In this document: one piece after another, positions 1 to 64,000 of the stretch
Position numbering within the stretch: position 1 is the first letter of the stretch
How the letters are laid out: the number at the start of each line of letters is the position of its first letter
DNA from: Alistipes sp.
GTDB lineage: Bacteria; Bacteroidota; Bacteroidia; Bacteroidales; Rikenellaceae
DNA length: 64,000 nucleotides
Direction: 5' to 3'
NCBI GenBank assembly: GCA_017623115.1
Contig: JAGAPT010000026.1
Span: 59,628-123,627, forward strand
Notes under the pieces: generated by a model
Told to the model about the DNA's origin: nothing
The model's input: only the letters and a program-made list of their open reading frames with translations
The model's database searches: none
Program-made: the position numbers and the translations under genes

Positions 1-974
1 TAGAGCGAGATGTTGTGGTCGGTCGTGAAGGCCGTGCGATAGATCATATCCTGCCACTCCGAGTTGTAGATGGTGCCGTTGTAGCCCAACAGCGACTGAA
101 TCTTATCACCCTCGGCCGGATAGAGTTGCGTATACTGATTGGTCATGTAATCGGCATACTCCGGACCCGACATCACGTCAATCTTACCGGCATTGGTCTT
201 CACCGTGTAGCTCGAATTGTAGCTCACCTGCAAACCCTTACCGCGACCCTTCTTCGTCGTGATGATAATCACACCATTCGAAGCACGCGAACCATAGATA
301 GCCGTTGCCGAAGCATCCTTCAAGACGGTCATCGACTCGATGTCGTTCGGGTTAACCGAAGCCAACGGGTTACCCATACCCGAACCACCTTCACCCGTCA
401 CAGGCACACCGTCGATCACGATCAACGGGTCGTTCGAGGCGTTGAGCGAGGCGTTACCACGAATACGAATCGTAGCACCCGTACCCGGCTCACCCGAAGC
501 GGGTGTCACGAGCAGACCCGGCACCTTACCCATCATCAGCTGATCGGGCGAGGTCACGGCACCACGGTTGATGTCCTCGGCCTTGATGGCCACCACCGAA
601 CCGGTCATGTCGTTCTTCTTCACGCCACCATAACCGATGACAACCACCTCATCGAGGGTCATCAGATCCTCCTGAAGCGTTACGTTCTGCAAAGCGGCCG
701 ACGAAGCAACCAGCTCCACGGTCTGATAACCGATGTAGCTGATGGTAACGACAGCATTACCACTCTGCACATTCAGCACATACTTACCGTCGATGTCGGT
801 AGTCGTACCGTTGGTGGTTCCGGCCTCGATAATCGTTGCACCGATTACCGGCAGGCCCGTAGCGTCCACCACGACGCCTTCCACCTTATACGCGCCTTGT
901 TGAGCGAGTGCAAGGGGGGGGGTTACGATGCCCAACAGCATCAAACCCAGGCACATTACGAGAAACTTTCTCAT
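1..974 (-). CDS. SusC/RagA-family TonB-linked outer membrane protein (5' part; 3' end outside window)
   Basis: Reading on the minus strand from the ATG at 974, 324 codons are present and the frame runs off the window edge. A signal peptide (Lys/Arg start, hydrophobic core, cut near ALA-QQ, about residue 25) is followed by a carboxypeptidase-regulatory-like domain (about 30-110, with GATIIEAGT and ISYIGYQT) and a TonB plug domain with the usual SusC features LDEVVVIGYG, RIRGNASL, PLIVIDGVP and ATAIYGSRASNGVIIITTKKG. Such proteins form the outer-membrane channel of glycan-import complexes with a SusD lipoprotein, which should lie just beyond position 1. The MFS transporter gene lies 82 bases upstream on the same strand. 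A run of nine C (914-922 on the complement) sits inside the signal-peptide codons. Confidence 0.95.
   Translation of the reverse strand, partial: MRKFLVMCLGLMLLGIVTPPLALAQQGAYKVEGVVVDATGLPVIGATIIEAGTTNGTTTDIDGKYVLNVQSGNAVVTISYIGYQTVELVASSAALQNVTLQEDLMTLDEVVVIGYGGVKKNDMTGSVVAIKAEDINRGAVTSPDQLMMGKVPGLLVTPASGEPGTGATIRIRGNASLNASNDPLIVIDGVPVTGEGGSGMGNPLASVNPNDIESMTVLKDASATAIYGSRASNGVIIITTKKGRGKGLQVSYNSSYTVKTNAGKIDVMSGPEYADYMTNQYTQLYPAEGDKIQSLLGYNGTIYNSEWQDMIYRTAFTTDHNISL
914..922 (-). repeat. C9 homopolymer in the SusC signal-peptide codons
   Basis: Nine consecutive G on the plus strand, so nine C in the coding strand, encode the Thr-Pro-Pro part of the signal peptide. The frame is open at this length. 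A gain or loss of one base would shift the frame at about residue 20. Confidence 0.9.
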
Positions 975-1056
975 AGCACTTAGTGTTAATAATTTAATTT
1001 AGGTTTTTGTTGTTATATTGCGTTACTTATCGATGGGAAAAGTCATTTCGCAACGG

Positions 1057-2361
1057 CTACTTGCGGGTCTGGATACCGAATACGGCCACAGCACCCAGCA
1101 GCAGCGAGACACCGGCTACGACCAACATCATCGCCTGCGTACCACCTACGAGCGAGAGAATCACACCTCCGAGCAGGGCTGCAACAATCTGGGGCAGGCA
1201 AATCGTGCCGTTAAACAGGCCCAGATAGGCACCCATCGAACCACCCGAGAGCGAGTTGGTCAGCAGGGCAAAGGGCATGGCCAACATGGCGGCCCATGCG
1301 CAACCAATCAAGAGGTAGGAGATAAATAAGAGGTATTGATCCGCAATAAAAAAGGTCGAGATGAAGCCCACGCCACCAATCACCAGACTGGTCGCATAGG
1401 CCACCTTCTCGTTGCGGAACAGTGGGAGCACCATCGCCCACAACACCGAGCCCACGGCCTGCACAGCAAAGAGGACACCAACCCAGTCACCGGCGGCCTG
1501 ATAGGCTGCCGAAGCCGTGTCGGTCGTCTGCCAGATGGTTTCGGCGATGGCACCATTCGTATAGGTCCACATATAGAGGAATGCCACCCACGAGAAGAAT
1601 TGCACCAAGCCAATCTGCCAGAAGGCCTTCGGGGCATGCATGAGCAGTGTCCAAAGGCTCTTCTTCTCCTCCTCGGCCTCCTCCTTCTCACTCAGGTTGT
1701 GGAAGGCGGCATACTCCGCAGGGTTCATCTCGCGCACCGTAGCACCCGTATAGAGGACACACAGAATCAAGATGGCGGCACCCATGTAGAACGAATAGAT
1801 AACCGAGTCGGGAATCACACCCTCGGGAGCGACATTCGAGATACCAATCCAAGTAAAGATATAGGGGAAGAGGTAGCCCACGAGCGAGCCGGCATTGCAC
1901 AGCATCGACTGAATCGAGTAGGCTTTGGCCTTTTGGCGTTCGTTCACCATATCGCCCACCATCATCTTGAAGGGCTGCATGGCCATGTTAATCGACGTAT
2001 CGAGCAACATGAGCATCACCAGACCGAAGGCCATGGCCATCTTCACGGTCAGACCCAGCGAGCCGGCATTGGGCAGGAAGGCCATCACGGCTACGGCCAC
2101 CAAGGCTCCGAGATAGAGGTAGGGCTTACGACGTCCCCAGCGACACCAGGTCTTATCGCTCCAGGTGCCGACCAGCGGCTGAACGATCATACCCATCAAC
2201 GGGGGAAGAATCCAAAAGAAGCTCAAATCGTGGGGGTCCGCACCCAACGTAGCAAAGATGCGGCTGATGTTGGCACTTTGCAGTGCGTAAGCAATCTGGA
2301 CACCGAAGAACCCGAAACTCAGGTTCCACAGTTGCCAGAACGACAAATCAGGTTTTCTCAT
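1057..2361 (-). CDS. SLC45-type MFS sugar transporter
   Basis: 434 residues with about twelve hydrophobic segments. The cytoplasmic loop after helix 2 reads GTWSDKTWCRWGRRKPYL, the RWGRR-type signature of SLC45/GPH-like sugar transporters. A long charged central loop (about residues 215-235, rich in Glu and Lys) separates the two halves. Family members import sucrose, maltose or related oligosaccharides across the inner membrane. The partial SusC gene follows on the same strand after 82 bases, so the pair probably belongs to a glycan-use locus in which SusC/D brings oligosaccharides into the periplasm and this protein takes them into the cytoplasm. The substrate cannot be read from the sequence. 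A consensus-like promoter lies at 2399-2430. Confidence 0.9.
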   Translation of the reverse strand: MRKPDLSFWQLWNLSFGFFGVQIAYALQSANISRIFATLGADPHDLSFFWILPPLMGMIVQPLVGTWSDKTWCRWGRRKPYLYLGALVAVAVMAFLPNAGSLGLTVKMAMAFGLVMLMLLDTSINMAMQPFKMMVGDMVNERQKAKAYSIQSMLCNAGSLVGYLFPYIFTWIGISNVAPEGVIPDSVIYSFYMGAAILILCVLYTGATVREMNPAEYAAFHNLSEKEEAEEEKKSLWTLLMHAPKAFWQIGLVQFFSWVAFLYMWTYTNGAIAETIWQTTDTASAAYQAAGDWVGVLFAVQAVGSVLWAMVLPLFRNEKVAYATSLVIGGVGFISTFFIADQYLLFISYLLIGCAWAAMLAMPFALLTNSLSGGSMGAYLGLFNGTICLPQIVAALLGGVILSLVGGTQAMMLVVAGVSLLLGAVAVFGIQTRK

Positions 2362-2398
2362 CGTATGTTCAATTAGTTCGTTTTCGGTTTTTGGTACA

Positions 2399-2430
2399 CA
2401 AAAATAAAAATAGGTAAAGAAAAAGCCAAC
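2399..2430 (-). promoter_or_regulatory. Bacteroidetes-type promoter for the MFS gene
   Basis: On the minus strand GTTG (2430-2427) is followed after 20 bases by TATTTTTG (2406-2399), close to the TTTG-N19/20-TANNTTTG consensus. The expected start of transcription is near 2393, giving a leader of about 30 bases. Confidence 0.55.
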
Positions 2431-2529
2431 CCTCTTCCGACGAACGGCACATGCAACAGGACGAATGGCATTATGTAACGGACGAAAGAGGCTGAAGCGG
2501 CTCCGTTTCGGTCAAGAAGCGAAAAAAGA

Positions 2530-2561
2530 TTTGCAAAAATCGAAAAAACAGCCTAACTTCG
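2530..2561 (+). promoter_or_regulatory. Promoter of the LytS/LytTR operon
   Basis: TTTG (2530-2533), 20 bases, TAACTTCG (2554-2561). The transcript would start near 2567, about 20 bases before the ATG at 2589. It diverges from the MFS promoter. Confidence 0.6.
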
Positions 2562-2588
2562 TTTAATTGAAACCAGCAACTGACACTG

Positions 2589-3965
2589 ATGAAACACACC
2601 ACAACCATCTCGACACCGGCCGTCATTCACCTCTTTGCGTTGGCCCACGCAGCCATCGCTGTCGTGAGTCGTATGGTCAACTACGTGGATGATGTACCGC
2701 TGACGGTGCTGACCGTTTCCCTCATTGTCATCATTGCCATCCGCCACCACCTGCAAGCCGAGATGATTGCCATCTTGGCGCTGGTAGGCACCTTTGCCGG
2801 CTATTTGCTGGGTAGTTATGGCGCGACGGTGGTCGGCTTGCTCGTGCATAACCCGACAGCGGCCTCGGCCGTCACTACGGCCCTCTTTACCGAGCTGCTC
2901 GGTTGGTCAATCTATGCCTTTGCACGCTATCGCGGCTCGGCGCAGGAGCTGCCGACCCAATGGACCCCTCCCCTCTCGCAGATTCTGGCCGTTGCCTCCC
3001 TGATTCTGCTGTTCCGTATCTCCTATACGCTGATTTTCAACTCCGAATACTATCTGCAAACGGGCGTATACACCGAGTTCCAACAACTGCTCGGCAATAA
3101 ATTCGCCCTGCTCGTATTGCTCTGCGGAAATGTCTTTTTTGTCAGCGTGCGACCACGCAAAACGAACCATCCCGAGTGGCGACACCTCTCGACGATGCTG
3201 CTCATCGTGCTCTTCTCGCTCGTCGTATCGCTACTCGTCTATTTCGACTTTCCGAAAGGCAACTCGCTCTCCTTTGCGTTATTGCCCCTGTTGAGGCTCT
3301 ATGCCGTCATCCTGCTCTCCGACATCATCCTATTCGCCCTCTGCAAACTCATCGCCTACCTCTTTATTTCGAAAGCCGAGTTGCGCACCGAGCGAGGCAA
3401 GAAACATCTGGCACAGTTTCAGTATAACAAACTGAAGATGCAGATTAACCCCCATTTCCTCTTCAATTCGCTCAACATCCTCGACTTCCTGGTACAGGAG
3501 CAGCAAACCGAGCGTGCTTCGGCCTTCATTCGCAAGTTGGCCGAATGTTATCGCTACATGCTCAAAAATGAGGATGAGCAACTCGTCACCCTGAGTGAGG
3601 AGATGGAGTTTGCCCACAAATATACCGAGTTGCTGCAAGAGCGATTCACCAGCGGATTCTCAGTCCATTACGACATTCCGACCGAGGCTCTGAATCGTCA
3701 TGTCATCCCCTGCTGCCTGCAGCTGCTGATTGAAAATGCCACGAAGCACAACGTCGTCAGCCCCGAGCGTCCGCTGACGGTTGTCATCCGCGTCGAGGGC
3801 GAGCAGCTGCTTATCTCGAACAATCTCCAACCACGTCTCAGCACCCACGCCTCAACAGGCATGGGGCTCAAAAACATCCGTCGCCAATACGAGGATCTCT
3901 CGGAGCGCACCATCCATATCGACCAAACCGAAACCCATTATACCGTACAACTTCCCCTGCTATGA
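2589..3965 (+). CDS. LytS-like sensor histidine kinase
   Basis: 458 residues. The first 255 or so are very hydrophobic and form about seven or eight membrane segments. The rest is a His_kinase domain of the LytS/YehU type: the phosphoacceptor is the His in QINPHFLFNSLNIL, the N box is LLIENATKHN and the G box contains STGMGLKNIRRQY. There is no HAMP, PAS or other recognisable sensor domain, so the signal is probably sensed in or at the membrane. The stop overlaps the ATG of the LytTR regulator by four bases (ATGA), which implies translational coupling and makes that regulator the cognate partner. The ligand is unknown. Confidence 0.93.
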   Translation: MKHTTTISTPAVIHLFALAHAAIAVVSRMVNYVDDVPLTVLTVSLIVIIAIRHHLQAEMIAILALVGTFAGYLLGSYGATVVGLLVHNPTAASAVTTALFTELLGWSIYAFARYRGSAQELPTQWTPPLSQILAVASLILLFRISYTLIFNSEYYLQTGVYTEFQQLLGNKFALLVLLCGNVFFVSVRPRKTNHPEWRHLSTMLLIVLFSLVVSLLVYFDFPKGNSLSFALLPLLRLYAVILLSDIILFALCKLIAYLFISKAELRTERGKKHLAQFQYNKLKMQINPHFLFNSLNILDFLVQEQQTERASAFIRKLAECYRYMLKNEDEQLVTLSEEMEFAHKYTELLQERFTSGFSVHYDIPTEALNRHVIPCCLQLLIENATKHNVVSPERPLTVVIRVEGEQLLISNNLQPRLSTHASTGMGLKNIRRQYEDLSERTIHIDQTETHYTVQLPLL

Positions 3966-4741
3966 ACCAATACAACGTACTGATTATCGAAGACGAGATT
4001 CCGGCACAAGCCAACCTGCGCCGTGCCATCGAGAAGCAGTTTCCGGACCTGACGGTGGTTGCCATTCGCAGCTCGGTCCAAGGGGCTGTCGAATGGCTCG
4101 GCACACCCGACAACCACGCCGACATCATCTTCATGGATGTCGAGTTGGAGGATGGCATGTGTTTCGACATCTTTGCGCAAGTCGAGGTCAAAGGCAAGGT
4201 AATCATTACCACCGCTTACGACAACTATGCTGTCAAAGCGTTCCGCATCAACAGCATCGACTATCTGCTCAAACCCATCAACCCCGAGCAGCTTGCTGCG
4301 GCCATCGAGCGTTGTCGGCTGGCACTGCAAACTACGCCCCAATCCACCTTCGACATCGAGGAGTTACGCCGTGTGCTCACGGACAACAATCCGCAGAACT
4401 ACAAAAAACGCTTTGTCGTCAAGTATGGCGACCGCCTCTCGGTCATCGACATTGCACAAGTGGCCTACATCTACGCTGAGGACAAGAGTACCCATCTGGT
4501 GACCAACGAGAATCGTCGTTACATCCTCGACTCATCGCTCGACACAGTCTCCGAGCAGCTCGACCCACAGCGATTCTTCCGCATCTCGCGTAACTGCACG
4601 GTGGCTGTCGAGTCGATTGTCGGCATCTCGAAACACCCCTCCAACCGCTTGAAGGTTACACTCAACCCCAAGCCGGAGTTCGAGGTCTTCGTCAGCCGTT
4701 CGCGCACCACCGACTTCCTGGCCTGGCTCGAAGGGCGATAG
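3962..4741 (+). CDS. LytTR-family response regulator
   Basis: 259 residues. The receiver domain (1-120) has the acidic pair ED at 10-11, the phosphoacceptor Asp59 in FMDVELEDG and the Lys of LLKPIN. A LytTR DNA-binding domain occupies about 150-255 (RFVVKYGDRLSVIDIAQVAY, then FFRISRNCTVAVESI). It should bind DNA as a dimer to direct repeats under control of the coupled kinase. The targets are unknown; the neighbouring MFS/SusC genes are diverged from this operon and are the nearest candidates, but nothing in the sequence proves it. A strong terminator follows at once. Confidence 0.95.
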   Translation: MNQYNVLIIEDEIPAQANLRRAIEKQFPDLTVVAIRSSVQGAVEWLGTPDNHADIIFMDVELEDGMCFDIFAQVEVKGKVIITTAYDNYAVKAFRINSIDYLLKPINPEQLAAAIERCRLALQTTPQSTFDIEELRRVLTDNNPQNYKKRFVVKYGDRLSVIDIAQVAYIYAEDKSTHLVTNENRRYILDSSLDTVSEQLDPQRFFRISRNCTVAVESIVGISKHPSNRLKVTLNPKPEFEVFVSRSRTTDFLAWLEGR

Positions 4742-4752
4742 GCTACAGCATC

Positions 4753-4797
4753 AAAAAAAAGGGTGTGTCCAAAAAACTGGTTGGACACACCCTTTTT
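4753..4797. terminator. Bidirectional terminator between the LytTR and kdgK genes
   Basis: A 17-bp perfect stem (AAAAAGGGTGTGTCCAA with its complement) around an 8-base loop. The A tract on one side and the T tract on the other let it end both convergent transcripts. Confidence 0.9.
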
Positions 4798-4811
4798 CGG
4801 CTAAAGACGGT

Positions 4812-5849
4812 CTATCGCTGCACACGCCCATTGATAGCCCCGTCGGCCGCAGCCTCAATCTCCTCGATGGGGAATTGGGCATAGTCCCCCGGCACGGTAT
4901 TTTTCAAGGCACAAGCAGCCGCTCCGAGGTCCAACGAACGCTGGATGGGCAGGTCATGCAACATGCCATAGATGATGCCACTGTTGTAAGCATCTCCCAC
5001 GCCCACACAATCGACGACCCCCTCGATATCAAAGATACGCGCCTCGTACATCCGACCGCGATGCCACATCGTGCCACCCAGCAGGTGGTGCTGGGCATGG
5101 AGCACGTTGCGCAGGGCAAAGACCATCGTATGGCAACGCGGCATCAGGCGCGCCACCTCCTCGGCAGCCCGGGTATAGGCCTCCATCTCCATCCGATAGG
5201 AGGTATCCACCGCCTTGAATTGCGGCATATCAACCCCCAATGCCTGCTGAAACTCCAACTCCGTACCAAAGAGGATGTCGCTCTCGGCCATCAAAGCAGG
5301 CAACACCTCCGAGGGGCGTTTCCCATACTTCCAAAGGTTGCGACGGTAGTTGATATCGCACGAGACAACAAGGCCGTGCCGACGTGCCGCAGCAATCGCT
5401 TCGGCACACACCGCAGCCGCACCAGCACTCACCGCAGCCGAGATACCCGACCAGTGGAACCAATCAGCATCAGCAAAGGCTGCATCCCAATCGATATTCC
5501 CCGGTTCTACCCCCTCAAAGGCCGAGTCGACACGGTCGTAGACCACCTGTGACGAACGCATCGCCACCGCCTCCTCCATATAGTAGAGGCCCATGCGACC
5601 CGCTTTGCGCACCACACGCTCGGTCGAAACGCCGTAGCGATGCAAATCGGCCAATGCCGCATCGGCAATTTTATTGGCAGGCAGGCAGCTTACGAACTCG
5701 CTGCGCAGGCCATAGTTGGCCAGCGAAACCGCTACATTGGCCTCACTGCCACCAAAATTGGCCTCGAAACGGCTACTCTGCGTAAAACGGTCGAACGACG
5801 GTGGCGTCAGACGCACCATCAATTCGCCGAAGGTTACCACCTTTTTCAT
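4812..5849 (-). CDS. kdgK: PfkB-family sugar kinase, probably 2-dehydro-3-deoxygluconokinase
   Basis: 345 residues, ribokinase fold. The N-terminal MVRLTPP and NFGGSEANVAVSLANYG match the PfkB sugar-binding region, and CDINYRRNLWKYGK is typical of KdgK proteins, which phosphorylate 2-keto-3-deoxygluconate to KDPG in uronate breakdown. The second PfkB signature reads DCVGVGDAYNSG, so the usual GAGD is GVGD; the catalytic Asp is kept. It is the last gene of a minus-strand run, 27 bases after the HMA gene, although its role does not obviously fit with metal transport, so it may be read through only partly. No KDPG aldolase is in the window. Confidence 0.85.
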   Translation of the reverse strand: MKKVVTFGELMVRLTPPSFDRFTQSSRFEANFGGSEANVAVSLANYGLRSEFVSCLPANKIADAALADLHRYGVSTERVVRKAGRMGLYYMEEAVAMRSSQVVYDRVDSAFEGVEPGNIDWDAAFADADWFHWSGISAAVSAGAAAVCAEAIAAARRHGLVVSCDINYRRNLWKYGKRPSEVLPALMAESDILFGTELEFQQALGVDMPQFKAVDTSYRMEMEAYTRAAEEVARLMPRCHTMVFALRNVLHAQHHLLGGTMWHRGRMYEARIFDIEGVVDCVGVGDAYNSGIIYGMLHDLPIQRSLDLGAAACALKNTVPGDYAQFPIEEIEAAADGAINGRVQR

Positions 5850-5876
5850 CGGATGGGGATTACGAATTGGTATAAA

Positions 5877-6182
5877 CTATTTCTTCACCTCGGCCTTGAC
5901 CTTCAGGCTCTCGAAGCCCTTGATAATCGTGGCATCATCATTCTTCGAGGCGTCGTAGGTCACCGTTACCTCGCGCGTTTTCAGGTCAATCTGCAGATCC
6001 TTGATACCCTTACCCAGCGACGGTACGTTGTTCTCGACCTTCTTGGCGCAGTTCGGGCAATCGAGGTTCGTCACAAAGACGGTCGTCTTCACCTGCTTCT
6101 CGGCCTTCTTGGCCGGCTTCTGTGCCATGCACACGCCTGCACCCAGCATGAGGGCGAGGCAAATCATCATCAGTTTTTTCAT
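5877..6182 (-). CDS. Secreted heavy-metal-associated (HMA) domain protein
   Basis: 101 residues: a signal peptide (cut near CMAQ, about residue 20), a Lys-rich linker and one HMA ferredoxin-like domain. The metal site is the CxxC in TNLDCPNCAKKVENN. Such domains bind Cu(I), Zn or similar soft metals. The protein lacks an ATPase or any partner domain and is likely periplasmic, since it has a signal peptide but no lipobox. It follows the TonB receptor gene by 36 bases, which suggests that the two act on the same metal. Confidence 0.9.
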   Translation of the reverse strand: MKKLMMICLALMLGAGVCMAQKPAKKAEKQVKTTVFVTNLDCPNCAKKVENNVPSLGKGIKDLQIDLKTREVTVTYDASKNDDATIIKGFESLKVKAEVKK

Positions 6183-6218
6183 GGTTGTTTAAGTTGTTTA
6201 ATTGTTTGATATTGCGAT

Positions 6219-8585
6219 TTAATAGAGGTTGAAACGCAAGCCGAAATAGAACTTGCGACCCATCAACGGACCCCAGATGTTCATCGAGTTGAAGGTGGTC
6301 GAATAGGGATTTTCGGCTCCGACAATAGGCACCTTCTGACGATAGTCGGCGATATTCTCACAACCCACATAAAGGTCGAATTTACCCACCTTACGGGTTA
6401 CCTGGGCATAGAACATCGGATACTCGGGCGAGTGGCTGTCGTCAGCCAAATTGCCCGTCTGGGTCGGGATGCGAGCCGAGCCGTTCAGTTGGGCCGTAGC
6501 ATCGAACACCCAGCGACGGAAGCGCGTAGCATACTGAATATTGAGCAGTGTCTTGTAGTTGTTCACCAACGGACGCTCGACGCGAGCCGTCGTACCATCG
6601 GGACGACGAATCGTCATCTCGCTATCCGTATAACGGAACGTGGCAAAGATATCCAATCGCTCGGCCGGAGTCCACGAGAAGTCAACCTGATAGGTATCCG
6701 TATAGGATTTATCATCCGAGGTGTAGATATTAATCAACGCCGGATTCCACTCCTGATCCACCACCACGGCATGCGAGAACTGGGTACGGAAGTAGTCGAA
6801 GCTGATGGTTGCATTCTCCAACCCCCAGAGTGAGAAGGTGTGGGTCAGCGAGCCACCAAAGGTCGTCGCCTTCTCCATGCGGTCGAACTCTTCGAACCAA
6901 TCCTTCGAAGTCGTCACGCCATCGTTGAAGACGATGCGACGACCTGTCGTCAGGATGCCGATGTTGTCGGTAAAGAGGTTCGTTGAGCGATAGCCCAAAC
7001 CGGCCGAGAGGCGCAAGGTGGTCATCGGCGTGATGTTCCAACGAATATGGCCACGCGGCGTGCAGAACAGGCGGTCGTAGTAGGCGTTGTAATCGCCACG
7101 GATACCCGCTACGAGCGACAGTTTCTCCTTGATGGCATAGGTGTACTCGCCATAGAGGCCCACCTCCTCTTCGTTGCGGTCGAGCAGATAGCCTATCTGC
7201 TCACCACCTACAATCCAGGGTGTACGATTCAACACCTGCTCATTGGTCGAGGTATGGTGCGACTGCAAACCGAGGATGAGCGACGAACGGGGTGTAAAAT
7301 AGTGGTTATAAGCAAGATTGAGCGAAACGGTATTTTCACTGCCGAGATAGTCGTTCAAACCGAAGTAAGCCTTCTCGTCATAGTGGTCGAAATCGGCCAC
7401 AATGGCCATGTTCGAGCGCAACTCCTCGTCGTTCTCGGCATCGTAGACCGCAGCACCGAGCGGCATACCGACCTTGAAATAGGCTCCGGCCTCACGGTTG
7501 CGGATATGCGAGCCATAGGCCGGCATATCGACGCTCTTCGTGGCCCAATCCCAGTTTTCGAGCATCAGCTGTCGCTCCTCGTCGCCATCTTCGTAATCCA
7601 TCATACCGCCCAGGCGATTCTCCTGCAAGAGTTTGAAGCCCCAGCGAACCTGTGCACCACTCTTCGACTGGTAGAGCCAGCGATTCGACAGCGACAAGAG
7701 ATTCGTTTCGGGCTGGTCACGGAAGGCGTCGTGGTTGTGGTCCATCTCGCGTACATCCGTATCGGCCGAGCCGTGGAAGAGGATGATGGTCGAGAGGCGT
7801 TTATCCTCGGTCAGCGGAATGGCCGACGAGAGGTTAATCTCGGGGCGCAACTCATCATCGAGATAGAGGTTCACGAAGAGACGCTCCTCGTCAGTGGGCT
7901 TGCGATGCTCGAGGTTAATCTGTCCGGTGATTGCCTCGTGGCCTGCTGCCACCGAAGCAACACCCTTCGACACCTGAATCGAATTGAGCCACATACCGGG
8001 TGTATAGCTCAATCCATAGGGAGCACTCAGGCCTCGCATGATGGGGCGATTCTCATCCAGAATCTGCGTATAGGTACCGGCCAGACCCAGCATCTTGATT
8101 TGACGGGCTCCCGAGATGGCATCGCTATAACCGACGGTTACCGAGGCTGAGTTCTCGAACGACTCGGCCAGGTTGCAGCAAGCCATCTTACACAGACCGG
8201 CAAACGAAATCATCTCGTTTTTGACAATACCGTCACGCTTGACATAGTTACCGCTCTGCGTACCCTCGATGACGACATCCTCTACGGCCACGCCATCGGC
8301 TTCGAGGCGGAAATCGATGCGCTCGACACCGGCTGCCACCTGCAACGTATCGTTGCGGTAACCCAGATAGGAGGCTACCAGGCGGTCATAGCCCTTGACC
8401 CGATAGACGGCAAAGCCACCTTCCACATCGCTGCTGGCACCAACCGTCGTGCCGGCCCAATAGACTGAAGCACCAATCAGCGGCTGACCGGCAGCATCCA
8501 ACACTTTGCCCTGCAAGGCTTGTGCCCGCACCGAGAAGGCGGTTGCGAGCAACGTAAACAACAGACTTAAAGATTTGATTTTCAT
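6219..8585 (-). CDS. TonB-dependent outer membrane receptor, metal-associated type
   Basis: 788 residues from the ATG at 8585, which has AGGAAA a few bases upstream; an in-frame ATG at 8603 would put six residues before the signal peptide and is less likely. Order: signal peptide; carboxypeptidase-regulatory-like domain (LQGKVLDAAGQPLIGASVYW); plug with the unusual Cys-rich stretch GLCKMACCNLAESFENSA and then VTVGYSDAISGARQIKMLG; and a 22-strand-type barrel ending in FGLRFNLY with a C-terminal aromatic residue. Receptors of this subtype often sit beside HMA proteins, as here. That points to transport of a metal or metal chelate rather than a glycan; the ligand is not determined. Confidence 0.9.
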   Translation of the reverse strand: MKIKSLSLLFTLLATAFSVRAQALQGKVLDAAGQPLIGASVYWAGTTVGASSDVEGGFAVYRVKGYDRLVASYLGYRNDTLQVAAGVERIDFRLEADGVAVEDVVIEGTQSGNYVKRDGIVKNEMISFAGLCKMACCNLAESFENSASVTVGYSDAISGARQIKMLGLAGTYTQILDENRPIMRGLSAPYGLSYTPGMWLNSIQVSKGVASVAAGHEAITGQINLEHRKPTDEERLFVNLYLDDELRPEINLSSAIPLTEDKRLSTIILFHGSADTDVREMDHNHDAFRDQPETNLLSLSNRWLYQSKSGAQVRWGFKLLQENRLGGMMDYEDGDEERQLMLENWDWATKSVDMPAYGSHIRNREAGAYFKVGMPLGAAVYDAENDEELRSNMAIVADFDHYDEKAYFGLNDYLGSENTVSLNLAYNHYFTPRSSLILGLQSHHTSTNEQVLNRTPWIVGGEQIGYLLDRNEEEVGLYGEYTYAIKEKLSLVAGIRGDYNAYYDRLFCTPRGHIRWNITPMTTLRLSAGLGYRSTNLFTDNIGILTTGRRIVFNDGVTTSKDWFEEFDRMEKATTFGGSLTHTFSLWGLENATISFDYFRTQFSHAVVVDQEWNPALINIYTSDDKSYTDTYQVDFSWTPAERLDIFATFRYTDSEMTIRRPDGTTARVERPLVNNYKTLLNIQYATRFRRWVFDATAQLNGSARIPTQTGNLADDSHSPEYPMFYAQVTRKVGKFDLYVGCENIADYRQKVPIVGAENPYSTTFNSMNIWGPLMGRKFYFGLRFNLY

Positions 8586-8656
8586 TGATATTTCCTCATT
8601 CATTATGGTTTATAACAACAGTGTCTGCCGACCCTTTGCCGACAGTCAAACGGTAG

Positions 8657-9088
8657 TTATGCCATAACGGGAGGGGCACGAAGTGCCTTAGAAGCGATCC
8701 ACGCAGCCGTCAGCTGTGGGACTTTTAGTCGTGCGAGGAGCACGGCTCCCTGCTCATCGCAGGTCAGCCCCTCGGTCATGTTCACCGAGGCAACAACAAA
8801 CTCAAATGATGGGCATGTACGCAACATGCGTCGCAACGCATCCTCCTCGCCCGCCGTATAGAGACGTTGCTCGTTGGAGTGCAAATCATCACAACATACA
8901 GCTTTGAAGAGCGCATCGGCCTCCATATCGGTTTCGACATGGTGCTGCGTGGCATGGCAGCAACAACACGGCGTGTGTTGATGCATCTCGACGCAAGGAC
9001 AGCAGAGCGACAATACAGCCCCTGCACCCGTGGCCACGAGATAGGCACAGGTGAGTAACAAGAGGGTGATCCGACGCAACTGCAACAT
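8657..9088 (-). CDS. Cys/His-rich secreted protein of unknown function
   Basis: 143 residues. A signal peptide or anchor (1-25) is followed by a dense metal-ligand region, LCCPCVEMHQHTPCCCCHATQHH, then KAVCCDDLHSNEQ. The rest has few ligands and ends in LRAPPVMA. It lies 71 bases upstream of the metal-type TonB receptor on the same strand. I do not recognise a named family with certainty; small secreted Cys/His-rich proteins with CC-D-H motifs next to HMA proteins occur in other Bacteroidetes. A role in binding or sensing copper or zinc is an inference from the ligands and the neighbours. Confidence 0.75.
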   Translation of the reverse strand: MLQLRRITLLLLTCAYLVATGAGAVLSLCCPCVEMHQHTPCCCCHATQHHVETDMEADALFKAVCCDDLHSNEQRLYTAGEEDALRRMLRTCPSFEFVVASVNMTEGLTCDEQGAVLLARLKVPQLTAAWIASKALRAPPVMA

Positions 9089-9122
9089 GTTTATGCTTTG
9101 TTTTTGTCTCTGTTTCTATGGT

Positions 9123-9389
9123 TTATTCCACGACCCCGCAACTGCGCAACTGCTCCATCCACGCTGCAGCATCACGCTCGGCCGTTGCGGCATCGACGTC
9201 ATAGTGTTCAACCAGCAGAGCCACCACATCAGCCACCTCAAACTCGCGCCCCTGCAACTCCTGCCACAAGTAGAGCGACGTAGCATTGAGTGATATAACG
9301 CGTGTCATATCGGCACCATAGGTCCCCGGCATAACGATGATGTGCTCCCCGGCCATCTCGCGAACTTTATATTTTTCAGCAATTTTCAT
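9123..9389 (-). CDS. PqqD-like protein (stand-alone RiPP recognition element fold)
   Basis: 88 residues from the ATG at 9389. The pattern MKIAEKYKVREMAGEHIIV, then ISLNATSLYLWQEL and FEVADVVALLVEHYDVD is that of PqqD-like proteins, a small winged-helix fold that holds leader peptides in several RiPP pathways. No radical-SAM enzyme, peptidase or precursor peptide is in the window, so the partner is unknown. A perfect promoter (9394-9425) ends only four bases before the ATG, so the mRNA may be leaderless. The Cys/His-rich gene starts 34 bases after its stop and could be cotranscribed. Confidence 0.8.
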   Translation of the reverse strand: MKIAEKYKVREMAGEHIIVMPGTYGADMTRVISLNATSLYLWQELQGREFEVADVVALLVEHYDVDAATAERDAAAWMEQLRSCGVVE

Positions 9390-9393
9390 GGGA

Positions 9394-9425
9394 CAAAGAT
9401 AGTGAAAGCCGAGCGCAATGCCAAA
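9394..9425 (-). promoter_or_regulatory. Promoter of the PqqD-like gene
   Basis: On the minus strand TTTG (9425-9422), 20 bases, TATCTTTG (9401-9394), an exact consensus. The ATG is at 9389, so the predicted start of transcription falls at or next to the start codon. Confidence 0.75.
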
Positions 9426-9507
9426 AATTTGGCAAAAAAAACACAACGAGTTTGAATTTGTATCTTTGATCGCCTTAGATACTCCCGCTCGGCAAAATGC
9501 ACTTCAA

Positions 9508-9539
9508 CTTGCTTTTGCCCTCACTTATTCCTATCTTTG
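9508..9539 (+). promoter_or_regulatory. Promoter of the first recQ gene
   Basis: CTTG (9508-9511), 20 bases, TATCTTTG (9532-9539). The ATG of recQ is at 9544, again only four bases on, which suggests a leaderless transcript. A second TATCTTTG at 9461-9468 has no matching upstream box. Confidence 0.6.
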
Positions 9540-9543
9540 CAGT

Positions 9544-11469
9544 ATGGGAGCGACCGAGCAACGACTATACGACATTCTCCACCGCTATTGGGGGTATAGC
9601 GAGTTTCGGGCCATGCAACGTGAAATCATCATGTCGGTCATGGCCGGACGCGACACGCTCGCCCTGATGCCCACGGGTGGCGGCAAGTCGCTCACCTATC
9701 AGGTACCGACACTCGCCCGCGAGGGTCTTTGCATCGTCGTGACACCCCTCATCGCCCTCATGAAGGACCAGGTGGATCGTCTCCGAGCCCGAAAAATCAA
9801 TGCCGTGGCAATTCACTCCGGCATGTCGGCCCGTCAAATCGACATTGCCCTCGACAACTGCGTCTACGGCGACGTGAAATTTCTCTATGTCGCCCCCGAA
9901 CGCTTGGCCACGGAGGTCTTCCGTGCCCGTGTTACCCGCATGAACGTTTCACTGCTGGCGGTCGATGAGGCGCACTGCATCTCGCAATGGGGATACGACT
10001 TCCGCCCCTCCTACCTGCGTATTGCCGAACTACGCACCATGCTGCCCGATGTGCCCGTCTTGGCACTCACCGCCTCGGCCACCGAGCTCGTGCAACGTGA
10101 TATCATGGAGAACCTGCACTTCGCCGAGCCGCATCTGCTACGTAGCAGTTTTGCCCGCCCCAACCTCTCCTACAGCGTGCGCCACACCGACGACAAGAAT
10201 GGTCAGTTGTTGCGCCTGCTGCGCAATGTCGAGGGGGCCGGTATCGTCTATGTACGCACGCGTGAGGCCACCGAGCAGGTTGCCGAGATGCTCCGTGAAG
10301 AGGGCATCACGGCTACGGCCTACCACGGAGGCCTCGCCCACTCCGAACGCTCGATGCGCCAAGAGGAGTGGATGCAGGGGGTGGTGCGTGTCATGGTCGC
10401 CACCAACGCCTTCGGCATGGGTATCGACAAGGCCGATGTCCGCTTTGTGGTGCACTACACGATGTGCGATTCGCTCGAAAGTTACTACCAGGAGGCAGGA
10501 CGTGCCGGACGTGACGGAAAACGGGCTTACGCCCTCCTGCTCGTCGCCTCGGATGACCACGACCGCATCATTCGACGTTTCGACCAGGAGTTTCCACCGC
10601 TGGAGCGCGTCAAAGATATCTACGACAAACTCTGCTCCTACCTCGGTATTGCCATCGGCGATGGCGGTGGAGCCTCGTTTGCCTTCAACATCTTCGACTT
10701 CTGCGCCCGCGAACACCTCTACGAGGGGATGGTAACGTGCGCCATCAAGCTCCTGCAACTCAACGGCTACCTCACGCTGACCGACGCTCGGGAACATCCC
10801 GCCCGCATCCTCTTCACCGTGAGTCGTGACGACCTCTATAAGTTGCGCATCCGCCACGACGAGCTCGACCACTTCATCCGCACCCTGCTTCGTCTCTACA
10901 ACGGTGTCTTCAACGATTTCCAACCCATCGACGAGCGGGAAATCGCCACATGGAGCGGTTATACGGTCGAACGGGTACGTGAGCACCTGCGCCGGCTTTG
11001 GCAGCTGCGGGTCATTCGTTATATTCCGGCAAACAGCTCACCCATCCTCTACCTGAATGAGGAGCGACTACCCCGCGAAGACCTCTACATCGCTCCCGCA
11101 ACCTACCTGCGTCGCAAGGAGCTCACCCACGAACGCTTCGAACAGATGCTCCAATACGCAGCCAACGAGGAGCGTTGCCGCAGTCAATTCCTCGAGGAGT
11201 ATTTCGGAGCTGCGGGCACCGGCACTTCTTGTGGCATCTGCGACCTCTGCCTGGCACAACGCCGAGCAGCCAAAGCCTCACGTCCCGAAGATGACACCCT
11301 TACGCAACAGCTTTTGCAACGCCTTGAGGTACGCCCCGTCGACCCTCATACGTTGGCCGAGGAGTTGCAACACTCCCCCGAGGAGATTGCCTCGGCACTG
11401 CGACGGCTCATCGATACCGACCGCGTGGTACTCGACAAGGAGGGAGTGATAAAAATTCGGGCCCGATAG
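9544..11469 (+). CDS. recQ: ATP-dependent DNA helicase RecQ (short paralog, no HRDC)
   Basis: 641 residues from ATG 9544 (MGATEQRLYDILHRYWGY); the open frame further upstream encodes an atypical leader and is not part of the protein. Helicase motifs: Q/0 motif YSEFRAMQ, motif I MPTGGGKSLTYQ, DEAH box in AVDEAHCISQWGYDFRPSY, and QEAGRAGRDG of motif VI. A RecQ zinc-binding module has its Cys at CRSQFLEEYFG and CGICDLC, with a winged-helix RQC part before and after it. There is no HRDC domain, unlike the second RecQ at 55073-57265. RecQ proteins unwind 3'-5' at forks and recombination intermediates. The downstream exonuclease gene may act with it. Confidence 0.95.
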   Translation: MGATEQRLYDILHRYWGYSEFRAMQREIIMSVMAGRDTLALMPTGGGKSLTYQVPTLAREGLCIVVTPLIALMKDQVDRLRARKINAVAIHSGMSARQIDIALDNCVYGDVKFLYVAPERLATEVFRARVTRMNVSLLAVDEAHCISQWGYDFRPSYLRIAELRTMLPDVPVLALTASATELVQRDIMENLHFAEPHLLRSSFARPNLSYSVRHTDDKNGQLLRLLRNVEGAGIVYVRTREATEQVAEMLREEGITATAYHGGLAHSERSMRQEEWMQGVVRVMVATNAFGMGIDKADVRFVVHYTMCDSLESYYQEAGRAGRDGKRAYALLLVASDDHDRIIRRFDQEFPPLERVKDIYDKLCSYLGIAIGDGGGASFAFNIFDFCAREHLYEGMVTCAIKLLQLNGYLTLTDAREHPARILFTVSRDDLYKLRIRHDELDHFIRTLLRLYNGVFNDFQPIDEREIATWSGYTVERVREHLRRLWQLRVIRYIPANSSPILYLNEERLPREDLYIAPATYLRRKELTHERFEQMLQYAANEERCRSQFLEEYFGAAGTGTSCGICDLCLAQRRAAKASRPEDDTLTQQLLQRLEVRPVDPHTLAEELQHSPEEIASALRRLIDTDRVVLDKEGVIKIRAR

Positions 11470-11518
11470 CCATTTTGCCGAATTTATTGCGTACCTTTGC
11501 ACGAGTTAGCGCACAACC

Positions 11519-12121
11519 ATGGCCACAGCAGCACCCTTCATAGCAAAGATTGACAACGAACAGACGGCACAACTGCCGGCTATCGAGTTCGCAGGCGAGA
11601 TTCATGTCATCGACCGTGAAGAGCAAATCGAGGAGGCGTGTCGCTACCTGGCATCGCAACCCTGCATCGGCTTCGATACCGAAACCCGCCCCTCGTTCAA
11701 GGTAGGAGTGAGCTATCGGGTGTCGCTCCTGCAGCTCTCCTCCGAGAAGCGGTGTTACCTCTTTCGGCTGAATCGCATCCCCCTCTCAAAGGCCATCTTG
11801 CGCCTGCTCGAGAACCCGAAATTGCCTAAAATCGGGGCCGACGTAGCCGGCGACCTGCGGTCGTTGAGCCAGTTGCGCCACTTCCGCCCTGCCGGGTTCA
11901 TCGACCTGCAACAGGAGGTCGGAGCATGGGGCATCGAGGAGAAGAGCCTGCGCAAGATGTCAGCAATCGTCTTGGGTCAGCGGGTCTCCAAAGCACAACG
12001 CCTCAGCAACTGGGAGTCGACTGCGCTGACCGGAAAGCAACAACTCTATGCAGCCACCGATGCCTGGGTCTGCATCCGCATCTTCCAACGGTTGCAACAA
12101 ATACCGAAAACAGCAAATTAA
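11519..12121 (+). CDS. DEDDy 3'-5' exonuclease domain protein (RNase D/WRN type)
   Basis: 200 residues, a stand-alone exonuclease domain. Acidic residues expected for two-metal catalysis are visible: FDTET (Exo I), KIGADVAGDLRSL (Exo II) and YAATDAWVC (Exo III, with the Tyr four residues before the Asp). There is no HRDC domain, so it is not a full RNase D; it resembles the exonuclease part of Werner helicase. It lies 49 bases after recQ, which recalls the joined exonuclease and helicase of eukaryotic WRN proteins. A TACCTTTG box at 11492-11499 may give it a promoter of its own. The substrate (DNA or RNA) is not known. Confidence 0.9.
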   Translation: MATAAPFIAKIDNEQTAQLPAIEFAGEIHVIDREEQIEEACRYLASQPCIGFDTETRPSFKVGVSYRVSLLQLSSEKRCYLFRLNRIPLSKAILRLLENPKLPKIGADVAGDLRSLSQLRHFRPAGFIDLQQEVGAWGIEEKSLRKMSAIVLGQRVSKAQRLSNWESTALTGKQQLYAATDAWVCIRIFQRLQQIPKTAN

Positions 12122-12130
12122 CACACCGAT

Positions 12131-13333
12131 ATGTTCACACCACAAATCATCCTGCGCCGCGGAAAGGAGGAGTCGCTCCAGCGTCGTCATCCCTGGATCT
12201 TCTCGGGAGCTATCGACCACATCAAGGCGGAGAACGAACAGGATATCCGCGAGGGTGCTCTCGTTGAGGTATACACCCGCAATGGCGATTTCATCGCACA
12301 GGGACACTATCAGATTGGCTCGATAGCCGTGCGTGTCCTCTCGTTCGAGCAGGAGCCCATCGACCAGGCGTGGTGGAACCGTCGTATCGCCATCGCACAC
12401 GATGTGCGCAACACGTTGGGCCTCACCGAGTGTTCCACCACCACCTGCTATCGTCTCATTCATGGTGAAGGCGATTCGTTGCCGGGATTGGTCGTTGACA
12501 TCTACGGCACGACGGCTGTCGTGCAGTGCCACTCGGTGGGCATGTATCACGCCCGCATGGCCATTGCCGAGGCGATTCGCACCTGCTATGGCGAACGCAT
12601 CACGGCCATCTACGACAAATCGTCGCAGACGCTCCCCTTCAAGGCCAACCTCGGAGCGGTGGATGGTTACCTGTGGGGCTCGTCACACCAACCTTCGCAG
12701 GTCGTGCTCGAGAACGGCTTGCAGTTTGCCGTCAACTGGGAGGAGGGACAAAAGACCGGGTTCTTCCTCGACCAGCGTGAGAACCGCGAACTGGTGAAAC
12801 GCTACTCGAAGGGGCGCACCGTGCTCAACACCTTCTGCTATACGGGCGGTTTCTCGGTCTATGCTGCCGAGGGCGGTGCCGTTGAAGTCTGCTCGGTCGA
12901 TTCGTCGGAGCGTGCCGTGCATCTTGCTGCCGAAAACATGCGCCTGAACTTCGGTGACCGCATCCCTCATACGGAGGTGGCGGCCGATGCCGTCGAGTAT
13001 CTGCGCGATATCGGCTCTCGCTATGACCTGATTATCCTCGACCCGCCCGCCTTTGCCAAACATCACAAGGTGCTCGGAAATGCCATGCAGGGCTATAAGC
13101 GACTCAATGCACGTGCCTTGTCGCAAATCAAGCCGGGCGGCATTCTGTTCACCTTCTCCTGCTCGCAGGCCGTATCGAAGGAGTTGTTCCGCACGACGGT
13201 CTTCTCGGCCGCAGCCATCGCCGGTCGCAAGGTGCGTATCCTGCACCAGCTGACCCAACCGGCCGACCACCCGATTAACATCTACCATCCCGAGGGTGAA
13301 TACCTCAAAGGATTGGTGCTCTACGTCGAGTAG
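12131..13333 (+). CDS. RlmI-type class I rRNA (cytosine-C5) methyltransferase
   Basis: 400 residues. An N-terminal PUA domain (LRRGKEESLQRRHPWIFSGAI) is followed by a central linker domain and a Rossmann methyltransferase domain: NTFCYTGGFSVYAAEGG binds AdoMet, YDLIILDPPAFAKHHK is motif IV, and FTFSCSQAVS contains the Cys of the m5C type. Relatives modify a cytosine of 23S rRNA. The start is nine bases after the exonuclease stop, so both are in one transcript with recQ. Confidence 0.92.
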   Translation: MFTPQIILRRGKEESLQRRHPWIFSGAIDHIKAENEQDIREGALVEVYTRNGDFIAQGHYQIGSIAVRVLSFEQEPIDQAWWNRRIAIAHDVRNTLGLTECSTTTCYRLIHGEGDSLPGLVVDIYGTTAVVQCHSVGMYHARMAIAEAIRTCYGERITAIYDKSSQTLPFKANLGAVDGYLWGSSHQPSQVVLENGLQFAVNWEEGQKTGFFLDQRENRELVKRYSKGRTVLNTFCYTGGFSVYAAEGGAVEVCSVDSSERAVHLAAENMRLNFGDRIPHTEVAADAVEYLRDIGSRYDLIILDPPAFAKHHKVLGNAMQGYKRLNARALSQIKPGGILFTFSCSQAVSKELFRTTVFSAAAIAGRKVRILHQLTQPADHPINIYHPEGEYLKGLVLYVE

Positions 13334-13357
13334 CACACAACAAACCTCATAAACAAA

Positions 13358-13391
13358 GGGGGCTGCTTAACCAGGTGGTTAAGCAGCCCCC
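13358..13391. terminator. Hairpin between convergent genes
   Basis: A 16-bp perfect inverted repeat (GGGGGCTGCTTAACCA and its complement). There is no clear T tract, but it lies between the convergent methyltransferase and GLUG genes, where a terminator is expected. Confidence 0.65.
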
Positions 13392-13407
13392 GCTCGTTCG
13401 GCTTTCC

Positions 13408-16335
13408 TTATTGTACATACGTCGTATGTTGGAACGGACAATCCTTCAACGTGGGATAGCCCGTACCCGACGGCATTACCCAATAGGTCGTTCCCAACGC
13501 TTTATACGCATCGGCCGACGTCGAGGTGTACTCCACGATATTGCGTACACGATAACTCTCCCAAAGCAAAGCATCATACTTCACGCCACCTTCCCATATG
13601 TGATAGCCATAGTCGGAGAGTTGGCTCTTCGGAATGCAGCTGCAATATTCGATATGGCCATACCAATCCAACTCACCTACGATATCGCCGGTCGTCCACT
13701 CCTGCTTGGAGGTAATTCGGCCCTTATTCAAGCACCCCAATACCGCGGCATCGGGATGGAAGCCATCATCTCCCTCCTCGGCATAGCCGAGAATACCACC
13801 GATATGCGCATCGGCATTTTCATTCGAAAGATTTCCCGTATTGATACAATTGCTCACTACAAAATTATACGCATCCTTGGAATCTGCACCATCGGGATCA
13901 TTACCCATCGAACCGGCAATACCGCCCACTCCGTGCGCCGAGATATTACCCGATACCGTGCCATGGTTTGCACAACCCACCACGCGTGAACCAGCCTCGA
14001 AGCTATCCCCTACGATGCCTCCATAGGCCTTATTACCAATCGACACCGAGCCGTCATTGCAGCGTATCGCACCAAAGTTGGCGCAATAGGTCACAATATC
14101 ATGCAAATCGTCGGTTCCGATCTTGATGCCGGCGACAACACCTCCTACACGCCCTGTTCCGGTGATACGTCCCACATTGACTGCATAGTCCACAGTGGGA
14201 TTTGTCGAACTTTCGCGCACCATATACCCAATAATACCACCGGTATCCGACGCGCCAGTCACAGTTGCATAGTTGATGCAATGACGCACCTCCGAGCCCG
14301 CCACTTTGCCGATAACACCACCACAATTCTCGCCCGAAGCCTCGACCGTACCGGAGACGGCACAATTAGCAATCAATGTTCCAAGCCCTTTATAACCCAC
14401 AAGGCCGCCCGTATTATAGCCTCCGTGGACCTCGCAGCGTGCGTGTATATTTTGAATCGTACCCGTCCAACCGGGTTGCACCAATTGACCTACAAGACCT
14501 CCCACAAATCGTTCACCATAGACCTTCACAGCAAAATCAGCCGTATCCGGAGCCTTGGGAATGGTCGCCTGTCCATAGGTAAGCGTGATGGGATGCTCAC
14601 CATCAAGTGAACCGGCCCACTCTCCAGCAAAACCGCCTACATATTCCTTACCCTGCACCTTCATCGTCGGCTCAAACTGAAAGGAACTGAGCGGGCACTT
14701 GCCCCATCCTTTACCGGCAAATCCGCCCACATAGTTGCCCGAACCAACCACATTCGAACTGACACGAACGGAACTGAAACTGAGGGGAGTGAAGGAATAG
14801 TTCGTGTTACCGATAAATCCGCCTACATGATTTGCGCCGCTGACAGCTACAACATTGAAGTTCGCCGCCTGTACCGAGCAATCAAGAAAGGTGCATTGCG
14901 CGTTTTCGTGAGTGCCGATAAAACCACCGACATTGTCAGCACCGGTTACCGAACAGGAGGCCATCACACTCTTAAAACGAATCTCTTCGAATCCTTTTTC
15001 ACCGTAGGTTTTACCCGCAATGCCTCCGACATGATCACCTTCAGCTTTCAGCGGGAAACAAGTCGAAGAATTCAGGATTGTCAAGGGTTTGGTTTCTACC
15101 CACATCTCTCCCGGACGATAGCCGGCCGTCTCTCCTACATCCGTATAGCTGCCAATCAGACCTCCGACATAGGAATGGCCACTCACGGTAACCACCTCCG
15201 TTGCCGAGTAGACGCTATGCTTCAAATGGCAGTTGGTGAGCGTAATCGTTGCACATAACGAGGCACCGATCAACCCTCCGACATTGTCGTTACCATGAAC
15301 CTCGAATGAAGCCCGTTCGGTTTTGATGTCGGAAAATTTGATATGCGAATATATATCGGCATAGCCCAGCAATCCGCCCACATAATTGTTGCTGTCGGAG
15401 ATCGAGATGGACATCTCGACATTGTTTACCTGCACGTTGGAGTTCGAACTTGCATAGCCAAACAAACCGCCCACACGATCATAACCCTTCATGTGGCCCA
15501 TGATCGTACAATTCGATACGGACACTACTCCTGAAACCGCGCCGGCCAAGGCTCCGATTTCGTTTCCGGTACTCGAAAGCGACGAGATATTGAGCGTCAG
15601 ATTGGAAATCGCCGCACCGCTCTTCAACGTGCGGAACAGGCCAATCTGGTTACCCTTACCCTGATAGTAAAGACCCGAGATGGAAAATCCACCACCATCG
15701 TAGTGTCCGGCAAAATGCTCGCTGAACCAACCATTCTCATCGACAAGGCCATCGCTGCTTATCAAGAGGATATTGTCGGTTTGCTTGAAGTAGACATCGC
15801 GTGCATAGGTAGGATCATCGTGAAGCGCAAAAATCAAATCATCGAAATCATACTCATCAGCAATTTCGTAAGGTTCATCGGCTGTACCCTTACCTTTGCT
15901 GAAGCCAACCATATGCGGAGCCTCTCTGAGGTACTGCACCACACGCTCCTTGACATCGACCTGCATGCGGGAAAGGAACTTGCGTCCCAACGGCCCGATG
16001 CCTCGCAAGAGATATTCGCCCGAAGGCAAATCCTCGTTCGATGCGGGGTCAATCACAAACGAAATGCAGTGATGGCCCTTGTTTTCCAGCACGGCCGCAT
16101 ATTCATAGGGTTCGGCACGTCCCTCCAACGAGAAAAACTGCAACGTAACATCGCTATGGATATCCGCCACCTCCCAGCGCGGAGGCAGGTAGAAATTGAC
16201 ATGATAGAGGCCATCAATCTGCTCAACCTCCGACTTGGGCAATATCCACATATCCTCATCATGGTCAGAGCAAGAGACACAGCAGCACAAAGCCGCCATC
16301 CACAGAATCATCAGAAAACTCAACTTACGTTTCAT
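13408..16335 (-). CDS. Large surface lipoprotein of GLUG repeats
   Basis: 975 residues from the ATG at 16335 (MKRKLSFLMIL); ATGs at 16347 and 16344 would add a few residues. The lipoprotein signal ends in CCVSC-SD, so Cys22 is probably lipidated. After about 150 residues and the segment KGKGTADEPYEIADEYDFDDL, the protein is made of some 17 GLUG-like units with cores such as VGGLFGYA, VGGLIGAS, VGGFIGNT, VGGLVGQL and TGGIIGYM, spaced roughly 40-50 residues, which should form a long parallel beta-helix or related solenoid. The C terminus is a short non-repeat cap. Bacteroidetes lipoproteins of this build are often surface-exposed; the ligand is unknown. It is the second gene of a two-gene operon with the next lipoprotein. 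Confidence 0.88.
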   Translation of the reverse strand: MKRKLSFLMILWMAALCCCVSCSDHDEDMWILPKSEVEQIDGLYHVNFYLPPRWEVADIHSDVTLQFFSLEGRAEPYEYAAVLENKGHHCISFVIDPASNEDLPSGEYLLRGIGPLGRKFLSRMQVDVKERVVQYLREAPHMVGFSKGKGTADEPYEIADEYDFDDLIFALHDDPTYARDVYFKQTDNILLISSDGLVDENGWFSEHFAGHYDGGGFSISGLYYQGKGNQIGLFRTLKSGAAISNLTLNISSLSSTGNEIGALAGAVSGVVSVSNCTIMGHMKGYDRVGGLFGYASSNSNVQVNNVEMSISISDSNNYVGGLLGYADIYSHIKFSDIKTERASFEVHGNDNVGGLIGASLCATITLTNCHLKHSVYSATEVVTVSGHSYVGGLIGSYTDVGETAGYRPGEMWVETKPLTILNSSTCFPLKAEGDHVGGIAGKTYGEKGFEEIRFKSVMASCSVTGADNVGGFIGTHENAQCTFLDCSVQAANFNVVAVSGANHVGGFIGNTNYSFTPLSFSSVRVSSNVVGSGNYVGGFAGKGWGKCPLSSFQFEPTMKVQGKEYVGGFAGEWAGSLDGEHPITLTYGQATIPKAPDTADFAVKVYGERFVGGLVGQLVQPGWTGTIQNIHARCEVHGGYNTGGLVGYKGLGTLIANCAVSGTVEASGENCGGVIGKVAGSEVRHCINYATVTGASDTGGIIGYMVRESSTNPTVDYAVNVGRITGTGRVGGVVAGIKIGTDDLHDIVTYCANFGAIRCNDGSVSIGNKAYGGIVGDSFEAGSRVVGCANHGTVSGNISAHGVGGIAGSMGNDPDGADSKDAYNFVVSNCINTGNLSNENADAHIGGILGYAEEGDDGFHPDAAVLGCLNKGRITSKQEWTTGDIVGELDWYGHIEYCSCIPKSQLSDYGYHIWEGGVKYDALLWESYRVRNIVEYTSTSADAYKALGTTYWVMPSGTGYPTLKDCPFQHTTYVQ

Positions 16336-16364
16336 AGGGGTCATCATTAGGTGATTCGTTGTTA

Positions 16365-19349
16365 CTATTTCGTATATTTCGACATATCGGGAATCGGGAA
16401 GGGTTTCTGCACATGTGCAGGAATCGTCCAGCAGCTCTTACCATCGATATCCCACCCTACAAAGCTCTCCTTTCGGGCAATCTGTTCGAGGGTAAGACCC
16501 GATGCAGAGGTACCCACGACATCGGCTGTCGAGGCCACCATGTTCTCCGCATCAACGCAGTAGTAGAGTCCCGACGAGGTGTTATCGTGGCCATCCTCAC
16601 CGGCCATCTTCGCCCACGAGGAGGCGGGAGCAATCGAGAGCGAATTGCGCAGCGTGGTCTCGCTGCGTACCTGCCCTACCAGATGGCCTCCACCACCCGA
16701 GCCGGCACCTGTATTCAGGCAATCGGCCACCGTGCCATAGTCATGTAGAACGCCCACGATACCACCGGCCTTGGCATTTGAACTCGGGCAGGAGATTGAG
16801 CCGCTATTGACACACTCATTAATCTCTTCCAGATTATATTCGGTAGCCGTAGCGGTTTGAACGATGGTATTCACACCACCCATCACACCACTGGCAAAGC
16901 CCGCCATCGAAGCAATGACTGCAGGAAGAGCCGTACCCCCTGAGCCGAGAATCAATGCCGCAGCTCCGGCAACCGTAGCAACAGCACCCAGGAGCATCGC
17001 CACACCCGACACAATCTGGTGGTTAACCATTTTACTATTCTCCTTCTCAATCGTATCGTCGATTGTCGCTATACGCTCCGCCTGCAAGGCTTCGTTGTAC
17101 TGCTCGTCACCCCCCTCGGAGGCGCAGAAAGCAATCATCTTTTGCACATTGTTCGGATATTCATACGAGAGCATATTGCTCGAGAAGATAAACGATGAGG
17201 GTGCAAAGCTGCTACGCATCGCCTGCTGAACGGTCTTGGCCTGCGCCAACTGTGCTTCGATCGCCTCCCTGGTCTCTTGTGACATCTTCTCGATATCGAG
17301 CATCTCCAGGCAACCATAGATACCATAGGAGTGTAAAATATCATCATAGAGCCAACAGAGGGTCGAGGCCGTAAATGTCACGGCCGAAAAGGCGGTCATC
17401 AAACCATTCGCAACGGCGTTGGTCGTATGGACAAAAGCGAGCGGTATACCTGCAAGACCCACAACGCCAAGCACAATCTCAAATCCCGCAATCGCATATT
17501 TGGCCTCATCGGGAATGAGCGTGTGCGCCTCGATAAAATCACCACATTCGGCCAACAGACCGGCAATCGGATCGGAGGACGACGAGCTGCTAATCGGACC
17601 AAAATTACCGCAGTAGTTCATCGTAATATCACGACCGCCATTAGCCAGAATACCGGCCGAATAACCATTGGCGGCATAAATACTGCCATAGTTGTGGTTA
17701 ATCATGTAGTTCCCGACCCACGTGATACCGGCAATACCGCCTGCATGCGTATCGGCAGTCACTGTACCGGTATTGACGTTGTTTTCGCAGATGGCCATCT
17801 GCGAGACGCCAAGGATACCTCCGGCACCCGAGCCTGAAGCGATAATCGGTCCGGCGTTGTAGCACCCCGTAGCACCTACCTGCGCCTCACCGCAGATGCC
17901 GCCCACGATATACTCACCTGCCACCGAGCCACTATTACCGCAATAGAGGAAAATGGCATTCTGGCACACATAATCTTCCCCCTCGAAGGTTCCCGTAAAG
18001 CGTGTACTGCCCAAGATGCCACCGACACCTATGCGGCCCTGCACAACACCCTCGTTCACACACCCCGTAAAGACCGACATACCCGTACCACCGACGATAC
18101 CACCGGCACCGAGATTCGACATGCCGTTATTCTCATCCCCTTCCACATAACGTACTGCGCCGTTAATCGCACCACGATTGATACATGCAGCCATGTTGAG
18201 CGAATCGCATACACCCACAATACCGCCCACGCATCCGTAATCGGTCGTTACCGTACTGCTATTCTCGCTCAAGCCGACAATCACCGCCGAGCTGCGGGCA
18301 CCCACACCCACCATACCACCGGCATTCATCGTGGCCGAAATGGTATTGCCCAGCGAACGGCACTTATGGAGGCTCGCTACCGTCAGCTCATCGACGCAGC
18401 CCAGCAAACCGCCGACACCATAGCCACCCTCGTGGCTCGTAATCGACGAGGACTCCACCGTACAATTCTCAAAAACAGTAACACGTCGTTCGCCTTCACT
18501 CGAGATGGTGGTACCCGCAATACCACCCACAGCAAAGTCACCCTCGATCGTGGCATCGGTCAAATGCACGTTTCGGATACAGGCCCCGTGGGTGTAGCCA
18601 AACAGACCCACGCAACACGTGGAACTGCGTGTGATTTCCAGTCCCGTAATCTTGTAGCCACCGCCATCAAAAGTCGAACGGAAGGGGGTCGTATTGAGGA
18701 AACCGATGGGAATCCAGCCGTATTGACGGCTGCAATGTCTTGCCATATCGCGCCCATTAATATCGGCCGTCTGCAAGAAATGGGTCTCCTCCCATTGTTT
18801 GATCTGTTCGTCGGTCAACAGGCTCGTATTGGCAACATCGAGCGTCAGTTGAATCATCTGGTCATAGCTGGAGATACGGAACGGATTCTCCGCCGTACCC
18901 TTACCATAATAGCGGAAGGTCGCATCCCACGTATCGAGCAGTTGCACCTCACCCTGGGCAATCTCCACACGGCACGACAGACCGAAATGGCCCTTCTTGA
19001 ACCCCTCGACCCGATCCGCCTCCGGCAGGTCATATTCCAGGTAGAGCAACTCGTAACGGCCATCCTTCAGACCATGGTCCAGCGCAAGGTGTGCACCACC
19101 CAGCACACTGCTCTTGCGCGTGGCCTTACGCTTGATAAGCGCCCCCTCATCCGTGCGGACATAGAGCGTCACATTGCGTTCGGCAAACTTTTCGAAACCA
19201 TGTTTCAGATGAATTGAGCGCGCCTCACCAAGGTATTCATCCTTCGGTTCAGGCGTCAAATCTGAGAAGTGAGGATAAGGCTCCTCACTGCATGCCATGC
19301 CCCACACGGCTACCATAGCCACGAGAAGCAGTCGAACAAATCGTTTCAT
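16365..19349 (-). CDS. GLUG-repeat lipoprotein with a helical hydrophobic insert
   Basis: 994 residues from the ATG at 19349 (MKRFVRLLLVAM), preceded by purine-rich AGAGAAAAAGAGAAAG; the open frame further upstream has no signal peptide. The lipobox is WGMAC-SEE. The same KGTAENPFRISSYDQM segment as in its neighbour starts a GLUG region (VGGLLGCV, VGGIVGVC, VGGILGST, AGGIAGIT). At about residues 600-840 the repeats are broken by a non-repeat insert with two Ala/Gly-rich hydrophobic stretches (AIAGFEIVLGVVGLAGIPLA onward, and SGVAMLLGAVATVAGAAALI onward) about 100 residues apart, joined by a charged helical part. GLUG units then resume (AGGIVGVLHDYG) to the end. The two lipoproteins are paralogs; 29 bases separate them. 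Confidence 0.87.
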   Translation of the reverse strand: MKRFVRLLLVAMVAVWGMACSEEPYPHFSDLTPEPKDEYLGEARSIHLKHGFEKFAERNVTLYVRTDEGALIKRKATRKSSVLGGAHLALDHGLKDGRYELLYLEYDLPEADRVEGFKKGHFGLSCRVEIAQGEVQLLDTWDATFRYYGKGTAENPFRISSYDQMIQLTLDVANTSLLTDEQIKQWEETHFLQTADINGRDMARHCSRQYGWIPIGFLNTTPFRSTFDGGGYKITGLEITRSSTCCVGLFGYTHGACIRNVHLTDATIEGDFAVGGIAGTTISSEGERRVTVFENCTVESSSITSHEGGYGVGGLLGCVDELTVASLHKCRSLGNTISATMNAGGMVGVGARSSAVIVGLSENSSTVTTDYGCVGGIVGVCDSLNMAACINRGAINGAVRYVEGDENNGMSNLGAGGIVGGTGMSVFTGCVNEGVVQGRIGVGGILGSTRFTGTFEGEDYVCQNAIFLYCGNSGSVAGEYIVGGICGEAQVGATGCYNAGPIIASGSGAGGILGVSQMAICENNVNTGTVTADTHAGGIAGITWVGNYMINHNYGSIYAANGYSAGILANGGRDITMNYCGNFGPISSSSSSDPIAGLLAECGDFIEAHTLIPDEAKYAIAGFEIVLGVVGLAGIPLAFVHTTNAVANGLMTAFSAVTFTASTLCWLYDDILHSYGIYGCLEMLDIEKMSQETREAIEAQLAQAKTVQQAMRSSFAPSSFIFSSNMLSYEYPNNVQKMIAFCASEGGDEQYNEALQAERIATIDDTIEKENSKMVNHQIVSGVAMLLGAVATVAGAAALILGSGGTALPAVIASMAGFASGVMGGVNTIVQTATATEYNLEEINECVNSGSISCPSSNAKAGGIVGVLHDYGTVADCLNTGAGSGGGGHLVGQVRSETTLRNSLSIAPASSWAKMAGEDGHDNTSSGLYYCVDAENMVASTADVVGTSASGLTLEQIARKESFVGWDIDGKSCWTIPAHVQKPFPIPDMSKYTK

Positions 19350-19466
19350 ACGCTTTCTCTTTTTCTCTTGTACCCTACCTCCGCTCCCTAACACGGTTGG
19401 CTCGGCAAGGGAGGCATCCCGGAGTAGAGGCTTCCGTTTGCAAAATTGATTCTTCTCTCCAATATG

Positions 19467-19497
19467 CAAAAATAAGTTTTTTTCTCAAATTCGCAAG
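19467..19497 (-). promoter_or_regulatory. Putative promoter of the GLUG lipoprotein operon
   Basis: Minus-strand CTTG (19497-19494), 19 bases, TATTTTTG (19474-19467). It would give a leader of about 110 bases that contains a GC-rich inverted repeat (CTCCCT at 19384-19389 with AGGGAG at 19408-19413, loop 18). Confidence 0.45.
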
Positions 19498-19505
19498 CGA
19501 TGGAC

Positions 19506-19539
19506 AAAAAAAAACAGCGCATTTTGCGCTGTTTTTTTT
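19506..19539. terminator. Terminator of the yidC transcript
   Basis: AACAGCGC and GCGCTGTT around ATTTT, flanked by an A tract and a T tract of eight or more, so it can work for the minus-strand yidC transcript and in the other direction. Confidence 0.85.
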
Positions 19540-19555
19540 GACGGTTTATGCTGCA

Positions 19556-21514
19556 TTATTTCTTGTGAGCCTGCTGTTGCTGCTGCATCTGCTGCAACTC
19601 ACGCATACGCTCCTCGTAGCGTTGCTGGAATTTCGACTTCTTACCCTTCGACTTGCGGGCTGCATTGGCCTCCATCGCCAGACGAATCTTATTGTCATCC
19701 ACCATGTGACGCACGATATAGGTCTGACCGATGGTCAAGATATTCGACAAGAGATAGTAGTAGCAAAGACCGCTGGCATAACCATTGAACCACACGAGCA
19801 GCATGAGCGGCATCAAATAGAGCATCATGAACTTCATGCCGGCCATCTGTGGCTGCGACGAAGCGGTCTGCTGGTAGTTAATCCACGAGAAGATAAAGGT
19901 CGAAGCGGCCATCAGCAGGGCAAAGAGCGAGATATGATCGCCATAGAACGGAATCGAGAAGGGCAGATCCAGCACGCTGTCATACGACGAGAGGTCGTGG
20001 GCCCAGAGGAACGACTCGCCACGCAACTCAATCGAAGCGGGGAAGAATCGGAACATGGCAATCAGAATCGGCATCTGAATCAGCATCGGGATGCAACCAC
20101 CCATCGGGTTGATACCCGCCTTGCGATAGAGCTCCATGGTTGCCTGCTGACGTTTCATCTGATCCTCCTGCTTGGGATACTTCGCGGCCAAGGCATCCAT
20201 CTCGGGCTTAATCAGACGCATCTTGGCCATCGACACATAACTCTTGTAGGTGAGCGGCGAGATAACCAGACGAATCAGCACAGCCAAAATCAGGATGATG
20301 ATACCGAACGATGCGATGTGATTACGCAACAGATCGAAGACCGGAATCACGACCCAACGGTTAATCCAGCCAAAGATACCCCACCCGAGCGGAATCAAAC
20401 GCTCCAGGTAGAGCGGCTCGTCGCTCACAGCCACCTTGCGCAGAATCGAATATTGGTTCGGACCGAAATAGAAGGCAAAGTCATACCCCTCGGTCTGGGC
20501 CGTATAATCCACCGCCGTCTGCAGGGCAAACTGCTTGATATAGCCCGACCCGGGAGCGGCCGTCTCGAAGGCCATCTGTGCGCCATGCAACAGATTCGGG
20601 GCGATGAACACCGATGAGAAGAACTGCTGCTTGAAGGCTACCCAATCCAGATGGCTCGACGTATCATCCGATTTCGAACCCTCACTGATACCGAGCTCCT
20701 CGATCGAATCCTCACCGGGGAAGCGATAGGCCAACGTCGTGTACATATTCTCATTCTCGAAGCCACGTTCGTTTTGGTAGGTACGACTCGTCCAATCCAA
20801 TGCTAACGAGGTTTGATTCGAGAGGTAAGGACTCATACCATCGAAGCGCACCCGAAAATCAATCAGGTAATCGCGCTCTGCGCTCTTCGTATTATATATA
20901 AGGTATTCGTAGACCAACGAGGCACCCGGGGCTACGGCAAGACGCATCGTTACCACCTGCGCACCCTCGGCATTGGTCGCCACCGGCTCGGCCACAAAGG
21001 TGTAATCGGCCGTCGAGACCTTCACATCGTGCAACCCACGACGCACAAAGAACGAGAGGTTGAAACGCTCTGCGGCCGAATCAAACATCTCGACCGGCTC
21101 CGTGCGATGCTCCTTCGGGCCATACTTCGTGTACTCTTTGAGCGTAACACCGGCAATCTGCGCACCACGGGTGGTGAAACGCACCGTCATCACCTCATTC
21201 TCTACAACCAGCTCTGCAGCCTCCGCCTCGGCAGCTTCGGTCAACTCCTGACCAAACATCTCCACCTCACGGGCATGTGCTGCATCAGCAGCAGCCAAGG
21301 CTTGCTCGGCAGCCGTAGCGGTCATCTCCGTGGCTACAGCCTCATAGGTCGTACTATCTACTTCGGGCATGGTGGCTCGGCGCACCGAATCCTGATAGGC
21401 ATGATAGGCATCCAACTCAGCCTGGTAACGCTGTTGCTCCTTGCCGTTCAAATAGGCAAAGCCGATAAATACCAACGCCATGGCCACCAGGCCAAGAATT
21501 GTCTTCTTATCCAT
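19556..21514 (-). CDS. yidC: Membrane protein insertase YidC
   Basis: 652 residues. An N-terminal signal anchor (ILGLVAMALVFIGFAYL) is followed by a large periplasmic domain (about 60-360) of the Gram-negative YidC type and the conserved C-terminal insertase core with five membrane segments. The core includes ISPLTYKSYVSMAKMRLIKP, GINPMGGCIPMLIQMPILIA and the Arg of the hydrophilic groove in VLIRLVISP. The tail is rich in Lys and Gln (QQRYEERMRELQQMQQQQQ). It inserts inner-membrane proteins alone or with SecYEG. The gene starts 39 bases after the pyrG stop, so the two are probably cotranscribed. Confidence 0.97.
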   Translation of the reverse strand: MDKKTILGLVAMALVFIGFAYLNGKEQQRYQAELDAYHAYQDSVRRATMPEVDSTTYEAVATEMTATAAEQALAAADAAHAREVEMFGQELTEAAEAEAAELVVENEVMTVRFTTRGAQIAGVTLKEYTKYGPKEHRTEPVEMFDSAAERFNLSFFVRRGLHDVKVSTADYTFVAEPVATNAEGAQVVTMRLAVAPGASLVYEYLIYNTKSAERDYLIDFRVRFDGMSPYLSNQTSLALDWTSRTYQNERGFENENMYTTLAYRFPGEDSIEELGISEGSKSDDTSSHLDWVAFKQQFFSSVFIAPNLLHGAQMAFETAAPGSGYIKQFALQTAVDYTAQTEGYDFAFYFGPNQYSILRKVAVSDEPLYLERLIPLGWGIFGWINRWVVIPVFDLLRNHIASFGIIILILAVLIRLVISPLTYKSYVSMAKMRLIKPEMDALAAKYPKQEDQMKRQQATMELYRKAGINPMGGCIPMLIQMPILIAMFRFFPASIELRGESFLWAHDLSSYDSVLDLPFSIPFYGDHISLFALLMAASTFIFSWINYQQTASSQPQMAGMKFMMLYLMPLMLLVWFNGYASGLCYYYLLSNILTIGQTYIVRHMVDDNKIRLAMEANAARKSKGKKSKFQQRYEERMRELQQMQQQQQAHKK

Positions 21515-21553
21515 TCTTTATCTTTCCTTTAACTCTTCTTTTGAGGTTTCTTA

Positions 21554-23182
21554 TTACTTATTCTGCTCCTGATAGTCCAATGCAGCCTTTACGAAGGCTA
21601 CAAAGAGGGGTGCGGGACGCAACACCGTACTCTGATACTCGGGGTGGAACTGTGCAGCCACAAACCAAGGATGGTTCTCCACCTCGACCACCTCCACCAG
21701 GTTCGTCTCGGGATTTACACCCACGGCCTTCATGCCGGCAGCCTCAAACTGCTCACGATAGTCGTTGTTGAACTCATAGTGGTGGAAATGACGCTCGATA
21801 ACCGACGTGATGCCATAGGCCTTTGCCGCATGCGACTCGGGGGTCAGCGTGCAGACATAGCCACCCAGGCGGGTGTTGCTACCCTTCACCGAATCACCCT
21901 TCTGCTCCGACATCGTATCAATCACCGGATTCTTCGTCGCGTTGTTCATCTCATAGGTGGCAGCATCGGCCAAGCCAAGCACATTGCGGGCGAACTCAAT
22001 CACAGCGCACTGCATACCCAGGCAGATACCGAAGAAGGGAATCTGCTGCTCGCGAGCATAACGCACAGCGGCAATCTTACCCTCTACGCCTCGGTTTCCG
22101 TTACCCGGGGCTACCAGAATACCCGACATCCCCTTCAGCAGTTCGGGAGCCGTCTCGGCCGTCACCTTCTCCGACTGAATCAGGTGCAGCTTCACCTTGC
22201 AGTCATTCTCGGCACCGGCATGTACAAACGACTCGATAATCGACTTATAAGCATCGGGCAGCTCGACATACTTACCCACCAAGGCAATGTCCACCTGCTT
22301 CGAAGGATTCTTCACGCGCTCGACAAAGTTGCGCCATGCGGTCAAATCCGACTCCGTCTCCTCGGGATTGATTCCCAGACGCTGCAGGATCACCTCATCC
22401 ATCTTCTGGTCGTAGAGACGCAACGGCACCTCATAGATGGTCGGCATATCAACCGACTCGACCACCGCCTCGGGCATCACGTTGCAGAAGAGGGCAATCT
22501 TACGCTTGATGGCCTTATCGAGCGAATGCTCGGCACGCAACACCAGCACATCGGGCTGCAAACCATTCTCCAAAAGGGCCTTCACCGAGTGCTGCGTCGG
22601 TTTGGTCTTCAACTCACCCGAAGCGGCCAGATAGGGCACCCAAGCCAGATGCACGAGAGCCGTATTCTGATAGCCGAGCGAGTTGCGCAGCTGGCGCACC
22701 GACTCGATAAACGGCAACGACTCGATATCGCCCACCGTACCACCAATCTCGGTGATGATGATGTCAAACTTCTTGGTCTGTCCGTTGAGTTGGATGCGAC
22801 GCTTAATCTCATCGGTGATGTGCGGAATCACCTGCACGGTCTTACCGAGGAACTCGCCACGACGCTCCTTCTCGATTACGGCCTGATAAATCTTACCCGT
22901 CGTCACGGTGTTGTTCTTCGAGGTAGCAATCGAGGTAAAACGCTCGTAGTGGCCCAAATCGAGGTCGGCCTTCGTACCATCTTCCGTCACATAACACTCA
23001 CCATGCTCGTAGGGATTCAGCGTACCGGGGTCTACGTTGATATAGGGGTCAAATTTCTGAATCGTCGTCACATAACCACGAGCCTGCAGCAGGCGGGCAA
23101 GCGATGAAGAGATGATACCTTTGCCAAGCGACGAAGCGACACCGCCCGTCACAAAGATGTACTTGGGTTTTGAGAGTTTCAT
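21554..23182 (-). CDS. pyrG: CTP synthase
   Basis: 542 residues, full length for the family. The N-terminal synthetase domain begins KYIFVTGGVASSLGKGIISS and has the LDLGHYERF and VPYLAA motifs. The C-terminal class I glutamine amidotransferase domain has the nucleophile Cys in FFGICLGMQ and the His/Glu pair in QFHPEYQS. It makes CTP from UTP, ATP and glutamine in the cytosol. yidC follows 39 bases downstream. The 138 bases between this gene and the DUF349 gene hold no other gene. Confidence 0.98.
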   Translation of the reverse strand: MKLSKPKYIFVTGGVASSLGKGIISSSLARLLQARGYVTTIQKFDPYINVDPGTLNPYEHGECYVTEDGTKADLDLGHYERFTSIATSKNNTVTTGKIYQAVIEKERRGEFLGKTVQVIPHITDEIKRRIQLNGQTKKFDIIITEIGGTVGDIESLPFIESVRQLRNSLGYQNTALVHLAWVPYLAASGELKTKPTQHSVKALLENGLQPDVLVLRAEHSLDKAIKRKIALFCNVMPEAVVESVDMPTIYEVPLRLYDQKMDEVILQRLGINPEETESDLTAWRNFVERVKNPSKQVDIALVGKYVELPDAYKSIIESFVHAGAENDCKVKLHLIQSEKVTAETAPELLKGMSGILVAPGNGNRGVEGKIAAVRYAREQQIPFFGICLGMQCAVIEFARNVLGLADAATYEMNNATKNPVIDTMSEQKGDSVKGSNTRLGGYVCTLTPESHAAKAYGITSVIERHFHHYEFNNDYREQFEAAGMKAVGVNPETNLVEVVEVENHPWFVAAQFHPEYQSTVLRPAPLFVAFVKAALDYQEQNK

Positions 23183-23320
23183 ACTATTTGTTTTATCTTT
23201 TGTCGTTGTAAATTCACGTTAGGGTCGAAGGTGTATAGGTCAAGGTTGGTGTGCGTTGTATCGTTGTCGTTATCTCTGCCACTTCAGCCTCCTCTCTATT
23301 TTGTTCAACCCTCGGTCGTG

Positions 23321-25261
23321 TTACTCGGCACTCTGTTGGTCGATGAGTTTCACCTTTTCGATGGTGGCCTGCATCTCCTCGCGTGCCCGTTCGATCTTCT
23401 GTTTCACCTCACCAATCAGGGCCTCGGCATTCTTCGACTTGGAGAAGAACCCGATGTTGTTCTCCAGGAGGGCTATCTCCTGCTCCAACTGGCGTACCTT
23501 ATTGTAGAGACGCTCACGCTCGTTCTGCATGCGTCGTTCGCCCCCCTTCATCGAGGAGAGTTTCTCGCGGAAACGACCCATCGAGCGATCGCGCTCCGAG
23601 CCACGCAGCAATTCAAAGAGGCGATCTACGGCCGCCTTATAACGCTTCTGCACGCTATCCTTCTGTTTGATGGGCACAAAGCCGATTTCGCCCCAGCGAC
23701 GTTGGAAGCCACGAATCACCTCATAGCCTCCGGCCTTCACGTCAGCCGACTCCATCTCCTCGAGCAGGGCCAACTTCTTTTGCAGATTCTGCTCATGCTC
23801 GTTGTCCACCGAAACGAAGTACGCAGCCTTGCGCTCGAAGAATTGGTCGCAGGCGGCGCGGAATCGCTTCCATACGGCATCCGAATGGCGACGCGACACG
23901 GCACCCACCTCTTTCCAACGAGCCTGCAATGCAATCAGCTCGTCGGTCGTCTTCTTCCAATCCTCGCTCATCGAGAGTGCCTCGGCAGCAGCGCACAACT
24001 CATTTTTGAGTTGCAGGTTCTGCTCCATCTCGCTCTTCACATCGGCATAGTAGGCACGCTTGAGCTCGAAGAAGCGGTTGCAGGCCTCGCGGAAACGCTC
24101 GTAGATGCGGTTGTTATCCTTCTTCGGAGCAAAGCCGATGGTCTTCCACGTCTTCTGAATCTCGAGCAGACGCTCTCCGGCCTTGTTCCACTCCTTGCGG
24201 GTTGTAATCGGCTCGGCTGCCAGCTCCTCGGCCGCCACACACAACTCGGTCTTCAGTTCGAGGTTTTTCAACTGCTCGGACTTCAACTGCTCGAAGTGCT
24301 CCTGATGCTGCTTGTTGATGCGGCTCGATGCTGCCTTGAATCGCTCCCACAGCGACTCCTTATACTCGTGGGCTACGGGTCCTGTCTCACGCCACTCGTC
24401 GTGCAGTTTCTGCAACTTGTGGAACGCCTCGACAATCGAGGGCTCGAAGATGAGCGACTCGGCCTGCTCACACAACGACACTTTCTGTTCGTAGTTCTTC
24501 TTCAGGTCGAGGTCACGCAGCTCCTTGTTGATCTTGATGAAGCCGTAGAAATGTTCGACATGAAGGTTGTAGGTCTCCCACAAATCCTTCACGTTAGCCT
24601 GCGGCACCAAACCCGTATCACGCCAGCGTTGTTGCAACTCGCGGAACTTATTGAAGGTATGGTTCAGCGTCTCATCCGAGCCTACCAACTCCTTGAGTTC
24701 CTCAATGATGGCAAGCTTCACCTGCAAATTGGCCTCCTTCTCGGCATCGAGATTGGCGATAAAGGCATCCCGACGCTGACGATAGACCTTGAAGAGCTCC
24801 TTGAGGCGTACTTCGGCCTCGTCCGTCGGAGCCACGAAGCTATCCTCCGTTCCACCCTCCTCGAGATGCTGGCGACGTGCAGCATCGACCTCGGCACGAC
24901 GAATGCGATAGAAGGCTATCTTGAGCTGGTCGACCACACTACGCAACGACTGCACCGGCTTCTCGTCGAGCATCGTCGCAAAGCGGTCAAGCATCTCGCT
25001 CTTCGACAGCGCAGCAAACTCATCCTCGGAGCCCGCCACGACAGCAGCAGCCTCCTCGGCCGTCTCCTCATCGAGTTCAAGCCCCGCTTCCTGGGCCGCC
25101 AACGCAGCATCCTCGTCGGCAAAATCGACCTCGGGGGTCACCTCTGCAGATTCTTGTTCGGCAACCTCAGCGGTCGCCTCGGGCGCAACTTGCACATCTT
25201 CAGCCACAGCAGGGCTGACTTGCTCATCCAGAGCAGAAAGGGTTGGATTTTCAGTAGCCAT
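23321..25261 (-). CDS. DUF349 repeat protein
   Basis: 646 residues. A Glu/Ala-rich acidic N-terminal region (1-95, about one third Asp and Glu) is followed by a series of about six or seven DUF349 units, each of some 75 residues with the pattern LxxLxxxWxxxGxVP and then WxxFxxAxxxF(F/Y) (examples: RWRDTGLVPQANVKDLWETY, EWRETGPVAHEYKESLWERF, TWKTIGFAPKKDNNRIYERF). The C terminus is coiled coil (VRQLEQEIALLENN). The function is unknown; the helical repeats suggest a scaffold or nucleic-acid binding role. A promoter is visible at 25309-25340. Confidence 0.92.
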   Translation of the reverse strand: MATENPTLSALDEQVSPAVAEDVQVAPEATAEVAEQESAEVTPEVDFADEDAALAAQEAGLELDEETAEEAAAVVAGSEDEFAALSKSEMLDRFATMLDEKPVQSLRSVVDQLKIAFYRIRRAEVDAARRQHLEEGGTEDSFVAPTDEAEVRLKELFKVYRQRRDAFIANLDAEKEANLQVKLAIIEELKELVGSDETLNHTFNKFRELQQRWRDTGLVPQANVKDLWETYNLHVEHFYGFIKINKELRDLDLKKNYEQKVSLCEQAESLIFEPSIVEAFHKLQKLHDEWRETGPVAHEYKESLWERFKAASSRINKQHQEHFEQLKSEQLKNLELKTELCVAAEELAAEPITTRKEWNKAGERLLEIQKTWKTIGFAPKKDNNRIYERFREACNRFFELKRAYYADVKSEMEQNLQLKNELCAAAEALSMSEDWKKTTDELIALQARWKEVGAVSRRHSDAVWKRFRAACDQFFERKAAYFVSVDNEHEQNLQKKLALLEEMESADVKAGGYEVIRGFQRRWGEIGFVPIKQKDSVQKRYKAAVDRLFELLRGSERDRSMGRFREKLSSMKGGERRMQNERERLYNKVRQLEQEIALLENNIGFFSKSKNAEALIGEVKQKIERAREEMQATIEKVKLIDQQSAE

Positions 25262-25308
25262 TACGAACTTTTTTTAGCGTACCCCCACACGAAGGCACAT
25301 TAATCTTG

Positions 25309-25340
25309 CAAATGTAACGATTTTTTCACACACAATGAAA
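25309..25340 (-). promoter_or_regulatory. Promoter of the DUF349 gene
   Basis: Minus-strand TTTC (25340-25337), 20 bases, TACATTTG (25316-25309). The leader would be about 40 bases. Confidence 0.5.
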
Positions 25341-25422
25341 GGTTTTCGTGTAAAAAATGCGTACCTTCGCCATAGAAAAATGCATTGCTACATTTGCGAT
25401 AGGCATACAAGAACAAAAAAGC

Positions 25423-26094
25423 ATGAGTTACCGCATCTTACTGGTCGACGACGAGACGGATATTCTCGAATTTATCAGCTACAACCTGCAACGCGAGGGG
25501 TACGAGGTCTTCACGGCTCAAAACGGCGAGGAGGCACTGCGCATAGCGGCCGAATGTCGCCCACACCTGGTGCTGCTCGACCGCATGATGCCGGTCATGG
25601 ATGGCGCGGCCACCTGTCGGGCCTTGCGCGAAAATCCGCTTTTCAAAGAGACCATCATCGTCTTTTTATCGGCCCTCGGTGAGGAGGAGGAGCAACTCGT
25701 CGGATTCGATATGGGAGCAGACGACTACCTCACAAAACCGATTCGCATCAAGCTGCTTATCAGCCGCTTGCAAGCCATCTTAAAGCGTGTAAAACCCGAA
25801 ACAGAGGAGCCCGCAACGGCTACCGATACCATCACGCTGGATGCCGCTCGCCACACGGTGCATTGCCCCCATGGCGAGGTGGTGCTACCCCGCAAGGAGT
25901 TCGCGCTACTCGAGTTGCTTATGGCGCACCCCGGAGAACTCGTCTCCCGCGAGGAGATTTATAGCCGCATCTGGGGCGAGGAGGTTGTGGTCGGCGACCG
26001 CACGATCGATGTGCATATCCGCAAACTCCGCCAAAAAATCGGCGAACAGCACATCCGCACCATCAAAGGCGTCGGATATCTCTTTGAGAACTAA
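25423..26094 (+). CDS. OmpR/PhoB-family response regulator without adjacent kinase
   Basis: 223 residues from ATG 25423 (MSYRILLVDDETDILEF); the frame is open upstream but those codons show no family similarity. Receiver: acidic pair DD at 9-10, phosphoacceptor Asp53 in LLDRMMPVMDG, Lys in YLTKPI. A winged-helix Trans_reg_C domain occupies about 125-220 (HTVHCPHGEVVLPRKEFALLELL, then RTIDVHIRKLRQKIG). No histidine kinase is next to it: the DUF349 gene diverges and acetate kinase follows after 205 bases. It may be served by a kinase encoded elsewhere. A TACATTTG box at 25389-25396 with TTCG 19 bases upstream may be its promoter. Confidence 0.93.
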   Translation: MSYRILLVDDETDILEFISYNLQREGYEVFTAQNGEEALRIAAECRPHLVLLDRMMPVMDGAATCRALRENPLFKETIIVFLSALGEEEEQLVGFDMGADDYLTKPIRIKLLISRLQAILKRVKPETEEPATATDTITLDAARHTVHCPHGEVVLPRKEFALLELLMAHPGELVSREEIYSRIWGEEVVVGDRTIDVHIRKLRQKIGEQHIRTIKGVGYLFEN

Positions 26095-26131
26095 CAGATT
26101 GCTAAGAGGTATTTCTCGATGAAAAATGCAT

Positions 26132-26162
26132 GTGGTTTTGCGTTTATAGCACGCGAAACCAC
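26132..26162. terminator. Stem-loop after the response regulator gene
   Basis: GTGGTTTTGCGT (26132-26143) pairs with ACGCGAAACCAC (26151-26162) with one mismatch, loop of seven. No T tract follows on the plus strand, so termination is uncertain. Confidence 0.45.
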
Positions 26163-26213
26163 CTTACTTATTCCCCTAATTTTACAGGTTGAATTCTAAA
26201 TTTTGAATGAAAA

Positions 26214-26245
26214 TTTGCCTGCCTGCAAAATTTTGTCTATCTTTA
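26214..26245 (+). promoter_or_regulatory. Promoter of the ackA-ptb operon
   Basis: TTTG (26214-26217), 20 bases, TATCTTTA (26238-26245). The leader would be about 50 bases. Confidence 0.6.
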
Positions 26246-26299
26246 AGGGATATTTGTGCAATAGCGAAAATTTCAACATAAAAACAAACAATTAAAACC

Positions 26300-27502
26300 A
26301 TGGTAATTCTTGTATTGAACTGCGGCAGCTCGTCGATTAAGTATCAGGTAATCGACATGGAGGCTGCATCGAGCAAACTGCTCGCCAAGGGTCTGGTCGA
26401 GCGTATCGGTTTGGCGGAGGGCGACCTCACGCACAAGCCTGTCGGCAAAGCAAACTTCGAACTCCACCAGCCCATTCCGAACCACACGGTCGGCATCAGC
26501 CTCGTGATGGAGGCCCTCACGAGCCCCGAGCATGGCGTGATTGCCTCGCTGGATGAGGTGAAGGCCGTAGGTCACCGCGTAGCGCATGGTGGCGAGTTCT
26601 TCCCCGAAAGTTGCCTGGTAGATGATGACGTGAAGGCGAAAATCGAGTCGCTGTGCGCCATCGCACCGCTGCACAACCCCGCTTCGTTGCAGGGTATCGA
26701 GGCCATCGACCACGTCTTGCCGGGCGTTCCGCAGGTTACCGTATTCGACACCTCGTTCCACCAGACGATTCCCGCCACGAACTACATGTATGCACTCCCC
26801 TACGAATACTACGAGAAGTACCGTGTGCGTAAGTATGGTTTCCACGGCACGAGCCACAAATATGTTGCCCGCACGGGTGCCAAACTGGCCGGTCTGGATT
26901 TCGAGCAATCAAAGATCGTCACCTGCCACATCGGTAATGGTGGTTCGGTAACGGCCGTACTGAACGGCAAGTCGTTCGACACGTCGATGGGCTTCTCGCC
27001 CCTCGATGGTCTGGTGATGGGTACGCGTTGCGGCTCGGTAGATGCCAGCGCAGCGACCTACATCGGCGAGAAGGAGGGCATGTCCTATGCCGAGCTGAAT
27101 GCCATGATGAACAAGAAGTCGGGTGTACAGGGTCTGACGGGTATCTCGAGCGATATGCGCGACATCGACGCAGCCTATGCTGCCGGCAACGAGCGCGCCA
27201 TCCTCGCCCGCGACATGTACTACAACCGCATCAAGAAGTTTGTCGGCGAGTATGCTGCCGAGATGGGCGGTCTGGATTTGATTGTCTTCACGGGTGGTGT
27301 TGGCGAGAACTCGCAGGAGATGCGTGAGTCGGTTTGCTCGGGGCTGGAGTTCATGGGTGTCGAGTTCGACCCCGCGAAGAACGAAGGTGCTCGTGGCGTA
27401 GATAAGATTCTCTCGGCCGATTCGTCGAAGGTAAAAGTGGCTGTCATCGCTACCGACGAGGAGCTGATGATTGCTACCGACACCTACAATTTGGTAAAAT
27501 AA
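26300..27502 (+). CDS. ackA: Acetate kinase
   Basis: 400 residues, the usual length. The start VLVLNCGSSSIKYQ-like motif (here ILVLNCGSSSIKYQVID), the HRVAHGG substrate motif, FDTSFHQTIP, YGFHGTSHKYV, CHIGNGGSV and FTGGVGENS are all typical of AckA rather than butyrate kinase, which is shorter. It makes ATP and acetate from acetyl phosphate. The gene is followed after 24 bases by a phosphotransacylase of the Ptb family, so the two together should turn an acyl-CoA into acid plus ATP. Confidence 0.97.
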   Translation: MVILVLNCGSSSIKYQVIDMEAASSKLLAKGLVERIGLAEGDLTHKPVGKANFELHQPIPNHTVGISLVMEALTSPEHGVIASLDEVKAVGHRVAHGGEFFPESCLVDDDVKAKIESLCAIAPLHNPASLQGIEAIDHVLPGVPQVTVFDTSFHQTIPATNYMYALPYEYYEKYRVRKYGFHGTSHKYVARTGAKLAGLDFEQSKIVTCHIGNGGSVTAVLNGKSFDTSMGFSPLDGLVMGTRCGSVDASAATYIGEKEGMSYAELNAMMNKKSGVQGLTGISSDMRDIDAAYAAGNERAILARDMYYNRIKKFVGEYAAEMGGLDLIVFTGGVGENSQEMRESVCSGLEFMGVEFDPAKNEGARGVDKILSADSSKVKVAVIATDEELMIATDTYNLVK

Positions 27503-27526
27503 TCACTTAAAAACAGAAATACTACA

Positions 27527-28438
27527 ATGGGAGAGATTAAGAAGCTTGCCGACATCGTTGTTGAGGCAAGAGCAAAGGGCCGCAAGAAGATGGCCGTAGC
27601 TTATGGTCAGGATTCGCACACGCTGGAGGCTGTTTATGCCGCTTACAAGGAGGGTCTGGTAGATCCGATTCTCTATGGTGACAAGGAGGTTATCGAGCAG
27701 GTTTGCGCCGAGCACGGTATCGACGTTTCGGTCTTCACGATCGTGGACGAGAAGGTCGATGTAAAGTGCGTAGCACAGGCTGTTCAGGCTGTTGCTTCGG
27801 GCGAGGCTGACGTGCTGATGAAGGGTCTGGTTACGACCGAGAAGTACATGCGCGGTATCCTGAACAAGGAGGCCGGCCTGTTCCCCCCGAAGGCTACGCT
27901 GAGCCACGTTTCGGTCATCGAGATGCCGGTTTACCCGAAGCTGCTCATCGTGTCGGATATCGCCATCATTCCGCTTCCGGACATGAAGCAGAAGATGCAG
28001 ATGATCGGCTACCTGGCCGCCACGGCTAATGCCCTGGGTATCAAGACCCCGAAGATTGCCTGCATCGCTCCGGCCGAGACGCTCAACCCGAACATTCCGT
28101 CGGCTGCCGAGGGTGCGCTGCTCTCGAAGATGGCCGATCGCGGTCAGCTGGGTAACGTGATGGTGGATGGTCCGCTGTCGCTCGATGTAGCCCTCTTCAA
28201 AGAGGTTGCCGAGCACAAGAAGGTGAAGGGTGCTCCCTTTGCCGGTGATCCCGACTGTCTGCTCTTCCCCAACCTGGAGTCGGGCAATGTCTTCTTCAAG
28301 GCATCGTCGCACCTCTGCCACGGCGAGATCGCCGCTATGCTGGTGGGTGCCAAGAAGCCCTGCGTGCTGACTTCGCGTGGCGATAGCAGCCAGAGCAAAC
28401 TCTATTCGATTGCCTTGGCCTGCCTCTCGGCAAAATAA
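27527..28438 (+). CDS. Phosphate acyltransferase of the Ptb type
   Basis: 303 residues, the length of phosphate butyryltransferases; a classical Pta of about 330 or more residues has a different C terminus. Visible family motifs are DVLMKGLVTTEKYMRGIL, LSHVSVIEMP, VDGPLSLDVALF and GDPDCLLFPNLESGNVFFK. It should exchange CoA for phosphate on a short acyl-CoA. Pairing with acetate kinase suggests acetyl-CoA or propionyl-CoA as the natural substrate, though butyryl-CoA is possible. A rho-independent terminator follows. Confidence 0.88.
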   Translation: MGEIKKLADIVVEARAKGRKKMAVAYGQDSHTLEAVYAAYKEGLVDPILYGDKEVIEQVCAEHGIDVSVFTIVDEKVDVKCVAQAVQAVASGEADVLMKGLVTTEKYMRGILNKEAGLFPPKATLSHVSVIEMPVYPKLLIVSDIAIIPLPDMKQKMQMIGYLAATANALGIKTPKIACIAPAETLNPNIPSAAEGALLSKMADRGQLGNVMVDGPLSLDVALFKEVAEHKKVKGAPFAGDPDCLLFPNLESGNVFFKASSHLCHGEIAAMLVGAKKPCVLTSRGDSSQSKLYSIALACLSAK

Positions 28439-28462
28439 CCAATCGAGATTGTTCCAAAACGA

Positions 28463-28496
28463 GAGCCGTTCGATTCGTCGAACGGCTCTTTTTTAT
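28463..28496 (+). terminator. Rho-independent terminator of the ackA-ptb operon
   Basis: GAGCCGTTCGA and TCGAACGGCTC around a TTCG loop, then six T. Confidence 0.93.
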
Positions 28497-29942
28497 CTAC
28501 CTGGATAGTTGCTTGCGCAAGATTTGCACGATTTCCCGCAACGCCTCAAACCGGCCAATCCACGAAATTCCGAGATAGGCCACCACGCCGACCGCCATCT
28601 CGATAAGCAGTCGCACCGGCGAGGGGTCAGGAAGCCACATCGGCACCCAACGCACTGCGCCATACATCGCTCCTGCGAGGATCGCAATGGGACACAACGT
28701 GCGCAAGAGACGCCCCCATGTGAGTTGCGCCAGCGGAAGTGCTACCCACAAGTTGACCACACAATCGAAGGCTGCCGAGGCCACAAGTGCCCACAGCACC
28801 GCCTCGACCGAGTGAGGAAGTGCACAGGCCAGCAGCAGCGTCATCACCCCTTTCTTCAGTATCTCCAATCGAATGATGGTACGCCCCTCGGCCTTCACTT
28901 TCAAAACATTATAGGCCATCATAGCCAACGGAGTAAAGAGTCCCACCAGACACAGCACCTCGAACATCGGCACCGTCGGCATCCACTTTTCGCCCAGCAA
29001 CACCGCAAACATATCCTCGGCCACCGCTGCCATGCCGAGCATCACGGGGAAGATGCCATAGGCTACGACCATCAGCAGTTGGCGGAAGCTCTCCCCGAAT
29101 TTGGGTTGCTCATCGGCGATGCGCGAAAGGGCCGGGAAGGTTACCTGCTGCACCGACTGCATCGTCGACTGCACGGGCAGGTCTTTGAGTTTCACCGCTT
29201 GATCGTAGTAGCCCAATGTAGCATCCAGGTACATCTTACCGAGGAAGAATTGGGGCACCTTATTATATAGGGCTGTTACCAAATCCGAAGCAAGCAGACT
29301 CAGGCTATAGGGGGCCATCTCACGCAAGGGAACCAGCGAAGCACGACCCTGCGGACGCCAACTTCCCAACCACCACAACAGCAGGGCACGCACGCCCATC
29401 AGCAACACCTGTTGCGCCACCAAGGCCCACACGCCACACCCCATCCAGGCCAACACGACAGCCATCACGCCACTTGTCAGTTGCGAGGCAAAGACCACCT
29501 TCGAGAGGAGGGCAAAACGGAATTGGCGCGTGAAGATGGTTTGCTGAATGACGCAAAGCGCATTGAGCGGAATCATTAGGAAGAAGAGGGCGGCGACCTC
29601 TTCAAAGGCGGGCATGGCATAAAAATCGGCCAGCCACGGAGCGAGAGCCGTCAGAAGGCCATAGAGCAGAGCCGAGATGATCAGATTGAACAGGAAGACC
29701 GACTTATAATCACTGCCCGTCGGGGCTGCTTTTCGCACAAGCATCTGCGAAAAGCCACTGTCGACCACCACCAGTGCCAACGACCCAAAGGCCATCAACA
29801 AGGCCAGCACCTTCAAATCATCGGGCAGGAGCAGTCGCAGGATGAGGATGCGCACGACAAACTGCACGAGGGCTGTTGCCACCTTCTCGCCCAGCGTCCA
29901 ACCCGTACCTCGGGCCACTTCCTGCTTCAATTCGCTCTGCAT
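28497..29942 (-). CDS. Polysaccharide flippase of the MOP superfamily (Wzx-like)
   Basis: 481 residues with about 12-14 membrane helices. The N-terminal part, ELKQEVARGTGWTLGEKVATALVQFVVRILILRLLLP, and the pattern SGFSQMLVRKAA followed by FNLIISALLYG are typical of lipopolysaccharide and O-antigen exporters of the Polysacc_synt family. These move undecaprenyl-linked glycans across the inner membrane. No glycosyltransferase cluster is next to it; it follows aroQ by six bases on the same strand. The substrate is unknown. Confidence 0.9.
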   Translation of the reverse strand: MQSELKQEVARGTGWTLGEKVATALVQFVVRILILRLLLPDDLKVLALLMAFGSLALVVVDSGFSQMLVRKAAPTGSDYKSVFLFNLIISALLYGLLTALAPWLADFYAMPAFEEVAALFFLMIPLNALCVIQQTIFTRQFRFALLSKVVFASQLTSGVMAVVLAWMGCGVWALVAQQVLLMGVRALLLWWLGSWRPQGRASLVPLREMAPYSLSLLASDLVTALYNKVPQFFLGKMYLDATLGYYDQAVKLKDLPVQSTMQSVQQVTFPALSRIADEQPKFGESFRQLLMVVAYGIFPVMLGMAAVAEDMFAVLLGEKWMPTVPMFEVLCLVGLFTPLAMMAYNVLKVKAEGRTIIRLEILKKGVMTLLLACALPHSVEAVLWALVASAAFDCVVNLWVALPLAQLTWGRLLRTLCPIAILAGAMYGAVRWVPMWLPDPSPVRLLIEMAVGVVAYLGISWIGRFEALREIVQILRKQLSR

Positions 29943-29948
29943 CCTGCT

Positions 29949-30368
29949 CTATTTCATCAACAACGCCTCGACACCCAGCCGATAGCTGTCCAGCCCGAAA
30001 CCCATAATCGACCCTTTGACCACCGAAGCCAAGAGCGAGGTGTGACGGAACTCCTCACGAGCCAGAATCGACGAGATATGTACCTCCACGACCGGTACCG
30101 AGACGGCTGCCACGGCATCACGCAGAGCCACCGAAGTGTGGGTATATCCCCCAGCATTGAGCACCACGCCATCCATCACGCCATCGGCCTGCTGGATTTT
30201 ATCAATGAGTTCGCCCTCGATGTTAGACTGGAAATAGGCAAACTCCACCATCGGATAATCCCCTTGCAACGCAGCAAAAAACTCCTCAAAGGGGGTTGTA
30301 CCATAGACCTTTGTATCACGCCGACCTTGCAGATTGAGGTTCGGGCCATTCAAAATCAGAATCTTCAT
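29949..30368 (-). CDS. aroQ: Type II 3-dehydroquinate dehydratase
   Basis: 139 residues, normal for type II enzymes. Motifs: ILILNGPNLNLQGRRD, catalytic Tyr in TKVYGTT, LNAGGYTHTSVALRDAV and VEVHISSILAREEFRHTSL with the catalytic His and Arg. It makes 3-dehydroshikimate from 3-dehydroquinate. Its promoter region (TATCTTTG at 30394-30387 on the minus strand) overlaps the divergent thiL promoter. Two later genes of the same pathway, aroA and aroC, are at 58165-60406. Confidence 0.97.
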   Translation of the reverse strand: MKILILNGPNLNLQGRRDTKVYGTTPFEEFFAALQGDYPMVEFAYFQSNIEGELIDKIQQADGVMDGVVLNAGGYTHTSVALRDAVAAVSVPVVEVHISSILAREEFRHTSLLASVVKGSIMGFGLDSYRLGVEALLMK

Positions 30369-30380
30369 GGGGATAAATAA

Positions 30381-30412
30381 TTTTCACAAAGATAAGAATT
30401 TTTTTACCTTTG
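30381..30412 (+). promoter_or_regulatory. Promoter of thiL, overlapping the divergent aroQ promoter
   Basis: TTTT (30381-30384), 20 bases, TACCTTTG (30405-30412), with the ATG at 30432. The minus-strand TATCTTTG for aroQ lies at 30394-30387, inside the thiL spacer, so the two polymerase sites exclude each other. Confidence 0.6.
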
Positions 30413-30431
30413 TCACACATTGCGACCGCAA

Positions 30432-31364
30432 ATGCAAGAATTTGAATTCATACGCCACATCCATCGCCACTGCGAAGAGCTCCCCGCCAACGGTTTCGAG
30501 GGGATTGGAGACGATTGTGCTGTCCTCGAGCTGGGCGACGAGGCGTTGGTATTTACGGCCGATGCCCTGATGGAGGGGGTGCACTTCCTCCGCCACACCA
30601 CCTCGCCTCGTGAGTTGGGACACAAGGCATTGGCGGTCAACCTGAGCGATGTGGCCGCCATGGGTGTTCGTCCCGTAGCAGTCATGCTCTCCATCTCGCT
30701 GCCCCGCGACCTTGACGAGGGGTGGGCCGAGGCCTTTATCAAGGGATTTACGGCTTTGGCCAAGCAGCATCAGGTAGCCCTTATCGGAGGCGACACAACC
30801 CGCTCGGAGCAGGGTATTGCCCTCTCGGTTACAGCCATCGGACGAGGTCCTCGCACCTCGCTCAAACGACGTCGTGAGGCTCACGTAGGCGACACCCTGC
30901 TCGTCACAGCCCCCCTGGGAGCCTCGGCAGCCGGTCTGCGTGAATTGTTGCAGGGGCATCTCAACCACCCCTTAGCCGCACAGCACCGCACACCCCAACC
31001 CGAAATCGAGGTGGGCATGTGGCTCGGCCTGCGCCCCGAGGTACACGCCATGATGGACCTCTCGGATGGGTTGGCTTCGGACATCTGCCACATCGCCGAG
31101 GAGTCACATGTCGGCTTCGACCTCGACCTTGCAACCATCCCCGTAGCCGAGGGAGCCACACGTGAAGATGCCATCTGCGGAGGCGAAGATTACAAACTGC
31201 TGCTCACGGCCAACAGCGACTCGGCAGCACAGCTCTGCAGAGACTTCGAGGCGCGCTTTGCCCGCCCGCTCTACCCCATCGGGCATATCTCGTCGCACGA
31301 GATGCGTTGGCATGAAAAAGGGGTAGCGGTCGCAACCCCCACCCCCTATTTCCACCATTTCTAA
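30432..31364 (+). CDS. thiL: Thiamine-monophosphate kinase
   Basis: 310 residues from ATG 30432 (MQEFEFIRHIHRHC); a TTG at 30420 is in frame but unlikely. PurM/ThiL fold: GIGDDCAVLELGDEALVFTADALMEGVHF, LSDVAAMGVRP, LIGGDTTRSEQGIALSVTAIG and, near the end, GGEDYKLLLT. It phosphorylates thiamine monophosphate to thiamine diphosphate, the last step of cofactor synthesis. No other thiamine gene is next to it. Confidence 0.96.
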   Translation: MQEFEFIRHIHRHCEELPANGFEGIGDDCAVLELGDEALVFTADALMEGVHFLRHTTSPRELGHKALAVNLSDVAAMGVRPVAVMLSISLPRDLDEGWAEAFIKGFTALAKQHQVALIGGDTTRSEQGIALSVTAIGRGPRTSLKRRREAHVGDTLLVTAPLGASAAGLRELLQGHLNHPLAAQHRTPQPEIEVGMWLGLRPEVHAMMDLSDGLASDICHIAEESHVGFDLDLATIPVAEGATREDAICGGEDYKLLLTANSDSAAQLCRDFEARFARPLYPIGHISSHEMRWHEKGVAVATPTPYFHHF

Positions 31365-31370
31365 CCTGCC

Positions 31371-33188
31371 TTATTGCGGCAACTCGGTCAGGAAGTGCAC
31401 CTTCAAGGTTCGCTGCTCCCCGGCCCGCAACTGCATGCGGAAGCCGACACGGCTAATCCCCTCATCACGTAACTCATAGGGTTTATAGGTATAGGGCTCA
31501 AGCACCACTGCCTCGGCCTCACTCGCGGCATCGAGCACCAGATAGAGCCGCTTGCCCGCCTGCTCCAAGCAGATGGTACGGTCATCGACCAATGTCGGAC
31601 GAGCCTGCGTGGTCATTTTCCACAGCACCTCCGAGGGTTGTGCACCATTGCGAATCTCATCGGTCAGCATCAGATTATCACGACGGTCTATCCAGGCGTG
31701 GCGCACCACGCGCTCGGCATCCTCCGCAAAGAGCGAGGTCAAATCGACCGAGATACCCTTTCCACGACGTGCATCGACCCGATCAAAGAGCTCGGCACGC
31801 CCCGTAACGAGGTGTCGTTTTCCATTAAACGAGAGCGTGTTGTGCGATTCCAGGCCGATACGGAAAATCTCCCAGCGTTGGCTGTTCTGCTGGCGTCCCC
31901 ACAATTTCACGCCCCGTGTTTCGAGGTGATTGTAGTTGTGCATACCCAACTCAACGGCCCAACGCACACCATCCCGCTCATAGACAAACGAGCCACCATC
32001 CATATGGGAGTGATGGTCCGAGGGCGAACCACCCTTCATCGCAAAATAGGTATCATCGGCCTGGTGCCAGCCACTGCGATAGGCAAAGGTCGGCGTAAGA
32101 CCTCCGTTGCACCAGGTGTTGGCACGCGGATAGCGTACCTTGTCGAGCGAGAGCTGCGAAGCGAAGAGCATATAGAGCGGCAGCGTACGGTCGTTGGGAA
32201 TCTTGCCGGCAGCCACCAACTGCTCATCCAGCGCAATGACCGAGCTGTCGCCTAACTCCACGGCAAACCAATACTTGGCCGGCATCATCGACACCTTCGC
32301 ACCCGAATCGTAATAGTTATAGCAACGCCCCGAGGGTGCTGACATGTAGTTCATGAAGTGTGCCGAGCGCAAGAAGCCGGGGTATTCGGCCAGCCCTGCA
32401 TCAAAGCCCAAAGCGGTACGCAGCCCCTCGATGAGCAACACCTCGAAAGTGGTACCATACTCCCAATAGGAATACCCTTCGGGATAACCGCCATCGGGAC
32501 CATACGCCTTCTGTGGCAACGGATTTGAAGCCAGACACTTGGCTATCAGTTGGCGATTGTAGTCGGGCCAACGCTCCATCGTAACCAATGCACCATAAAT
32601 CAAGCCGGCATTGCACACCTGATTCCAGTTGCTATGACGCTCAAAGAAGGAGGCATGTTTCTTATTCTCCGAGGGGCGCAGACCCTTCTCATAGATCGCC
32701 TCTTCGATGCATTTACGGGTATCCGCGGATAGCCAATCGTAGAGCCAGTCGTAGCCAATAGCCACCGCTACGGTCATCTCAGCAACATCCAGATAGTGTG
32801 CCGGATTCCAATCGCCGAACGCAGCCACAGCCAACATCTCCTGCTCGGCACGACGGGCATAACGCTCCTCACCGCTCATCTGCCATGCATAGGCGAGGTA
32901 GGAGATGCGACGCAACGCTTCACGCGAGACATGCAACAGACGACGCCCCGTCATTACCCGCTCCACAGGCTTCACGGCAAGCATCTGCTCGGCATCACTC
33001 ATTAGTTTAGCATGCACCGCCTGCAACGTAGGTGCCTCAGCCACCTGTTGCTTCATGGCTGCCAACCGAGCCTCAGTCAGCAAGAGCATCGGATGGTGGG
33101 TCGGCGTAGAATAATCGGGGATAATCGTTGCGCACGACAGGTAGCTACCCCCGAAGAGCAACAGCAATAGGACAAGTACTTTTTTCAT
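31371..33188 (-). CDS. Secreted heparinase II/III-family protein
   Basis: 605 residues from ATG 33188 (MKKVLVLLLLLFGGSYLSC); a TTG nine bases upstream is in frame but not needed. The signal peptide may carry a lipobox-like SYLSC-A. The N-terminal alpha/alpha barrel (about 40-340) contains AIGYDWLYDWLS and the Tyr/His region YPEGYSYWEYGTTFEV. The C-terminal beta-sandwich starts with the heparinase motif FAMKGGSPSDHHSHMDGGSFVYE, which holds conserved His. Relatives are polysaccharide lyases acting on uronic-acid-containing glycans. It is not next to SusC/D genes; it stands alone between thiL (convergent) and hpt (divergent). The substrate is unknown. Confidence 0.88.
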   Translation of the reverse strand: MKKVLVLLLLLFGGSYLSCATIIPDYSTPTHHPMLLLTEARLAAMKQQVAEAPTLQAVHAKLMSDAEQMLAVKPVERVMTGRRLLHVSREALRRISYLAYAWQMSGEERYARRAEQEMLAVAAFGDWNPAHYLDVAEMTVAVAIGYDWLYDWLSADTRKCIEEAIYEKGLRPSENKKHASFFERHSNWNQVCNAGLIYGALVTMERWPDYNRQLIAKCLASNPLPQKAYGPDGGYPEGYSYWEYGTTFEVLLIEGLRTALGFDAGLAEYPGFLRSAHFMNYMSAPSGRCYNYYDSGAKVSMMPAKYWFAVELGDSSVIALDEQLVAAGKIPNDRTLPLYMLFASQLSLDKVRYPRANTWCNGGLTPTFAYRSGWHQADDTYFAMKGGSPSDHHSHMDGGSFVYERDGVRWAVELGMHNYNHLETRGVKLWGRQQNSQRWEIFRIGLESHNTLSFNGKRHLVTGRAELFDRVDARRGKGISVDLTSLFAEDAERVVRHAWIDRRDNLMLTDEIRNGAQPSEVLWKMTTQARPTLVDDRTICLEQAGKRLYLVLDAASEAEAVVLEPYTYKPYELRDEGISRVGFRMQLRAGEQRTLKVHFLTELPQ

Positions 33189-33354
33189 GACACTCAAAGT
33201 TTAGCGTTGGGTTTGTAAAGCAAAGTACGCAAAATTTACCCACTTCACATAGCAAAATCATTCAAAAAAATAGGCCTATCGTCGCTATTCGGCCGCTCCC
33301 ACCCCTCCCGCAAGCAGAATCACAGTCGATAAGCAAAGTTTTTCGTTCCGAGGC

Positions 33355-33385
33355 TTTTACTTTTCGATTGGAGATTGTATCTTTG
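33355..33385 (+). promoter_or_regulatory. Promoter of hpt
   Basis: TTTT (33355-33358), 19 bases, TATCTTTG (33378-33385). The ATG is at 33408, giving a leader of about 17 bases. The rest of the 219-base divergent region to the heparinase gene shows no other gene. Confidence 0.55.
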
Positions 33386-33407
33386 CTTATTCAAAACTAC
33401 ATCAAAC

Positions 33408-33950
33408 ATGCAGGATATTATCCAACTCCACGATCGCCGTTTCAAGGTGATGATTCCGGCTCAGGATATCGACCACGCCGTCGAGGCGGTGGCAGCACGT
33501 CTCAACGCAGATTATGCCGAGCGCGAGACGCCTATCTTTTTGGGGGTACTCAACGGAGCGTTCATGTTCCTGAGCGACCTGATGAAGAAAATCGAGTTCA
33601 ACAACGAAATCTCCTTCGTGAAACTCGCCTCCTATGTCGGTACGGCATCCACCGGAGAGATTCATCAGCTCATCGGCCTCAACAATTCCATCGAGGGTCG
33701 CCACATCATCATCGTCGAGGATATTGTCGACACGGGTGAGAGCATCGCCCACATGCTCGAGTCGCTGGAGGCGTTGAAGCCCGCTTCGGTTGAGGTATGT
33801 ACCCTCTTCTTCAAGCCCAACTCCTACAACAAACCCTTCGAGATTCGTTACAAGGCGATGGAGATCGGCAACGAGTTTATCGTCGGCTACGGCTTGGATT
33901 ACGATCAGCTGGGCCGAAATTTGAAGGACATCTACGTTGTTACCGAATAG
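33408..33950 (+). CDS. hpt: Hypoxanthine phosphoribosyltransferase
   Basis: 180 residues from ATG 33408 (MQDIIQLHDRRFKVMIP). The PRPP-binding loop is HIIIVEDIVDTGESIAHML; FLGVLNGAFMFLSDLMKK and FIVGYGLDYDQLGRNLKDIYVV are family motifs of the HPRT type. It salvages hypoxanthine and guanine to IMP and GMP. The stop codon abuts the ATG of the following small division-type gene. Confidence 0.96.
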   Translation: MQDIIQLHDRRFKVMIPAQDIDHAVEAVAARLNADYAERETPIFLGVLNGAFMFLSDLMKKIEFNNEISFVKLASYVGTASTGEIHQLIGLNNSIEGRHIIIVEDIVDTGESIAHMLESLEALKPASVEVCTLFFKPNSYNKPFEIRYKAMEIGNEFIVGYGLDYDQLGRNLKDIYVVTE

Positions 33951-34223
33951 ATGAACGTAACCTTCGGCAGACGTTTTTGGATTACCACCACGGCCATCAT
34001 TGTGCTCTTCGCGCTCTTCTTCGTAGGGCGCAACATGATGCATGTCTGGCAACTGAAGGGCGAAATCAGCGCATTGGAGCACGAGGAGGCGCACTATCGT
34101 ACCCGCATCAGCGAGGATAGCGCACTGGTCGAGCAACTCCGCTACGACGACTACCTCGAAGCCTACGCACGCGAGCAGTTCCGCATGCAGCGTCCCGAAG
34201 AAAAGGTTTATATCGTGGAGTAA
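33951..34223 (+). CDS. DivIC/FtsB-like septum formation initiator protein
   Basis: 90 residues: a short cytoplasmic start, one membrane helix (TTTAIIVLFALFFVGRN), a coiled coil (LKGEISALEHEEAHYRTRISED) and a C-terminal region LEAYAREQFRMQRPEEKVYIVE. The pattern AREQFRMQRPEEKVYIV matches FtsB/DivIC proteins, which join FtsL and FtsQ in the divisome. It begins directly after the hpt stop with no gap, so it is cotranscribed with hpt. A terminator follows. Confidence 0.88.
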   Translation: MNVTFGRRFWITTTAIIVLFALFFVGRNMMHVWQLKGEISALEHEEAHYRTRISEDSALVEQLRYDDYLEAYAREQFRMQRPEEKVYIVE

Positions 34224-34244
34224 CGACCGCTCCATCCCACCAAC

Positions 34245-34289
34245 AAAAAAAAAGAGGCTGCCCGAGTTTTCGGACAGCCTCTTTTTTTT
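34245..34289. terminator. Terminator after the hpt operon
   Basis: Stem AGAGGCTG-CCGAG with its complement (one C-A mismatch) around TTTT, with nine A before and eight T after. Confidence 0.88.
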
Positions 34290-34292
34290 GCG

Positions 34293-34412
34293 GAAGTTGT
34301 ATAACAAGAGGGATTTCAAGGCTTGCGAAGCCCGAGAATCCGCAGCATACTTGGCGTATGTGAGGATTTCGAGGGCGAGTACAACGCAGAAATCACCTTG
34401 TTTGACAACTTC
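34293..34412. repeat. 120-bp MITE-like imperfect palindrome next to rnfA
   Basis: The two ends are inverted repeats: GAAGTTGTATAACAAG with GGATTTC at the left (34293-34319), and GAAATC with CTTGTTTGACAACTTC at the right (34388-34412). Inside, CCGAGAATCC and CATAC face GTATG and GGATTTCGAG, so the whole element folds as one long hairpin. The right end touches the rnfA stop codon. The core (CAAGGCTTGCG, then GCATAC, CGTATGTGAG and ATTTCG) matches the units of the tandem repeat at 54796-55065, so this is a dispersed family. Confidence 0.8.
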
Positions 34413-34991
34413 TTATACCAGGCCCGAGAAGCCCATAAAGGCCATGGCCAAAATGCTCGCCGTAATCAGCGCGATGGGCACGCCCTTGAATGCCTTGGGG
34501 ACATCCTCGAAGTCGAGACGCTCGCGCAGACCTGCAAAGAGCACCAACGCCAGCGCAAAGCCAAGGGCCGTAGCCACAGCAAATGCAACGCTCTGCATCA
34601 GCGTAAACTCTTTCTGAATCATGGTAATAGCGACACCTAACACGGCGCAGTTGGTCGTAATCAGCGGCAGGAAGACACCCAGTGCCTGATAGAGCGCAGG
34701 CGACACCTTTTTCAAGATAATCTCTACCATCTGTACCAGTGCGGCAATCACAAGGATAAAGACAATCGTCTGCATATACTGAATTTCGTAGGCATTGAGC
34801 ACATAGGTCTGCAATGGCCAGCAAACAAGAGCTGTCAGTGCCATCACGAAGGTTACGGCAGCTCCCATACCCAACGAAGTTTCCACCTTCGACGATACAC
34901 CCAGGAAGGGGCAGATGCCGAGGAATTGTGCCAAAACCACGTTATTAACGAAGATGGCACCAATGATAATTGCGAAATAGGAAATTTCCAT
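34413..34991 (-). CDS. rnfA: Rnf complex subunit RnfA
   Basis: 192 residues with six membrane helices. [19 protein letters not shown] and [15 protein letters not shown] are the conserved RnfA/NqrE motifs, each with a membrane Cys; in the family these hold an Fe-S centre with RnfE. Last gene of the operon; two bases separate it from rnfE. The complex couples ferredoxin oxidation by NAD+ to Na+ or H+ export. Confidence 0.97.
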
Positions 34992-34993
34992 AA

Positions 34994-35578
34994 CTACTTC
35001 TTGGCTAATTTGTTAAACAATACCATCAGATAGCCCAGTGTAAGGAATCCACCCGGAGCCAACACGAAGACCAACGGCATATAATCGGCCACACCCAGCG
35101 ACATGCCGAAGATAGCACCGCTACCCAGAATTTCGCGCACAGCACCAATAGCGGTCAATGCGAGCGTAAAGCCCAAACCGATTCCGATACCATCGAAAAT
35201 CGAGTCGATGGGCGAATTCTTCGAGGCAAAGGCCTCGGCACGACCCAGGATGATGCAGTTCACCACAATCAGCGGGATAAAGACACCCAGCGAGGCGTAC
35301 AACGCAGGCACAAAGGCCTCCATCAGCATCTGAATGATGGTCACGAACGACGCAATCACCACAATAAAGGCCGGAATACGCACCTTATCGGGAATCAAAT
35401 TCTTGATGAGCGAGATCACCAGGTTCGACATGATGAGCACAGCCATCGTTGCCAAACCCATACCCATACCATTCGAAGCCGAAGTGGTCGTACCCAACGT
35501 GGGGCACATACCGAGTACCAGCACAAATACAGGGTTACTCTTCAAAATGCCATTCAAGGCGATTTGCAACTTATTCAT
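34994..35578 (-). CDS. rnfE: Rnf complex subunit RnfE
   Basis: 194 residues from ATG 35578 ([20 protein letters not shown]); six membrane helices. [19 protein letters not shown] and [22 protein letters not shown] are the RnfE/NqrD signatures, with the two Cys that match those in RnfA. The start overlaps the end of rnfG by eight bases (ATGAATAA), a sign of coupled translation. Confidence 0.97.
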
Positions 35579-36239
35579 TTTGACCTCCTTCCTGAGCCGC
35601 AGGCTCCGTTTGTTCTGCATTCTCGGCAACAGCCGTAGCACCCGAGGCTACATCCGTAGGCTCCGAGCCCGTTGCCACGCTCTTCATGGCCATCCATGCA
35701 CGGTTCACGGCATCGACATAGGCACGCGACGAAATCGTAGCGGCGGTCAGGGCATCGACATCACCACCATCCTTCGTTACGGCCAACTTGCCATCCACGA
35801 GTTTCTTCTCCTCCAGCTTCTGGTGCTGAATCGAACCGAGCAACGGGTTACCCTCGTCACACATCTTCGTACCCAGACCCGGCGTCTCGGCCTGCTGCAA
35901 GACATTCACATTATTCACCGTTCCATCAGGCAGGAAACCGACCATCAGTTTCACCACGCCGCTGAAACCCTTCTTGGTCATCGACTCAACGGCATAACCA
36001 ACAACCTCCTCGCCCTGCTTGGCCGTATAGACTTTGATAGGCATCTCGTCGATGGTCAGCTCCTCGATTACCGTTGCCTCAAATGCGGGCAACACCTCAC
36101 CAAGGGCTTGCTGTGTAGCAGCAGCCTTCGCAGCTGCGATGGGCTCCACGGTAATCATGTTCACGGCACCGACACCGGCCGATGCGATGAGCGTGATCGT
36201 GAAGAGCACCGCTACCATATTAATAAGTGTACTTTTCAT
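35571..36239 (-). CDS. rnfG: Rnf complex subunit RnfG (covalent FMN)
   Basis: 222 residues: one N-terminal membrane anchor (LINMVAVLFTITLIASAGVGAV) and a periplasmic FMN-binding domain. The Thr that carries the FMN lies in DALTAATISSRAYVDAV. The C-terminal 30 residues are Ala/Glu-rich and poorly conserved. Seventeen bases or fewer separate it from rnfD. Confidence 0.95.
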   Translation of the reverse strand: MKSTLINMVAVLFTITLIASAGVGAVNMITVEPIAAAKAAATQQALGEVLPAFEATVIEELTIDEMPIKVYTAKQGEEVVGYAVESMTKKGFSGVVKLMVGFLPDGTVNNVNVLQQAETPGLGTKMCDEGNPLLGSIQHQKLEEKKLVDGKLAVTKDGGDVDALTAATISSRAYVDAVNRAWMAMKSVATGSEPTDVASGATAVAENAEQTEPAAQEGGQNE

Positions 36240-36255
36240 CTTCTACCCTCCTTTG

Positions 36256-37221
36256 TTATTTCACGCCAAAGCGCGTAGGTTTGATATACTTGTTAATCAA
36301 GGGTACGCAGGCATTCATAATCAGGATGGCAAACGACATACCCTCGGGATAGGCACCCCAAAGGCGAATGCACATCGTGATAGCACCAATGCCAATGGCA
36401 AAAATCACCGAACCCTTGACCGTCATCGGCGACGTAGCGTAGTCCGTAGCCATGAAGATGGCACCTAACATAGCACCACCGGCCAGCACATGGAACAACG
36501 GGAACTGCCACAACAGGGCTGCATCACCACCCTTCGTGAGTGCCACGACAAAGGCAAACACAGCCATCGTAGCCAACACCGTCACGGGAATATGCCAGGT
36601 AATCACCTTGCGCCACAAGAGGTACACAAAGCCGGCCAAAAGGGCAAAAGCAGCCACCTCACCGAGCGAGCCGGGCATGTTACCCAGCAACAGGTCGGTC
36701 ATCGGAAGCGAACCGGCAGCAGTACCAAACTTCACGGCAGCCAGCGGCGTAGCACCCGAAAGGGCGTCCAAAGCAGGATTCTCGACCGTGGGGAACGAGG
36801 TCATCTGCACGGGGTAGGCAATCAGCAGGAAGACACGACCCACCAACGCGGGGTTGAAGGGGTTCTTACCCAGACCGCCGAAGGTCATCTTCGCCACGCC
36901 GATCGCGACAAAGGCACCGATGATGACAATCCACCAGGGAATCGAAGCAGGAAGGTTGAAGGCCAAGAGGACACCGGTTACAATGGCCGACCAATTACAG
37001 ATCGTGCAGGCACCCTTGACCACAAATTTCTGAATCAGATACTCAAACAGCACACACGCAGCAACCGAAAGTGCCGTTACAAAGAGTACGTTCCAGCCGA
37101 AGACCACGACAGAGACAACCAATGCGGGCATCAAGGCGATGACTACATCACGCATGATGGAGGCCGTAGATTGGCTCGACTGCACATGAGGCGACGGCGA
37201 TACAATAAGTTTGTTAGCCAT
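36256..37221 (-). CDS. rnfD: Rnf complex subunit RnfD (covalent FMN)
   Basis: 321 residues, nine or so membrane helices. The covalent-flavin motif is SGATPLAAVK, and the start LIVSPSPHVQSSQSTASIMRDV is typical of RnfD/NqrB. FGGLGKNPFNPALVGRVFLL is another family motif. It forms the membrane core with RnfA, E and G. Confidence 0.96.
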   Translation of the reverse strand: MANKLIVSPSPHVQSSQSTASIMRDVVIALMPALVVSVVVFGWNVLFVTALSVAACVLFEYLIQKFVVKGACTICNWSAIVTGVLLAFNLPASIPWWIVIIGAFVAIGVAKMTFGGLGKNPFNPALVGRVFLLIAYPVQMTSFPTVENPALDALSGATPLAAVKFGTAAGSLPMTDLLLGNMPGSLGEVAAFALLAGFVYLLWRKVITWHIPVTVLATMAVFAFVVALTKGGDAALLWQFPLFHVLAGGAMLGAIFMATDYATSPMTVKGSVIFAIGIGAITMCIRLWGAYPEGMSFAILIMNACVPLINKYIKPTRFGVK

Positions 37222-37241
37222 AGTTTATCTCTTTTTTTCGT

Positions 37242-38591
37242 TTACTTTTTCGGTGCTTGGGCAGCCATGCGTGCACGAATCAGCCCCATGACGGTCTGCT
37301 TACCGAGGCGTACCCAGTCCAAAAGCGGCAGGTAGGCCGGACAGCTCGACTGGCAGCAGCCACACTCGATACACGAGGTGATCATCTGCTCCTCGAGAGC
37401 CTCCCAACCCTGCTTCTTAGCCATCTTGGCCAACCAGTAGGGCTCCAAGCCCATCGGGCAGGCCGAGACGCACTTGGCACACTTCATACATTGACCAGCC
37501 TCCTTGCGCTCGGCATCGGCTCCATACATCACCGTGATACCCGAGCAACCCTTCGTGACAGGCGAGGCGAGGTTCACCATCGCACGACCCATCATCGGGC
37601 CACCATTGATGACCTTTCCGGCCTCCTCCGACAGACCACCGGCAGCCTCCAACAGCGACTGAATCGGTGTGCCCATACGCGTCAGGAGGTTCTTCGGCTC
37701 CTTCATCTGCTTACCGGTAACCGTCACCACGCGCTCGATGAGCGGCATATTCTTCTGCACGGCACGATAGACGGCATAGGTCGTCGAGGCGTTGCATACC
37801 ACAGCACCCACATCAATCGGCAATGCCGGCGGGGGCGGTACCTGGCGACCGGTGATGGCGGCGATGAGCTGCTTCTCACCACCCTGCGGGTACATCACCT
37901 TCAGCGGTACAATCTCAATACCCTTGAACTGCTCGGCCAACTTGGTCAGATGCGCAATGGCATCGGGCTTGTTGTTCTCGATACCGACATAAGCCTTATC
38001 GACAGCAATGGCCTTCATCAAAATCTCGACACCGATGAGCATCTCCTCGCCCATCTCGAGCATCGTGCGGTGATCCGAAGTCAAATACGGCTCACACTCC
38101 ACGCCATTGATAATCAAGCACTCGGCCTTCTTTCCGGGAGGAACCGAAAGTTTCACATGCGTCGGGAAGGTTGCACCACCCATACCGACAATACCTGCCT
38201 CCTTGATTTTGGCAATGATAGCAGCACCATCGAGGTCGCAGGCGCGCTTAATCTCCGTCGAGCGGTCGATCGTCTCAACCCACTCGTCGCCCTCGCGCTT
38301 GATGGTAATCATCATCTGACGCAATCCCTGGCCATTGAGTTGCATGTCCACCGACTCCACCGTACCCGAAATCGGGCTGTGGATATTGGCCGACATGAAT
38401 CCCGTAGCCTCGGCAATCTTCTGACCGGTAAGCACCTTGTCGCCCTTCGCCACGATGGCCGTAGCCGGTGCCCCGATGTGCTGGCCGAGCGGAATCTGCA
38501 CCACCTCGGGAAGAGGCAGCACCTCGATTGCCTTCGCACGGCTCAGTTTATTTTCCTGCGGATGAACTCCGCCCATGGGAAATGTCTTCAT
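37242..38591 (-). CDS. rnfC: Rnf complex subunit RnfC
   Basis: 449 residues, cytoplasmic, peripheral. The NADH-binding domain has GMGGATFPTHVKL and INGVECEPYLTSDHR; the C-terminal half has two 4Fe-4S motifs, CMKCAKCVSACPMGL and CIECGCCQSSCPAYL. It exchanges electrons with NAD(H). It follows rnfB by 28 bases. Confidence 0.97.
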   Translation of the reverse strand: MKTFPMGGVHPQENKLSRAKAIEVLPLPEVVQIPLGQHIGAPATAIVAKGDKVLTGQKIAEATGFMSANIHSPISGTVESVDMQLNGQGLRQMMITIKREGDEWVETIDRSTEIKRACDLDGAAIIAKIKEAGIVGMGGATFPTHVKLSVPPGKKAECLIINGVECEPYLTSDHRTMLEMGEEMLIGVEILMKAIAVDKAYVGIENNKPDAIAHLTKLAEQFKGIEIVPLKVMYPQGGEKQLIAAITGRQVPPPPALPIDVGAVVCNASTTYAVYRAVQKNMPLIERVVTVTGKQMKEPKNLLTRMGTPIQSLLEAAGGLSEEAGKVINGGPMMGRAMVNLASPVTKGCSGITVMYGADAERKEAGQCMKCAKCVSACPMGLEPYWLAKMAKKQGWEALEEQMITSCIECGCCQSSCPAYLPLLDWVRLGKQTVMGLIRARMAAQAPKK

Positions 38592-38619
38592 AATCTGTGT
38601 TTCGTTTCTCGGTGGTTAA

Positions 38620-39687
38620 TTACTCGGCACGCTTGCCACGAACTAAGCAGAGCGGATTCTTACCCGACTCCTTCAACTCCACGATGACACCCTCAACCGA
38701 GGTTGCAGCCTTCGACTCCATCACCGCCTTCGTCGGATGGACGAGCAAGAGCGGATTGCTACCCGAAGCCTTCAAGGCAATCGTTGCGGGACCGCCAACA
38801 GCCTTCGGTGCAGCAGCAGCCTCTCCGGCCGGCTTCGTAGCAGCCGGTGCAGCCTTGGCCACCTTCGGCAGCGGCTCCATGCCGATGAGTTTGATGGCAC
38901 CCGTCGGGCACTCATTCACACACTTGCGGCACAACTTACACTTCTGCGGGTCGATGTAGGCGAGGTTGTTCTCGATGGTGATGGCACCAAAGGCACACAC
39001 CTTCTCGCACTTACCACAGCCGATGCAACCGGCCTTGCAGGCCTTAATCGTCACGGCACCCTTGTCCTTCGAGACGCACGATACATAGACAGCACGATTC
39101 TTCGGCCACTTCTTGCGCAGCTCGATAATCATCTTCGGGCACGCCTTCACGCAGGCTCCACAAGCCGTACACTTATCGGCATCGACCTCCGGAAGACCCG
39201 TCTCGGGATTGATGTGGATGGCATCGAATGCACACGCCACGACGCAATCGCCATAGCCGAGGCAGCCAAATGCACAGCCCGTCTCACCCACATAGAGCGA
39301 GGCAGCCACAGCGCACGACTTTGCGCCATCGTACTGATTCGTACGCGGACGCTTCTCGCACGTTCCACCGCAACGTACCGTTGCCGTTTGCGGCTCCTTC
39401 TCTGCCGCAGCCTTGCCCAGGTAGGCGGCTACAGCCTTCATCGTTTCGCTACCACCGACCGGACAGAAGAGCGACGAGATGTCGTCGTTCTTAACCAATG
39501 CCTCCGAAAGACCACGGCAACCGGCAAAACCGCAACCACCGCAGTTGGCTCCGGGGAGCATCTTCTCCACGTCGTCGATGCGCGGATCCTCCTCTACCTT
39601 GAACTTTTGAGCCACAAAGTAGAGAATCACCGCGGCGAGGACTCCCAACACGCATAGTGTCAGAATCGTGTAAAATAATACTTCCAT
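38620..39687 (-). CDS. rnfB: Rnf complex subunit RnfB with an extended C terminus
   Basis: 355 residues. One N-terminal membrane helix, a 4Fe-4S domain with CGGCGFAGC and a later Cys, then a ferredoxin part with several CxxCxxCxxxC motifs (CTACGACVKACP, CKAGCIGCGKCEKVCA, CKLCRKCVNECP). After the last cluster (about residue 265) there is an Ala/Pro/Lys-rich linker and a tail with two similar 16-residue units, ALKASGSNPLLLVHPTK and ELKESGKNPLCLVRGKR, not found in short RnfB proteins. It takes electrons from ferredoxin. The ATG is directly after the rseC stop. Confidence 0.95.
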   Translation of the reverse strand: MEVLFYTILTLCVLGVLAAVILYFVAQKFKVEEDPRIDDVEKMLPGANCGGCGFAGCRGLSEALVKNDDISSLFCPVGGSETMKAVAAYLGKAAAEKEPQTATVRCGGTCEKRPRTNQYDGAKSCAVAASLYVGETGCAFGCLGYGDCVVACAFDAIHINPETGLPEVDADKCTACGACVKACPKMIIELRKKWPKNRAVYVSCVSKDKGAVTIKACKAGCIGCGKCEKVCAFGAITIENNLAYIDPQKCKLCRKCVNECPTGAIKLIGMEPLPKVAKAAPAATKPAGEAAAAPKAVGGPATIALKASGSNPLLLVHPTKAVMESKAATSVEGVIVELKESGKNPLCLVRGKRAE

Positions 39688-40104
39688 TTAGATTTGAGTT
39701 ATTGTAAATTGAATTGTGTGTTCTATCTTTTTGCGGAAGAGCCACAGCACCCCATAATAGGCGGCCACAGCTCCCAAAGTCACCACCACGGCCAAACCTT
39801 CGTTCAGTCCCATGGCCGTTGCCACCACCAACACACCCACCAGCACCACCAAGGCACCCACATAGGCTATCAACACAGCACGACCGCCAATCCGCTTACG
39901 CACGCCAACCATCACGGCGTCGCCAACCCGATAAGCAGCAGCCTGCTCGGTATAGACCTCGACCTCCTTCTCCGTGGCCTCGGCCAATCCGCAAGCCTGC
40001 CGCGCTGCACACGAGCCACAGGCACTGCGCGAAGTGATGCGCACCACGACCCGATGCTCCTCGACACGGGCAACCACGCCGCTATGTTGAACCACCTCCG
40101 ACAT
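39688..40104 (-). CDS. RseC/RnfH-type SoxR-reducing system protein
   Basis: 138 residues: an N-terminal beta-rich domain with a Cys cluster (ACGSCAARQACG) and two C-terminal membrane helices (AVLIAYVGALVVLVGVLVVAT and a second just after). It matches the RseC/MucC family, which is often coded with rnf genes and thought to help keep SoxR reduced. The stop touches the rnfB start, and the gene is 28 bases after nadE, so it links nadE with the rnf genes in one likely transcript. Confidence 0.9.
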   Translation of the reverse strand: MSEVVQHSGVVARVEEHRVVVRITSRSACGSCAARQACGLAEATEKEVEVYTEQAAAYRVGDAVMVGVRKRIGGRAVLIAYVGALVVLVGVLVVATAMGLNEGLAVVVTLGAVAAYYGVLWLFRKKIEHTIQFTITQI

Positions 40105-40132
40105 CGTCCAAACGACTGCTGACTATCGACTG

Positions 40133-41710
40133 CTAATCACCGTATTTGTTGGTCAGCGGCATCAACCGCTCGTGGCCAAAGGCACAAGCCGAAAGGCGCA
40201 ACACGGGCGGGAACTGATAGCGTTTTTTCTCGTTTCGCATAATCATGGCGTGAATCTTCTCCACGACACCCGAGTCGAAGCCGGCATTGATAATCTCCTC
40301 GCGATGCTGGCTCTCCTCAATCATGCGGTAGAGGATAGCATCCACCACTTCATACGAGGGCAACGTATCGCTATCCTTCTGGCCGATATGCAACTCCGAC
40401 GAAGGCTCCTTCGTCAAGATGCTCTCGGGAATCAAATCCGGATGGGTACGATTGATGTAGCGAGCCACGTCGTACATCTCGCTCTTGTAGATATCACCCG
40501 TCGGACTGAAGGCTCCTGCCGTATCGCCATAAAGCGTACACAGGCCAAGGGCATTCTCACTCTTATTCGACGAGTTGAGCAACATATAGCCCGTCTTATT
40601 CTGCAACGCCATGAGCAACACGGTGCGGATGCGGGCCTGGATATTCTCCTCCGTAAAGTCGAACTCCGTGCCACCGATGACCGGTTTCAGCGTATTGATG
40701 CAACTGTTGTAGATCTCCGAAATCGGAATCACGTTGTACGAAATACCGAGGTTCTCGGCCAACGCCTTGGCATCCTCGACCGACATATCGGGCGAGAAGG
40801 GCGAGGGCATGAGCAACGCATGGACATTCTCCTTACCGAGGGCCTCGGCAGCGATGCAGGCCACAACAGCCGAGTCGATACCGCCCGAAAGACCCACGCA
40901 GGCCTTCTGATAGCCATTTTTGTGGAAGAAATCGCGCAGACCGCAGCAGGCTGCGGCATAGACCATCGCCGTGCGCGAACGCATATCCGAAACACGAATG
41001 GGCGCATACTCGGCCTTGGTATCGTAAATCTGGAAATCCTCCTCGAAACTCTTCATCAGCAGATGCGTCTCGCCCTGCTTGCTCATCACACCCGACGTGC
41101 CGTCGTAGACAATCTCCGTAGAGCCACCCACCTGGTTGATAAAGATGATGGTTTTCCCCTCGGCAAAGGCGATGTTACGCATCGTTTCATGGCGATAACT
41201 CATACCTCCCTTGCTGTATTTTCGGGCGTTGATGGAGAGAATCAACTCGACATCGCAATCGAATTTCGATTCGCGACGAATATCATCACCCACAACCACC
41301 ACACACTTCTGTCCGCAAATCTTGACATACTCGAACCCCTCGGCCGAGGTCAGGAAGCCCATCTCGCGACGAGCCGTGATATGGCGTTTGCCCACCGTAT
41401 GGGTAATCTCACCCTGCTCGATAACGACAGCTGCGCTGATGGTTCCTTCGGCCGTCAGCACCGGAGCACCAACAATGGTCGTGATACCTTTCGAGGCCTC
41501 GGCAATGCGCTCGAGGGCCTCCTCACACAGTTCGAGGAAGGTGGTTTTGCGAAGTAAATCGAAAGCGGGAGTGCCGCTCACAGCCTGCTCGGCAAAGAGT
41601 ACTAAGTCGGCTTTTTGGGCTTTGGCTTTGTGGATTGCATCGACAATCTTGGCGCAGTTGCCGTCGATATCGCCGATGGTATAGTTCAATTGGGCCAGTG
41701 CAATTTTCAT
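40133..41710 (-). CDS. nadE: NAD+ synthetase with a nitrilase-like domain that lacks the usual Cys
   Basis: 525 residues. The N-terminal nitrilase-like domain (1-255) should release ammonia from glutamine by a Glu-Lys-Cys triad. Glu41 (LFAEQAVSG) and a Lys at 108 (GKRH) are there, but the nucleophile elbow, usually ICED, reads VVVVGDDIRRE, with Gly141 where the Cys belongs. The C-terminal synthetase domain looks intact: the ATP loop is LSGGIDSAVVACIA (about 274-287), followed by MPSPFSPDMSVEDAKALAENLG, LNSSNKSENALGLCTLYGDTAGAFSPTGDIYKS and KEPSSELHIGQKDSDTLPSYE. It is probably ammonia-dependent, or the domain has another role. It heads the likely nadE-rseC-rnf operon. Confidence 0.93.
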   Translation of the reverse strand: MKIALAQLNYTIGDIDGNCAKIVDAIHKAKAQKADLVLFAEQAVSGTPAFDLLRKTTFLELCEEALERIAEASKGITTIVGAPVLTAEGTISAAVVIEQGEITHTVGKRHITARREMGFLTSAEGFEYVKICGQKCVVVVGDDIRRESKFDCDVELILSINARKYSKGGMSYRHETMRNIAFAEGKTIIFINQVGGSTEIVYDGTSGVMSKQGETHLLMKSFEEDFQIYDTKAEYAPIRVSDMRSRTAMVYAAACCGLRDFFHKNGYQKACVGLSGGIDSAVVACIAAEALGKENVHALLMPSPFSPDMSVEDAKALAENLGISYNVIPISEIYNSCINTLKPVIGGTEFDFTEENIQARIRTVLLMALQNKTGYMLLNSSNKSENALGLCTLYGDTAGAFSPTGDIYKSEMYDVARYINRTHPDLIPESILTKEPSSELHIGQKDSDTLPSYEVVDAILYRMIEESQHREEIINAGFDSGVVEKIHAMIMRNEKKRYQFPPVLRLSACAFGHERLMPLTNKYGD

Positions 41711-41742
41711 TGTCCTGTTGATTAGGTCTTTTGATAACTCCG

Positions 41743-41774
41743 CAAAGTTAACGATTATTTATAATAATCGGAAA
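41743..41774 (-). promoter_or_regulatory. nadE promoter with an operator-like palindrome
   Basis: Minus-strand TTTC (41774-41771), 20 bases, TAACTTTG (41750-41743). Nearly the whole spacer (41752-41770) is a perfect palindrome, CGATTATT-TAT-AATAATCG. A dimeric regulator bound there would cover both promoter boxes. Confidence 0.7.
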
Positions 41775-41866
41775 TAAATTCGCGGTTAATTAAACGCACT
41801 TTTCGGGAAAACAACCTTGAATTTACAGAAATCCCCCTATCGCATCTCCGATTAGTCGGCTCCACA

Positions 41867-41911
41867 TAAAAAAATCAGGCAACACGAGCACCATTCAATG
41901 CTCGTGTTGCC
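41867..41911 (-). terminator. Terminator of the zinc-ribbon operon
   Basis: A 13-bp perfect stem (GGCAACACGAGCA and its complement) around eight bases, followed on the minus strand by TGATTTTTTT. Confidence 0.9.
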
Positions 41912-41924
41912 TTACTTCGGGGTG

Positions 41925-41984
41925 CCCCCCCCTTCGTGCAGACTACTCCTGCGCGGCCCCCCCCTCGTGCAGACTACTCCTGCT
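41925..41984. repeat. Tandem duplication of the 3' end of the zinc-ribbon gene
   Basis: Two near-identical 28-29 base units (41925-41953 and 41957-41984): a C8 tract, then (T)TCGTGCAGACTACTCCTGC. The second includes the last codons and stop of the zinc-ribbon gene; the first is a non-coding copy. Confidence 0.85.
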
Positions 41985-42729
41985 CGGGGTCAGCTACCAG
42001 GATACGTCCGCAGTATTCGCAAACGATAATCTTCTTACCCTGGCGGATGTCGGCCTGACGCTGCGGCGGGATGTGGTTGAAGCAACCACCGCACGCATCA
42101 CGCTTCACGGTTACCACAGCCATGCCGTTACGCACATTCTTGCGAATACGGTTGTAGGCGACAATCAGACGCTCGTCGATCTTCACCTTTGCCTCGGCAG
42201 CCTGCGCCTCAAACTGCGCCACCTGCGGAGCAGTCTCAGCCTCGATACCCTCCAACTCATCTTTCTTGAGTTTGAGGTCCGTAGCACGCTCGGCAGCCAC
42301 CGCCTCGGCCTCCTCCAACTGCACTTTCTTGGCCTTGATCGCACCGGCATACTCACGCAGACGCTTCTCGGCCAGCTCAATCTCAAGCTCCTGATACTCA
42401 ATCTCCTTCGTGATAGCATCATACTCGCGATTGTTGCGCACGTTGTTCTGCTGCTCCTTGTAGTTACCGATTTGAATACGAGCCGTATCCACCTCACGCT
42501 TGCGCTGCTTGGTCAGCGTATTGAGCTCCTCAATCTCGGCATTGATGTTGTCGATGCGAGTGGTCAAACCTGCCATCTCATCCTCAAGGTCCTGCACCTC
42601 GAGCGGCAGTTCGCCCTTCACCTTATTGATGGCATCAATCTGGCTGTCGATTTTCTGCAACTCATAGAGTGCCAAAATCTTCTCCTGCATCGAGTAATCA
42701 GCCTCGGCCGTCTTCTTTTGTGTTGACAT
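41974..42729 (-). CDS. Coiled-coil protein with C4 zinc ribbon
   Basis: 251 residues. About 1-195 is long antiparallel coiled coil (QKIDSQIDAINKVKGELP, then ELEIELAEKRLREYAG). The C terminus is a C4 zinc ribbon: ACGGCFNHIPPQ and VCEYCGRILV provide two CxxC pairs. The family (C4-type zinc ribbon, formerly DUF164) has no firmly set role in Bacteroidetes; nucleic-acid binding is suspected. It follows the Nif3 gene by 16 bases, a pairing seen widely in bacteria. Confidence 0.93.
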   Translation of the reverse strand: MSTQKKTAEADYSMQEKILALYELQKIDSQIDAINKVKGELPLEVQDLEDEMAGLTTRIDNINAEIEELNTLTKQRKREVDTARIQIGNYKEQQNNVRNNREYDAITKEIEYQELEIELAEKRLREYAGAIKAKKVQLEEAEAVAAERATDLKLKKDELEGIEAETAPQVAQFEAQAAEAKVKIDERLIVAYNRIRKNVRNGMAVVTVKRDACGGCFNHIPPQRQADIRQGKKIIVCEYCGRILVADPEQE

Positions 42730-42745
42730 ATCGTATTGTTTTAGT

Positions 42746-43537
42746 TTACTTTATGCACAGATAGTTGATTGGATTGCGCGTTTTCGCACTTTTCAAGAGT
42801 GCAAAGGTACATAATTTTTTTGACAAAATATCAAATAAAATTTCAATTGCGCAATATTCGCTCTCAAAATGGCCGATATCGGCCACCGTAAAGGCCCCAT
42901 CGGGGGTCATAAAGTCATTGTATTTCAGGTCGGCTGTCAGGTAGAGGTCTGCGCCGGCACGACGTGCTTCACCCATGAGCGAAGCTCCGGCTCCGGTACA
43001 AATGGCCACCCGTTTCACGGTCGGAGCTGCCGGATCGCTATACCGCACGGCTCCCACCTGCAGGCGTCGTTGCACCTCGGTCAAGAAGGCCATGGTCGGC
43101 ATCGCCTGCGGCAGTTCACCCACCACGCCAAAACCCACGCCTTCGCCCTTGGTCGAAGGCTCCAGCAGGGTCAACTTTTCCACACCTAACTGCTCGGCCA
43201 ACCGCCAACTCATCCCCTGCGGGGCACTGTCCAGATTCGTGTGGCAGGCATAGAGCGCTATGCCGCTCCGAATGGCTCGCTCGACACATCGCTCGACGGG
43301 TGTTGCCGAGTTGAGTCGTTTGAGCGGATGGAAGATAATTGGGTGGTGCGTAATAATCAGGTCGCACCCCTCCGCTTCGGCCTCGGCAAGTACCTCTTCG
43401 GTTACATCAACGGCCAACAAGGCTCGCTTTACCTCCTGCTCCGGATGGCCCACTACCAAGCCGGAATTGTCATACGACTCCTGCCAAGCCAGCGGGGCAA
43501 ACTCCTCAATAACAGCTGTTATCTCTCTAATCTTCAT
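42746..43537 (-). CDS. Nif3-like dinuclear metal-centre protein
   Basis: 263 residues from ATG 43537 (MKIREITAVIEEFAP), with GGGAGGAA eight bases upstream; a TTG at 43552 is in frame but is part of that ribosome-binding region. Metal ligands of the family are visible in LIITHHPIIFHPLK, CHTNLDSA and, near the C terminus, DIGHFESE. Nif3 proteins form hexameric toroids and may act as GTP cyclohydrolase I-like enzymes, but the role is unsettled. Confidence 0.93.
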   Translation of the reverse strand: MKIREITAVIEEFAPLAWQESYDNSGLVVGHPEQEVKRALLAVDVTEEVLAEAEAEGCDLIITHHPIIFHPLKRLNSATPVERCVERAIRSGIALYACHTNLDSAPQGMSWRLAEQLGVEKLTLLEPSTKGEGVGFGVVGELPQAMPTMAFLTEVQRRLQVGAVRYSDPAAPTVKRVAICTGAGASLMGEARRAGADLYLTADLKYNDFMTPDGAFTVADIGHFESEYCAIEILFDILSKKLCTFALLKSAKTRNPINYLCIK

Positions 43538-43555
43538 ATCTATTCCTCCCAACCC

Positions 43556-44086
43556 TTAAAACAGCGACTGCTCGTAGAAGGCAAATAGTTCCTTCTCCTC
43601 ACCATCCCGCTTGCGACGCGGACGACGCACCTTGGGTTTCTCGCTTGGTGCGGTCGGTTCATCGGGAATGACCGCAACAACCTTCCCCTGCTTATCGATG
43701 GCTGGCAGGACAACCCTTTCGGGCGACAAGGGCTCCTCATCGAGCATTTCAGCCCCATCGTCGTGCAACTCTTCACGCACCTCCATCAGCAACGTACGGA
43801 TATGTTGCAGACGCTCGAGTAGTTCACTATAACCAACCACTTTACCCGCCTTGCGCTCTTCACGCAACGCCTTGCGAGCCCCCTCGATACGCATACCACG
43901 CTCCTTGACCAGGTGGTAGATGCTCTTCAGCACCTCGATATCCTCGGGGGTGTAGTGCCGATTTCCCTTCTTATTACGACGGGGCTTGAGCATCGGGAAT
44001 TGCTCCTCCCAATAGCGCAACAGCGAGGGATTCACATCGAACATCTCGGCCACCTCGCCCATCGAGTAAAAGAGTTTTTCTGCCAT
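43556..44086 (-). CDS. MerR-family transcriptional regulator
   Basis: 176 residues. The N-terminal winged helix-turn-helix is YSMGEVAEMFDVNPSLLRYWEEQF, then PRRNKKGNRHYTPEDIEVLK. A helical region follows (KERGMRIEGARKALREERK, LLERLQHIRTLLMEVREEL). The C-terminal 70 residues are charged and low in complexity (KVRRPRRKRDGEEKE) with no effector domain. No Cys cluster for metal sensing is present. The targets are unknown; its place between rsmF and nif3 is typical of housekeeping members in Bacteroidetes. Confidence 0.92.
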   Translation of the reverse strand: MAEKLFYSMGEVAEMFDVNPSLLRYWEEQFPMLKPRRNKKGNRHYTPEDIEVLKSIYHLVKERGMRIEGARKALREERKAGKVVGYSELLERLQHIRTLLMEVREELHDDGAEMLDEEPLSPERVVLPAIDKQGKVVAVIPDEPTAPSEKPKVRRPRRKRDGEEKELFAFYEQSLF

Positions 44087-44088
44087 AT

Positions 44089-45468
44089 CTATTCGTTTTT
44101 TAATATGCGTAACACATTCGGATAGAGGTTATTCACCCGTGTTCCTATCCGTTTGGCAAAGCCGATTGGCCGTCCTTCGCCCAGCACCAGATTCAGCCCC
44201 TCCGTAAAGCGTTCGACACGCACCTCCTGCTTGCGCAGATAGGCTAATGCCTCCTCCCCATGCAGTTCGGCTGCCGGCACCACTTCGCGACGCAAGCCTA
44301 CGAAGTGCGCCAAGGCCTGATCGGGCTTCAGTTTCCCTTTGAAGAGCTGTCCCATGGCTACACCCGAGTAGACCACGGGGAGCAAATCGGCCAATTGGCG
44401 AATCGCCTCGGCCTGCTCCTCAAACCAGCCATAGCAGGTCTCACCGGCCATCGCAAAGCGCATCCCTTCGGGCTCCGCAACCCAGCGCATCACCTCGCGC
44501 TGCGACGGCTTGTCGAGTGGCGATAAGACCGACCGCTTGGCCTTGGGTTGCCGCATGCGTACACACGCATCCTCCGCCTTGCAGGCTACTGCAGCGAAGA
44601 ACCCTTCGCCCTCGGCTCGATGGGGATAGAAGTGGAAGGTCTGGAAGGCTCCCACTTGCCCCGCAACGACCCCCCACGAGGGGTCAAGCGACACCTCCGG
44701 AGCCGCCATCAACTCCTCCTCGGCCCATGCGGTCATCCGTTCCAGTGCGCCCTCATCCTCCTCGCGATTGAAGGTACAGGTACTATAAATCAATCGGCCT
44801 CCGGGGCGCAATGCCTGCCACGCCTCACGCAGAATCTCATCCTGTCGCTCGGCACACAGGTGTACATGTTGCTCGCTCCATTCCCCTCGTGCTCCATCAT
44901 CCTTGCGGAACATGCCCTCACCCGAGCAGGGGGCATCCACAGCCACCACATCGAACCACCCTTCGAGCCGGGCCAGATGGGCTGCATCGGTACACGTCAC
45001 GACCACATTTCCCGAGCCCCACTTGCGGACATTATCACACAGTACCTGCACCCGTTTGCGGTCGATTTCATTTGCCACGACCAGCCCCGAACGCCCCACC
45101 GCCGAGGCGTAGAGGGTTGTCTTTCCTCCGGGGGCAGCACACACATCGAGCACTCGCCCACCCTCGATATCCGATGGTAGCAGTCGTTCGACAAATTGCG
45201 ACGAAGCCTCCTGCACATAGTAGGCTCCCGCATGAAAGGCCGCATCGAGCGTAAACGAGGGGCGCGTAGCGAGATACCATCCTTGCGCACTCCACCCCAC
45301 ACGACGTTCGGCACCCAGACCTCGCAGCAACGCCTCCGCATCACCATGCGCAGGGTTCAGGCGAATCGACACCGGAGGCACGCCATCCAACGCATGGCAC
45401 AAAGCCTCCGCCTCCACCGCACCCAACTCGGCCGTAAGCCGCTCGACAAATCGCTCGGGCAGTTGCAT
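44089..45468 (-). CDS. RsmF-type rRNA (cytosine-C5) methyltransferase
   Basis: 459 residues. The methyltransferase domain (70-300) has LDVCAAPGGKTTLYASAVG for AdoMet, VDAPCSGEGMFRKDD with the first Cys and IYSTCTFNREEDEGAL with the second, as in NOL1/NOP2/Sun proteins. The C-terminal third (YGWFEEQAEAIRQL, then GVAMGQLFKGKLKPDQALAHF) is the PUA-like RsmF domain. It should methylate a cytosine in 16S rRNA. It starts three bases after the kinase gene and ends two before merR. Confidence 0.93.
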   Translation of the reverse strand: MQLPERFVERLTAELGAVEAEALCHALDGVPPVSIRLNPAHGDAEALLRGLGAERRVGWSAQGWYLATRPSFTLDAAFHAGAYYVQEASSQFVERLLPSDIEGGRVLDVCAAPGGKTTLYASAVGRSGLVVANEIDRKRVQVLCDNVRKWGSGNVVVTCTDAAHLARLEGWFDVVAVDAPCSGEGMFRKDDGARGEWSEQHVHLCAERQDEILREAWQALRPGGRLIYSTCTFNREEDEGALERMTAWAEEELMAAPEVSLDPSWGVVAGQVGAFQTFHFYPHRAEGEGFFAAVACKAEDACVRMRQPKAKRSVLSPLDKPSQREVMRWVAEPEGMRFAMAGETCYGWFEEQAEAIRQLADLLPVVYSGVAMGQLFKGKLKPDQALAHFVGLRREVVPAAELHGEEALAYLRKQEVRVERFTEGLNLVLGEGRPIGFAKRIGTRVNNLYPNVLRILKNE

Positions 45469-45471
45469 CCC

Positions 45472-46095
45472 TTAAAAGAGTCGTTTCTGAACATCCAGCT
45501 TATCCAACTCGGCGCAGATGCGCTCGAAGACCGCCGGATCTTCCACAAAATCCTCCGTATCCTTATCCACCACCAGCACCGGCCCGCCATAGAGCTCGCC
45601 AATCCACTGGTTGTACTTCTTATTCAGTCGCTCGAGGTAGGCCTCGTCGATATTCATCTCGTAGTCGCGACCGCGCTTATGAATCTGGCGCACCAAGGTC
45701 GGTACACTCGCCTTGAGGTAAATCAGCAGGTCGGGCTTCTGCACCAGGTTGGTCACCAATTGAAAAATCTGCATGTAGGTCTCGATGTCGCGTGACGACA
45801 TGAGCCCCATCTCGTGCAGGTTGCCGGCAAAGATGTGGGCATCCTCATAGATGGTGCGATCCTGAATAATCATGTGCTGGCTCTTATCGGCCAGCATAGC
45901 CATCGTCTGCTCGATACGACTGGCCAGGAAGCGGGTTTGCAGGTGGAACGACCAACGACGCATATCCTCGTAGAAATCGCCCAGATAGGGGTTGTCGATA
46001 TTCTCCAGATAGGCCTTGGCTCCGTATCGTTCGGTCAACATCTCGGTCAGCGTGGTCTTTCCGCTGCCGATATTTCCGGCAATAGCGATATACAT
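45472..46095 (-). CDS. Deoxynucleoside kinase
   Basis: 207 residues. P-loop GNIGSGKTTLTEML; LENIDNPYLGDFYEDMRRWSF with the substrate-binding Glu and Trp; DRTIYEDAHIFA as the DR(S/T) motif; KRGRDYEMNIDEAYLERLNKKY as the lid region. It belongs to the dCK/dGK family, which salvages deoxynucleosides. The substrate (dA, dG or other) cannot be told from these motifs. Confidence 0.93.
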   Translation of the reverse strand: MYIAIAGNIGSGKTTLTEMLTERYGAKAYLENIDNPYLGDFYEDMRRWSFHLQTRFLASRIEQTMAMLADKSQHMIIQDRTIYEDAHIFAGNLHEMGLMSSRDIETYMQIFQLVTNLVQKPDLLIYLKASVPTLVRQIHKRGRDYEMNIDEAYLERLNKKYNQWIGELYGGPVLVVDKDTEDFVEDPAVFERICAELDKLDVQKRLF

Positions 46096-46105
46096 ATATA
46101 AAGTG

Positions 46106-47581
46106 TTACTTATTTTGCTTCTTCATCCATTGGTGCAGTTCATCGGCTATCCGACGGTCATTGACCAACCGAGGCACCTTATTCTTGCCTCGTTCGCGCA
46201 ACCACCCGAGGAAGAACCCGCGTTCGACGAGGGTCAGGTGCTGTCGTTCGATGGTCGAGTGTCGCTTGGCATCATAATCCGAGTTCACCGCCCGAAGTGC
46301 CTTATCCAACTCCTCGGCAAAGGTCTCCATCGAGGCAGGCTCCCGTTCAAACTCCACAATCCACTCGTGGGCTCCCTGATGGTCAATGCCCATATAGAGC
46401 GGTGCTACCGTATATTCGTTCACCACAGCTCCCGTCCGATGACACGCCTCGACCAATGCCTTGTCGGCATTGTCGACGATGAGTTCCTCGCCAAAGACGT
46501 TGATGTATTGGCGGGTACGCCCTGCAAAGCGGATACGGTAGGGATCGGTCGAGGTGAAGGTTACCGTGTCGCCAATCTCATATCGCCACAAGCCGTTATC
46601 CGAGGTGATGAGCATCGCATAGGTCTTGCCCACCTCGACCCCTTCGAGGGGCACAATCTGCTCGCCATCGCGGAACTCGTAGAAGGTGCCGTAATCGAGC
46701 ATGAGCAACATATCGTCCCGCGACGGGTCATCAGCCGCCGCAAAGAAACCCTCCGAAGCGTTGTAAGTCTCCATGTAGCACATATCGGCCGAGGGTATCA
46801 ATTCCTCGAAGGCTTTGCGGTAGGGCGTAAACTCCACCCCACCATGCAGGAAGAGCTCCATATCGGGCCACACCTCCAGCAGATTCGCCTTTCCCGTACG
46901 CATCAGCACATGGCGCATCAACTCCAGATTCCACGACGGCACACCGGCAAAGGCACGCACCGACTGCGAGGTGCAGGTCGTAGCGATGGCCTCGATTTTT
47001 GCCTCAAAGTCGGCTGTCAATGCAATCTCCTTCGAAGGAGTACGCATCGAACTACCCCAGCGAGCCGTCTCGTGAATCAGGATACCCGAGAGGTCGCCCA
47101 CCAGATTGTCTCCCTCGGGTGCACATGTGCCACCCAGGGTCAGCGTCTTACCCTCCAATACCCGTGAGCGAGGGAAGGCATCGAGGTAGAGCCCCACGAC
47201 ATCTCGCATACCCAGCGTGTGGTTCCACAGAATCGAATGGTGCGTAATCGGGATATATTTGCTGCGGTCGGCCGTCGTGCCCGACGAACGGGCATAGAGG
47301 CGAATCACCCCGGGAGCAATGACCGACTTTTCACCTGCCAACGAACGCTCGACCCACGGTTTGAAGGCCTCGTAATCGAAGGTCGGCACGGTGGCACTGA
47401 AATCGGCATAGTTGCGCACCTGCCCCAGCCCGTGCTCACGCCCAAACTGTGTGCGACGACCGGCTTGCAGGCGAGCCTTGAGTTGCGCCTCCTGCACCGC
47501 CAGCGGATGACGACGGAAGTGGTCGATACGTCCGAGGCGGTAGGATAGATACCCTCTGAATAGTTTACTTGTCAACGACAT
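46106..47581 (-). CDS. GH3-family acyl-acid ligase-like protein
   Basis: 491 residues, a full-length GH3 protein of the ANL superfamily. Visible motifs: YARSSGTTADRSKYIPIT (ATP-binding, like SSGTT in plant GH3), YNASEGFFAAADD, LLMLDYGTFYEF and LITSDNGLWRYEIGDTVTFTSTDPYRIRFAGRTRQYINVFGEEL (given in part). Plant GH3 enzymes join amino acids to jasmonate or auxin through acyl-adenylates. Bacterial members are common in Bacteroidetes but their substrate is not known. It is ten bases before the deoxynucleoside kinase gene. Confidence 0.92.
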   Translation of the reverse strand: MSLTSKLFRGYLSYRLGRIDHFRRHPLAVQEAQLKARLQAGRRTQFGREHGLGQVRNYADFSATVPTFDYEAFKPWVERSLAGEKSVIAPGVIRLYARSSGTTADRSKYIPITHHSILWNHTLGMRDVVGLYLDAFPRSRVLEGKTLTLGGTCAPEGDNLVGDLSGILIHETARWGSSMRTPSKEIALTADFEAKIEAIATTCTSQSVRAFAGVPSWNLELMRHVLMRTGKANLLEVWPDMELFLHGGVEFTPYRKAFEELIPSADMCYMETYNASEGFFAAADDPSRDDMLLMLDYGTFYEFRDGEQIVPLEGVEVGKTYAMLITSDNGLWRYEIGDTVTFTSTDPYRIRFAGRTRQYINVFGEELIVDNADKALVEACHRTGAVVNEYTVAPLYMGIDHQGAHEWIVEFEREPASMETFAEELDKALRAVNSDYDAKRHSTIERQHLTLVERGFFLGWLRERGKNKVPRLVNDRRIADELHQWMKKQNK

Positions 47582-47626
47582 GCGTTCTGCGTTATTGGGT
47601 GTTCGTTCTCTTTATCGGTTATCTCA

Positions 47627-48964
47627 TTAATTGAAGTAGTAGCCCACCTTACCCACCGACTCGGGCATCGAGAAGACCACTACACGGTCGTAGGGATGAA
47701 TCTCCGTCGTCCCCTCGGCGATGAAGACCTTGTCGCCACGCACGATACCGCCTACAATCACATCCTTGGGCAGGCCAAGGTCTCGGATACGGGCCTTTGT
47801 AGCCGGCGAGTTGGGTTTGACGATGAACTCCAGCACCTCGGCATCGCTACCCGTCAGGCACTTGATAGCCTGCACGTCGGTCGACATCGTAAAACGAAAG
47901 ATATTGGAGGCCGTAACCAACTTCTTGTTGATAATCGTATCGATACCCATCGACTCGGCCAGATGGATGTAGTTCAGATTCTCGACCTCGGCAATGACCT
48001 TCTTCACGCCCATACGCTTGGCCAGCATCGCCGCCAGAATATTCGTCTCACTGCGTCCGGTTACCGCCACAAAGGCATCCATATTCGATAATCCCTCCTC
48101 GAGCATCGCCTCCGTATTGCGGCCATCCTCGTTGATGATGAGTGTCTTATCGAGCAACTCGGCCAGTCGATAGGCCTTCTCGGCATTGTAGTCGATGAGT
48201 TTGATGTTCATCTCCTCCTGCAACTCCATGGCAATGCGCACACCGATGCGTGAACCACCCAGAATCATCATGTTCTTCACGTCGATACTGGTCCGTCCCG
48301 AGAGTTCCATCACCTGGGGCACGACATCCTGGCGGGCTATGACGTAGGCCACATCGCCCTCCACGAACCGCTCATCCCGATCGGGTATGATGGTTTGTCC
48401 GTCACGCATGATCGCCACCGTGCGATAAGAGAGCGTCGCACCCTCGTCAAAACCCGTAGGCGGATGGCCAATCAGGGGCGAGGCCGGTTCGAGACGGAAG
48501 ACCGCCAGCGAGAGTTTTCCGCTCGAGAAGTCGACGAACTCGGTGGTCGAGGTGTGTCCCAGCAGGTTGATCACCTCCCGCGCTGCAATCTTCTCGGGGT
48601 AGAAGAGGTAGTCGATGCCCATGTCGATGAACATCTCCTTGTTGTTCGGCTCGAGGTATTCATTGTTGTCAATGCGGGCAATCGCCTTTTTGGCTCCCAA
48701 CTTCTTGGCCAGCATCGCTGCCACGATGTTGTCGTTCTCGGTGTGGTTGACCGCAATGAAGAGGTCGGAACGACGCACCGAGGCACGACGCAACACACCG
48801 ACCGTAGTCGAATCACCCTCAACGGTAATCACATCGGCCAATGCCGACACCTCATCGAGTGCCTTTTGGTCGCTATCGATGACCGTAATATCGTGACCGT
48901 TACCACTCAGCATGCGTGCCAGGTGGCTACCCATCTCTCCTACACCTGCAATGACAATCTTCAT
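47627..48964 (-). CDS. trkA: Trk potassium uptake regulatory protein TrkA
   Basis: 445 residues from ATG 48964 (MKIVIAGVGEMGSHLARML). In-frame ATGs at 48973 (with GAGG nine bases upstream) and 49030 would lengthen it; the family start fits 48964 or 48973. Two NAD-binding Rossmann halves (GVGEMGSH and LGGSRIGVRIA), each followed by a TrkA-C domain. It gates a TrkH-type K+ channel by binding nucleotides at the membrane. No trkH is in the window. The gene diverges from the small membrane protein gene, and their promoters overlap at 49024-49070. Confidence 0.94.
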   Translation of the reverse strand: MKIVIAGVGEMGSHLARMLSGNGHDITVIDSDQKALDEVSALADVITVEGDSTTVGVLRRASVRRSDLFIAVNHTENDNIVAAMLAKKLGAKKAIARIDNNEYLEPNNKEMFIDMGIDYLFYPEKIAAREVINLLGHTSTTEFVDFSSGKLSLAVFRLEPASPLIGHPPTGFDEGATLSYRTVAIMRDGQTIIPDRDERFVEGDVAYVIARQDVVPQVMELSGRTSIDVKNMMILGGSRIGVRIAMELQEEMNIKLIDYNAEKAYRLAELLDKTLIINEDGRNTEAMLEEGLSNMDAFVAVTGRSETNILAAMLAKRMGVKKVIAEVENLNYIHLAESMGIDTIINKKLVTASNIFRFTMSTDVQAIKCLTGSDAEVLEFIVKPNSPATKARIRDLGLPKDVIVGGIVRGDKVFIAEGTTEIHPYDRVVVFSMPESVGKVGYYFN

Positions 48965-49023
48965 AGCATCCATCTTTTGCGCCTCATCCACCGACACAAC
49001 CGCCTCTGTGGCAAAGCGACATT

Positions 49024-49070
49024 CTTGCATTTTAACTGACAAATTTATACATTTGTCGCCGAAAAGCAAA
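49024..49070. promoter_or_regulatory. Overlapping divergent promoters of trkA and the small membrane protein gene
   Basis: Plus strand: CTTG (49024-49027), 20 bases, TACATTTG (49048-49055). Minus strand: TTTG (49070-49067), 19 bases, TAAATTTG (49047-49040). The -7 boxes are back to back, so only one polymerase could bind at a time. Confidence 0.65.
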
Positions 49071-49087
49071 ATTTACACCTATAAAAA

Positions 49088-49357
49088 ATGCAAACGATGC
49101 CCGATTGGTTGCTTGTGATTGGAATTTCGGTGCTCGCCGTCGGCTTTTTTGTCGTCGGCCTATCCCTTACACTGATGATTAAGGGGCACCATATCGACTC
49201 GGAAATCTCGACCAACAAACATATGCAGGAGCGAGGAATCAAATGTGCCGTACAGGAGACACGCGAGATGGACGGAACGGCCTCCTGCTCCGACCAAGCC
49301 TCGCCCTTGCAGGGGTGTACGGGCAACTGCAGCGCCTGCGACATCGAACAGAAGTAG
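49088..49357 (+). CDS. Small membrane protein with a Cys-rich tail
   Basis: 89 residues: one membrane helix (WLLVIGISVLAVGFFVVGLSLTLMI, about 7-31), then a soluble part with a HHIDSE stretch and a Cys-rich end (IKCAV, SCSDQ, GCTGNCSACDIEQK; five Cys after residue 50). I do not recognise a named family. The build recalls small anchored proteins such as NqrM that help place Fe in membrane complexes, but there is no clear match, so this is only a hint. A promoter overlaps that of trkA and a terminator follows. Confidence 0.75.
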   Translation: MQTMPDWLLVIGISVLAVGFFVVGLSLTLMIKGHHIDSEISTNKHMQERGIKCAVQETREMDGTASCSDQASPLQGCTGNCSACDIEQK

Positions 49358-49383
49358 ACAGCTGGGAGTGGGCCAAGCATCGC

Positions 49384-49410
49384 CCAAATTGCCAAATTTG
49401 CCAAAACTCC
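49384..49410. repeat. Period-9 intergenic array (copy 1)
   Basis: On the minus strand three units of nine: GAGTTTTGG, CAAATTTGG, CAATTTGGG. It is related to the arrays at 53474-53552 and 54691-54726. Confidence 0.6.
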
Positions 49411-49424
49411 TTAAAAAGCCGCTC

Positions 49425-49455
49425 GGGGATGTCTGCCCAACAGACACCCCCTTTT
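49425..49455 (+). terminator. Terminator after the small membrane protein gene
   Basis: GGGG-A-TGTCTG pairs with CAGACA-C-CCCC (one mismatch) around CCCAA, then TTTT. Confidence 0.75.
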
Positions 49456-49509
49456 GAACTTTTTATTTATAAAATCCCACTAAAAAATTTCGAACTCCTG
49501 CCCTGCGGA

Positions 49510-50388
49510 TTATATCGGGCTGAAACGCGACCGGCAGACAAACCACGGATTGTGCAAATCCTCCTCGTTATAGCGCAGCGACTCCTCCCCTTCCCAGCAT
49601 CGCGTCGAGCCACCGGCCTCCGCCAAAATCAACTCTCCGGCAGCCGTATCCCACTCATAGGTCAGCGAGGTGCGCACATAGTAGTCGACCATCCCTTCGG
49701 CCAACATACAGAACTTATACGACGAGCCCTGCTCCACCACCTCCAGATTTGGATACGTGCGGCGCAACGCCTCGATATGCGCCTCCGTTTCGGGCGTACA
49801 ATGCAGGCGCGAAACGGCAACACGCAACCCCTCATGTGCTGGCTCTGCACAGGTCGGCAACGCCACGCAATCGGACACAATATCCTCATAACTCCAATTG
49901 GCATCGGCTAACGGCTCGACATTCCGCTTCAGGTAGGCACCATAGCCATTGCCCGCCAGATAGATTTTCTTGAAATAGGGAACATAAATCACGGCACCGA
50001 TGCAGCGATTGTTCTCCATCAGGGCAATGTTAACCGTAAACTCGTTGTAGCCCTCGATAAATTCGGCCGTACCGTCGAGCGGATCGACCAACCAATAGAG
50101 TTCCCAGTTGCACCGCTCCTCATACCTCATCTCGCGCCCCTCCTCGCTAAGAATCGGGATACGGGTCGAGCCAAGCGTCTCGCGGATGATGCGATGCGCC
50201 TCGCGGTCAGCCAGCGTGATGGGGGTTTTATCGCTCTTCAGACTCACTTGATAATCGTCCCGATGGCCATGTATCTGCATAATGGCAGCACCGGCTCGCA
50301 CCGCGGCATTAAACATCGCAGGAAGCAGCATTTCGAGGACCTCTTGATGACTCATCGTTTCGGATGTGGTTACAGGTAATAAACTCAT
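49510..50388 (-). CDS. cysQ: 3'(2'),5'-bisphosphate nucleotidase, CysQ-like
   Basis: 292 residues from ATG 50388; an ATG at 50355 (MSHQEVLEMLLPAMF) is also plausible because the promoter predicts transcription from near 50395. Inositol-phosphatase fold with the Li-sensitive metal motifs: SDKTPITLADREAH, PILSEEGRE, WLVDPLDGTAEFIEG and YEWDTAAGELILAEAGG. CysQ removes the 3' phosphate from PAP made in sulfate assimilation; an inositol or other sugar phosphate is a possible alternative. The gene follows the three-gene membrane operon on the same strand after 115 bases but has its own promoter. Confidence 0.92.
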   Translation of the reverse strand: MSLLPVTTSETMSHQEVLEMLLPAMFNAAVRAGAAIMQIHGHRDDYQVSLKSDKTPITLADREAHRIIRETLGSTRIPILSEEGREMRYEERCNWELYWLVDPLDGTAEFIEGYNEFTVNIALMENNRCIGAVIYVPYFKKIYLAGNGYGAYLKRNVEPLADANWSYEDIVSDCVALPTCAEPAHEGLRVAVSRLHCTPETEAHIEALRRTYPNLEVVEQGSSYKFCMLAEGMVDYYVRTSLTYEWDTAAGELILAEAGGSTRCWEGEESLRYNEEDLHNPWFVCRSRFSPI

Positions 50389-50400
50389 CTTCTCGTGTAG

Positions 50401-50431
50401 TAAAGTTAAGCAATATTTTCGAAACAACAAC
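50401..50431 (-). promoter_or_regulatory. Promoter of cysQ
   Basis: Minus-strand GTTG (50431-50428), 19 bases, TAACTTTA (50408-50401). Confidence 0.5.
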
Positions 50432-50503
50432 GCTTTTTTACAACTATTTTGTATAAAAATACCCAAAGAGGCCTCAGCCACTCCGAATCAGAGCAATCGC
50501 CCG

Positions 50504-51346
50504 TTATACTTCGCCACAACCCACCTGCCGAAGACGTATTCCGACCAGCCACCATATCCCCGCTGTTACCCCGACAACACCCCCTTCGTACCACCGCCCA
50601 AGCAGCATCAGCCCGACCGCCATTCCGGCCACCAGCACACCGAACATCCGCCCTGCATACCCCTGCAGCCTCGGGTTGTACGATTTAGCAACGGCCGCAG
50701 GCAACACTCGCCACGAGAGTCTCCGACGATGGGCAAAGCCTCCCGCCTCGGACACCCGCCACCGCACATAGAGCGACACGGAGGCTCCCAGCGCACACGT
50801 AAGACGTGCCACGTGCGCCTCCCGACAGCGCATCTCCTCCACGAGCCAGCCCACCCGCTCCTTCCACAGACACACCTCTGCACCCAACGGTAACAGGTAG
50901 TCGTAGGCGGCCACATCGGCTGCCACATCCATGCGGACAACACGTTCTGCACGCGCCACATCGAGCACCACCAGCCGTCGGAAGCACCGTCGACGAGAGC
51001 GATAGAGTGCCGGCACCCCACATGTCGGAAAATCGCCCGTAGGTCGGTAGGCAACCGCAATCAACTGATAGCGACTGCGCAACCTACGTAACAGCTCCCC
51101 CTGCGCCCCGCCATCGACCACCGCAACCACCTCATAGCGGGGATATTCAACCATCAGTAACTGCTCGATTTGCTCCTCCGAGCACCCCTCGGCCAATATA
51201 ACCGAGAGCCCCTCAGGACCCGTCACATCACATTGCACACCCATCATCATCTGCTGCAAGCGTTGCGCCTCGGAGAGCAGGACAGCCCATCGCAACCACA
51301 CTGTCGCACCGACCGATAACAACACCAGCACCCCCATCAGCCACAT
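50504..51346 (-). CDS. GT2-like membrane protein lacking catalytic motifs
   Basis: 280 residues. One N-terminal membrane helix (1-24), a soluble domain (about 40-200) and two C-terminal helices (232-251, 254-272). The soluble domain starts like a GT-A glycosyltransferase (LSVILAEGCSEEQIEQLL, then YPRYEVVAVVDGG), but the region that should hold the DxD metal motif reads AAYDYLLPLGAEVCLW and has none, and no QxxRW is seen. So it looks like a pseudo-glycosyltransferase, or a very divergent one. The start overlaps the end of the HEAT gene by ten bases. The family name is an inference from the fold-like pattern. Confidence 0.7.
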   Translation of the reverse strand: MWLMGVLVLLSVGATVWLRWAVLLSEAQRLQQMMMGVQCDVTGPEGLSVILAEGCSEEQIEQLLMVEYPRYEVVAVVDGGAQGELLRRLRSRYQLIAVAYRPTGDFPTCGVPALYRSRRRCFRRLVVLDVARAERVVRMDVAADVAAYDYLLPLGAEVCLWKERVGWLVEEMRCREAHVARLTCALGASVSLYVRWRVSEAGGFAHRRRLSWRVLPAAVAKSYNPRLQGYAGRMFGVLVAGMAVGLMLLGRWYEGGVVGVTAGIWWLVGIRLRQVGCGEV

Positions 51347-52281
51347 ACCAACGACCGTTTATAGGAGCCTATCAACGCCCCATAGTACACCTCCTCGCCA
51401 AAGAGCCACCGCACCTGCCCCATGGCATACCCCTCGCCCGCCAAATAGCGCATCCATCGTTGCCGCTCCTGCGGGCTGAAACACCTCACACACTGCCGCA
51501 CGGCTCGATGACGGAGCGGAGCACGCAACACCACCAACACCCACAAGGCACGACGAGCCAGTTCCGCATCCTCTCCGGCAACCATCGTCAGCAGCGCATC
51601 CTCGGCCTCCTCAATGCCGAATTGCGCTACAATCGCCAGCCCCACACACCGCAAATTGGCGTAGGGCGACTCCAACAACGGGCGATAAGCAATTGGCACC
51701 AAACGACGACGCAGCAGATGCAACACCTCGGCCGCCTCACTCATCGTCAGTCGCGCTTCATAGGTAGCCACCAAACGAAGCAGTTCGGCCGGTTCGGCCA
51801 CCAACCCAACCAGCAAGGCACAAAAGCGCACCTGCTGGCACTTATCCGCACGATAACGCACCACCTCTGCCGCAATCGTCCGACTCATCGGCAGGTCGGC
51901 CAGTTGCTTCAAGTAACCGGCTCGCCGCACGCCTCGCGTCCGACGGATACGTCCGAGCAACCACCTCTCCAGTCCATAGCGACACACGACACCCCGCCAG
52001 GTAGTCATTGGCAACGCATAGACCGCAGTCCCGATACGACACAGCATATCAACCAACGCCTCGCGCCACCTCGGCAACCGTCCTATGGGGAGCGCGATCT
52101 CTTCGGGCACACGCTCCTCCAACAACAGCACCATCAGTTGCCGCACCACCCTGCGATAGCACGCCTGCACATAACCCCTCCGTCGCCGTGCCAGCCAGAC
52201 CAACACAACACGCCTAAGAAGCCCAACCAACCAGCACCCCATCACCGCTATGTAGAGTATATATCCGTATCGTACCATCAT
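51337..52281 (-). CDS. Membrane-anchored HEAT-repeat-like protein
   Basis: 314 residues from ATG 52281 (MMVRYGYILYIAVMGCWLVG); one N-terminal membrane helix, a basic stretch (RRVVLVWLARRRRGY) and then a helical-repeat region. Units such as YANLRCVGLAIVAQFGIEEA, then EDALLTMVAGEDAELARRAL show the HEAT pattern of paired helices. It is very rich in Arg and Leu and has no catalytic motif. The first bases overlap the pseudo-receiver gene (ATGA) and the last ten overlap the GT2-like gene, so the three are made together. It could be a scaffold between the two partners. Confidence 0.75.
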   Translation of the reverse strand: MMVRYGYILYIAVMGCWLVGLLRRVVLVWLARRRRGYVQACYRRVVRQLMVLLLEERVPEEIALPIGRLPRWREALVDMLCRIGTAVYALPMTTWRGVVCRYGLERWLLGRIRRTRGVRRAGYLKQLADLPMSRTIAAEVVRYRADKCQQVRFCALLVGLVAEPAELLRLVATYEARLTMSEAAEVLHLLRRRLVPIAYRPLLESPYANLRCVGLAIVAQFGIEEAEDALLTMVAGEDAELARRALWVLVVLRAPLRHRAVRQCVRCFSPQERQRWMRYLAGEGYAMGQVRWLFGEEVYYGALIGSYKRSLVCG

Positions 52282-52640
52282 CGCTCCAACACCCCGATTA
52301 CCTTTGCCCGTAACCGTCCCGGATTGAGCGGAAAAGTCATATATTGATCGACCCCGCACTCCAACATTCCCAACACGGTCTGCTCGGCCTGATGCCACGA
52401 GAGGAGATACACCTCGGGGCGACGCAAGGGGCGTGGACGCACTCTTCGCAGCACCTCCGCACCGCAACAAAACGGCCACACGCCCACCACCAACACCACC
52501 TCATAGACCAGCTGCTCGGTCAACCGATAGAAGGCGGCCAAATCCTCGGCCACGCGCACTTCAGCCTGCAGACCCATCAGCACCGCCCGCACCAACTCGG
52601 TACGCACCACATCGCTGGACAGAATCAATATACGCGCCAT
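52278..52640 (-). CDS. Degenerate receiver-domain protein
   Basis: 120 residues, one receiver (CheY-like) domain and nothing else. The hydrophobic strands fit (ARILILSSDVV, YEVVLVV, EVYLLSW, VDQYMTFPL), but the phosphorylation site is lost: the strand-3 end reads VVLVVGVWPFCCG with no Asp, and the conserved Lys is Phe in MTFPLNP. So it cannot be phosphorylated in the standard way. It has an unusually good ribosome-binding site (AAAGGAGAGAGGG) and is the first gene of the operon. It probably binds a partner rather than DNA, as it has no output domain. Confidence 0.75.
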   Translation of the reverse strand: MARILILSSDVVRTELVRAVLMGLQAEVRVAEDLAAFYRLTEQLVYEVVLVVGVWPFCCGAEVLRRVRPRPLRRPEVYLLSWHQAEQTVLGMLECGVDQYMTFPLNPGRLRAKVIGVLER

Positions 52641-52731
52641 ACCCTCTCTCCTTTCATGCCGTCAACATCGGGGGATAGGCTCCGCCCAAAACCGTGCCAA
52701 ACTCCACATCTTCAAAAAACTTCTCGGAAAG

Positions 52732-52763
52732 TTTGCTTATCTGAAAATCTCAGCGTATATTTG
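52732..52763 (+). promoter_or_regulatory. Promoter of rplU-rpmA
   Basis: TTTG (52732-52735), 20 bases, TATATTTG (52756-52763), a near-perfect consensus. The leader of about 48 bases contains a small stem, GTGC and GCAC around seven bases (52775-52789). Confidence 0.75.
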
Positions 52764-52816
52764 CAGTCCAAAAAGTGCAGATTCCGCACGGAACGAGCAC
52801 ACAACTAATTTATTCA

Positions 52817-53128
52817 ATGTACGTTATCGTAGAAATCGCAGGTCAGCAATTTAAGGCTGAGAAAGGTCGCAAGCTCTATGTTCACCGTCTCCAGGGCGAC
52901 GTAGATTCGTCCGTTAGCTTCGACAAAGTCCTGCTCGCAGACAACGACGGTCAGGTTAAAGTAGGTGCACCTGTAGTAGAAGGCGCCTCGGTTAAGTGCA
53001 AAATCCTGAAGCACCTGAAGGACGACAAGGTCCTGGTCTTCAAGAAGAAGCGTAGAACTGGTTATCAGAAGTGCAACGGTCACCGTCAGTACCTGACCCA
53101 GATTCTCGTGGAGGAGATTGTTGCGTAG
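52817..53128 (+). CDS. rplU: Ribosomal protein bL21
   Basis: 103 residues from ATG 52817 ([25 protein letters not shown]); the open frame upstream is the leader. [24 protein letters not shown] and [19 protein letters not shown] are the family motifs. It binds 23S rRNA in the 50S subunit. rpmA follows 27 bases later. Confidence 0.98.
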
Positions 53129-53155
53129 TGTAAAACCTTAAAAAACTGAAGTAAC

Positions 53156-53416
53156 ATGGCACACAAGAAAGGTGTAGGTAGTTCGAAGAACGGCCGTGAG
53201 TCGGAGAGCAAGCGACTCGGTATCAAGTTGTTCGGCGGTCAGTTCGCTAAGGCCGGCAACATCATCGTCCGCCAGCGTGGCACGGTACACAATGCCGGTG
53301 AGAATGTCGGTATGGGTAAGGACCACACGCTGTTCGCACTCGTAGACGGAACGGTATCGTTCTGCAAGAAGGGTGAGAACAAGTCGTATGTAAGCGTTAT
53401 GCCGCTGGCAGAGTAA
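53156..53416 (+). CDS. rpmA: Ribosomal protein bL27
   Basis: 86 residues. [20 protein letters not shown] and [28 protein letters not shown] are typical; the protein starts directly with the mature AHKKG sequence, with no cleaved N-terminal extension as found in Firmicutes. It acts near the peptidyl transferase centre. A terminator follows. Confidence 0.98.
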
Positions 53417-53437
53417 GCGCAGTAAGCACTGAAAGAG

Positions 53438-53469
53438 AAAAGAGGAGCCAAAACGGTTCCTCTTTTTTT
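53438..53469 (+). terminator. Terminator of rplU-rpmA
   Basis: AGAGGAGCC pairs with GGTTCCTCT (one mismatch) around AAAAC, then seven T. Confidence 0.85.
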
Positions 53470-53473
53470 GTTG

Positions 53474-53552
53474 GTGTTTTGGGAGTTTTGGGAGTTTTAG
53501 GAATTTTAGGAGCGTTTCCCAAAATTCCCAGTATTCTCAAAATTCCCAGTAT
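53474..53552. repeat. Period-9 intergenic array with inverted half (copy 2)
   Basis: Four units of nine (GTGTTTTGG, GAGTTTTGG, GAGTTTTAG, GAATTTTAG; 53474-53509), then two 18-base units in the opposite sense (TCCCAAAATTCCCAGTAT and TCTCAAAATTCCCAGTAT, 53517-53552). The halves can pair with each other. The rest of the gap to 53654 has the short stems CTGCC-TTC-GGCAG and CAAAG-TTGCT-CTTTG and no gene. Confidence 0.75.
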
Positions 53553-53654
53553 CTTTCCTCTTTGACCTGCCTTCGGCAGCTCTTGGTTGCTTCGGCTCGG
53601 CATTGTCTGCAAGCAGCCTCTGCGCTCGCCTTAATCGCAAAGTTGCTCTTTGCT

Positions 53655-54440
53655 CTATACTCTCTCCTGCACCCACTTCGTCAGCTCGACAAACTCCTCG
53701 ACCGAGAGTTGTTCGGCTCGCCGCGAGAAGAAGGGATGCTCCTCGCCACCAAAGTTACCGAAGACGGCCTTCAGCGAGTTGCGAATCATCTTGCGACGTT
53801 GCCCGAACGAGGCTTTCACCACCTTTATAAATAAGGACTCGTCACAAGCCAACCGTATCACCCCGTTGCGCTTGAGGCGAATCACGGCACTCTTGACCTT
53901 CGGAGGCGGATTGAAGACCTTCTCCCCGACTGTGAAGAGGTATTCGATGTCGTACCACGCCTGCAACAAGACCGACAGGATGCCATACTCACGCGAACCG
54001 GGCGGCTCGGCGATGCGCACAGCCACCTCCTTCTGAATCATGCCGACACACTCGGGCACCACATCCCGATGCTCGATGAGACGGAAGAAGATTTGCGAAG
54101 AGATGTTGTAGGGGAAGTTGCCAATCAGCCGAAAGCCCTCGGGAAAGAGCGTGCGCAGGTCCATCTTCAGGAAATCGCCCTCGATGAGGCGGGAGGCAAA
54201 ATCCGGATAATGCACATGCAGGTATTCGACACTCTCGGTGTCGATTTCAGCACCCCACGTCGTAATATCATCACGCTGCAACAGAAACTGCGTCAGCACA
54301 CCCATGCCGCACCCTACCTCCAACACCGGAGCGGGCGATGCGGCCGTGCCCCCCGACAGGGAGTCGCAGATCTTACGTGCGATGTTCAGGTCGACCAGGA
54401 AATGTTGCCCCAGCGCCTTCTTGGCTCTTACCTCTGCCAT
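53655..54440 (-). CDS. rsmA: 16S rRNA dimethyladenosine transferase RsmA/KsgA
   Basis: 261 residues. KKALGQHFLVDLNIARKI at the start, the AdoMet loop LEVGCGMGVLTQFLL and the catalytic NFPYNISSQIFF (NLPYN-type) are clear. It dimethylates two adenines at the 3' end of 16S rRNA. It follows the small membrane protein gene by six bases. Confidence 0.97.
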   Translation of the reverse strand: MAEVRAKKALGQHFLVDLNIARKICDSLSGGTAASPAPVLEVGCGMGVLTQFLLQRDDITTWGAEIDTESVEYLHVHYPDFASRLIEGDFLKMDLRTLFPEGFRLIGNFPYNISSQIFFRLIEHRDVVPECVGMIQKEVAVRIAEPPGSREYGILSVLLQAWYDIEYLFTVGEKVFNPPPKVKSAVIRLKRNGVIRLACDESLFIKVVKASFGQRRKMIRNSLKAVFGNFGGEEHPFFSRRAEQLSVEEFVELTKWVQERV

Positions 54441-54446
54441 AGGGTG

Positions 54447-54668
54447 TTACTTTTTACGGGAGGGAAGACCCTGCTTTTCGCGCTTGCGACGCTGCTGCTG
54501 CGAGCGGAAGATAAACAACAACATGGTGAACCCCACAAACAGCAACCCCACCGATATCCACATCAAGGGGCTCTTGGGCAGGTATTCCAGGGCAAAAAGG
54601 ATGGCAGCTACTGCGATAATCATCACGATCACGCGCACCAACTGCATCCAACTAAATTTTTTCTTCAT
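54447..54668 (-). CDS. Small membrane protein of unknown function
   Basis: 73 residues from ATG 54668 (MKKKFSWMQLVRVIVMII). Two membrane helices (VRVIVMIIAVAAILFALEYL and ISVGLLFVGFTMLLFIF) are followed by a strongly basic tail (RSQQQRRKREKQGLPSRKK). It is six bases before rsmA, so it is made with it. I do not recognise a family; the upstream period-9 array lies within what would be its leader. Confidence 0.7.
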   Translation of the reverse strand: MKKKFSWMQLVRVIVMIIAVAAILFALEYLPKSPLMWISVGLLFVGFTMLLFIFRSQQQRRKREKQGLPSRKK

Positions 54669-54690
54669 CTTGTTTGTTTTTTCATGGTGG

Positions 54691-54726
54691 GAGGGTTGGG
54701 AGTTTTGGGAATTTTGGGCGTTTTGC
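54691..54726. repeat. Period-9 intergenic array (copy 3)
   Basis: Four units of nine: GAGGGTTGG, GAGTTTTGG, GAATTTTGG, GCGTTTTGC. Same consensus as the arrays at 49384 and 53474. Confidence 0.7.
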
Positions 54727-54795
54727 AACCCCCTCACCAACAACCATAACCACCGAATAGCTAATTACATGCAGCGCGAGGGGTTTCGCAGGCAA

Positions 54796-55065
54796 CATAA
54801 CGCCGCAATTTCCCATCAGCCTTCACCACACTAAAATTCGTATCATGCGGAAAGTGCAAGGCTTGCGTAGTGGCCGAAAGCGGAGCATACCCACGTATGT
54901 GAGCATTTCGGCTACAAGCATAACGCCGCAATTTCCCATCAGCCCTCGCTACACTAAAATTCGTATCATGTGGAAAGTGCAAGGCTTGCGTAGTGGCCGA
55001 AAGCGGAGCATACCCACGTATGTGAGCATTTCGGCTACAAGCATAACGCCGCAATTTCCCATGAG
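54796..55065. repeat. 123-bp tandem repeat, about 2.2 copies, containing hairpin elements
   Basis: The unit starting CATAACGCCGCAATTTCCC occurs at 54796, 54919 and (partly) 55042, a period of exactly 123 bases, with only five or so differences between the full copies. Each unit holds an imperfect hairpin (54849-54936 and 54972-55059) centred on GCATACCCACGTATG with flanking CCGAAA and TTTCGG. It is related to the 120-bp element at 34293-34412. The minus strand stays open through both copies because 123 is 41 codons. The 404-base gap 54669-55072 holds this repeat, the array at 54691 and nothing else that I can see. Confidence 0.88.
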
Positions 55066-55072
55066 ACGGATT

Positions 55073-57265
55073 TTAATTGCCTTGTTCGCATATAAACTTA
55101 ATCCGAATCAGGCGAATCTCCTCCTCCGTATACTCGGCACCCAACTCCTCAACAGCCGCATCGAGCGAGTCGCTTTCGGCATCCTCCTTGAAGTAGAGGT
55201 AGATATCCTCAGCCTTCTCCTCGTCCATCACGGTACGGATGTAGTAGGAGATGTCGAGACGAGTACCCGAGTTGACAATACCCTCGATTTCGGTGAGCAA
55301 CTCATCATAGTCCAGGTTCTTGGCACGGGCAATATCCTCGAAGTCCATCTTACGGTCGATGGATTGGATGATGAAAATCTTGTTACCCGATTTCGAACCC
55401 ACGGATTTGACCACCATATCCTGCGGACGGATAATCTCCTTCTCCTCGACATAGGCCTTGATGAGTTTGATGAACTCGGCACCGAACTTCTTCGCTTTAC
55501 CGACACCCACGCCCGTGATGTTCTGCATCTCCTCGACAGTAATGGGATACTGCACCGACATATCTTCGAGGGAGGGGTCCTGGAAGACCACGAAGGGTGG
55601 CAGGCCATGTTGCTTGGCCACCTTCTTGCGCAGGTCCTTGAGCATCGAGAAGAGCTCCTCATCGGCAGCACCGCCACGTCCCGGGGCTCCCGCCTGCTCT
55701 GCCGCAGCCTCCTCCTCGTCATAGTTGTGGTCGAGGGTCACGGTTACGGCAAAGGGCTTGTCGAGGAACTGCTCACCACGCTCGTTGAGCGAGATAAGGC
55801 CATAGTTTTCGATGCTCTTGTCGATGAGGCCCAGAATCAACGCCTGACGCATCACGGCCCCCCAGAAGCGGGCATCGTGCTCCTCGCCGGCAGCAAAATA
55901 TTTGAGTTTATTGTGTCCGTAACTCTTGACCATGGCCGTCAACTTACCGGTCAGGATATGAATCAGGTGGTCGACTTTGAACTTGTCGCCAATCTCACCC
56001 AACGCCTCCAGAGCCAATTTCAGCGGTGCTTTGGCATCAATCTTCGGCTTCGGATGGCGACAGTTATCGCAACAACCGCAGTTCGCCTCGGTATACTCCT
56101 CGCCAAAGTAGTGCAGCAAGGTCTTGCGACGGCACATCGAACTCTCGGCATAGGATACCGTTTCGAGGAGTAGCAGTTTGCCAATCTCCTGCTCGGCAAT
56201 CGGCTTGCCGTGCATAAACTTCTCGAGTTTCTGGATATCCTTATAACTATAAAAGGTAAGGCAGTGTCCTTCGCCGCCATCACGTCCGGCGCGTCCCGTC
56301 TCCTGGTAGTATCCCTCGAGCGACTTCGGAATGTCGTAGTGGATGACATAGCGCACATCGGGTTTGTCGATACCCATACCGAAGGCGATGGTGGCCACAA
56401 TCACATCGACCTGCTCCATGAGGAAATCATCCTGGTTGGCCGCTCGGGTTGCAGCATCCATACCGGCATGGTAGGCTCGGGCTTTGATGTTGTTGGCCAG
56501 CAGCAACTCGGTCAGCTCCTCGACCTTCTTGCGGCTTAGGCAGTAGATGATACCGCTCTTTCCCTCATGCTGCTTGATGAAGAGGATAATATCGTGGTCG
56601 ACATTGCGCTTGGGGCGAATTTCGTAGTAGAGGTTCGGACGGTTGAACGACGAACGGAAGACCGCTGCATCGGTCATACCGAGGTTCTTCTGAATATCCA
56701 TCTGCACCTTGGGCGTAGCGGTTGCCGTGAGGGCGATGAGCGGAGCCTGCCCGATTTCGTTGATGATGGGTCGGATACGGCGATACTCGGGGCGGAAATC
56801 GTGACCCCACTCCGAGATACAGTGCGCCTCGTCGATGGCGTAGAACGACACCTTGATTTTGCGCAGGAAGGCGACATTATCCTCCTTGGTGAGCGACTCG
56901 GGGGCAAAATAGAGCAGTTTGGTCTTCCCATCGAGCACATCCTGACGCACCTGTTGCACGGCGGTCTTGTTGAGCGACGAGTTCAGGAAATGGGCAATAC
57001 CGGGGTTATCCGAGAAGGTACGCATCGAGTCGACCTGATTCTTCATCAGGGCGATGAGCGGGGAGATGACAATCGCCACACCCTCCATGAGCAACGCAGG
57101 CAGCTGATAGCACAACGATTTACCACCGCCGGTAGGCATCAGCACAAAGGTGTCATGCCCCTCGAGCACATTTCGAATGACTGCCTCCTGATTCCCCTTG
57201 AAGGCAGAGAAGCCGAAATATTCTTTCAACTTGGCGTGCAACAGCGCCGAATCGTATTGTTCCAT
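55073..57265 (-). CDS. recQ: ATP-dependent DNA helicase RecQ (long paralog)
   Basis: 730 residues. Helicase core: LMPTGGGKSLCYQLPAL (motif I), AIDEAHCISEWGHDFRPEYR (motif II), YQETGRAGRDGGEG (motif VI). The zinc module has MCRRKTLLHYFGE and CGCCDNC; a winged-helix RQC domain and an HRDC domain follow (LFSMLKDLRKKVAKQHGLPP, then ITGVGVGKAKKFG). The C-terminal 100 residues form a further helical domain often seen in Bacteroidetes RecQ. It differs from the shorter RecQ at 9544-11469 in having HRDC and this tail. Confidence 0.95.
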   Translation of the reverse strand: MEQYDSALLHAKLKEYFGFSAFKGNQEAVIRNVLEGHDTFVLMPTGGGKSLCYQLPALLMEGVAIVISPLIALMKNQVDSMRTFSDNPGIAHFLNSSLNKTAVQQVRQDVLDGKTKLLYFAPESLTKEDNVAFLRKIKVSFYAIDEAHCISEWGHDFRPEYRRIRPIINEIGQAPLIALTATATPKVQMDIQKNLGMTDAAVFRSSFNRPNLYYEIRPKRNVDHDIILFIKQHEGKSGIIYCLSRKKVEELTELLLANNIKARAYHAGMDAATRAANQDDFLMEQVDVIVATIAFGMGIDKPDVRYVIHYDIPKSLEGYYQETGRAGRDGGEGHCLTFYSYKDIQKLEKFMHGKPIAEQEIGKLLLLETVSYAESSMCRRKTLLHYFGEEYTEANCGCCDNCRHPKPKIDAKAPLKLALEALGEIGDKFKVDHLIHILTGKLTAMVKSYGHNKLKYFAAGEEHDARFWGAVMRQALILGLIDKSIENYGLISLNERGEQFLDKPFAVTVTLDHNYDEEEAAAEQAGAPGRGGAADEELFSMLKDLRKKVAKQHGLPPFVVFQDPSLEDMSVQYPITVEEMQNITGVGVGKAKKFGAEFIKLIKAYVEEKEIIRPQDMVVKSVGSKSGNKIFIIQSIDRKMDFEDIARAKNLDYDELLTEIEGIVNSGTRLDISYYIRTVMDEEKAEDIYLYFKEDAESDSLDAAVEELGAEYTEEEIRLIRIKFICEQGN

Positions 57266-57366
57266 TTTACCAATAAAATCCTTAAAAGATATTTTTCAAT
57301 GTAAAGATAAAAAAAAATCCCGAAAAAAAGCATAACTTTGTGAAAAATTTATTTCGGAATAGTATC

Positions 57367-58158
57367 ATGCGTCTCTACACCAGCGAACTTGTCAAGAAAT
57401 ATAAATCGCGCACGGTGGTCAACCACGTGACGATTGATGTCAAACAGGGTGAGATTGTCGGCTTGCTGGGCCCGAATGGTGCCGGTAAGACGACCACCTT
57501 CTACATGATTGTCGGCCTGATTAAACCCAACGAGGGGCAGATTTTCCTCGAAAACGACGAGGGGCAAATCGCCGAGCTCACCCAGTTGCCCGTCTACAAA
57601 CGAGCACAGATGGGTGTCGGATACCTGGCCCAGGAGGCCTCGGTCTTCCGCCACCTCTCGGTCGAGGACAACATTCGCGCCGTGCTGCAGATGACCAACT
57701 ACTCGAAGGAGTATCAGCAGGAGCGTCTCGAGGCACTCATCGAGGAGTTCCGCCTGCAAAAGGTACGCAAGAGCCAGGGTATTCAGCTCTCGGGCGGCGA
57801 GCGTCGTCGCACGGAGATTGCCCGTGCGGTGGCCATCAACCCCTCGTTCATCCTGCTCGATGAGCCCTTTGCCGGTGTCGACCCGATTGCCGTCGAAGAT
57901 ATCCAGTCGATTGTTGCCACGCTGAAACACAAGAACATCGGTGTCATCATCACCGACCACAACGTTGACGAAACGCTGGCCATCACCGACCGCACCTACC
58001 TGCTCTACGAGGGTAAGATTCTGAAAACCGGTACAGCCGAAGAGTTAGCTGCCGACCCGATGGTGCGCAAGGTCTATCTGGGTCAAAACTTCGAGCTCAA
58101 GAAGAGCCACCGCCTGACGCAGGAGATGTTGGCTCGTGGCGGAAAACAAGAGGAGTAG
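57367..58158 (+). CDS. lptB: LPS export ABC transporter ATP-binding protein LptB
   Basis: 263 residues from ATG 57367 ([21 protein letters not shown]); a GTG at 57340 is in frame but lies on the -7-like box TAACTTTG (57333-57340). Walker [12 protein letters not shown] loop, ABC signature [14 protein letters not shown], Walker [14 protein letters not shown] and the switch His in [12 protein letters not shown] are intact. It powers extraction of LPS from the inner membrane with LptFG. First gene of an operon that continues through recX and the M23 peptidase. Confidence 0.95.
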
Positions 58159-58164
58159 CAGACT

Positions 58165-59418
58165 ATGGATTGTTCAGTTCCTTTAGGTCGTGTGCACGGC
58201 ACACTGACACCCCCTTGCTCGAAGAGTTACGCCCAACGCGCTTTGGCCGTATCGCTGCTGGCCGAAGGCGTGACGACGCTCAGCAACATCGAATTTTGCC
58301 AGGATACCCACTCGGCCTTGGCCTGCATCCGCACACTCGGGGCCCGCATCGAGGAGGTGGATGCCTCCACCCTGCGCATTGAGGGCGGTCTGCGCCCCCT
58401 GGATGTACGCCTTCAGGTAGGCGAATCGGGGTTGGCTTCACGCCTCTTTACCCCCATTGCATCACTCTGTGATGTTCCCATCCGCATCGAAGGCACCGGT
58501 TCACTGCTCGAACGCCCGATGCAGATGATGATTGCCCCGTTGCGCCACCTCGGTGTCGAGGTGAGCGATACGGCCGGACGTCTTCCCTTCGAGGTGTGCG
58601 GCCCGATACGGGGTGGCGAGATCGAGGTCGACGGATCACTTTCGTCGCAATTCATTACCGGACTGCTACTGGCACTGCCGCTGGCACAGGAGGATACTAC
58701 GCTCCAGGTGGATTGCGCTGTTTCGACCCCCTATCTCGATATGACCATTGACACGGCAGCCCGCTTTGGTGTCGAGATTTTCCATAAAGAGTATCGTGAA
58801 TTTTTCATCCCCGGCGGACAACGCTACACGGCCACCCATTTCGCCATCGAGGGCGATTGGAGTGCAGCCGCCATGCTGCTCGTTGCCGGTGCCGTTGCCG
58901 GCGAGGTGCGTGTCGAGAATATCTCGGCGCTCTCGAAGCAGGCCGACACGGCCATCCTCGATGCGCTGACCCGTGCCGGAGCCCACATCGAGGTGGAACC
59001 GGAGGCCGTCACAGCCGCACGTCCGGAGACACTGCAGGCCTTCACGTTCGACGCCACCCACTGCCCCGATCTCTTCCCTGCTCTGGCTGCCCTGGCCGCC
59101 AATGCCGAAGGGGAGAGCACCCTCTATGGTGTTTCGCGCCTCATTCACAAAGAGTCGAATCGTGCCAAAGCACTTCTCGAGGAGTACACCAAACTCGGCA
59201 TTCGGGTTTCGATGGACGAGGAGCAGGATGCCCTGCTGATTTGTGGCGGAGCGATTCACGCCACGCAGGTCGAGAGCCACAATGACCACCGCATCGCCAT
59301 GTCGCTGGCCGTAGCAGGGCTCTGCTCGGATGGCACGATGCAGATTGCCGACGCCGAGTGCGTCGCCAAGAGTTATCCCGATTTCTTCGAGGATTTGGAA
59401 CGAATCCGCATAAAATAG
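58165..59418 (+). CDS. aroA: 3-phosphoshikimate 1-carboxyvinyltransferase
   Basis: 417 residues. CSKSYAQRALAVSLLAEG, LQVGESGLASRLFTPIASL, GSLSSQFITGLLLALPLA and ESHNDHRIAMSLAVAGL are the substrate-binding motifs of EPSP synthase; NAEGESTLYGVSRLIHKESN is seen near the C terminus. It makes EPSP from shikimate-3-phosphate and PEP. Six bases separate it from lptB. Confidence 0.96.
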   Translation: MDCSVPLGRVHGTLTPPCSKSYAQRALAVSLLAEGVTTLSNIEFCQDTHSALACIRTLGARIEEVDASTLRIEGGLRPLDVRLQVGESGLASRLFTPIASLCDVPIRIEGTGSLLERPMQMMIAPLRHLGVEVSDTAGRLPFEVCGPIRGGEIEVDGSLSSQFITGLLLALPLAQEDTTLQVDCAVSTPYLDMTIDTAARFGVEIFHKEYREFFIPGGQRYTATHFAIEGDWSAAAMLLVAGAVAGEVRVENISALSKQADTAILDALTRAGAHIEVEPEAVTAARPETLQAFTFDATHCPDLFPALAALAANAEGESTLYGVSRLIHKESNRAKALLEEYTKLGIRVSMDEEQDALLICGGAIHATQVESHNDHRIAMSLAVAGLCSDGTMQIADAECVAKSYPDFFEDLERIRIK

Positions 59419-59425
59419 CCTGATT

Positions 59426-60406
59426 ATGAATCAATTTGGCCATACATTCCGACTCTCGATTTTTGGCGAGTCGCACGGCTCAGCCGTCGGCATTACGCTC
59501 GATGGCGTACCGGCCGGCATCGCCCTCTCGGAGGGGGATTTCGAGGCCGATTTGGCTCGCCGTCGTGGTGGAGCCCCCGGCACCACCCCCCGTTGCGAGA
59601 GCGACACGCCCCGTATTCTCTCGGGACTCTATAACGGCCACACGACCGGAGCCCCGCTGACCCTGCTCTTCGAGAACAACAATACCCGCTCGCAAGATTA
59701 CGAAGCGTTGCGCCATCACTTCCGACCCTCACACGCCGACCGCGTAGCAACGGATAAATTTCAGGGCTGGAACGACCCCCGAGGGGGCGGACACTTCTCG
59801 GCTCGACTCACGGTTGCGCTGGTTGCAGCCGGTGTAGTGGCCAAACGCATACTCCCCGAGGAGGTACGTTTCACGACCCGCATGGTCGCCATTGGCGGTG
59901 AGACCAACCCCGACCGCTTTGCGGAGGTTGTTGCTGCAGCCCGCAAGGAGGGAGACTCGGTAGGCGGTGTGATAGAATGTCGTGCGGCGGGTGTTCCCGA
60001 TACGCTTGGCGAGCCCTTCTTCGATGCGGCCGAAAGCCTCATCAGCCACCTGCTGTTTGCCATACCGGCTGTCAAAGGGGTGGAGTTTGGTGATGGATTT
60101 GCCGTAGCTGCTCGCCGTGGCTCGGAGAACAACGACCCGATTATCGACGCCCAAGGCACTACGGCTACGAACCATGCCGGAGGCATCGATGGAGGCCTCA
60201 CGAACGGCAATCCGCTCCTCGTGCGGGTCGCCATGAAGCCCACACCGAGCATCGCTCGTGAACAACGCACCTTCAACCGCGCCACCAATCAGGTTGAGTC
60301 GCTCACCATCGGTGGTCGACACGATGCCTGCGTCGCCCTGCGCGGAGCCGTTGTTATTGAAGCGGCCGTAGCCATCGCCTTGGCCGATTTATATCGTCGC
60401 AGATAA
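59426..60406 (+). CDS. aroC: Chorismate synthase
   Basis: 326 residues, a little shorter than most (about 350-370). NQFGHTFRLSIFGESHGSAVG, SHADRVATDKFQGWNDPRGGGHFSARLT and VGGVIECRAAGVPDTLGEP are typical. It uses reduced FMN to make chorismate from EPSP, directly after AroA in both pathway and gene order (seven bases apart). Confidence 0.95.
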   Translation: MNQFGHTFRLSIFGESHGSAVGITLDGVPAGIALSEGDFEADLARRRGGAPGTTPRCESDTPRILSGLYNGHTTGAPLTLLFENNNTRSQDYEALRHHFRPSHADRVATDKFQGWNDPRGGGHFSARLTVALVAAGVVAKRILPEEVRFTTRMVAIGGETNPDRFAEVVAAARKEGDSVGGVIECRAAGVPDTLGEPFFDAAESLISHLLFAIPAVKGVEFGDGFAVAARRGSENNDPIIDAQGTTATNHAGGIDGGLTNGNPLLVRVAMKPTPSIAREQRTFNRATNQVESLTIGGRHDACVALRGAVVIEAAVAIALADLYRRR

Positions 60407-60407
60407 G

Positions 60408-61265
60408 ATGACGGCACGCACGCTGATACAACGGCTCGAACGAGCCCTCCTAACCCTCTACGACCCCCGCGAAGCACACCAGATAGCCCTGCTCGTAGCG
60501 GCTCATCAACTTGGTGCAGGCACGCATACCGCCACCCTGCTGGCTGACCCCGAGCGAGAGATTCCGCTCTCCGAGGCACAGGTCGAGGTGTTGACCCAGC
60601 GACTCTCCTCGGGCGAACCGATGCAGTATGTGCTGGGCGAGACCGACTTTTTTGGCCGCCTCTTCAAGGTCGATGCACGGGTGTTGATACCTCGCCCCGA
60701 AACCGAGGAGCTCATCGACCTCATTCGCCGCAACGAGCCTCACGCCCGACACCTGCTGGATATTGGTACGGGCAGCGGATGCATTGCCATCTCGCTCGCC
60801 CTCGAATTGCCCGAGGCTGAGGTAACGGCCATAGACCTCTCGCCCGAGGCCTTGGAGGTCGCCCGAGAGAATGCCACTGCACTCGGAGCCCATATCACCT
60901 TTATCGAAGCCGATGCGCTGCACGGCCTGGAGGAGCGATTTGCCCCCGCCACGTTCGATGTGCTGGTGTCGAATCCCCCCTACATCCCCGACGCAGACCG
61001 CCAGGCGATGCACTGCAATGTTGTGGAGCACGAGCCGCACCTGGCCCTGTTTGTGCCCAATGACGACCCGCTGCGCTTTTACCGTGCCATTGCACGTGCC
61101 GGCCAACACCTGCTCACCGAGGGAGGGGCACTCTACTTCGAAATCTACCACTTGGCAGCCGATGCACTCTGCCAACTGATGGAGGAGTTGGGCTTCACCG
61201 CTATCACGATTCACCGCGACCTGTGCGACAAACCCCGCATGCTATGTTGCCGAAAAAGCCGATAA
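60408..61265 (+). CDS. prmC: Release factor N5-glutamine methyltransferase PrmC
   Basis: 285 residues. LLDIGTGSGCIAISLALELP binds AdoMet and VSNPPYIPD is the NPPY catalytic motif. The N-terminal helical domain contains PMQYVLGETDFFGRLFKVD, typical of PrmC. It methylates the GGQ glutamine of release factors. It starts one base after the aroC stop and overlaps recX by 22 bases. Confidence 0.96.
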   Translation: MTARTLIQRLERALLTLYDPREAHQIALLVAAHQLGAGTHTATLLADPEREIPLSEAQVEVLTQRLSSGEPMQYVLGETDFFGRLFKVDARVLIPRPETEELIDLIRRNEPHARHLLDIGTGSGCIAISLALELPEAEVTAIDLSPEALEVARENATALGAHITFIEADALHGLEERFAPATFDVLVSNPPYIPDADRQAMHCNVVEHEPHLALFVPNDDPLRFYRAIARAGQHLLTEGGALYFEIYHLAADALCQLMEELGFTAITIHRDLCDKPRMLCCRKSR

Positions 61266-61771
61266 CCGACCGCAAAACCCGCACGAAGAGCCCCGAGCAG
61301 GCCTTGGCCTCGCTCATGCGTCTCTGTGCCCGTGCCGAAAAATGCGAGGGGGATGCCCGACGGCTGATGCGGGGGTGGGGTGTGCCCACCCAGGAGGCCG
61401 AGGCTGTGTTGGCTCGACTGGTGCGCGAACGCTTCATCGACGACAGCCGCTATGCTGCGATGTTCGTGCGTGAGAAGATGCACCTGAGCGGCTGGGGCAT
61501 CTATAAAATCCGGGCAGCCCTGCAACGCAAGCAGGTGGACAAAGCACACATCGAGGCTGCCCTCGAACAAGTAAACCCCGAGCAGATGGGTACACGCCTC
61601 GCCGAGCAGCTGCGCCGCAAGCTCCGCACCGTGAAGGCCAAAACGCCCTATGACCTGCGCACGAAGCTGATGCGCTACGGGCTATCGCTCGGCTACGATT
61701 TTGAAACCGTGCGTGAGGCCGTTACGGCCTACGCACCCAACACGAACGACTCCGTATGCGACGACTTTTAA
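61244..61771 (+). CDS. recX: Regulatory protein RecX
   Basis: 175 residues from ATG 61244 (MLPKKPITDRKTRTKSPEQAL); a GTG at 61223 is in frame. Small, helical and basic, with ERFIDDSRYAAMFVREKMHLSGWGIYKIRAALQ (given in part), the RecX three-helix repeat. It limits RecA filament growth. It overlaps prmC (22 bases) and the M23 peptidase gene (16 bases). Confidence 0.92.
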   Translation: MLPKKPITDRKTRTKSPEQALASLMRLCARAEKCEGDARRLMRGWGVPTQEAEAVLARLVRERFIDDSRYAAMFVREKMHLSGWGIYKIRAALQRKQVDKAHIEAALEQVNPEQMGTRLAEQLRRKLRTVKAKTPYDLRTKLMRYGLSLGYDFETVREAVTAYAPNTNDSVCDDF

Positions 61772-63483
61772 CCCTGATACTGCTGTTTGCGCCCTGCCTT
61801 TCCATGGGCCAGCACCCCACCTATATTTATCCCATCGAAGGGGTTGCCGGACTCTACTCGGCTAACTTTGGCGAGATGCGCCCCGGCCACTTCCACGCCG
61901 GCATCGACATCAAAACCGACGGTGTCGAGGGGAAACGCCTGGTAGCGGCCGCCGATGGTTACATTTCACGCATCGTCGTGCAAGCCGGTGGATATGGCCG
62001 TGCGCTCTACCTGACGACAGCCGACGGCACGACCATCGTCTATGCCCACATGCAACGCTTTCGCGACGACATCGACGAGCATGTCCGCCGAGAACGCTAC
62101 CGACGCACCTCCAACAGCGTCGATTTATGGCCTTCCGCCACCCGCTATCCGGTGCAGCAGGGCGATTTCATCGGCTACTCGGGGAACAGCGGTTCCTCAT
62201 CGGGGCCACACCTCCACTACGAAATGCGCCGTGGCAGCGACCAAGCCCGCATCAACATCATCCACGAAGGCATCATCACCCCGCGTGACACCCTGCCACC
62301 CCGCTTCATGAAGTTGCACTATGTCGAGGTGGACACGCTCGCCAATGGGATTCCCATGCGCACGCCCCTGTCGAGTTATGCCCTGCAATCGGTGGGAGGT
62401 AACCGCTACCGCCTTGCGCAAAGTGAACCCCTCGAGGTGGGGCGCAAAGGGTACTTCATCGCCGAGGTAACCGACCGCCGCAACGGAGTACACAACACCT
62501 TCTCCATCTGGCGATTGAGTGGCCGCATCGACAACGAGCCCTTCTTCGAATTCCGCATCGACCACTTCCCGTATGAACTCTCGCGCACCTGCGATGTCGT
62601 CAGCTGCTACCCCCTGCAACTCACCTCCCGCAACGAAGCGATTCGCCTCGCACAGATGGAGGGGGCACCCCGCCTCTTCTACCCCACATTGATCGAGCGA
62701 GGGCTGATTCGCACCGCTCCCAGCGAGCAACGCAGGATTGAATTGGAGCTGGAAGACGATTGTGGCAACCGCAGTACGCTCGGCTTCGACATCGTAGGCC
62801 GCAACAGCAGTTTCTCGGCTACGCCACCCGCCGACACGCTCGCCACACCACTCTACCCCGACCGCTCGGCAACCCTCCGCATGGAGCGTGCTTTCACGGC
62901 ACATATCCCTGCCGGAGCCCTCTATGAGGCTTGCTACGTTCGCCCCATGGCCGGAGAGGTACCGGCTGTCGATTCGGGAGTTGTGGTGCTCTCGCCCGCC
63001 TTCCGCCTCTTCGCCGAGCCCCGCACTCCGCTCCACAAGAACATCCGCATCTCGATTCGTGCCGAAGTGCCCCAACCGCTGCAAGCCAAGGCAGCCCTCG
63101 CCCTGCGCAACTACCGAGGCAAAGCTGCTTGGGCCGGCGGCTCCTATGCCGATGGCGAGGTGAGCGGCAACCTGCGCAGCGTGGGCGACTGGTTTGTTGT
63201 GGCCGACACCCTGCCCCCGACGCTTCAACCCCTCTTCAAGGCTGAAAGCAACCTCTCGACCCGACGCGAACTGCGCTTCAAGGTGAGCGACAACTTCACG
63301 GGCATCGCTTCGTGGCGGTTGGAGATTGACGGTGAGTGGGTTCCCTGCGACCGCTACCCGAGCCGAGGTCAACTCATCTGGCACATCGACCAACCTGCCA
63401 CGGGAACCACACGACGTGCCACGCTCACCGTAACGGATGGCGTCGGCAACCGCACCAGCCGCACCTTCCGCTTTCGGTGGTAG
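61756..63483 (+). CDS. Secreted M23-family metallopeptidase
   Basis: 575 residues. A signal peptide (MRRLLTLILLFAPCLSMGQ) is followed by a peptidase M23 domain (about 25-170): zinc ligands are expected from HFHAGIDIKTDG and GPHLHYEMR, with YAHMQRF between them. The long C-terminal part (170-575) is beta-rich with several Ig-like or sandwich segments and no clear enzyme motif. Such LytM-type proteins cut peptidoglycan cross-links or work as regulators. All ligands of an active enzyme appear to be there. It is the last gene of the lptB operon. Confidence 0.92.
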   Translation: MRRLLTLILLFAPCLSMGQHPTYIYPIEGVAGLYSANFGEMRPGHFHAGIDIKTDGVEGKRLVAAADGYISRIVVQAGGYGRALYLTTADGTTIVYAHMQRFRDDIDEHVRRERYRRTSNSVDLWPSATRYPVQQGDFIGYSGNSGSSSGPHLHYEMRRGSDQARINIIHEGIITPRDTLPPRFMKLHYVEVDTLANGIPMRTPLSSYALQSVGGNRYRLAQSEPLEVGRKGYFIAEVTDRRNGVHNTFSIWRLSGRIDNEPFFEFRIDHFPYELSRTCDVVSCYPLQLTSRNEAIRLAQMEGAPRLFYPTLIERGLIRTAPSEQRRIELELEDDCGNRSTLGFDIVGRNSSFSATPPADTLATPLYPDRSATLRMERAFTAHIPAGALYEACYVRPMAGEVPAVDSGVVVLSPAFRLFAEPRTPLHKNIRISIRAEVPQPLQAKAALALRNYRGKAAWAGGSYADGEVSGNLRSVGDWFVVADTLPPTLQPLFKAESNLSTRRELRFKVSDNFTGIASWRLEIDGEWVPCDRYPSRGQLIWHIDQPATGTTRRATLTVTDGVGNRTSRTFRFRW

Positions 63484-63531
63484 CCATTCGGAGAGAAAAG
63501 TGCCCTCGAGAAAAGATTTTCGACCGAAGCC

Positions 63532-63561
63532 TTTGCAGATGGATTATTTTTCGTAATTTTG
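63532..63561 (+). promoter_or_regulatory. Promoter of tRNA-Arg
   Basis: TTTG (63532-63535), 18 bases, TAATTTTG (63554-63561), 16 bases before the tRNA. Confidence 0.6.
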
Positions 63562-63577
63562 TGGCGCAAAATGCAAT

Positions 63578-63651
63578 GGTCGCGTAGCTCAGTTGGATAG
63601 AGCAGCAGCCTTCTAAGCTGCCGGTCGAGCGTTCGAGCCGCTCCGCGATCA
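63578..63651 (+). tRNA. tRNA-Arg (anticodon TCT)
   Basis: 74 bases that fold as a normal cloverleaf: acceptor GGTCGCG with CGCGATC (one G-T pair), D arm TAGCTCAGTTGGATAGAGC, anticodon stem GCAGC/GCTGC with loop CTTCTAA, T stem GAGCG/CGCTC with loop TTCGAGC, discriminator A. The anticodon TCT reads AGA. The CCA end is not encoded. Confidence 0.96.
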
Positions 63652-63655
63652 CCTA

Positions 63656-63707
63656 ACAAAGCGGCATAGAAATTGTTCTATATTTCTATGCTGCTTTGTC
63701 TTTTTTT
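63656..63707 (+). terminator. Terminator of the tRNA gene
   Basis: A 17-bp stem (CAAAGCGGCATAGAAAT and its complement with one G-T pair) around eight bases, followed by T7. Confidence 0.9.
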
Positions 63708-63772
63708 ATGCGTATCTCCATTTTGTCAAAAAAAACGAAAACACAACAGCCTGATTTTCAGCGCATTCTTTC

Positions 63773-63781
63773 GGGGGGGGG
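63773..63781 (+). repeat. G9 tract upstream of the lipoprotein promoter
   Basis: Nine G, ending 21 bases before the -33 box of the promoter at 63803-63834. Confidence 0.85.
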
Positions 63782-63802
63782 CATTTTCACCTCTAAAAAA
63801 GT

Positions 63803-63834
63803 GTTGCATGATTGATTTTTTTCGCTTATTTTTG
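63803..63834 (+). promoter_or_regulatory. Promoter of the terminal lipoprotein gene
   Basis: GTTG (63803-63806), 20 bases, TATTTTTG (63827-63834). The leader is about 60 bases and AT-rich. Confidence 0.55.
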
Positions 63835-63902
63835 GACGTTGAAAAATACAACTTTTATTACAAATTTCATCCTATTTTAACTTTTTAACATTTTACGTAT
63901 CC

Positions 63903-64000
63903 ATGAAAAACTTACTGAAAGTTTTTGCAGTTGCTGTCGTCATTGTGCTGGCAGCCTGCTCGAAGGATTCGGTTGAGGCTCCTGCCGTTACGGCAGACGA
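63903..64000 (+). CDS. Lipoprotein (5' end only)
   Basis: Thirty-two codons before the window ends: MKNLLKVFAVAVVIVLAAC-SKDSVEAPAV. The lipobox LAAC and the acidic residue soon after Cys (SKD) are typical of Bacteroidetes lipoproteins, many of which are carried to the surface. The family cannot be told from this much. Confidence 0.85.
   Translation, partial: MKNLLKVFAVAVVIVLAACSKDSVEAPAVTAD

Follow-up and report, generated by a model that had tools for sequence, protein, structure and literature searches.

Pseudo-receivers account for about 6% of bacterial receivers and are described as regulated by protein–protein contacts; one of them, FrzS, is bound via its α3–β4–α4 surface, and a review describes pseudo-receiver function outside plants as remarkably little known (PMC12632262). 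The review text contains none of the terms glycosyltransferase, Bacteroid, polysaccharide or single-domain, and "heat" occurs in the places shown only as part of heat map (PMC12632262). A literature search, with subscription literature mostly outside its scope, returned no description of an intact operon encoding a receiver, a HEAT protein and a family 2 glycosyltransferase (GT2), nor of a catalytically disarmed version of one. Both forms occur in the Bacteroidales, and here we compare a disarmed operon of the Rikenellaceae with its intact relatives in other families.

The DNA analyzed, hereafter the window, is a 64,000-nucleotide stretch of an Alistipes sp. contig from an assembly of 2.19 Mb. 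Three genes lie on its minus strand between positions 50504 and 52640 and encode a lone pseudo-receiver, a predicted membrane-anchored HEAT solenoid and a pseudo-glycosyltransferase with a GT-A fold. The first gene (52278–52640, minus strand) encodes the single-domain pseudo-receiver of 120 aa (PF00072, E 5.1e-8), the second (51337–52281, minus strand) encodes the HEAT α-solenoid of 314 aa, assigned from its structural model and Foldseek, and the third (50504–51346, minus strand) encodes the pseudo-glycosyltransferase of 280 aa, which carries membrane-type helices at its N- and C-termini. Of the three products, only the receiver scores above a Pfam cut-off (33.5 bits against PF00072, cut-off 30.2) and is thus recognized as such. 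The coordinates agree with the original prediction that the genes overlap, by 4 bases at the receiver/HEAT junction and by 10 bases at the HEAT/glycosyltransferase junction, and the 4-base overlap is present at 21 of 27 Alistipes loci.

The trio sits between two conserved neighbors. Downstream is a gene for a cysQ-like 3'(2'),5'-bisphosphate nucleotidase (49510–50481, minus strand; TIGR01331, E 2.4e-66), whose score of 223.9 bits falls slightly below the cut-off of 228.8 and whose coordinates are those of a listed open reading frame with a GTG start, so that the real start possibly lies further in. On the other side is a divergent open reading frame (52817–53128, plus strand) that we take to be rplU (bL21). 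Over 100 loci, cysQ and rplU gave 83 and 81 ORF hits, respectively. Several sister-genus loci (within L117–L138) carry a GH31-type gene between the pseudo-glycosyltransferase and cysQ that is absent from Alistipes loci; one of these genes was tested by profile, which identified it as GH31 and ruled out YaiO, and the rest were judged by eye. A sigma-70 promoter scan gave no match, and terminator-like sites were no more numerous than in shuffled sequence. The Bacteroidota-type promoter pattern consists of TTTG, a spacer and TAnnTTTG; five such sites occur in the window against 0.25 expected, one of them ahead of rplU (52732–52763, plus strand) and none of them serving the operon. A PADLOC search with the three proteins returned no matches at E 0.1, and an anti-phage defense system was rejected as a candidate.

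Relatives of the operon were sought across the order in 344 Bacteroidales genomes, 34 of which matched the HEAT profile at 1e-6. Genomic context was read for 21 of the 33 matches outside the window's own genome (20 loci plus locus L030). At 19 of the 21, a receiver precedes HEAT on the same strand, and a GT2 lies within reach at 20, all with QRxRW, GGK, DxD and ED motifs (a stricter DxD pattern missed three whose alignment shows DVD). The receivers of these other families carry the phosphoacceptor Asp in 18 of 19 cases and the conserved Lys in 18 of 19. A YaiO-type ORF, scored by a profile grown from the barrel of L030, which is itself YaiO by TIGR04390 and PF19413, is present in 18 of the 21 stretches, in one of them on the opposite strand, and the GT2 of L030 is nearest to PgaC/IcaA. 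This intact receiver–YaiO–HEAT–GT2 operon (L030:5962–10217 and L218–L236) recurs in many Bacteroidales families. From its parts it would be a polymer-making operon, and the placement of a lone receiver before a processive GT2 suggests that a polysaccharide synthase may be under phosphorylation control. In one intact operon, the HEAT protein (L230:3752–5716) additionally matches a SPOR domain (PF05036, E 4.2e-5), hinting at a link to peptidoglycan.

The window operon has the gene order of these relatives and lacks both the GT2 motifs and the YaiO barrel. YaiO (PF19413) gave no match in the window's own genome, and it was found in 6 of 112 family genomes, within open frames of 952–1044 aa. Since the operon is missing two features that its intact relatives have, the name polysaccharide synthase is unfit for it. 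Its relationship to the Bacteroidales polysaccharide-synthase operon is nonetheless well supported by the homologous operons of other families, and in the simplest history the Rikenellaceae form would derive from an intact-type operon, a direction that we infer. Two readings were put forward in the original prediction: the trio could be a device assembled from pseudo-domains, or an exopolysaccharide synthase system in decay. These readings combine: the relationship to a polysaccharide synthase stands on the intact homologues, and simple decay is not supported. We favor, with a probability of roughly 0.55, the reading that this operon is related to the polysaccharide-synthase operon, most simply as its descendant, and has been catalytically disarmed, with its three genes maintained together and forming a phosphorylation-independent scaffold or regulator around a HEAT hub.

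The glycosyltransferase-like protein illustrates the loss of catalytic motifs. AlphaFold models were made from the window proteins and from proteins of named loci, and the model of this protein (pLDDT 84.8) adopts a GT-A fold. The window protein scores below threshold against Glyco_tranf_2_3, and Glycos_transf_2 is matched by 9 of the 56 members of its alignment. As judged by alignment alone, none of 92 family proteins (75 from Alistipes and 17 from sister genera) retains the aligned ED pair, the DxD pair or QxxRW, and the K of GGK persists in two. The metal-binding DxD and the catalytic base of GT family 2 are thus gone and the GT-A fold is retained, in line with the earlier claim of a GT2-like protein lacking DxD and QxxRW, which held across all 92 proteins in an alignment with intact GT2s. 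Misalignment masking the catalytic residues was considered and rejected: the 92 sequences were aligned with two intact glycosyltransferases and whole proteins were searched by regular expression, and the sole QxxRW matches (L032 and L057) fall outside the aligned column. A PDB search with the glycosyltransferase profile found no solved relative at E 0.1. A motif common to intact GT2 relatives does survive in the window protein as YRSRRRCFRRL (residues 115–125; 50972–51004, minus strand). The R and S of this Y-R-S motif are each present in 88 of the 92 family proteins, and Y-K/R-S is found in 21 of 21 intact GT2s.

Two special forms of the scaffold reading assign the pseudo-glycosyltransferase a more specific role. 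In the first, it would act as a sugar-nucleotide sensor, binding nucleotides or nucleotide sugars with no turnover and signaling through HEAT and the pseudo-receiver. The predicted GT-A fold is consistent with this role, as are the Asp that comes first in the nucleotide site of that fold, with D at the aligned position in 76 of 92 family proteins, and GG(F/Y), kept in 82 of 92; but the Lys of GGK and the DxD site are lost, and the PAxNE-type loop of L030 is absent from the aligned family sequences, so that we regard a sensor as improbable. In the second, the protein would pair with a GT2-type enzyme encoded elsewhere, activating it or targeting it to the membrane. Some glycosyltransferases are known to have inactive partner subunits, which provides a precedent, and the window's own genome contains seven PF13641 matches, six of them over the cut-off, any of which could supply the active partner. 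The stretches read contain no second glycosyltransferase at the locus, which speaks against such a pairing, and we consider it a rather unlikely specialization of the scaffold.

Losses in the receiver are likewise shared across the family. In the window protein, the phosphoacceptor column holds V52 (codon 52485–52487, minus strand) in place of Asp, the Lys column holds F103, and the acidic pair is absent. The Lys column in 96 family receivers contains F (56), L (38), T (1) and Y (1) and never K, and no family receiver has an intact acidic pair, extending to the family the loss of Lys that the original prediction described, along with that of the phosphoacceptor Asp, in this lone receiver. The phosphosite column is more varied, with L in 45, V in 12, D in 7 and E in 7 of the 96 receivers. 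Those D-bearing (5) and E-bearing (7) receivers that are present on a CysQ tree (FastTree, 81 loci, drawn with no support values) fall, with one G-bearing row, into a single nested clade of Alistipes, a placement that implies either late regain or many losses of the acidic residue. At eight Alistipes loci whose receiver phosphosite is D or E (L051, L053, L054, L055, L155, L166, L168 and L169), the HEAT and glycosyltransferase frames are also shortened.

These acidic residues raise the question of whether a residual phosphorelay operates in some species, with Asp-bearing receivers still phosphorylated by a histidine kinase. The clustering of the D and E receivers in one clade and the six HisKA matches in the window's own genome are compatible with such a relay. 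Because Lys is missing, however, no D or E receiver has a normal site; this loss extends to 96 of 96 receivers, the acidic pair is intact in none, and the window receiver itself has V at the site. Phosphorelay thus appears very improbable. A Glu at this position could mimic phosphorylation, and the HisKA proteins could, like the PF13641-type proteins, be partners of the complex.

Conservation in the pseudo-receiver is concentrated elsewhere. Column entropy is lowest, and conservation therefore highest, across residues 91–114 (52299–52370, minus strand), a stretch that includes Q99, R109, L110 and K113 and that by fold runs from the end of α4 to the start of α5. R109 is present in 94 of 96 family receivers, whereas other families have E at this position in 11 of 19; K113 is present in 93 of 96 (R in 9 and K in 3 of 19 in other families), Q99 in 84 of 96 (D in 11 of 19), and L92 in 79 of 96 (A in 17 of 19). 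Three positions before the Lys column, an aromatic residue is retained in 91 of 96 family receivers (Y in 81, F in 10), suggesting that the receiver output face has outlasted the chemistry.

The HEAT protein is recognizable mainly by its predicted structure. Its model (pLDDT 93.9) consists of helices along its whole length, the N-terminal one being long (residues 2–55), with antiparallel helical repeats arranged as a solenoid. Foldseek ranks HEAT-like or alphaRep solenoids highest, the top match having an E of 0.012 and none reaching E 0.001. By itself the window protein gave no HEAT match in Pfam, HEAT_2 is found in 10 of the 58 members of its alignment, and a PDB sequence search gave two matches, neither significant. 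Within the N-terminal helix lies a hydrophobic segment (residues 11–29; 52195–52251, minus strand) with a hydropathy of 1.86; the hydropathy scan also marks residues 153–171, within the solenoid. The model and this segment are in keeping with the earlier description of the second gene product as a membrane-anchored HEAT-like protein, and would place a helical-repeat solenoid at the membrane.

How widely the trio is distributed bears on whether it is functional. A search with the single glycosyltransferase sequence found it in 27 of 37 Alistipes genomes, counting that of the window, and in 2 of 24 genomes of other Bacteroidales families, and the receiver, HEAT and glycosyltransferase genes occur in order at 27 of 27 Alistipes loci. 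In a search of 200 genomes of the family, taken as Rikenellaceae, the HEAT profile matched 91 genomes from 10 of 22 genera; HEAT was present in 69 of at least 112 Alistipes genomes, a total made up of 107 rows with a match and 5 without, to which up to 5 more may be added. Of 98 family loci, 91 contain all three genes, five contain receiver and HEAT, one contains HEAT and glycosyltransferase, and one contains HEAT only, the last two both lying at contig ends; as these loci were picked by glycosyltransferase or HEAT hits, the counts do not gauge how often the set breaks up. Six of the 98 loci lack a recognizable glycosyltransferase, and three of these come from one sister genus. In a named collection, 60 related loci bore the names Alistipes, Rikenellaceae or, in one case, unspecified Bacteroidales, and 57 of them contain all three genes. 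The receiver and glycosyltransferase losses are common across species, covering Alistipes and nine sampled sister genera, and a strain-specific pseudogene is therefore rejected.

Presence is nevertheless patchy. In eight of nine complete genomes examined, the rplU/cysQ junction holds no trio gene; in the ninth (G159), a receiver-like ORF remains there, and a tenth genome gave no CysQ. Two further loci show damage. In G158 (L139:4701–5689), the receiver is intact and HEAT is cut after about 111 residues, continuing in frame into what appears by eye to be the C-terminal helix region of the glycosyltransferase, which looks like a deletion in progress. In G123 (L130:3680–4366), a stop codon splits the receiver frame and HEAT and the glycosyltransferase are open. 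A few other matched rows from the genus and family searches contain one stop codon.

Selection was assessed from dN/dS, for which finite values were drawn from 30 of 35 close pairs; dS above 1 is near saturation, pairs with infinite dS yield no ratio, and frames here and in the mirror-tree analysis below run from stop to stop, so that some leading residues are non-coding. Ratios were 0.07–0.31 for the receiver, 0.08–0.40 for HEAT and 0.10–0.42 for the glycosyltransferase (0.65 for one fragment of 84 codons). The CysQ control gave 0.03–0.18, lower than the trio in nearly all pairs, and the short rplU control gave 0–0.31 on very small dS. Mean protein identity was 0.29–0.37 for the trio, below that of CysQ (0.66) and of the rplU product (0.91). 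The original prediction would have been overturned by losses unique to this strain under relaxed selection; instead, the losses span the sampled family and dN/dS lies below 1 in these close pairs.

Together, these data allow slow decay to be weighed, in which the trio would be a functionless remnant of a polysaccharide synthase that is being lost lineage by lineage. Patchy presence across family genomes, the empty sites, the lone receiver-like ORF in G159, the lesions in G158 and G123, the fast divergence of the trio and the shorter HEAT and glycosyltransferase of one clade would all be expected of a remnant. Against this, dN/dS is mostly 0.1–0.4 in all three genes, the matched glycosyltransferase frames of 29 genomes contain no stops, the overlaps are kept, the trio persists in ten genera, and the receiver has near-invariant residues that intact relatives lack. 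We consider decay unlikely, and conclude that the trio is dispensable, yet under selection where present.

Under the favored scaffold reading, the events in the sampled Rikenellaceae would have been departure of the barrel from the locus and loss of the GT2 motifs and receiver phosphorylation residues, with the trio kept as a set. HEAT would sit at the inner membrane via its N-terminal helix and act as the hub, the pseudo-receiver would dock on it by the α4–β5–α5 side, and the pseudo-glycosyltransferase would dock by its remaining GT-A surface. The complex may then act on some envelope process as a phosphorylation-independent, non-enzymatic scaffold or regulator. Two observations are suggestive of HEAT as the hub. 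First, one sister-genus genome (G160, L136:943–2115) encodes a natural single-frame fusion of pseudo-receiver (aa 31–139) and HEAT (aa 167–338), with no recognizable glycosyltransferase. Second, partial rank correlations of protein distances over 63 Alistipes loci were 0.49 for receiver–HEAT and 0.52 for HEAT–glycosyltransferase given the remaining genes, and 0.14 for receiver–glycosyltransferase given HEAT (controls 0.13–0.32), values to be read with the non-independence of mirror-tree distances and the adjacency of the genes in mind.

A stronger form of this proposal holds that a phosphorylation-gated synthase became a membrane scaffold free of catalysis. Its enzyme, switch and exporter would each have been disarmed or lost, the receiver–HEAT–glycosyltransferase assembly would have been kept with new conserved contact residues, and every former enzyme or switch would now be a pseudo-domain. 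We advance this form tentatively and think it somewhat doubtful. Many complete relatives cleanly lack the operon, which counts against the strong form of the original reading as a device. The disarmed synthase operon is itself real and common to relatives, and it has probably been reused as a scaffold. The intact receiver–YaiO–HEAT–GT2 operons represent a possible phosphorylation-controlled polysaccharide system, and with intact and disarmed operons in different families a gene-by-gene comparison is possible. A pseudo-receiver and a pseudo-glycosyltransferase in one operon also provide a natural test of a synthase complex without synthesis, in a common gut genus.

Compared with known systems, each part of the operon resembles an established family and departs from it. 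Bacterial pseudo-receivers such as FrzS have the PF00072 fold without active-site residues, as does the window receiver, which from its sequence fits the pseudo-receiver definition in the review (PMC12632262). HEAT-like solenoids, with alphaRep, INTS4 and CpcE/F among the Foldseek matches, share the helical-repeat solenoid of the window HEAT protein, which differs in its membrane-type N-terminal helix and in having no significant PDB sequence relative. The PgaC/IcaA-type processive GT2 (TIGR03937) is the best NCBIfam match of the L030 GT2 (2.5e-38) and the sole match of the window glycosyltransferase-like protein (0.0013); both fall far below the cut-off of the model, and the window protein lacks the catalytic motifs. 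The closest counterparts are the intact Bacteroidales operons, which share with the window trio a homologous receiver, HEAT protein and GT2 in equal order and the Y-K/R-S motif, but differ in having a GT2 with GGK, DxD, ED and QRxRW, receivers nearly all of which have Asp and Lys, and, usually, a nearby YaiO-type barrel.
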